Positions 1 to 6,765 of a stretch of 6,765 nucleotides of DNA are shown one piece after another. Within the stretch, counting starts at the first letter, position 1, and every line of letters starts with the position of its first letter. The DNA comes from Bacteroidota bacterium. Lineage in GTDB: Bacteria > Bacteroidota > Bacteroidia > Chitinophagales > Chitinophagaceae. The DNA lies in the NCBI GenBank assembly GCA_013414745.1, contig CP058707.1, forward strand, positions 3,093,372 through 3,100,136, given 5' to 3'. The notes beneath the pieces are model-generated. The model saw nothing but the letters and a program-made list of their open reading frames with translations. It searched no databases and was not told the origin of the DNA. The translations under genes and the position numbers were made by a program.

Positions 1-679
1 GAACCAGATTGCGGGCTTCCAGAATTTCCTGAGGATTCACCACCGGATTAATTTTAGGCTGAAGATGCGGATGAATATTTTGACGAATGATCAGTCGTTC
101 TTCTTCCTTTTGCGGGTAACCTACAACAATCTTCAGCATAAACCGATCTACCTGGGCTTCCGGCAACGGATAGGTTCCTTCCTGTTCAATTGGGTTCTGC
201 GTGGCCAGAACCAGAAACGGTTCCTCTAAACGAAAAGTATTGTCGCCCAGAGTAACCTGTTTTTCCTGCATGGCTTCCAGTAAGGCACTTTGTACTTTGG
301 CCGGAGCCCTGTTAATTTCATCCGCTAAAATAAAATTGGCAAATATGGGACCTTTACGGACCTGAAATTGATTTTGTTGTTGATTATAGATCATCGTTCC
401 AATCACATCAGCAGGCAATAAATCCGGGGTGAACTGGATGCGTGAGAATTTTCCGGCAATAGCAGTTGACAAAGATTTGATGGCCAGGGTTTTTGCCAGC
501 CCCGGAACACCTTCCAGTAAAATATGCCCTTGTGCCAAAAGTCCGATAAGCAGGCGCTCTAGCATATATTTCTGCCCAACGATGGACTTATTCAATTCCA
601 TCTGCAACAGGTCGATAAAGGCGCTTTTCTGATTGATACGTTCATTTAATTCCCGAATATCCTGTGTTGAATGTTCCAT
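1..679 (-). CDS. MoxR-family AAA+ ATPase, N-terminal 226 codons (runs off left edge)
   Basis: MoxR ATPases are cytoplasmic AAA+ chaperone-like proteins, often encoded beside DUF58/von Willebrand A proteins and thought to help mature or insert metal-dependent partners. The translation begins MEHSTQDIRELNERI. It shows a Walker A motif GVPGLAKT at about residues 57-64, a Walker B motif FILADE at about 116-121 followed by INRAPAKVQ, the sensor-1 segment ATQNP at about 159-163, and EAQVDRF at about 174-180. All are characteristic of the MoxR branch. Family members are usually about 320-335 residues, so roughly the last third lies outside the window. The start is the ATG at 677-679: an in-frame TGA at 701-703 lies just upstream with no other start between. 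No Shine-Dalgarno is visible, which is normal in Bacteroidota. The frame is uninterrupted, unlike its neighbour. Partner genes would lie beyond position 1. Family assignment is secure; the specific substrate is unknown. Confidence 0.95.
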   Translation of the reverse strand, partial: MEHSTQDIRELNERINQKSAFIDLLQMELNKSIVGQKYMLERLLIGLLAQGHILLEGVPGLAKTLAIKSLSTAIAGKFSRIQFTPDLLPADVIGTMIYNQQQNQFQVRKGPIFANFILADEINRAPAKVQSALLEAMQEKQVTLGDNTFRLEEPFLVLATQNPIEQEGTYPLPEAQVDRFMLKIVVGYPQKEEERLIIRQNIHPHLQPKINPVVNPQEILEARNLV

Positions 680-701
680 AGCTGGTTGTTTAAAAGCCGC
701 T

Positions 702-709
702 CAAAAATA
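702..709 (-). promoter_or_regulatory. Candidate Bacteroidota -7 promoter element for the moxR-like gene
   Basis: The minus strand reads TATTTTTG here, an exact match to the TAnnTTTG -7 element used by the Bacteroidota housekeeping sigma factor. Transcription would start around 695, leaving a leader of about 16 bases before the ATG at 679. No TTTG/TTG -33 element is seen at the expected spacing, and short AT-rich matches arise by chance, so this is tentative. Confidence 0.3.
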
Positions 710-812
710 GAAACCACAGGCAATTCAGTCAGTTAAAAAGTATAATGTGAAGTACCTCCCCATCGAAGGATTTTGTATCTGGATTCTCAGATAGCCTGGA
801 AAATGGTTCATA

Positions 813-841
813 AAGAAAGCACCCTAACGGAGTGCTTTCTT
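813..841 (-). terminator. Intrinsic-type terminator hairpin after the large repeat gene
   Basis: A perfect 10-bp inverted repeat (AAGAAAGCAC / GTGCTTTCTT) encloses a 9-base loop. On the minus strand the 3' arm is itself T-rich and runs on into TAT, giving a weak U-tract. It lies about 35 bases past the stop at 877, or about 19 bases past the alternative stop at 860. It is before the candidate moxR promoter, as expected for a terminator separating the two genes. Stem perfection makes it credible; the short U-tract makes its efficiency uncertain. Confidence 0.65.
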
Positions 842-876
842 GAATGATAAAAGACCTGTTTAGTCGTTCAAACGGC

Positions 877-1131
877 TTACTTTTCCTGAGAAGGCTTTTG
901 AGCTCCTTTGAATACCTGAACATGATACATACCGGCTTCGAGGGCACTTAAGGCAACACGGAAAGTGTTGTTCCCTTCAACAGCCAGAACGGTATTTTCA
1001 CTGACTAATCGTCCGCTAAGATCGAACAAACGAATTGTAATTTCTTCGCGAACAGAACTTGTCATATCAATGAACAGGATATCCTTAGCAGGGTTAGGAT
1101 ACAGGACAATATTGTCTTGTTCAACAACCAC
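877..1131 (-). CDS. Fragment 7: T9SS type A C-terminal sorting domain
   Basis: This carries the classic C-terminal signal recognised by the type IX secretion system in Bacteroidota: VLYPNPAKDILFID, then RLFDLSGRLV, then ALEAGMYHVQVFKG, about 75 residues at the protein end. The frame is open upstream of 1131 through SPESFQTLANKPGDAEVV, so the start shown is only a conventional GTG. As given it ends QKPSQEK at the stop 877-879. If the T4 run at 881-884 lacked one base relative to the true sequence, the end would instead read QEKVSRLND with a stop at 860-862, closer to the usual K-plus-hydrophobic tail of these domains. The domain assignment is very secure; the exact C-terminus is not. Confidence 0.9.
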   Translation of the reverse strand: MVVEQDNIVLYPNPAKDILFIDMTSSVREEITIRLFDLSGRLVSENTVLAVEGNNTFRVALSALEAGMYHVQVFKGAQKPSQEK

Positions 1132-1171
1132 TTCAGCATCACCAGGTTTGTTGGCTAATGTCTGGAACGAT

Positions 1172-1672
1172 TCAGGGCTCCCATGAACTTCTTGAGTAAG
1201 GAAGCGGTAAACAAACTGAACGAACCTGCCATTCGTACTGGGTATTAGGTATCAAACCAGCCAGATTTTTTGAATTTGGCGTAGTTGTACCCATGATAGC
1301 CGCAGACCAAGGATCGGTTGCTTTTTTGTATCGGGTTTCGTAGAAAGCAGCAGTTGGCTGAACAGCCCAGTTCAATTTAGCAGTTGTACCGGTTACATTC
1401 GATGTAAATAATCCGGTAGGAGCAGGACATGAAATCAGCGTAGTGAAGTATTCTGAAGCACCCCAAGGACCAGGATTACCCAAAGAACAGAATCCACGTA
1501 CCTGAATTTCATAATTACCACCAGCAATCAATCCGATGATATTCTTAAAGGTTGTAGGTGCTGCTTGAGTTCCTCCACCCGTCCAGGTTGGATCTCCTAC
1601 TAAACGGAAACGAACTTCGTACCAGCCTAATCCTGGAATTCCATTCCAATTCACTAACCGTATTGTCTCCAA
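1172..1672 (-). CDS. Fragment 6: Fn3-3 and Fn3-4
   Basis: The true frame runs from about 1650 to 1183. It holds two Fn3 domains. The first has VNWNGIPGLGWYEVRFRL, NYEIQVRGFC and SEYFTTLISCPAP; the second has AKLNWAVQPTAAFYETRYK and TQYEWQVRSVC. Both show the Bacteroidota pattern of a YE(V/T)R strand and a Cys near the domain end. The apparent end (RSSWEP, stop) results from an extra base in the CCC run at 1180-1182. Removing it gives RSSWSPESFQTLANK, the usual close of an Fn3 domain, and joins directly to the sorting-domain fragment. The first residues METIRL belong to the previous frame's overlap. Confidence 0.75.
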   Translation of the reverse strand: METIRLVNWNGIPGLGWYEVRFRLVGDPTWTGGGTQAAPTTFKNIIGLIAGGNYEIQVRGFCSLGNPGPWGASEYFTTLISCPAPTGLFTSNVTGTTAKLNWAVQPTAAFYETRYKKATDPWSAAIMGTTTPNSKNLAGLIPNTQYEWQVRSVCLPLPYSRSSWEP

Positions 1673-3278
1673 TATTACTCATATAAACACCTGTTACCGG
1701 AACAGAATTGGTTACCGTAATCGTGGCAGGAGCAGATGTATTGGTACATCCATTTCCATCCGTATAAGTGTAAGTATATGTTGTAGAAGGACCTGTATAG
1801 GGATTCGCAACAGAGAATGTTCCACCTGAAGGAGTTCCTACTAATTGAAGAGGGAATCCAGGGCATGAACTAAGGTCAGTTGCCGTCACGGTAGGCAGCG
1901 GATGAATGGTTAGATGCAATTCATAATCCTGACATCCAAAATACGCTGTATAGGTTCCTGAAGCAGAATATGTCACATTATTAACTGGCCAGAGATAGCT
2001 GTACGATCCATCCTGAAATTGTTGTGATAATTGGAGGATTCGGTGCTCGGTTACATCCCAAACACAAGTTGTTGTATTGAATGTTGCAGTTTCATAACAA
2101 GCTAATGTTGGCATAGCTGGCATAGATCCAGTGACATCCCACATACAAGTGGTGTGGTTGAACGAGGCCGTTTCATAACAAGCTAATGTTGGCATAGCCG
2201 GCTGCGATCCAGTTACATCCCACATACAAGTGGTGTGATTAAATGAAGCTGTTTCCCAACAAGCCAATGTAGGCATAGCCGGCTGTGAACCAGTGACATC
2301 CCACATACAAGTGGTGTGGTTAAATGAAGCAGTTTCCCAACAAGCCAATGTAGGCATAGCAGGCTGTGAACCGGTTACATCCCACATACAAGTGGTATGG
2401 TTAAATGAAGCAGTTTCCCAACAAGCCAGCGTAGGCATAGCAGGTTGTGAACCTGTTACATCCCACATACAAGTTGTGTGGTTGAAAGAAGCTGTTTCGT
2501 AACAAGCTAAAGTAGGCATAGCCGGCTGTGAACCGGTTACATCCCACATACAAGTGGTGTGGTTAAATGAAGCTGTTTCCCAACAAGCCAGTGTAGGCAT
2601 AGCAGGTTGTGAACCAGTTACATCCCACATACAAGTGGTGTGGTTGAAAGAAGCAGTTTCCCAACAAGCGAGTGTAGGCATAGCAGGCTGTGAACCAGTT
2701 ACATCCCACATACAAGTGGTATGGTTAAATGAAGCTGTTTCCCAACAAGCCAGTGTAGGCATGGCAGGTTGTGAACCAGTTACATCCCACATACAAGTGG
2801 TGTGGTTAAACAAGCAGTTTCCCAACAAGCGAGTAGGCATAGCAGGTTGTGAACCGGTTACATCCCACATACAAGTGGTGTGGTTAAATGAAGCAGTTTC
2901 CCAACAAGCCAGCGTAGGCATAGCCGGCTGTGAACCAGTTACATCCCACATACAAGTGGTATGGTTAAATGAAGCAGTTTCCCAACAAGCCAGCGTAGGC
3001 ATAGCAGGTTGTGAACCGGTTACATCCCACATACAAGTGGTGTGGTTAAATGAAGCAGTTTCCCAACAAGCGAGTGTTGGCATAGCAGGCTGTGAACCTG
3101 TTACATCCCACATACAAGTGGTATGGTTAAATGAAGCAGTTTCCCAACAAGCGAGTGTTGGCATGGCAGGCTGTGAACCGGTTACATCCCACATACAAGT
3201 GGTATGGTTAAATGAAGCAGTTTCCCAACAAGCGGTGTAGGCATCGCAGGTTGTGAACCGGTTACATCCCACATACAA
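1545..3278 (-). CDS. Fragment 5: repeats 15 to 1, second WPVN module, PKD/Ig-like region
   Basis: The true frame runs from about 3234 to 1656. It carries repeats 15 to 1. The last units in reading order drift from the consensus (units 6, 2 and 1 have CYETA; unit 1 has FNTTTCVWDVT). Two compensated shifts hide inside it. Unit 10 reads RLLGNCLF instead of LACWETASF (2811-2833). At 2012-2048 TEHRILQLSQQFQ replaces a likely TGAPNPPIITTIS. Next come a WPVNNVTYSASGTY module (about 2010-1897) and a PKD/Ig-like stretch (SSCPGFPLQLVG ... YTDGNGCTNTSAPATITV). The true frame ends at NIGDNTV, around 1650-1656; the tail after ELEWNSRIRL is spurious. Confidence 0.75.
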   Translation of the reverse strand: MYVGCNRFTTCDAYTACWETASFNHTTCMWDVTGSQPAMPTLACWETASFNHTTCMWDVTGSQPAMPTLACWETASFNHTTCMWDVTGSQPAMPTLACWETASFNHTTCMWDVTGSQPAMPTLACWETASFNHTTCMWDVTGSQPAMPTRLLGNCLFNHTTCMWDVTGSQPAMPTLACWETASFNHTTCMWDVTGSQPAMPTLACWETASFNHTTCMWDVTGSQPAMPTLACWETASFNHTTCMWDVTGSQPAMPTLACYETASFNHTTCMWDVTGSQPAMPTLACWETASFNHTTCMWDVTGSQPAMPTLACWETASFNHTTCMWDVTGSQPAMPTLACWETASFNHTTCMWDVTGSQPAMPTLACYETASFNHTTCMWDVTGSMPAMPTLACYETATFNTTTCVWDVTEHRILQLSQQFQDGSYSYLWPVNNVTYSASGTYTAYFGCQDYELHLTIHPLPTVTATDLSSCPGFPLQLVGTPSGGTFSVANPYTGPSTTYTYTYTDGNGCTNTSAPATITVTNSVPVTGVYMSNIGDNTVSELEWNSRIRLVRSSFPFSRRSNLDGWRNSSSTYNL

Positions 3279-3640
3279 GTGGTGTGGTTAAATGAAGCAG
3301 TTTCCCAACAAGCCAGTGTAGGCATAGCAGGTTGTGAACCAGTTACATCCCACATACAAGTGGTGTGGTTGAAAGAAGCAGTTTCCCAACAAGCGAGTGT
3401 AGGCATAGCAGGTTGTGAACCAGTTACATCCCACATACAAGTGGTGTGATTAAATGAAGCTGTTTCCCAACAAGCCAGCGTAGGCATAGCAGGTTGTGAA
3501 CCGGTTACATCCCACATACAAGTGGTATGGTTAAATGAAGCAGTTTCCCAACAAGCCAATGTAGGCATAGCAGGCTGTGAACCAGTTACATCCCACATAC
3601 AAGTGGTGTGGTTAAATGAAGCTGTTTCCCAACAAGCCAG
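2650..3640. repeat. Higher-order duplicated block, copy A (units 8 part to 20 part)
   Basis: This block matches copy B (3780-4767) base for base by eye, apart from small gaps. Unit 9 pairs with 23, 10 with 24, and so on to 19 with 33, including rare variants such as GCATCGCAGG in units 15 and 29 and TTGAAAGAAG in units 17 and 31. Identity begins after an A/T difference in units 8/22 and ends at a C/T difference (3641 against 4768). Copy A lacks 4 bases relative to a gap-free version of 995 bases. Confidence 0.85.
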
Positions 3641-3760
3641 CGTAGGCATAGCAGGCTGTGAACCAGTTACATCCCACATACAAGTGGTGTGGTTAAATGC
3701 AGCAGTTTCCCAACAAGCCAGCGTAGGCATAGCAGGTTGTGAACCAGTTACATCCCACAT
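3182..3760 (-). CDS. Fragment 4: repeats 22 to 15
   Basis: The true frame runs from about 3800 to 3235, seven to eight copies of the 27-residue unit with two Cys each. Unit 21 has CWETAAFNH, a Ser-to-Ala change that is one of the few amino-acid differences in the array interior. The frame ends at 3234/3235, where AGCGGTG stands for AGCGAGTG (one A missing compared with the otherwise identical unit 29). The out-of-frame tail reads PLVGKLLHLTIPLVCGM, the same false tail as fragment 2, because the same kind of deletion occurred at the same place in the unit. It is an interior slice of the same gene. Confidence 0.65.
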   Translation of the reverse strand: MWDVTGSQPAMPTLACWETAAFNHTTCMWDVTGSQPAMPTLACWETASFNHTTCMWDVTGSQPAMPTLACWETASFNHTTCMWDVTGSQPAMPTLACWETASFNHTTCMWDVTGSQPAMPTLACWETASFNHTTCMWDVTGSQPAMPTLACWETASFNHTTCMWDVTGSQPAMPTPLVGKLLHLTIPLVCGM

Positions 3761-4244
3761 ACAAGTGGTATGGTTGAATGAAGCAGTTTCCCAACAAGCG
3801 AGTAGGCATAGCAGGCTGTGAACCAGTTACATCCCACATACAAGTGGTATGGTTAAATGAAGCTGTTTCCCAACAAGCCAGTGTAGGCATGGCAGGTTGT
3901 GAACCAGTTACATCCCACATACAAGTGGTGTGGTTAAACGAAGCAGTTTCCCAACAAGCGAGTGTAGGCATAGCAGGTTGTGAACCGGTTACATCCCACA
4001 TACAAGTGGTGTGGTTAAATGAAGCAGTTTCCCAACAAGCCAGCGTAGGCATAGCCGGCTGTGAACCAGTTACATCCCACATACAAGTGGTATGGTTAAA
4101 TGAAGCAGTTTCCCAACAAGCCAGCGTAGGCATAGCAGGTTGTGAACCGGTTACATCCCACATACAAGTGGTGTGGTTAAATGAAGCAGTTTCCCAACAA
4201 GTGTTGGCATAGCAGGCTGTGAACCTGTTACATCCCACATACAA
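3693..4244 (-). CDS. Fragment 3: repeats 27 (part) to 22
   Basis: The true frame runs from about 4200 to 3804 and encodes only the 27-residue Cys-rich repeat, from TCWETASFNH to the end of unit 23 and the PAMPT of unit 22. The first ~14 residues (MYVGCNRFTACYAN) are the repeat read in a wrong frame, because about 80 bases between the breaks at 4200 and 4280 are in a third frame. The frame is lost again near 3802, where GAGTAGGC replaces GAGTGTAGGC (two bases missing). After that the translation becomes RLLGNCFIQPYHLYVG. It has no independent start or function; it is an interior slice of the surface protein. Confidence 0.65.
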   Translation of the reverse strand: MYVGCNRFTACYANTCWETASFNHTTCMWDVTGSQPAMPTLACWETASFNHTTCMWDVTGSQPAMPTLACWETASFNHTTCMWDVTGSQPAMPTLACWETASFNHTTCMWDVTGSQPAMPTLACWETASFNHTTCMWDVTGSQPAMPTRLLGNCFIQPYHLYVGCNWFTTCYAYAGLLGNCCI

Positions 4245-4767
4245 GTGGTATGGTTAAATGAAGCAGTTTCCCAACAAGCGGTGTTGGCATGGCAGGCTGT
4301 GAACCGGTTACATCCCACATACAAGTGGTATGGTTAAATGAAGCAGTTTCCCAACAAGCGAGTGTAGGCATCGCAGGTTGTGAACCGGTTACATCCCACA
4401 TACAAGTGGTGTGGTTAAATGAAGCAGTTTCCCAACAAGCCAGTGTAGGCATAGCAGGTTGTGAACCAGTTACATCCCACATACAAGTGGTGTGGTTGAA
4501 AGAAGCAGTTTCCCAACAAGCGAGTGTAGGCATAGCAGGTTGTGAACCAGTTACATCCCACATACAAGTGGTGTGATTAAATGAAGCTGTTTCCCAACAA
4601 GCCAGCGTAGGCATAGCAGGTTGTGAACCGGTTACATCCCACATACAAGTGGTATGGTTAAATGAAGCAGTTTCCCAACAAGCCAATGTAGGCATAGCAG
4701 GCTGTGAACCAGTTACATCCCACATACAAGTGGTGTGGTTAAATGAAGCTGTTTCCCAACAAGCCAG
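3780..4767. repeat. Higher-order duplicated block, copy B (units 22 part to 34 part)
   Basis: This is the second copy of the block at 2650-3640, offset by 14 repeat units. It lacks 7 bases: 2 near 3802, 4 near 4200 and 1 at 4280/4281. In every case copy A carries the full-length version at the matching place, and copy B carries the full-length version where copy A is short. No substitutions were seen between the copies. Confidence 0.85.
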
Positions 4768-5631
4768 TGTAGGCATAGCAGGTTGTGAACCGGTTACATC
4801 CCACATACAAGTGGTGTGATTAAATGAAGCTGTTTCCCAACAAGCCAGCGTAGGCATAGCAGGTTGTGAACCGGTTACATCCCACATACAAGTGGTATGG
4901 TTAAATGAAGCAGTTTCCCAACAAGCGAGCGTAGGCATAGCCGGCTGTGAACCGGTTACATCCCACATACAAGTGGTGTGGTTGAACGAAGCTGTTTCCC
5001 AACAAGCGAGCGTAGGCATAGCCGGCTGTGAACCGGTTACATCCCACATACAAGTGGTGTGGTTAAATGAAGCTGTTTCCCAACAAGCCAGCGTAGGCAT
5101 AGCAGGTTGTGAACCTGTTACATCCCACATACAAGTGGTGTGGTTAAATGAAGCTGTTTCCCAGCAAGCCATTGTTGGCAAAGCTGGCTGTGAACCGGTT
5201 ACATCCCAAGTACACGTGCTGTTATTGAATGAAGCGGTTTCCCAGCAAGCCAGCGTAGGCATGGCAGGTTGCGGTGTAACGGTCAGGTTTAATGTCGTGA
5301 CTACACAATTGGTAGTATCTACATGTGTGCCACTTTGGGTATAGGTCATTCCATTTACAGGCCATGTATAACTAATACAAGCAGATTCATTTTGTGTCAC
5401 TGAAGTATATGAGGTACACAAGGTTCGGAAGGTTGTGATGGTAGACCAGTTGCTCGGAGAATGATCACCCGTGCAATAGGCAGCTACCTGAAAATCATAG
5501 AGAGTGTTAGGAGTTAACATCGAATAATTCTTCATTGCACCAAATTGGTCCATTGACCCAAGAGCCACTTGGCGAAACACGATAACGGGTAGCATACCAT
5601 GCACCAGTAGCCGTCCAACTGATATTCGCAC
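4228..5631 (-). CDS. Fragment 2: end of Fn3-2, WPVN module and repeats 40 to 29
   Basis: The real frame spans about 5541 to 4281; the first ~30 residues up to about DQF are an upstream out-of-frame extension. It opens with the end of Fn3-2 (MLTPNTLYDFQVAAYC ... TITTFRTLC). Next is a module with SACISYTWPVNGMTYT and TTLNLTVTP, a type seen before repeats in secreted Bacteroidota proteins. Then come twelve 27-residue repeats of the form CWETASFNHTTCMWDVTG followed by SQPAMPTLA. The first repeat (unit 40) is the most divergent (FNNSTCTWDVTG). The frame is lost at 4280/4281, where one A is missing relative to the identical unit 14, and the tail PLVGKLLHLTIPLVCGM is out of frame. Unit 27, the next in reading order, has a further 4-base deficit. 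Confidence 0.75.
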   Translation of the reverse strand: MRISVGRLLVHGMLPVIVFRQVALGSMDQFGAMKNYSMLTPNTLYDFQVAAYCTGDHSPSNWSTITTFRTLCTSYTSVTQNESACISYTWPVNGMTYTQSGTHVDTTNCVVTTLNLTVTPQPAMPTLACWETASFNNSTCTWDVTGSQPALPTMACWETASFNHTTCMWDVTGSQPAMPTLACWETASFNHTTCMWDVTGSQPAMPTLACWETASFNHTTCMWDVTGSQPAMPTLACWETASFNHTTCMWDVTGSQPAMPTLACWETASFNHTTCMWDVTGSQPAMPTLACWETASFNHTTCMWDVTGSQPAMPTLACWETASFNHTTCMWDVTGSQPAMPTLACWETASFNHTTCMWDVTGSQPAMPTLACWETASFNHTTCMWDVTGSQPAMPTLACWETASFNHTTCMWDVTGSQPAMPTLACWETASFNHTTCMWDVTGSQPAMPTPLVGKLLHLTIPLVCGM

Positions 5632-5998
5632 CAGTACTGGTTATTCCCCATACCGCTGTGATGGAAGGTGTAGGGCATTTTGCCAATGTTGTAAATTCCT
5701 GTATAGGAGAATAAGAACTGCTTCCCGCCGGACTATTACATATTGTTTGTACCTGGTATTCATAGGTCGTCAGGTCGTTCAGTCCGGTAAATGTTTTGGA
5801 TGTGGTAGAAGAAGTACCATTCATCCAGGAACCGGTAGGGGTTTTAATACGATAACGTACCTGATAATACGCCGCATTGGGAGCGGCAGTCCAGGATACA
5901 GTGACCGTAGTACTGGTTGGTGAGGCACTTATTCCAGTGGGAAAAGCACATTGACCCATGGTATCGCTGGCACTAAAAGTCAGTCCTACGAATGCCAT
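5507..5998 (-). CDS. Fragment 1: end of signal peptide, Fn3-1 and most of Fn3-2
   Basis: From the ATG at 5998 the product begins MAFVGLTFSASDTMGQC, which looks like the hydrophobic core and cleavage region of a Sec signal peptide without its basic N-terminus. An Fn3 domain follows, with the typical strands TVTVSWTAA, YYQVRYR and TYEYQVQTICN, ending in EFTTLAKCPTP. A second Fn3 then runs through NISWTATGAWYATRYRV. True homology ends near SWVNGPI. The last residues (WCNEELFDVNS) are out of frame after an extra base in the AAA run at 5542-5544; removing it gives NGPIGAMKNYSML and carries on into fragment 2. Upstream, removing one G from 6038-6042 joins this frame to an ATG at 6059 and supplies a basic N-region. 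The 5998 start is therefore probably internal. Confidence 0.75.
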   Translation of the reverse strand: MAFVGLTFSASDTMGQCAFPTGISASPTSTTVTVSWTAAPNAAYYQVRYRIKTPTGSWMNGTSSTTSKTFTGLNDLTTYEYQVQTICNSPAGSSSYSPIQEFTTLAKCPTPSITAVWGITSTGANISWTATGAWYATRYRVSPSGSWVNGPIWCNEELFDVNS

Positions 5999-6014
5999 GA
6001 ATCCAAGTAGGAAC

Positions 6015-6059
6015 CGAAAACACGTTCGGTACCGAATGGGGGTGTTTGATCAGATTCAT
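6015..6059 (-). other. Probable true start and basic N-region of the signal peptide
   Basis: The ATG at 6057-6059 begins MNLIKHP and then, in the sequence as given, loses frame at a five-G run on the plus strand (6038-6042). With four Gs the reading continues IRYRTCFR, then FLLGFMAFVGL and TFSASDTMGQ. That gives a textbook signal peptide: K/R-rich N-region, about 15 hydrophobic residues, and small residues at the cleavage site. The frame of the 5998 fragment extends upstream without a better ATG before a TGA at 6050-6052, which also supports 6059 as the start. Confidence 0.6.
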
Positions 6060-6068
6060 AATGTATGA

Positions 6069-6080
6069 TTTAACGTTAAA
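6069..6080. promoter_or_regulatory. 12-base perfect palindrome upstream of the surface-protein start
   Basis: TTTAACGTTAAA is perfectly self-complementary and ends 9 bases before the proposed ATG at 6059. It could be a binding site for a dimeric regulator or a small structure near the ribosome landing site. AT-rich palindromes of this size can occur by chance, so the role is unproven. Confidence 0.3.
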
Positions 6081-6144
6081 AAATAAAAAAGGAAAATTTT
6101 TAAATGAGAAAAGTCAAGATTGCGAATAGCAATGGCATAGTATA

Positions 6145-6180
6145 GGTTAAGATTGGTTAATCTGCCGAATTGTTGGTTAA
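6145..6180. promoter_or_regulatory. Three helically phased GGTTAA direct repeats
   Basis: GGTTAA occurs at 6145-6150, 6155-6160 and 6175-6180 (TTAACC on the coding strand), start-to-start spacing 10 and 20 bases. All three thus face the same side of the helix. That arrangement is typical of cooperative regulator sites. No matching regulator is visible in the window. Confidence 0.3.
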
Positions 6181-6195
6181 ACAACAACGACAGAA

Positions 6196-6203
6196 CAAAA
6201 TTA
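6196..6203 (-). promoter_or_regulatory. Candidate -7 element for the surface-protein gene
   Basis: The minus strand reads TAATTTTG, matching the Bacteroidota TAnnTTTG consensus. A start site near 6189 would give a leader of about 130 bases containing the GGTTAA repeats and the palindrome. No TTTG -33 box lies at the right distance, so support is weak. Confidence 0.3.
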
Positions 6204-6511
6204 GTCATATTAATTGATAATCAGATAATTATGTTATATATGGCGATATTTATGCAGATACAACTCACCCAAAATCAGGGCCAAAGAAGTCAGGCAGAAT
6301 GAATTTAATGATTTTCCAATCTTTCTATTACCTATACCCTTATCAATTTCGTGTAAAAGTAAATTAAGGCAGCTTTATCCTAATCTGCACTTTTGTGTAG
6401 TTCCCAAAATCACTGATCATCATCATTACGATTGGTAAAAAAATATGCTGAAAATGAAGTTCCAAACCTGCCATAGTGCAGTACATTAAAAGGCCATGAA
6501 GACGACAGGGG

Positions 6512-6765
6512 TTAAGCCCAGCCCAAAAAAACTTTATTTTTTCCGGCTTTCTTCATCCGCTCTTCATTTTGTTTCTGCATCTCCATCATCCGTTTCATCA
6601 ATTTGTTTTCCTTGGGTGCTTCATTCTTCTTGGCCTGTATTTGAGCATGAATCTTATCCGGGTCTATAATCCAGTTCTGAATCACAAACTGCAAACCAAG
6701 CGTAATCACATTGGACACAAAATAGTAAAAGGTCAACGCAGCAGGTAATTTATTAAAGATACCCA
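6512..6765 (-). CDS. yidC: Membrane protein insertase YidC, C-terminal ~83 residues (runs off right edge)
   Basis: YidC/Oxa1 inserts and folds inner-membrane proteins, alone or with SecYEG. The visible part reads GIFNKLPAALTFYYFVSNV, then ITLGLQFVIQNWIIDPDKI, matching the last transmembrane segment of YidC with its LPA-x5-YYFVSN signature. It is followed by a charged cytoplasmic tail rich in Lys, Met and Gln (NKLMKRMMEMQKQNEERMKK) and ends VFLGWA. A long basic tail is usual in Bacteroidota YidC and is thought to contact the ribosome. Family members are about 600 residues, so most of the gene lies beyond 6765. The frame continues to the edge with no start needed in the window. No frameshift is seen. 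Confidence 0.92.
   Translation of the reverse strand, partial: GIFNKLPAALTFYYFVSNVITLGLQFVIQNWIIDPDKIHAQIQAKKNEAPKENKLMKRMMEMQKQNEERMKKAGKNKVFLGWA

Follow-up and report, generated by a model that had tools for sequence, protein, structure and literature searches.

The window analysed here, a stretch of 6,765 nucleotides, holds a coding repeat array in which two blocks differ by six gaps and by no substitution. Very probably, these gaps are not real deletions but consensus errors of an error-prone long-read assembly, likely a nanopore one, and the gene that carries them is likely intact in the living cell; we infer the platform and the cause of the errors from the assembled sequence alone.

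The window contains, all on the minus strand, the start of a MoxR-type ATPase gene, a gene spanning roughly 5.1 kb and the 3' part of a likely YidC gene (Table 1); the product of the latter matches DUF4199 as weakly as it matches PF02096. The long, repetitive gene is predicted to encode a secreted bacterial protein and holds fn3 modules, a C-terminal T9SS sorting domain and an array of 40 units of 81 bp. The type A sorting domain exceeds the curated cut-offs of both PF18962 (52.5 bits, cut-off 27) and TIGR04183 (41.3 bits, cut-off 23). For the array ORFs at 1545-3278 and at 4228-5631, a Pfam search gave nothing at E <= 0.001. An NCBIfam match on an array segment reached 21.8 bits against a cut-off of 450 and was taken as chance, while the fibronectin-type chains returned by a PDB profile search lay at profile positions 518-707 and were set aside as likely reflecting the fn3 parts of relatives rather than the array. 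Finally, the structure predicted for a segment of six units (mean pLDDT 50.8, pTM 0.44) was too poor for use or search.

Table 1. Features of the window, with positions counted from its first nucleotide.
Feature	Position	Strand	Basis
MoxR-family AAA ATPase, N-terminal 226 aa; truncated by the window edge, frame unbroken	2..679	-	PF07726, E 1.1e-66
Long repetitive gene (about 5.1 kb) with a predicted secreted product	877..5998	-	
C-terminal flank of the long gene, with linker, fn3 and T9SS tail; frame broken four times, near 1180, 1655, 2010 and 2047	877..2052	-	Frame-tolerant alignment with P0034; Por_Secre_tail and fn3 matches
Array of 81-bp units (27 codons each), 40 in number; units 10, 15, 22, 27 and 28 are short	2053..5281	-	TRF and unit split
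Block A; short by 1 (2811/2812), 2 (2833) and 1 (3234/3235) relative to block B	2650..3640 (991 bp)	-	Alignment, 0 substitutions
Stretch between the blocks; 8 substitutions relative to the stretch 14 units on	3641..3779 (139 bp)	-	Alignment
Block B; short by 2 (3802), 4 (4200) and 1 (4280/4281) relative to block A	3780..4767 (988 bp)	-	Alignment, 0 substitutions
N-terminal flank of the long gene: fn3; one frame break near 5548	5282..5998	-	Frame-tolerant alignment and fn3 match
Likely YidC-type insertase, C-terminal part; runs off the window	6512..6763	-	PF02096, E 0.00068, under the curated cut-off

TRF reported a period of 81 with 39.9 copies at 2050-5271. After division into units, with the end of unit 40 set at 81 bp, the spacing was 81 bp in 34 of 39 cases, and all gaps fell in the five short units. 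We compared the 31 full core units (2215-5119), i.e. units 3-38 minus the five short ones, with units of the duplicated blocks counted twice. These units comprise 23 distinct DNA sequences that differ by 5.2 bases per pair, with variation at 18 of the 81 columns across units; nevertheless, 29 of the 31 encode an identical 27-aa peptide. Over the 465 unit pairs, pS was 0.275 and pN 0.0046, giving a pN/pS ratio of 0.017. The near-invariance of the peptide despite silent differences in the DNA indicates that the reading frame is under strong selection, and real frame-breaking deletions would therefore be strongly selected against, barring a very recent break. Speculatively, encoding the same peptide with silent diversity may help protect the array from loss by recombination.

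The preliminary description had claimed that 2650-3640 and 3780-4767 differ by indels only and that each gap in one block is full length in the other. Global alignment of the two blocks gave 0 substitutions and six gaps at the claimed positions, and the full-length counterpart was present for every gap. The blocks lie 14 units apart in the array. At this offset, 11 consecutive whole units (9-19 versus 23-33) matched without a substitution, whereas no other offset between 1 and 29 had a substitution-free run of more than 1 unit, and the means there were 5.7 to 8.8 substitutions per unit pair; the match at offset 14 is therefore not due to chance. The first base beyond each end of the blocks is a substitution (2649/3779 and 3641/4768). 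Thus, the blocks are a maximal substitution-free run and the count of zero is conditional on where they were cut. Still, 0 substitutions in 991 bp beside 8 in 139 bp is a real contrast. The earlier step from indel-only divergence to sequencing error stands as the best explanation on the grounds of peptide conservation, recurrent gap products and breaks in the flanks, whereas the zero substitutions, on which it had leaned, are partly built in by the cut.

Identity without a substitution extends over 991 bp, whereas the offset of 14 units amounts to 1134 bp. Had the block been copied by simple tandem duplication, identity should cover the whole offset; the shorter run therefore suggests that the duplication likely involved either local exchange at a later stage or recombination of arrays that were unlike. 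Because each block carries private gaps and the run of identity falls short of the offset, the two blocks likely represent a real duplication that arose via recombination between repeat units.

Relative to the 81-bp unit, all six array gaps are losses and none is a gain. Moreover, losses recur: units 10 and 22 lack the same two bases, and units 15 and 28 the same single base. The partners of these units 14 units away (24, 8, 29 and 14, respectively) are full length, and the variants neighbouring the recurrent losses differ, supporting that the losses arose repeatedly and were not inherited with the duplication. That each gap is private to one block, with recurrent products that could mark hot spots, would also fit real length variants in a mixed population that switch a surface protein. 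We find this reading hardly credible, since several simultaneous breaks would keep the gene off and, although a GTGT run holds two of the six gaps, a homopolymer of 3 or more underlies none of them (0 of 6).

Every one of the six array gaps touches or adjoins CGA (under uniform placement, P is about 6e-10, with the motif chosen post hoc). Consistently, five of the 14 units with GCGAG are short as opposed to 0 of the 26 others (one-sided p 0.003), and the 10 units with CCAGTGT or CCAATGT at the place of GCGAG are all full length. This pattern would agree with a narrower form of consensus error, i.e. nanopore miscalls at a modified base within a recognition site that includes CGA, and motif-locked nanopore errors have been described in excerpts of PMC10687267 and, at Dcm sites, of PMC6591954. 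Outside the array, however, the breaks in the flanks are not enriched near CGA/TCG: one of five lies within 3 bases (a distance that covers 16% of flank positions), two of five within 6 (24%) and three of five within 10 (34%). Likewise, the window holds 46 CGA sites and most are without a break. In the flanks, CGA did not hold up as a window-wide error motif. Plain sequence-context miscalling without any modification would fit equally well. Together, these points leave miscalling at a modified base possible but doubtful. That the gaps are the footprint of an undescribed Bacteroidota DNA modification at such a site, exposed as basecalling scars because the array is copied twice, strikes us as improbable. 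The lack of CGA enrichment at the flank breaks argues for long-read deletions that are context-dependent in the array, with modification as a minority reading.

The gaps lie at or beside variable columns (30 and 51-54), as might be expected if reads had been placed in the wrong repeat register, such that the consensus mixed units and lost bases at columns where they differ. Such mixing, which would likewise count as a consensus error, should also have replaced minority letters by majority ones, yet there are 0 substitutions. In addition, 18 columns vary while gaps are found at two places only, and the flanks, which are not part of the array, are broken as well. We therefore regard wrong-register reads as an unlikely source of the gaps.

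Relative to the unbroken relative P0034, the flanks of the long gene contain five frame breaks, of which the one near 5548 is weaker than the other four in the frame-tolerant alignment. This alignment fits a loss or a gain alike at the flank breaks, and the loss-only count covers the array gaps. With 11 gaps or breaks in one gene beside an intact MoxR neighbour, the deletions could be genuine and the gene a real, recently broken pseudogene. By contrast, the relaxed selection expected of a pseudogene is absent, as judged from the pN/pS ratio, which a very recent loss of function would escape, and from the identical peptide; moreover, the pieces of the C-terminal frame match P0034 closely when aligned. 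A pseudogene would also need a nearly indel-only process, and 0 substitutions together with six indels have a probability of 2e-5 if five substitutions per indel are assumed. Altogether, we consider a genuine pseudogene very improbable.

The MoxR frame is without a break over 678 bp, implying that consensus errors would be unevenly spread. It also lacks stops in three genomes at 87-88% identity, which were drawn as family members of the genome of Flavipsychrobacter. Among the best 80 MoxR loci of 589 relatives in the scan of genome contigs, the best match was at 77% (Flavipsychrobacter stenotrophus) and none was a close enough reference. The MoxR relatives are nearly all from Bacteroidota, with a Myxococcales title on 2 of the best 80 of 589. 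By pattern count and listed ORFs, the array was not seen in the 3.7 kb around MoxR in each of G087, G164 and G217 (L095-L097).

A search with one array ORF gave 211 proteins at E <= 0.001 among 7992 candidates scored. By motif pattern, 110 of the best 120 of these 211 relatives contain at least three repeat units in register, and 14 relatives share 58-84% identity with the array segment in the parts that align. The names in the source records include those of Bacteroidota T9SS and gliding-motility proteins, and many relatives are entered as hypothetical. Because database proteins are open by construction, they are no control for intact frames. In 294 family genomes searched with the array only, G286 alone matched; neither of its two matches contains a stop, and the open frames around them run to 3476 and 856 aa. 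In the array of this genome at L085, seven units are all spaced by 27 aa without a stop. For one of the two matches, the first base is number 4 of the contig, which is what an assembly broken inside an array would show; the window covers all 40 units. Control from other genomes thus consists of this one genome: 58 match rows in 14 of the 294 family genomes, 57 of them without stops, were dropped as a control, because most fall on the query ahead of or just around residue 121, the first of the repeat, and match the flank module rather than the array. As an observation on the repeat itself, the pN/pS ratio of the window array is far under that of the seven-unit array in L085 (0.169).

The nearest array relative among the matches listed is P0001, which comes from a MAG contig of 4.27 Mb that we take to be likely long-read. 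The end of P0001 matches the out-of-frame ORF at 1675-1866 of the window (30 aa, 40%, E 1e-5 for the pair). To judge from its sequence, the public record of P0001 probably also carries a frame break. Another relative, L090 on contig C101 of G154, contains a different module with a spacing of 46 aa, which resembles the module preceding the array in the window. Plasmid records gave no near match, and a 40-base pattern of one unit had 0 exact matches in viral contigs.

In the mechanism that we propose, long reads would have spanned the array, short-read polishing would have been unable to place reads within it, and the consensus would have lost bases, in the array always beside CGA. Against consensus error stand the position of the gaps outside homopolymers, the flanks without a CGA bias, the clean MoxR frame, the cut of the blocks at substitutions and the control that consists of one genome. 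In total, the case is likely an ordinary one, in which the gene is whole and the gaps are consensus errors. If the error is context-dependent, both blocks could err at one site, and the 81-bp frame would be a better yardstick than the mutual repair of the blocks suggested in the preliminary description.

If the gaps are consensus errors, annotation would wrongly present this gene as broken fragments, and likely do so for other genes of the assembly too. More generally, a duplicated block within a coding repeat would provide an internal, reference-free check of consensus quality for metagenome contigs. The CGA context, if it held true genome-wide, would point to a modification motif.

According to excerpts of PMC6868369 and PMC12007338, long-read errors are mainly indels, and in the latter nanopore deletion errors are tied mainly to homopolymers. 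Like the gene-fragmenting indel errors of long-read (nanopore) assemblies treated in these excerpts, the differences within the array are dominated by indels, are deletions and break conserved frames; unlike them, the array gaps lie in one CGA context and off homopolymers, although the link with homopolymers, while common, is not universal among long-read errors that have been described. Similarly, the clustering of the array errors in one short context resembles the modification-mediated nanopore errors in the excerpts of PMC10687267 and PMC6591954, from which it differs in that the context is shared in the array only and not by the flank breaks. With respect to the encoded protein, the same 27-aa repeat is present in T9SS cargo proteins of Bacteroidota such as P0034, P0001 and P0053, and P0034 shares the Por_Secre_tail and the C-terminal modules. 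By contrast to these T9SS relatives, the array in the window comprises 40 units as opposed to at most 13 in register among the best 120 of 211, where lengths are limited by the search, and its peptide is almost invariant.
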